Source of the DNA: Klenkia sp.
Lineage (GTDB): Bacteria > Actinomycetota > Actinomycetes > Mycobacteriales > Geodermatophilaceae
Reading direction: 5' to 3'
Assembly: GCA_025966215.1 (NCBI GenBank)
Contig: JAOPVM010000060.1
Span: forward strand, 1-11,768
DNA length: 11,768 nt
Below, piece by piece: positions 1 through 11,768 of the stretch. Position 1 is the stretch's first letter. Each line of letters starts with the position of its first letter. Made by a program: the position numbers and the translations under genes. The notes beneath the pieces were generated by a model. The model saw only the letters and a list, made by a program, of their open reading frames with translations. It had not been told where the DNA came from and did no database searches.

Positions 1-202
1 CCGGGCCCGCCGCCCGCCCGTGCACGTCGGCTGACCGGGTTCCGCGGCCCGGGGTCAGGGGGCCGGCGGGCGTCTCCCCTGTCGGGGGTGCGCGCCGGGC
101 CCTGACGGGGGTGCCCGCCTCGACCACCGCGTCCTCGAGCTCGAGCAGGGCCTCGGGGTCGACTGGGACGGGCAGCGTCGTGCCCGGTGTGCCGTCCCGC
201 AC
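1..202 (-). CDS. possible partial small/hypothetical ORF running off the left edge
   Basis: On the minus strand one frame is open from inside the end of the neighbouring phosphatase gene to base 1, with no stop. From the GTG at 202 it reads about 67 residues, including a stretch rich in acidic residues, Val and Leu (PVDPEALLELEDAVVEAG) followed by a Pro/Arg/Gly-rich tail. I recognise no family. No Shine-Dalgarno sequence precedes this GTG, no better start is visible, and a strong potential RNA fold lies inside the frame (54-106). It could be a real small gene, a frame-shifted extension of the phosphatase, or merely an open frame in GC-rich intergenic DNA. Long open frames arise easily at this base composition, so support is weak. 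Confidence 0.2.
   Translation of the reverse strand, partial: MRDGTPGTTLPVPVDPEALLELEDAVVEAGTPVRARRAPPTGETPAGPLTPGRGTRSADVHGRAAGP
54..106 (-). terminator. long imperfect hairpin downstream of the 611-aa phosphatase gene
   Basis: GTCAGGG at 54-60 pairs with CCCTGAC at 100-106. CCGGCG at 63-68 pairs with CGCCGG at 93-98. An inner CCCC-TGTC-GGGG hairpin sits at 76-87. Together they make a nested stem of three parts about 125 bases past the stop of the minus-strand phosphatase gene. There is no U-tract, as is usual for actinobacterial terminators. It may end the minus-strand operon, but the distance is long, and it could belong to a structured element of an unseen neighbour. Confidence 0.3.
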
Positions 203-230
203 CCGAGGTGGTGCGAACGTCTCGCCGGTG

Positions 231-2066
231 TCAGGTCGGGGGAAGGCCGCCCTGACGGCCTGGGGGACCGGCCTCCTCCCGACCTCGACGGTCCTCGCGG
301 TGGGCGCGCAGCGCGAGCAGCGCGATGTCGTCCTCGGCCTGCTCGGTGACAGCAGACAACAGCTCGTCACAGAGGTCATCGAGGGGCTGGTGCCGGCTGG
401 CGGCGACTCGCTCGACCAGCCAGGCCCGGCCGTCGTCCAGATCGGTCCCGCGCCGCTCGATCAGTCCGTCGGTGTAGAGGAGCAGCCCGTCCCCGGGGTG
501 CAGCACCATCTCGTGGTCACTGCGCGAGCTGCCCGGTTCGGCACCCAGGATCCGCTCGGCCGGTGCCAGCAGGGCCCGCACCTCGCCGTCGGCTCGGACG
601 ACCAGCGGTGCGGGGTGGCCGGCGTTGGACCACTGCACGCGTCGGACACCGTCGACGGCGCGGTCGGGGCCGCGCTCGATGCGCATCGCCACGACCGAGG
701 TGAGCCGACCGACCCCCAGCCCGGTCATGGCGGCGTCCAGGGCCGTGAGGACCTCGGCCGGGGACTGGTGGAGGGTGTAGGCGATCCCGCGCAGCAGGTT
801 CCGCACCTGGGCCATGGTCGCGGCCGCGGTCTGGTCGTGGCCGGCCACGTCGCCCACCACCAGCCACGTCGCACCGTCCTGACACTGGAACGAGTCGTAC
901 CAGTCGCCGCCGATCTCGGCCTCCAGCACGGCCGGGCGGTACCGGTTGACGATCTGCAGGTGCGAGTCTCGGACCGGTTCGGTGAGCAGGCTGCGCTGCA
1001 GGGCCTCCGACATCGACCGGCTCGCCGCGGAAGCGGCGAGTTCGGTCAGGTGGGCCAGCGTGTCCCCGAGCACGCCGGCGACCTGGTTGGCCACCAGTTC
1101 CTGGAAGGTCCGGTAGTCCTGGTCCCGGCGGAGGTGGGGGCTCAGTCCGAGGACCAGGACACCCACGGGGGTGGCCCGCCCAGGTGGGGTGAGCGGCAGG
1201 ACGACCGCGGTGTGCGCCGCGCCGCTACCGGACTCCCCCGGTGTCACCACCGGCTCCCAGGTCCCGTCGATGTCGGACACGGTCTGTGCTGCGCCACCGA
1301 GCGCTGCGCGCAACCAGAGCTGGGCGTGCGCGTAGCCGAAGGGGGCGGTCGAGGACGGGATCCCGTGCCCGGCCCGGAAGGCCAGTGCGCTGGCCGTGTC
1401 CTCGGGGTCCTCCAGCAGGTACACCCCGGCGAACGGCAGGTCGGCGCGGTGTTCGGCGAGCACGGCGGTGACGGCAGCTGCGGCTTCCCCCAGGCCGGCG
1501 TGCCGGGTGGTCCCGAGCTGCGCGAGGTGTTGTGCCAGTTCCAGTCGCCGGGTGGCCAGCACACGGTCGGTGGTCTCGATGACGGTGTTGAGCAACCCGA
1601 CGACGCCACCACGGGGGTCGATGAGCGGGCTGTAGGAGTAGGTGAACCAAGCCTCTTCGGGGAAGCCGTTGCGGCTGGTCAGCAAGGGGAAGTCGGTGAA
1701 GAAGTTGGCTTCCCGGTCGGTCAGCACCGCCTCGATCATGGGCCGAAGGGTCGGCCACTCGTCGGCCCACACCTGGGCCAGCGGGCGCCCCATCGCCGGG
1801 TGGAGCGCACCCATGAACGGCGCGTACGCGTCGTTGTAGACCATGACCAGCTCCGGGCCTGCCATCACGAGCATCCCGAAACGGGTGTTCATGGCCGTGC
1901 TGATCGCTGCCTGCAGGACCGTCGACCAGGTCGTCGGAGCTCCGATGGGCGTGGCCGCCCAGTCGGTGGACAGGAACAGCTGCTGGCCCGCGCTCAGCTC
2001 ACCTGCGCCCAGCAGGGCCCTGAGGTCGTGCGTCGGGGGTTGAGCACCGTCGTCCCGGGAAGGCAC
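231..2066 (-). CDS. PAS-GAF-SpoIIE (PPM-type) serine phosphatase, RsbU/RsbP-like
   Basis: Cytosolic sensor phosphatase of 611 aa, expected to dephosphorylate a STAS-domain anti-sigma antagonist. Residues about 30-170 form a PAS-like sensor typical of actinobacterial proteins (DWAATPIGAPTTW, then a VYNDAY core). About 175-340 look like a GAF domain. About 350-590 are the SpoIIE/PP2C domain with its metal-site motifs intact: GGDWYD (386-391), GDVAGHD (405-411), SNAGHP (480-485), YTDGLIERR (531-539) and EDDIALL (578-584). No membrane segment is seen. The start is GTG at 2066, preceded by GGGGTGA with a 6-base gap. It lies 152 bp downstream of the RsbW-like gene on the same strand and is probably in the same transcription unit. 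It is a paralogue of the 656-aa phosphatase on the other side of that gene, with a clearly different sensor region. The signal sensed cannot be read from the sequence. Confidence 0.93.
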   Translation of the reverse strand: MPSRDDGAQPPTHDLRALLGAGELSAGQQLFLSTDWAATPIGAPTTWSTVLQAAISTAMNTRFGMLVMAGPELVMVYNDAYAPFMGALHPAMGRPLAQVWADEWPTLRPMIEAVLTDREANFFTDFPLLTSRNGFPEEAWFTYSYSPLIDPRGGVVGLLNTVIETTDRVLATRRLELAQHLAQLGTTRHAGLGEAAAAVTAVLAEHRADLPFAGVYLLEDPEDTASALAFRAGHGIPSSTAPFGYAHAQLWLRAALGGAAQTVSDIDGTWEPVVTPGESGSGAAHTAVVLPLTPPGRATPVGVLVLGLSPHLRRDQDYRTFQELVANQVAGVLGDTLAHLTELAASAASRSMSEALQRSLLTEPVRDSHLQIVNRYRPAVLEAEIGGDWYDSFQCQDGATWLVVGDVAGHDQTAAATMAQVRNLLRGIAYTLHQSPAEVLTALDAAMTGLGVGRLTSVVAMRIERGPDRAVDGVRRVQWSNAGHPAPLVVRADGEVRALLAPAERILGAEPGSSRSDHEMVLHPGDGLLLYTDGLIERRGTDLDDGRAWLVERVAASRHQPLDDLCDELLSAVTEQAEDDIALLALRAHREDRRGREEAGPPGRQGGLPPT

Positions 2067-2131
2067 GCCGGGTCACCCCACCGGGGCGGTCGGCAGGCCC
2101 GGACGGCGTCGCGGGCTGGGGACCCCGGCCT

Positions 2132-2158
2132 GGGACGGGTGCTGGGGCAGCACGCTCC
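2132..2158 (-). other. hairpin between the RsbW-like and phosphatase genes
   Basis: GTGCTG at 2139-2144 and CAGCAC at 2148-2153 form a 6-bp stem with a GGG loop, flanked by GGGA/TCCC (2132-2135 and 2155-2158) that can extend it over a small internal loop. It sits in the 152-bp gap after the RsbW-like gene. It could be a weak or partial terminator that lowers expression of the last gene, or an RNA-processing site. It is short, so the call is tentative. Confidence 0.25.
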
Positions 2159-2218
2159 CGAGGCGGTCACGGCTCAGGTCCGCGTCGCACCCGGCGCGGG
2201 TCCACCCGATGCCGGACC

Positions 2219-2698
2219 TCACGCCGTCGGCTTGTCCATGCACGCCCACACCAGCTTGTGGTCGGACTCGTAGTGCACTCCGTGAGCGGCGGTGAGGTCG
2301 GCGATCACGTACAGGCCGTATCCCCCGGCTCCGGCCGGCCGGTCCACCGCAGGGGCCGGGTGCACGTGCGAGGCGGCATCCCGCACGACCACGATCCATC
2401 GCTGGGGGTCATCACACACCTGCAACGAGGTCGGCGGCTGCCCGTGCCGCAACGCGTTGGACGTCAGCTCGTCGATGACGAGCACGGCCTTCTCGACGGC
2501 GTCCTCGCACGCCTCCTCCGAGACCAGGTCACACCCGGCCGTCAGGAAGGCCCGCACCCGGCGACGTACGGCGCTGAGCCCCCGCAGTGACTCCAGGACC
2601 AGGACCAGACGCCCGTCCCCCACCGCCTCAGGGGGTGCGGTGTCCTCGGTCCAGGACGCCAGTGCCGAGGCACGGTCATCGGGGGCCGGTTGCTCCAT
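2219..2698 (-). CDS. RsbW/SpoIIAB-like HATPase anti-sigma factor / serine kinase
   Basis: Small GHKL-fold ATPase of 159 aa. Such proteins bind and inhibit a sigma factor and phosphorylate a STAS antagonist. The N box is VIDELTSNALRHG (residues 74-86, Glu77 and Asn81 present) and the glycine-rich lid is GGYGLYVIADLTAAHG (125-140). The usual DxGxG box is reduced to DAAS (107-110), a kind of change I recall as common in actinobacterial members. ATG 2698 is chosen because GGAGGTGA stands 5 bases upstream. A longer reading from ATG 2767 adds 23 poorly structured residues and would overlap the previous stop as ATGA (2764-2767), allowing translational coupling, but it lacks a good ribosome site. The gene sits between two SpoIIE phosphatase genes on the same strand, a typical partner-switching arrangement. 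The cognate sigma factor is not in the window. Confidence 0.88.
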   Translation of the reverse strand: MEQPAPDDRASALASWTEDTAPPEAVGDGRLVLVLESLRGLSAVRRRVRAFLTAGCDLVSEEACEDAVEKAVLVIDELTSNALRHGQPPTSLQVCDDPQRWIVVVRDAASHVHPAPAVDRPAGAGGYGLYVIADLTAAHGVHYESDHKLVWACMDKPTA

Positions 2699-2703
2699 CC
2701 CGG

Positions 2704-2711
2704 TCACCTCC
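2704..2711 (-). promoter_or_regulatory. near-perfect Shine-Dalgarno deciding the RsbW-like start
   Basis: Read on the minus strand, GGAGGTGA matches the full anti-SD core and lies 5 bases before ATG 2698. Nothing comparable stands before the upstream in-frame ATGs at 2767 and 2764, so the shorter 159-aa product is favoured. Confidence 0.7.
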
Positions 2712-2763
2712 ACCTCATCCGCCGAGCTGAGTGAGGTGCGCGACCCCGGTTCGTGAGACCTCA

Positions 2764-4734
2764 TCATGCGGTGATCCGCCCCGCCACCTGCGATGTCCTA
2801 CCACCTCGGGTGCTGCCTGGACCGATGTCCGGGACGGCCGGGCTCAGCACCAGCAAGGCGATGTCGTCGTCGTTGTGGTCCTGACCGATCTCGGCGAGCA
2901 GCAGATCACACAGGTCCTCGGGTGCGGCGTCGCCGTGTCGCGCCAGAGCGGCCACCAGGCGGTCGATGCCCTGGTCCAGGTCGGCAGTGCGTCGCTCGAT
3001 GAGCCCGTCGCTGTAGAGCACCAGGGTGCTCCCCACCGGCACGTCGACCGTCTGCTCGGTCCGGTGCGTGCTGGGGCGCAGACCCAGCAGCAACTGCGGG
3101 CGGCCGCCGCCGAGTTCCTCGACGGTGCCGTCCCGGTGGCGCAGCAGAGGCGGTGGATGACCGGCGTTGGACCACCTCAACCGCCACACCGGGCCGACGG
3201 GGGTGGCGTGCTCGTCGAGTCGTCCGAGCACCGCGGTCGCCAGGGTGCCCATGCGCAGGCCCGCCATGGCTGCGTCCAGCCGGCTGAGCAGGCGCGCCGG
3301 GCCGGCGTCGCTGTCGTAGGCCATGCCGCGCAGGAGGTTGCGGAGCTGCCCCATCGTCGCGGCCGCCGTCCCGTCGTGACCGGTCACGTCACCGACGACG
3401 ATCGTGGTGGTCCCGTCCACCGTCGGGAAGGCGTCGTACCAGTCCCCGCCCACCTGGGCACCCAGGGACGCCGGTTGATACCGGACCGCGATCTGCAGCG
3501 AGGCGTTCGTCGGGGGCTGGGTGAGCAGACTGCGCTGCCAGGTCTCCGACATCTGCCGCGCCCTGCGGGCAGCTGCCCGTTCCGCCGTCGTTGCCCGGAT
3601 CCGCACCAGCACCTGGGCGCACTGGGCGGCGAACACCCGCAGCAGCTCCAGCTCGTCGGGGGCGAAGGGGTGCTCCTCGGCCCAGGCCACGGCCAGGCTG
3701 CCGACACACACGTCGTTGACGACCAGGGGCAGGAACGCCCAGCCGTTGCGGCCGATGTCGGAGTAGACCCCGGCCATCGACGCGTCGAAGGCCAGCCCCG
3801 CCTCCCGGGTGGGCAGCAGCAGCTCGCGGCTGGTGCGGGCCACCCACGGCGCAGGCAGGGGGCTGTCGTAGGGCACGTTGCCGTAGGCGAGCTGTACGTC
3901 CTCCCCGAGGGCCTGGCTCAGGGTGGCGCGCCAGCCACCACGGTCGTCCGGGGAGATGATCCCGCCGCCGTCGGCTCCCAGGACCGCCAGCCCGCGGGTG
4001 ACCACGATCCGTTCGAGGTCCTCCACGGTCTCGGCCGCGGTGAGCTCCAGGGCCACGCCGGCCAGGCTGGACAGCCGCCGAGCGGCGGTGTCCCGGGCCT
4101 CCTGGGCGACTGCCAGCTCCTGCATGCGGGCGTACAGCTCCGCCGCCACGGACTCCACGTCGCGCTGGTCGTCGTCTCGGTCCCGCCCCGCGGCACGATC
4201 GGCCCCGTCGTTCCGGTCCTGGGCCGTCAGCCCCGACGAGGCTGAGCTCTCCCGCACGAAGGTCGAGACGTCCTCGGTCCGTTGCAGCACCAGCACGGTG
4301 CGCCCGTCGGCGTCCAGCACCGGCGCGCTGATCAACGACCAGTACCGCTCGACCATCTCCCCCGTGCGCGCATCGACCACGCTGTACTTCGCGATGGGCA
4401 TCGGGTCGACCTGTCCGGTGTCCCGGGCACGTTCGAACGACACCCGGACCGGGTTCTCACCGTGCTCGTCCAGTGCGTCCGGGGCCGGCGGGAACGCCTC
4501 GAAGACCGGGCGCCCCACGATGTCCTCCCGCCGGCGCCCCACGAGGTTCAGGTAGGCGTCGTTCGCCTCGACGATGACCAGGTCGGGGTCCATCACCAGA
4601 TAGGCCGTGGGCAACGCCTCGAACAGCCGGGTGAAGTCGACGGCGACGCTCGGCACCACGTCACCGGATCCCGTGGCCGACCGCTCCGGCGCCCCCCTGG
4701 CCTGGTCGGCAGCGCCGCCGCGGGGACTCTTCAC
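2764..4734 (-). CDS. PAS-GAF-SpoIIE (PPM-type) serine phosphatase, RsbU/RsbP-like
   Basis: First gene of the minus-strand block, 656 aa, soluble. Residues about 33-160 are a PAS domain (DFTRLFEALPTAYLVMDPDL, then VEANDAYLNLVGR). About 185-222 is a charged, probably coiled-coil linker. About 222-380 is a GAF domain. About 395-635 is the SpoIIE phosphatase with GGDWYD (429-434), GDVTGHD (448-454), SNAGHPPP (522-529), YSDGLIERR (574-582) and NDDDIALL (621-628), so the Asp residues that bind Mn/Mg are all present. Expected role: dephosphorylate a STAS antagonist and so release a stress sigma factor from the downstream RsbW-like protein. The start is GTG 4734 with GGAAGGA 8 bases upstream. Its stop falls at or just before the RsbW-like gene, and the order points to co-transcription. 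It has no obvious haem or flavin signature, so the input signal is unknown. Confidence 0.94.
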   Translation of the reverse strand: MKSPRGGAADQARGAPERSATGSGDVVPSVAVDFTRLFEALPTAYLVMDPDLVIVEANDAYLNLVGRRREDIVGRPVFEAFPPAPDALDEHGENPVRVSFERARDTGQVDPMPIAKYSVVDARTGEMVERYWSLISAPVLDADGRTVLVLQRTEDVSTFVRESSASSGLTAQDRNDGADRAAGRDRDDDQRDVESVAAELYARMQELAVAQEARDTAARRLSSLAGVALELTAAETVEDLERIVVTRGLAVLGADGGGIISPDDRGGWRATLSQALGEDVQLAYGNVPYDSPLPAPWVARTSRELLLPTREAGLAFDASMAGVYSDIGRNGWAFLPLVVNDVCVGSLAVAWAEEHPFAPDELELLRVFAAQCAQVLVRIRATTAERAAARRARQMSETWQRSLLTQPPTNASLQIAVRYQPASLGAQVGGDWYDAFPTVDGTTTIVVGDVTGHDGTAAATMGQLRNLLRGMAYDSDAGPARLLSRLDAAMAGLRMGTLATAVLGRLDEHATPVGPVWRLRWSNAGHPPPLLRHRDGTVEELGGGRPQLLLGLRPSTHRTEQTVDVPVGSTLVLYSDGLIERRTADLDQGIDRLVAALARHGDAAPEDLCDLLLAEIGQDHNDDDIALLVLSPAVPDIGPGSTRGGRTSQVAGRITA

Positions 4735-5226
4735 GGGAGGGATCCTTCCGCACCGGGGTGAGAACTCCAGGTGACGTCCGCGGGTCCCGCGGAGTCGGGC
4801 GAGGAGACAAGTGGATCACGGGAGGCACCCGGCGTGGCGACGGGGGACGACGAACCCGGGGCCTCCAGCACGATGGCGGCCCCCTGCCACGCGCGCAGGA
4901 CCCCTCTCGCTGCCGCGGCGTGTCCGCGTCGGCCGTGGGCTCTCGCCTGGTCGACTGCGCAGCTGGGCCGCGTCGTCCCTGTGCTCCTCTGCCCGCTGGG
5001 ACGGTGTGCTCACCCACGGCCGGGCGGTCGCGAACCCGGGCCCTGCTCGACCGCGACTCCGCCGGGATCGGTGCGCACGACTCGCGCGCCAGGGCCCGAA
5101 CAGGGGCAGCCGACGGCCCGGCAGCTGACGTCGTCACCGGTGCCCGCCCCGTGCGGGTAGATGTAGGGCACGGAGCGGGACGTCGTTCGTTCTCATGACC
5201 ACCCGCACGAGCATCGGAGGACCACC
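4735..5226. other. 492-bp divergent intergenic region, no gene seen
   Basis: This stretch separates the divergent phosphatase operon and TetR gene and must carry promoters for both. Open frames cross it on both strands, but their translations are Arg/Gly/Pro-rich without domain character and I reject them. I found no convincing -35/-10 pair. A GGGTAG at 5155-5160 resembles a SigB-type -10 but has no matching GTTT at the right distance. GGAGGA just before 5227 is the ribosome site of the TetR gene. Confidence 0.6.
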
Positions 5227-6108
5227 GTGCCAGCCAGCAGCACAGACCCCACGGATGCCGGGGCACCCCCGGGAGACGGCCTGACAGGGCAGATCGCGGC
5301 CGGGGGCGTCGCTGATCCCGATGACCCCACCGACCCCGACCTCCCCGACAACCGGGCCGGCGGCACCGACGTCCTGGCCGGCCAGGGCGCACCTGCCTCG
5401 GGTCGAGGCGGTCTGGACCGGCACCGGATCGTGTCTGCCGCGGTGGCCTACATCGACGAGCAGGGCCTGCCCGCGCTGACGATGCGGAAGCTGGGCGCCG
5501 CGCTCGGCGTCGAGGCCATGGCCCTCTACCGCTACGTGCCCAGCCGAGAGGACCTGCTCGACGGGGTCGTGGAGATCGTCGTCGACGAGCTGTTCGCCGA
5601 CCCCGACGTCTACATCGCACCGCGCCACGGCTGGGAGGACTACCTCCAGCGCCTGGCCCACGGGGTCCGCCGGATCGCCCTGGCCCACCCGGCGGTGTTC
5701 CCCCTGGTGGCCACCCGGCCCCCTGCCGCGCCGTGGGTGCGCCCCCCACTGCGCAGTCTGCGGTGGGTGGAGTCCTTCCTCTCGGCCCTGACCACCCACG
5801 GCTTCACCCACGAACAGGCTGTGCTGGCCTACCGCGCCTACTCCAGCTTCCTTCTCGGGCACCTGTTGCTGGAGGTCGCCCAACGTGGGGTGGCGATCAA
5901 CGCCATCGACGATCCCGACGGTGCCGCTGACGTCTCCGCCGGCGAGCTGGCCCCCTACCCGCTGGTCGTCGAACTGGAGCCCCTGCTCACCCAGGACGAG
6001 TCCGTCACCGAGTTCGAGGAGTCCTTGGAGAGCCTGCTGGCCCGGCTCGGCGAACTGCAGGCACCTGGTTCCAACCGGTCACGGCGCCGCCCTCCGTCTA
6101 CCCCGTGA
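5227..6108 (+). CDS. TetR/AcrR-family transcriptional regulator with long N-terminal tail
   Basis: One-component DNA-binding regulator of 293 aa. The HTH domain is at residues about 63-118 (DRHRIVSAAVAYIDEQG, then LTMRKLGAALGVEAMALYRYVPSREDLLDGV), with the LYRYV recognition region typical of the family. About 135-275 resembles the all-helical TetR_C ligand-binding/dimerisation domain (FLLGHLLLEVAQRG). The start is GTG 5227 with GGAGG about 6 bases upstream, and no usable later start exists before the HTH. This leaves about 60 residues rich in Asp, Pro, Gly and Ala before the HTH, whereas most TetR proteins have about 5-20. It is divergent from the phosphatase operon and runs toward the PRC/DUF2382 genes. 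A perfect candidate operator begins at its own stop codon, so it may control those genes. The ligand is unknown. Confidence 0.92.
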   Translation: MPASSTDPTDAGAPPGDGLTGQIAAGGVADPDDPTDPDLPDNRAGGTDVLAGQGAPASGRGGLDRHRIVSAAVAYIDEQGLPALTMRKLGAALGVEAMALYRYVPSREDLLDGVVEIVVDELFADPDVYIAPRHGWEDYLQRLAHGVRRIALAHPAVFPLVATRPPAAPWVRPPLRSLRWVESFLSALTTHGFTHEQAVLAYRAYSSFLLGHLLLEVAQRGVAINAIDDPDGAADVSAGELAPYPLVVELEPLLTQDESVTEFEESLESLLARLGELQAPGSNRSRRRPPSTP

Positions 6109-6131
6109 ACAATCTCGCCCAGATTGTTTAC
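6105..6131. promoter_or_regulatory. 27-bp AT-rich inverted repeat, candidate TetR operator
   Basis: The arms GTGAACAATCT (6105-6115) and AGATTGTTTAC (6121-6131) are reverse complements apart from one position, separated by CGCCC. The inner 8 bp of each arm match perfectly. The element overlaps the TetR stop codon, and its AT-rich arms stand out sharply in this GC-rich DNA. The dyad symmetry and size suit a TetR-family dimer. It is placed where binding would block the candidate promoter immediately to its right. I saw no second copy in the window. An alternative is a transcription terminator for tetR, but a weak AT-rich stem without a U-tract makes that less likely. Confidence 0.55.
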
Positions 6132-6150
6132 CTCGTATAGCTGAGGGCAT
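6126..6150 (+). promoter_or_regulatory. candidate SigB/SigF-type stress promoter
   Basis: GTTT at 6126-6129, a 15-base spacer, then GGGCAT at 6145-6150. The known actinobacterial SigF/SigB consensus is GTTT, 14-17 bases, GGGTA(T/C), so this matches except for C in place of T in the -10. The -35 lies inside the right arm of the inverted repeat at 6105-6131. It would start a transcript near 6157 with a leader of about 155 bases before the PRC/DUF2382 gene. No good TTGACA/TATAAT-type pair was seen nearby. The assignment is by eye and rests on one mismatch. Confidence 0.4.
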
Positions 6151-6197
6151 CGGGAGTCCTGCAGACCGGATGAAGGCCTCGTCCGTGACCTGCGATC

Positions 6198-6215
6198 GCG
6201 GCCGGATTCGGCCGC
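6198..6215 (+). other. leader hairpin 1 upstream of the first PRC/DUF2382 gene
   Basis: GCGGCCG (6198-6204) and CGGCCGC (6209-6215) form a perfect 7-bp GC stem with a GATT loop in the presumed 5' leader. One base separates it from the next, larger hairpin. Confidence 0.45.
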
Positions 6216-6216
6216 C

Positions 6217-6244
6217 GCTGTCAGCCCCACCTGGGGCCGACAGC
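6217..6244 (+). terminator. leader hairpin 2: tetR terminator or attenuator of the PRC operon
   Basis: GCTGTCAGCCCC (6217-6228) and GGGGCCGACAGC (6233-6244) pair over 12 bp with one mismatch around an ACCT loop. It lies 109 bases after the TetR stop and 68 bases before the GTG of the PRC/DUF2382 gene. It could terminate tetR read-through. If the promoter at 6126-6150 is real, it lies inside the leader of the next gene and could act as an attenuator or stability element. Confidence 0.4.
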
Positions 6245-6312
6245 GCACCTCCCGTCCACACCGTGTCGACGTCCGTCGGCTCCGGTGTGCTGCCCCCACC
6301 CCAGGAGATCCC

Positions 6313-7137
6313 GTGATCACCGAGCAGGACATCACCACCGTCATCGGCTCCACCGCCATCGACTCCGACGGAGACAAGATCGGCACCGTCTCCGAGGTGT
6401 ACCTCGACGACCAGTCCGGGCGCCCCGAGTGGGCCACGGTCAAGACCGGCATGTTCGGCTCCAAGGAGACCTTCATCCCGCTGGCCGATGCCCAGCTGTC
6501 CGGGGGGTCGCTGTCCTTCCCCTACGACAAGACCATGGTCAAGGACGCCCCGAAGATCGAGGCCGAGGGTCACCTGTCCCCGGCCGAGGAGTCCGAGCTC
6601 TACCGCTACTACGGCATCGCCGAGGGCACCGCAGACGACCACGGCACCCGGACCGACACCACCACGACGACCGGTACGGCCGGCATCTCGGATGACAGCA
6701 CGCTCACCGGTACCCGTAACGAGGCCGGCACCCTCGGCCGCGACACCTCCGGTCCCATCACCGATGACGCGATGACCCGCTCGGAGGAGCGCCTGTCGGT
6801 CGGCACCGAGGCGGTGGAGACCGGCCGGGCCCGGCTGCGCAAGCACGTGGTCACCGAGCAGGTCACCCGCACCGTCCCGGTCACCCACGAGGAGGTCCGG
6901 ATCGAGCGCGAGCCCATCACCGAGGCCAACGCCGGTGACGCCCTCGACGGCCCCACGCTGTCCGAGGAGGAGCACGAGGTCACGCTGCACGCCGAGCGCC
7001 CGGTCGTGGCCAAGGAGACCGTGCCCGTCGAGCGCGTGCGACTGGGCACCGAGACCGTCACCGAGCAGCAGCAGGTCGCTGCCGAGGTCGCCCACGAGGA
7101 GATCGAGCAGGTCACCGACGACACCCGCCGCAGCTGA
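6313..7137 (+). CDS. PRC-barrel and DUF2382 (YsnF/AvaK-type) stress protein
   Basis: Soluble, very acidic 274-aa protein. Residues about 3-78 are a PRC-barrel (IGSTAIDSDGDKIGTVSEVY, then FIPLADA), a small beta-barrel used for protein or RNA contact. A Ser/Thr/Gly-rich linker with a run of five Thr follows (about 105-150). About 152-268 is DUF2382 (RSEERLSVGTEAVETGRARL, then RTVPVTHEEVRIEREP and PVVAKETVPVERVRLGTETV). B. subtilis YsnF, in the same family, is a SigB-dependent general stress protein. The biochemical function of the family is not established. The start is GTG 6313 with AGGAG 5 bases upstream. It is followed by a strong hairpin, then the membrane-protein gene. It is paralogous to the 8153-8977 gene and of identical length. 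Confidence 0.9.
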   Translation: MITEQDITTVIGSTAIDSDGDKIGTVSEVYLDDQSGRPEWATVKTGMFGSKETFIPLADAQLSGGSLSFPYDKTMVKDAPKIEAEGHLSPAEESELYRYYGIAEGTADDHGTRTDTTTTTGTAGISDDSTLTGTRNEAGTLGRDTSGPITDDAMTRSEERLSVGTEAVETGRARLRKHVVTEQVTRTVPVTHEEVRIEREPITEANAGDALDGPTLSEEEHEVTLHAERPVVAKETVPVERVRLGTETVTEQQQVAAEVAHEEIEQVTDDTRRS

Positions 7138-7195
7138 CCATCGGCCGCACCCGACTCCCTCGGCGGCAGCGCACGAGCTGAGTCGACCGCGACCG

Positions 7196-7227
7196 CCCTG
7201 GGGCCGGCCTGTGGGCCGGCCCCAGGG
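7196..7227 (+). terminator. perfect 14-bp hairpin after the first PRC/DUF2382 gene
   Basis: CCCTGGGGCCGGCC (7196-7209) and GGCCGGCCCCAGGG (7214-7227) are exact complements around a TGTG loop, 58 bases past the stop. There is no U-tract, but this is a typical GC-rich actinobacterial terminator shape. It may end the transcript, or set a step down in expression toward the membrane-protein gene. Confidence 0.7.
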
Positions 7228-7325
7228 GAGCACGTCCCTCCCGCACCGCGCGCAGCAGGACGTCGTGCTCGCGCGGTGGTCGGGATGCCCGCACCCACCC
7301 CCGCACCACCAGCTCTGGAGAACCC

Positions 7326-8060
7326 ATGTCTTCCATCAGTCAGTCGTTCCGGGACCTCCTGGACACCGTCATCCAGTTCCTGCCCAAGCTCATCGGGTTC
7401 CTGCTCATCCTGGTGATCGGCTACCTCATCGCCAAGACCCTGCAGAAGATCATCAACAAGGTCCTCGACAAGGTCGGCTTCGACGCCGCCGTGGAGAAGG
7501 GCGGGATCAAGAAGGCGCTGGAGAAGTCCCAGTACGACGCCTCGGACATCCTCGCCAAGATCGTCTTCTACGCGGTCATGCTCTTCGTGCTCTCCACTGC
7601 CTTCGGCGTGTTCGGTGAGAACCCGATCAGCGACTACCTGGCCGCGATCATCGGCTACCTGCCCAAGGTCTTCGTCGCGATCCTCATCCTGGTGATCGCC
7701 TCGGCCATCGCCGCCGGCGTCAAGCTGCTGGTCCAGAACACCCTCGGCGGCCTGTCCTACGGCAAGGTCCTGGCCAACGTCGCCTCCATCGTCATCCTGG
7801 CCCTGGGCGTCATCGCCGCGCTGAACCAGCTGCAGATCGCCCAGAACGTCGTCAACGCCGTCCTGTACGCCACCCTCGCAGCCGTCGTCGGCATCGCGAT
7901 CGTCGCCGTCGGGGGCGGTGGGATCGCCCCGATGCGCCAGCGGTGGGAGTCCACCCTGGCCAAGGTCGAGGCCGAGGCCCCCAACGCCAAGCGCGAGGCC
8001 CAGAACAGCCCGCCGGCCGCCCAGACCGTCACGAACGCGGCCCAGCAGTACGGCAACTGA
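7326..8060 (+). CDS. small MscS-TM-helix (CmpX-like) membrane protein, no MscS beta domain
   Basis: Integral membrane protein of 244 aa. Five hydrophobic segments are visible at about 18-37, 76-96, 110-132, 147-166 and 175-197. The pattern of conserved TM helix followed by an amphipathic Lys-rich segment (AKTLQKIINKVLDKVGFD, 36-53) recurs as NTLGGLSYGKVLANVASIV (138-156), which matches the MscS_TM helix repeat family that includes Pseudomonas CmpX. The protein ends in a glycine patch (GGGG, 196-199) and a soluble charged tail. The beta and alpha/beta domains of true MscS channels are absent, so channel activity should not be assumed. ATG 7326 has GGAG 5 bases upstream. It lies between two PRC/DUF2382 genes on the same strand, each gap holding a hairpin, which suggests a shared role in envelope or osmotic stress. 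Confidence 0.9.
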   Translation: MSSISQSFRDLLDTVIQFLPKLIGFLLILVIGYLIAKTLQKIINKVLDKVGFDAAVEKGGIKKALEKSQYDASDILAKIVFYAVMLFVLSTAFGVFGENPISDYLAAIIGYLPKVFVAILILVIASAIAAGVKLLVQNTLGGLSYGKVLANVASIVILALGVIAALNQLQIAQNVVNAVLYATLAAVVGIAIVAVGGGGIAPMRQRWESTLAKVEAEAPNAKREAQNSPPAAQTVTNAAQQYGN

Positions 8061-8066
8061 GCCCGA

Positions 8067-8100
8067 CGACGGGGCGCAGCCAGCCGGCTGCGCCCCGTCG
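8067..8100 (+). terminator. perfect 15-bp hairpin after the CmpX-like gene
   Basis: CGACGGGGCGCAGCC (8067-8081) and GGCTGCGCCCCGTCG (8086-8100) are exact complements around an AGCC loop, only 6 bases past the stop codon. There is no U-tract. The next gene starts 52 bases later, with no obvious promoter in between. This leaves open whether it stops transcription or only shapes or stabilises a shared mRNA. Confidence 0.72.
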
Positions 8101-8140
8101 GCACCACCCTCACCCGGACCACCCCCACCCGGCAGCGCCC

Positions 8141-8144
8141 AGGA
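8141..8144 (+). promoter_or_regulatory. ribosome binding site fixing the second PRC/DUF2382 start
   Basis: AGGA (within AGGAAGAG) lies 8 bases before ATG 8153. The reading frame is open further upstream to 7943, but that extension lies over the CmpX-like gene and its terminator and encodes Pro/His/Arg-rich sequence, so 8153 is taken as the start. Confidence 0.65.
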
Positions 8145-8152
8145 AGAGACCG

Positions 8153-8977
8153 ATGAGCAGCGAACCGACCATCCCCCCGGTCATCGGCGCCATCGCCGAT
8201 GACCGCGACGGCACCAGGCTCGGGATCGTCGCGGAGGTCTACACCGACGACGTCACCGGGGAGACCACCTGGCTGGCCATCACCGACGGCCTGCACAGCA
8301 CGCGCACCACCCTGGCTCCCGCGGCCGGGGCCACCACCCGCACCGGACGGGTACGGCTCGCCGTCAGCGGTGACGCCATCGCCGCCGCCCCCCGCTTCCC
8401 GCAGAGCCAGCGCCTGGGCCCAGGACAGGAGACCGCCCTGCGCCGCCACTACGGCCTGCCCCTGCCCGGAACGGCCCCGGGCACCCGGGAGTACGTCCCC
8501 AGCCACCCGCGTCCAGCCGGCGACCCGACAGCAGGGGAGGTCGAGATGATCCGCTCGGCCGAGCGCCTGCTGGTCGACACCGAGGTGGTGCCCTACCGGA
8601 AGGCCGTGCTCCGGGTGGAGACCACCACCGAGGAGGTGCTGGTCCCGGTGACGATCACCCGGCAGCACGCCCGGGTGGAGTACGTGGACATCGAGCCCGC
8701 GGACGCCCCCGCCATCAGCCCCGAGCTGCTGATCGGCGGTCGTTCGACCGGTGCGACGAGCGCCTGGCTCACCCTCACCGTCGACGAGCCGGTGGTGAGT
8801 ACCCGCGCGGTACCGGTCGAGCGCGTGCGGATGGTCACCGACTGGGTCACCGGCACCCAGGACGTGCAGGCCGAGATCTCCCACGAGGTCATCAGCAACG
8901 AGGTCATCAGCAACGGGGACGCGCCGATGCCCGCACCCACCGCCACCGCACGATCGACCACGCCCACCCAGCACTGA
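8153..8977 (+). CDS. PRC-barrel and DUF2382 (YsnF/AvaK-type) protein, divergent paralogue
   Basis: Soluble 274-aa protein with the same architecture and exact length as the 6313-7137 product but much diverged. PRC-barrel at about 8-76 (VIGAIADDRDGTRLGIVAEVY), a Pro/Gly linker at about 103-128, and DUF2382 at about 130-246 (IRSAERLLVDTEVVPYRKAV, then EVLVPVTITRQHARVEYVDI and VSTRAVPVERVRMVTDWV). Compared with its paralogue it has fewer acidic residues and no poly-Thr linker. Near the C-terminus it carries EVISN twice in tandem (245-254), from a 15-bp exact DNA repeat, followed by a Pro/Thr/Ala tail. It sits 92 bp after the CmpX-like gene and may be expressed with it. The role is presumed to be stress-related by family membership; no enzymatic motif is seen. 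Confidence 0.88.
   Translation: MSSEPTIPPVIGAIADDRDGTRLGIVAEVYTDDVTGETTWLAITDGLHSTRTTLAPAAGATTRTGRVRLAVSGDAIAAAPRFPQSQRLGPGQETALRRHYGLPLPGTAPGTREYVPSHPRPAGDPTAGEVEMIRSAERLLVDTEVVPYRKAVLRVETTTEEVLVPVTITRQHARVEYVDIEPADAPAISPELLIGGRSTGATSAWLTLTVDEPVVSTRAVPVERVRMVTDWVTGTQDVQAEISHEVISNEVISNGDAPMPAPTATARSTTPTQH
8885..8914 (+). repeat. 15-bp tandem duplication inside the second PRC/DUF2382 gene
   Basis: GAGGTCATCAGCAAC occurs twice with no gap (8885-8899 and 8900-8914), in frame, giving EVISNEVISN. Identical codons in both copies suggest a recent slippage duplication at the end of DUF2382. Confidence 0.85.
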
Positions 8978-9035
8978 CGTCGACACCGGCTCCGGGTGCC
9001 CGACCCGCAGCGCGACCGCTCCGGCCAGCGGGTGG

Positions 9036-9057
9036 GCGCACGACGTGCCTCGTGCGT
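9036..9057 (+). terminator. weak hairpin downstream of the second PRC/DUF2382 gene
   Basis: CGCACGA (9037-9043) pairs with TCGTGCG (9050-9056) around a CGTGCC loop, and a further G-T pair extends the stem to 9036 and 9057. It sits 60 bases past the stop and is a plausible but modest terminator for the plus-strand unit. Confidence 0.35.
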
Positions 9058-9250
9058 GCCCGGCGCCGGGACACCAGATCGACCGGATGCCCGCCTGCAC
9101 ACCCCGGTCCGGTGACGTAGGTCCTCCCCGCAGCCACGTCACGACGGCGTGGCCGCCCACAGTGGAGGCACCGGTCCACGGGGCGCACGCCGCTGGACGT
9201 GTGTCGGGCTTCCTGACGGCAGCGGCGGACCGGGCTCACCGCGACCACGA

Positions 9251-9277
9251 GTTCCCCCGCCGGCGACGCCGGGGAAC
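9251..9277. repeat. inverted repeat in the gene-free interval
   Basis: GTTCCCC (9251-9257) and GGGGAAC (9271-9277) are exact reverse complements with a 13-bp GC-rich spacer. It might be a protein-binding dyad or part of an RNA fold. No nearby gene start gives it a clear role. Confidence 0.3.
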
Positions 9278-9622
9278 GATGTGGTCCCCGTCGCCGCGCG
9301 CGACCGGGCGGGCGACCCAGGACCCCCGGCCCCCACCGACCCGGATCCGATGCCCTGGCGGCCCACCGCCGTGGCTCAGCACCGTCCACCACCGGCAGCA
9401 CCGACCTCCCTGCAGCGCCCGACCGGCCATCTGCGGGGGCCCGACGGTGGGGAGCAGCGCCAGGACAGTGGAGGCAGGGGCTGCGGGGGGCGTTCTCGTG
9501 CTGCACCGCGGTGGTCCACCCTCCGGGCGCCTGCGTCGCGTCCCGGCGGACACCGCCCGGCAGGCCTCGGTCTACGAGCGCGACCACGGGCCCGCGGGTC
9601 CGTGACCTGCGGCTCCCAGGAG

Positions 9623-9646
9623 GCGGACGGCGTGCACGCCGTCCGC
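9623..9646 (-). terminator. perfect 24-bp palindrome ending the STAS/ANTAR unit
   Basis: GCGGACGGCG and CGCCGTCCGC are exact complements around TGCA, which is itself symmetric, so the whole 24 bp is palindromic. It lies 32 bases past the stop of the minus-strand GAF-ANTAR gene, a usual distance for a terminator. Being symmetric, it could work for both strands. Confidence 0.7.
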
Positions 9647-9678
9647 GTCGAGGTGCAGTGGGCCGGGTACGTGCCCGG

Positions 9679-10407
9679 TCAGGTCGGTGTGTCCGACGCC
9701 GGGGCCAGGTCGTGCACCGGGACCGTCCCCTCGACCACGTGCCGGGCCAGGCTGTCCACCGTGGTCCCGCCGCCGTAGGCGTGCGCACGGAGTACGGCCA
9801 GGGCATCGGCGGAGGTGAGGCTCAGGCAGGCGTTGAGGACGCCCATCGCCTGCCAGACCAGCGACCGGTCCCAGGCGGTGGGGGCGTCCAGCCAGGCCGG
9901 CCCGCCCGAGTGGTCGGCGTCGGCCCCGTCGAGCCCCTCCAGGACGTGGGCGACCTCGTCGGCGACGGCCAGACAGTCAGCGAGCCCGAGGTCCCCGACC
10001 GCGCCGGGCGGGACCACGTACAGGTCGAGGGCACCCAGGTCACGCAGCCGCCCGGGCAGCTGGAGGGCGATGATGCCGCGGACCGGCGTCCGTGCCACCA
10101 GCTCAGCGGTGAAGGCCGGCCACTGCCGGGTCAGTCCGGCCTCGTCCGCGACGACCGGGCGACCCCGCTCGTGGGCCGCCAGGCACGGTCCCTCACCGAC
10201 GGTGAACTGCAGCCGCTCTGCCGCAGCCGCGACGTCGCCGCTGGCGCCCACGGGCAACCGACGCCCCGAGGAGAAGTAGAGGCTGATCCCCGCCCCGTAC
10301 ACCGGCAGCACCGAGGCCGCCGAGCGGGCCAGCCTCGAGGGCAGCAGCTCGGCACCCGGCAGATCGGTCACCGACCGCGCCATGGCATCCCGGAACGCGT
10401 TCAGCAC
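9679..10407 (-). CDS. GAF-ANTAR RNA-binding antitermination regulator
   Basis: Cytosolic regulator of 242 aa. Residues about 20-158 form a GAF sensor domain with the typical FTVGEGPCLAAHERGRPVVADE stretch split around residues 68-89. About 176-228 is an ANTAR three-helix domain (WDRSLVWQAMGVLNACLSLT, then ADALAVLRAHAYGGGTTVDSL and ARHVVEG), the RNA-binding module that suppresses terminators by stabilising paired hairpins. The GTG start at 10407 follows the STAS stop after a single base and overlaps GAGG-rich sequence at the STAS 3' end, so the two are very likely translationally coupled. An internal ATG at 10383 (residue 9) is a less likely start. Its RNA targets are unknown; I found no clear double hexaloop ANTAR target here. 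Confidence 0.9.
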   Translation of the reverse strand: MLNAFRDAMARSVTDLPGAELLPSRLARSAASVLPVYGAGISLYFSSGRRLPVGASGDVAAAAERLQFTVGEGPCLAAHERGRPVVADEAGLTRQWPAFTAELVARTPVRGIIALQLPGRLRDLGALDLYVVPPGAVGDLGLADCLAVADEVAHVLEGLDGADADHSGGPAWLDAPTAWDRSLVWQAMGVLNACLSLTSADALAVLRAHAYGGGTTVDSLARHVVEGTVPVHDLAPASDTPT

Positions 10408-10408
10408 C

Positions 10409-10783
10409 TCAGCCCTCGTCCTCGGCGTGGGCGATCAGCCCGGTGATGGTCAGGGCGCGCACCACCGTGTGCCGGTGGCCGACCCGCAGCCGCAGGTCGA
10501 TCCCGCGCTGCCGGCACCGGCTCTCGGCCTCGGCGACGACCCGGAGTCCCTCGGCGTCGAGGAAGGTCACCTCGGACAGGTCCACGACCAGGACCGTCGT
10601 CCCGGGGCGGTGCAACTGACCCGCGATGCAGGCGAGCAGCAGGGGGGCCGCCTCCCGGTCGAGCTCGCCGGTGACGGCGGCGACCACGGGCGGGCCGGGG
10701 CGGATGTGCACGGCGCACAGTGGCGCGTCGTCAGGGACGGGCGCGGTCGACGGATGCCAGCGACCGGGAGGTGGCGTGGACAC
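10409..10783 (-). CDS. STAS-domain protein (anti-sigma antagonist-like) lacking the phosphosite Ser
   Basis: 124-aa protein. Residues about 22-115 form a STAS domain: VVAAVTGELDREAAPLLLAC (33-52), then VLVVDLSEVTFLDAEGLRVV (64-83). In SpoIIAA/RsbV proteins the loop after the Asp reads DS(S/T)G and carries the phosphorylated Ser. Here it reads DAEG (76-79), so neither position has a hydroxyl and one is acidic. It may therefore be a non-switching or constitutive partner rather than a classical RsbV substrate of the RsbW-like protein in this window. The start is GTG 10783 with AGGA 6 bases upstream. It is the first gene of a two-gene unit with the GAF-ANTAR regulator. The Pro-rich first 20 residues are probably disordered. 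Confidence 0.88.
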   Translation of the reverse strand: MSTPPPGRWHPSTAPVPDDAPLCAVHIRPGPPVVAAVTGELDREAAPLLLACIAGQLHRPGTTVLVVDLSEVTFLDAEGLRVVAEAESRCRQRGIDLRLRVGHRHTVVRALTITGLIAHAEDEG

Positions 10784-11094
10784 GAGGAATCCTGATCTCA
10801 GCGGAGTGCTGGGTCCCGGGTGCGCACCCTCCGATGCGGCTGCCGCCCGCTTCAGGACGGCTGCCGGACTCTACCAACCTGCGCCGGATCCGGCACCGCG
10901 TCAGACCGGTCACGCGTCTCACGATCGTGCTGTGCTGGGCGTGCGGACTGCGCGGCGCTGTACCTGCGAGGTGCGAGGCGTCCGGGTGCACGGGCAGGCG
11001 TCGATCGCAGCTCCTCGCTCCGGCGACAGCCACTTTCGGGTGGCCGTCGTGTCGTCGGCCTCAACCGCGGTTCTCGGATGCCGAAGGATGATGC
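10784..11094. other. 311-bp divergent intergenic region, no gene seen
   Basis: This stretch holds the start signals for the minus-strand STAS/ANTAR unit and the plus-strand EAL gene. Short open frames on both strands encode Arg/Cys-rich, domain-free sequence and are rejected. No convincing -35/-10 pair was seen. A 10-bp palindrome lies at 11063-11072. GAAGGA at 11083-11088 is the ribosome site for the EAL gene. Confidence 0.55.
11063..11072. promoter_or_regulatory. 10-bp palindrome upstream of the EAL gene
   Basis: AACCGCGGTT is a perfect palindrome 22 bases before the EAL start codon. Such a position could suit a repressor site. It is short enough to occur by chance in this composition. Confidence 0.25.
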
Positions 11095-11768
11095 ATGACG
11101 GGAACGGGGACTCGGGCCGACGCGATCCGAGACGTGCTCACGGCGAGCACCGTGTCGAGCGTCTTCCAGCCCATCGTCGACCTCGACAGTGGGCGTGTGG
11201 TGGCCTACGAGGCCCTGGCCCGAGGCCCTCAGGGCCCGCTGCACACCCCCGACGCGCTGTTCGCCGCCGCCCGGGCTGCCGGAGTGCTGGCCGAGCTGGA
11301 CGCGGCCTGCCGGACGGCAGCGTTCCGTGGCGCCGTCGAGCAGGGCCTGCTGGCGCCGCTGACGGTGTTCGTCAACGTCGAGCCCGAGGTGCTGGACCGG
11401 GCGCCGTTGGCCGACCTGCTGGCGATCGCCCAGGCAGCGCCGTCCCAGCTGCGCGGGGTCGTGGAGATCACCGAGCGGGCGCTGGCCACCCGGCCCGCCG
11501 ACCTGCTGCAGACCGTGCAGCGGATCCGCGAGATCGGCTGGGGTCTGGCGTTGGACGACGTCGGGGCGGACTCGATGTCGCTGGCGTTCATGCCCCTGCT
11601 GCGGCCCGACGTGGTCAAGCTGGACCTGAGGCTGGTGCAGGAGCGCCCGGGCCCCGAGATCGCCGAGATCATGAACGCCGTCAACGCCTACGCCGAGCGC
11701 AGCGGCGCGCTCATCCTCGCCGAGGGCATCGAGACCGAGCGGCACCTGCTCACCGCGCGGGCGCTCGG
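11095..11768 (+). CDS. EAL-domain (c-di-GMP phosphodiesterase-like) protein, 3' end outside window
   Basis: First 224 residues of a gene cut by the right edge. After about 20 residues the EAL domain begins (VFQPIVDLDSGRVVAYEALARG, 23-44). Catalytic-site residues are visible: Glu39 of EAL, Asn94 (FVNVEPEVL), Glu124 and Glu127 (VEITE), Asp154-Asp155, Lys175 (VKLD) and Glu210 (AEGIET). These are the residues that bind metal and c-di-GMP in active enzymes, so hydrolysis to pGpG is plausible. However, the loop usually reading DDFGTGYSS is DDVGADSMS here, a change linked in the family to weakened activity or dimerisation. ATG 11095 is chosen for GAAGGA 6 bases upstream; ATGs at 11088 and 11091 are in another frame. 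It is divergent from the STAS/ANTAR pair. Any C-terminal sensor domain is not visible. Confidence 0.9.
   Translation, partial: MTGTGTRADAIRDVLTASTVSSVFQPIVDLDSGRVVAYEALARGPQGPLHTPDALFAAARAAGVLAELDAACRTAAFRGAVEQGLLAPLTVFVNVEPEVLDRAPLADLLAIAQAAPSQLRGVVEITERALATRPADLLQTVQRIREIGWGLALDDVGADSMSLAFMPLLRPDVVKLDLRLVQERPGPEIAEIMNAVNAYAERSGALILAEGIETERHLLTARAL

Follow-up and report, generated by a model that had tools for sequence, protein, structure and literature searches.

Genes and features of the window

The window, i.e. the whole stretch of DNA analysed, consists of 11,768 bases with 72.6% G+C and belongs to a Klenkia draft genome of 2.92 Mb that is 73% complete. A gene for a TetR-type regulator is followed on the same strand by a PRC-barrel/DUF2382 gene, a CmpX-like gene and a second DUF2382 gene, and the sites discussed here lie around the tetR stop codon and in front of the PRC gene (Table 1).

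Table 1. Coordinates of genes and predicted sites in the window
Feature	Position	Strand	Remarks
PAS-GAF-SpoIIE phosphatases (two), HATPase, ANTAR-like (below cut-off) and STAS genes	231-4734 and 9679-10783	-	flank the unit
tetR-type regulator gene	5227-6108	+	293 aa; recognition helix VEAMALYRYV; TetR_N and TetR_C_1 above Pfam cut-offs
Predicted operator site 1, GTCTAC-CCC-GTGAAC	6096-6110	.	2 mismatches to GTTTACNNNGTAAAC; counterpart in 6 genus relatives
27-bp dyad	6105-6131	.	inner halves of the two sites (right of site 1, left of site 2)
Predicted operator site 2, GTTTAC-CTC-GTATAG	6126-6140	.	2 mismatches; 30 bp from site 1
Predicted -35 element GTTT	6126-6129	+	overlaps left arm of site 2
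Predicted -10 element GGGCAT	6145-6150	+	GGGCA at N15 in 7/7 Klenkia double-site promoters
Predicted untranslated leader	6157-6312	+	from promoter position; start about 7 nt past the -10
PRC-barrel + DUF2382 (YsnF/AvaK) protein	6313-7137	+	Pfam, TIGR02271; opens the controlled unit
CmpX-like protein, mechanosensitive-channel helices	7326-8060	+	PF05552; name CmpX from the first-pass annotation
Second DUF2382 protein	8153-8977	+	PF09557

The regulator is a TetR family member by its domains, with PF00440 at 34.8 bits and PF02909 at 42.4 bits, both above cut-off. It falls outside the tetracycline-resistance TetR equivalog NF010319 (NCBIfam), for which it scores 57.6 bits against a cut-off of 265. 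The best match among solved structures is 3bqy, titled an uncharacterised TetR-family protein, and the nearest characterised relatives by sequence are TetR classes B and D (1QPI), which have the TetR_C_1 domain in common with it and are found at E-values of 1e-11 to 1e-13 (single sequence).

The partner-switch type genes that flank the unit had been read as support for a link to a stress sigma factor. Across the orthologous stretches of 5-11 kb compared, which are the best 80 of 403 loci, just 11 show a relative of SpoIIE or HATPase, and this argument is dropped. Within the predicted leader, positions 6216-6245 display a strong GC-rich inverted repeat with 14-bp arms, situated between the promoter and the PRC gene. 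An Rfam scan of the window at gathering scores gave no match, this repeat included.

The dyad, the 15-bp palindrome and the neighbouring TetR

The sequence GTGAACAATCT-CGCCC-AGATTGTTTAC forms a 27-bp dyad, AT-rich, with 11-bp arms and one mismatch, beginning one base 5′ of the TGA stop codon of tetR (6106-6108), exactly as the first-pass annotation described it. No other dyad in the window combines arms of at least 11 bp with at least 59% A+T (loops of 0-12, at most one mismatch), and no AT-rich dyad of such length arose when the window was simulated 60 times with a first-order Markov model. GC-rich dyads of the same length are common in the window (29 overlapping entries versus a simulated mean of 6.0), thus the distinguishing trait of the dyad is its AT-rich make-up.

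A first search for the 11-bp arm GTAAACAATCT in 30 fetched loci, that of the window included, showed the arm elsewhere at L002 and L013 (one mismatch each) and at L026 (two mismatches). Read alone, this would have pointed to an arm that is not conserved. A 15-bp core was spotted by eye after the arm search, and the whole-genome and 80-locus counts given below were made afterwards. In several genera among the 30 loci, GTTTAC-N3-GTAAAC is situated between tetR and the PRC gene and is followed by GGGCA. Site 2 of the window aligns with this perfect palindrome of other genera.

Matches to the TetR are found in 59 of 60 genomes, its own included (E<=1e-3), with close relatives of 57-75% identity in most genomes of the family. 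An exact scan of the 60 genomes for GTTTACNNNGTAAAC gave 18 copies in 16 genomes, 14 of them no more than 500 bp from a close TetR orthologue; the reversed pattern, used as a control, is found in 2 of 60. The other four copies are not near a close orthologue (genomes G029, G031, G038 and G055), which counts against the reading of the palindrome as the operator of this TetR, as do the two mismatches carried by each of the window sites. No perfect copy is present among nine genomes of the window's own genus. When the pattern learned elsewhere is applied to the genome of the window with up to two mismatches, it falls at five places, two of which are the window sites, and the reversed control falls at one.

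Species genomes were then scanned with an alignment of 18 TetRs and the best 80 of 403 loci were taken, which are from Klenkia, Blastococcus, Geodermatophilus, Modestobacter, Trujillonella, Goekera, Arthrobacter and Actinoplanes/Paractinoplanes. In these best 80 of 403 loci, 60 sites with no more than one mismatch lie within 500 bp of tetR (134,216 bp), versus three in the 666,966 bp beyond; of these three, two precede a PRC gene and one lies beyond a CmpX-like gene on its 3′ side. At 60 of the best 80 of 403 loci a PRC gene lies no more than 1.3 kb away, and 58 of these 60 carry a site with up to two mismatches. The predicted operator is thus a short palindrome near the gene of its own regulator, as is expected of a TetR protein. 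The window shows no site with up to two mismatches before tetR. Variant sites flank tetR on both sides at 6 of 9 Actinoplanes/Paractinoplanes and 4 of 5 Arthrobacter loci (best 80 of 403), an arrangement that suggests self-control in those genera.

Three further arrangements of the palindrome were seen. In Paractinoplanes pyxinae (L165:659-673 and 1668-1682) a CmpX-like gene some 4 kb away from tetR has a perfect operator beyond its 3′ end and another operator, with two mismatches, ahead of its 5′ end. In five Arthrobacter loci (L153, L157, L169, L176 and L179) a second palindrome-like string, about TAAGCATGCTTA, adjoins the operator downstream of tetR, immediately ahead of it. An operator-like palindrome lies just 5′ of a STAS-domain gene (Pfam) in two Geodermatophilus genomes, at L116:5761-5775 (two mismatches) and L146:1723-1737 (none); neither is followed by GGG[CT]A, and a link from the repressor to partner switching is possible there.

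In Klenkia the palindrome appears as a double site. Two 15-bp sites precede the PRC gene in 7 of 9 genus genomes, namely the window and six relatives that include Modestobacter sp. Leaf380; the window TetR groups in the tree with TetRs of Klenkia (Geodermatophilaceae) and of this strain. Over the seven promoters the centres of the two sites are 30, 31, 31, 32, 32, 33 and 33 bp apart, and the gap between inner halves, which is the inner gap of the dyad, is 15 nt in the window and 16, 16, 17, 17, 18 and 18 nt in the six relatives. The N3 inside each 15-mer is fixed, as is the N15 from the left-arm tetramer to GGGCA; the tetramer is GTTT in five promoters and TTTT in two, both of which have GTTT one base upstream. 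The inner halves are the stronger ones, and the outer halves retain mainly TAC or GTA. The operator is thus best drawn as two predicted 15-bp sites, the mirror arrangement of whose inner halves forms the dyad. Five of the six relatives have tetR on the downstream side of the PRC genes; the double site is thus not just an extension of tetR. No such sites accompany the PRC genes of the other two genus genomes (G003 and G006) in the 350 nt read, and the sole close TetR listed for each is of the Ser type described next.

The recognition helix is VEAMALYRYV or nearly identical across the TetRs compared. Within AMA, the last residue (Ala99 of the window protein) is aligned to Thr40 of class B TetR, a residue that contacts the operator. 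Ser is found at this position in 12 of 80 TetRs (best 80 of 403 loci), seven of them CsbD-linked and of the Klenkia group and five of Arthrobacter. On the tree this requires two separate Ala-to-Ser changes, forced by well-supported branches, in a tree whose bootstrap had not fully converged. All twelve Ser-type loci have at least one CTTAC arm, and the Ala proteins mostly have TTTAC. Geodermatophilus and Blastococcus TetRs with the helix VEGMALYRHV keep the Ala, yet a GCTTAC arm is present at 10 of their 14 loci (best 80 of 403), and also at one VEAMALYRYV locus. Since GCTTAC arms occur beside Ala-type TetRs, the correspondence between helix and site is not strict. The two parallel changes with matching operator changes offer a ready case for studying how TetR proteins choose DNA.

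A Ser-type paralogue is also encoded in the genome of the window (L053). In relatives it is divergent from a CsbD gene, and 6 of 8 such CsbD-linked loci (L102, L105, L110, L120, L122 and L005) carry two CTTAC-N3-GTA sites, 32-33 bp apart, with one site in the other two. Beside L053 itself CTTAC-N3-GTA was not found, a point counted against the proposed pairing of helix and site.

The predicted promoter and its candidate sigma factor

SigB/SigF-class promoters of actinobacteria have the consensus GTTT-N14-17-GGGTA. The match GTTT-N15-GGGCAT reported by the first-pass annotation is exact. Sixty loci, those of the best 80 of 403 with a PRC gene within 1.3 kb, were counted for a unit of operator and promoter, and GGG[CT]A is found at GTTT-N14-16 in 57 of them (N15 in 41, N16 in 14 and N14 in 2). 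Elsewhere in these loci, 15 of 622 GTTTs (2.4%) are followed by GGG[CT]A at N14-16. The 20 loci left out consist of seven Klenkia CsbD-linked paralogues, three Klenkia loci with the PRC gene farther away, five of Arthrobacter, three of Paractinoplanes, L103 and L154. Three of the 60 show no unit as counted: L101 was counted on site 1, and its site 2 has the unit (as L073); L134 was counted from a PRC fragment, and the real promoter (L069) has the unit; in L172 the site with GGGCA sits before another gene.

The two arms of the operator differ in these 57 units. The left arm, on the promoter side, reads GTTTA in 57 of 57. The far arm on the right reads GTTTAC in 28, GCTTAC in 11, ATTTAC in 10, CTTTAC in 3 and otherwise in 5, and its outer GT is retained in 33. 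The search pattern, with up to two mismatches, weighs both arms equally and cannot itself create a left-right difference. Because the pattern treats the arms alike yet the arms differ, the extra constraint on the left arm points to its use as the -35. Thus the idea of a TetR-type operator on a stress promoter stands in that operator and promoter are both conserved across orthologous loci and have arm/-35 bases in common, but the operator is not the 27-bp dyad, whose geometry varies. The span proposed for it, 6105-6150, is correct as far as it goes and leaves out 6096-6104, where the first operator has its upstream half.

Operator and promoter are also found apart. At the five Arthrobacter loci the operator is downstream of tetR with no GGG[CT]A behind it, a point against the composite control site proposed below. 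Together with the existence of single-site and double-site forms, these Arthrobacter operators suggest that evolution can part TetR and its operator, as a pair, from their position in this type of promoter.

The genome of the window carries one SigB/F/G sigma gene (G000:C456:1837-2508) above the TIGR02980 cut-off, and such a gene is found above cut-off in 33 of 36 genomes. The -35 GTTT and its N15 distance to the -10 agree with the class. The -10 does not, being GGGCAT in the window; among the 57 units, 54 have C and 3 have T at its fourth position. Summed by hand over 22 genomes of the family, GTTT-N15/16-GGGCA is enriched (208 versus 57 reversed controls) and GTTT-N15/16-GGGTA barely so (55 versus 30), with 16 of the 55 GGGTA matches being one repeated string, presumably 16S rRNA. 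Four of 15 sigB loci, all outside Klenkia, have GTTT-N16-GGGTAG upstream of the gene, and the other loci have no match at all.

Seven PRC paralogues have no operator, none of them coming closer than 4 mismatches to the palindrome. Four of the seven carry GTTT-N17-GGGCA, and in the other three (L077, L078 and L081) no GTTT-N14-17-GGGYA was found. One of the four is in the genome of the window (G000:C61:2074-2099, L215), where GTTT-N17-GGGCA precedes a PRC/DUF2382 paralogue without the palindrome and offers a natural sigma-only control. A promoter resembling it, also GTTT-N17-GGGCA, is found at G000:C315:1174-1199 (L218) before a hydrophilic, repeat-rich protein with no Pfam match. In all, this genome shows seven GTTT-N14-17-GGGYA sites versus two reversed controls. 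Thirteen further such sites fetched from one Blastococcus genome include two before WhiB genes and two before DUF305 genes; six of the thirteen are inside a long same-strand open frame, and some may be chance.

This evidence fits a SigB/SigF-class factor without proving it: the sigma gene is present, but the -10 is GGGCA rather than GGGTA. It is also conceivable that the promoter is real and gated by TetR and that its sigma factor is outside the SigB/SigF class, with no link to general stress. The predominance of GGGCA in the units, the finding of GGGTA and not GGGCA upstream of sigB where a match exists, and the weak enrichment of GGGTA in the family would agree with this. However, the GGGCA form is itself enriched in the family, three units carry GGGTA at the same place, and the GGGCA form recurs at operator-free PRC paralogues and, in Blastococcus, before WhiB and DUF305 genes. 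A factor of another class is on the whole unlikely, though it deserves to be taken seriously.

A proposed composite control site and its alternatives

The region is quite likely a composite control site, in which a TetR repressor acting on two 15-bp operators would gate a GTTT-N15-GGGCAT promoter that is probably of the SigB/SigF class. Comparison among genomes shows the predicted operator, its pairing with this TetR, the predicted promoter and the bases that operator and promoter have in common. The TetR-class repressor encoded just upstream would bind both sites as dimers, and the operators, about three helical turns apart, would face about the same side of the DNA, so that in Klenkia two dimers would sit side by side, possibly with cooperativity. 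Site 2 overlaps the predicted -35 and most of the spacer of the PRC/CmpX/PRC promoter, and bound TetR would keep RNA polymerase from loading. A ligand may free TetR from the operators, after which a holoenzyme with an alternative, probably SigB/SigF-class, sigma factor would start near 6157. Output would then need both the right sigma factor and the release of TetR. This AND logic, sigma present and TetR absent, had been proposed for the locus; as a prediction it holds up, with an operator that was misdrawn.

Three other explanations concern the dyad and the palindrome. The dyad could itself be a single operator, for one TetR dimer or for two overlapping dimers: its arms carry one mismatch, it is AT-rich and unique in the window, and it joins the halves best kept in Klenkia. 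However, its inner gap changes over the seven Klenkia promoters while the N3 within the 15-mers stays constant, and the unit in other genera is the 15-bp palindrome. The dyad is thus rejected as a rigid operator, and an operator of this kind is improbable. Slightly less credible still is that the palindrome belongs to another regulator, with tetR merely a frequent neighbour. It would agree with five Klenkia genomes in which 2-3.5 kb separate tetR from the PRC promoter. But of the 63 sites with up to one mismatch in the best 80 of 403 loci, 60 lie no farther than 500 bp from tetR, similar variant sites lie on both sides of the gene in Actinoplanes/Paractinoplanes and Arthrobacter, and the site variant covaries with the recognition-helix residue in two lineages. 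A transcription terminator or RNA hairpin ending tetR would agree with the start of the dyad at the stop codon and with GC-rich inverted repeats nearby. The stem, however, is AT-rich and without a T run, and the double site precedes the PRC gene with tetR downstream in 5 of 6 Klenkia relatives, which rules such an element out here and leaves it hardly any credence.

The proposed two-site TetR control resembles known systems in part. The tet operator is a palindrome of about 15 bp with two 6-bp halves, as is the window operator, and the covarying Ala/Ser residue aligns with Thr40 of the tetracycline TetR. It differs in that the operator sequence is another one, there is no adjoining efflux pump and the operator is inside a stress-type promoter. 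QacR is a TetR regulator that loads two dimers on one region, and cooperative operators of its type have a fixed spacing between dimer sites. The two side-by-side dimers expected in Klenkia are similar, but the Klenkia sites are separate 15-mers about three turns apart with a variable gap (centres 30-33 bp apart, inner gap 15-18 nt in the seven promoters), and elsewhere in the family there is one 15-bp site. With SigB/SigF-class promoters the window has in common GTTT, the spacing, a -10 starting with GGG and stress-type genes downstream; the window family differs in having GGGCA for GGGTA (54/57 units) and an operator within the -35 and spacer.

General stress genes are usually switched by release of the sigma factor through partner switching. 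A ligand-type repressor seems to add an independent second lock to this promoter, one conserved across the Geodermatophilaceae, a family known to survive drying, radiation and bare stone. A wider proposal, tentative and somewhat short of an even chance, is that this TetR subfamily and its 15-bp operator span at least three families (Geodermatophilaceae, Micromonosporaceae and Micrococcaceae), with a ligand-operated gate on stress-sigma promoters in the first two. One operator arm would then double as the -35, Ala or Ser in the recognition helix would help select TTTAC or CTTAC half-sites, and the operator before an anti-anti-sigma-type (STAS) gene in some Geodermatophilus would let the repressor feed back on the sigma factor of its own targets.

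Being short and open to prediction from sequence, the site can be used to list a regulon. Further operator-plus-GGGTA units are found at L196:2084 and L197:2220 (G009 contigs 31 and 32); no relative of the window's TetR was seen in these 5-kb loci, and the unit of L197 precedes a PRC/DUF2382 gene.
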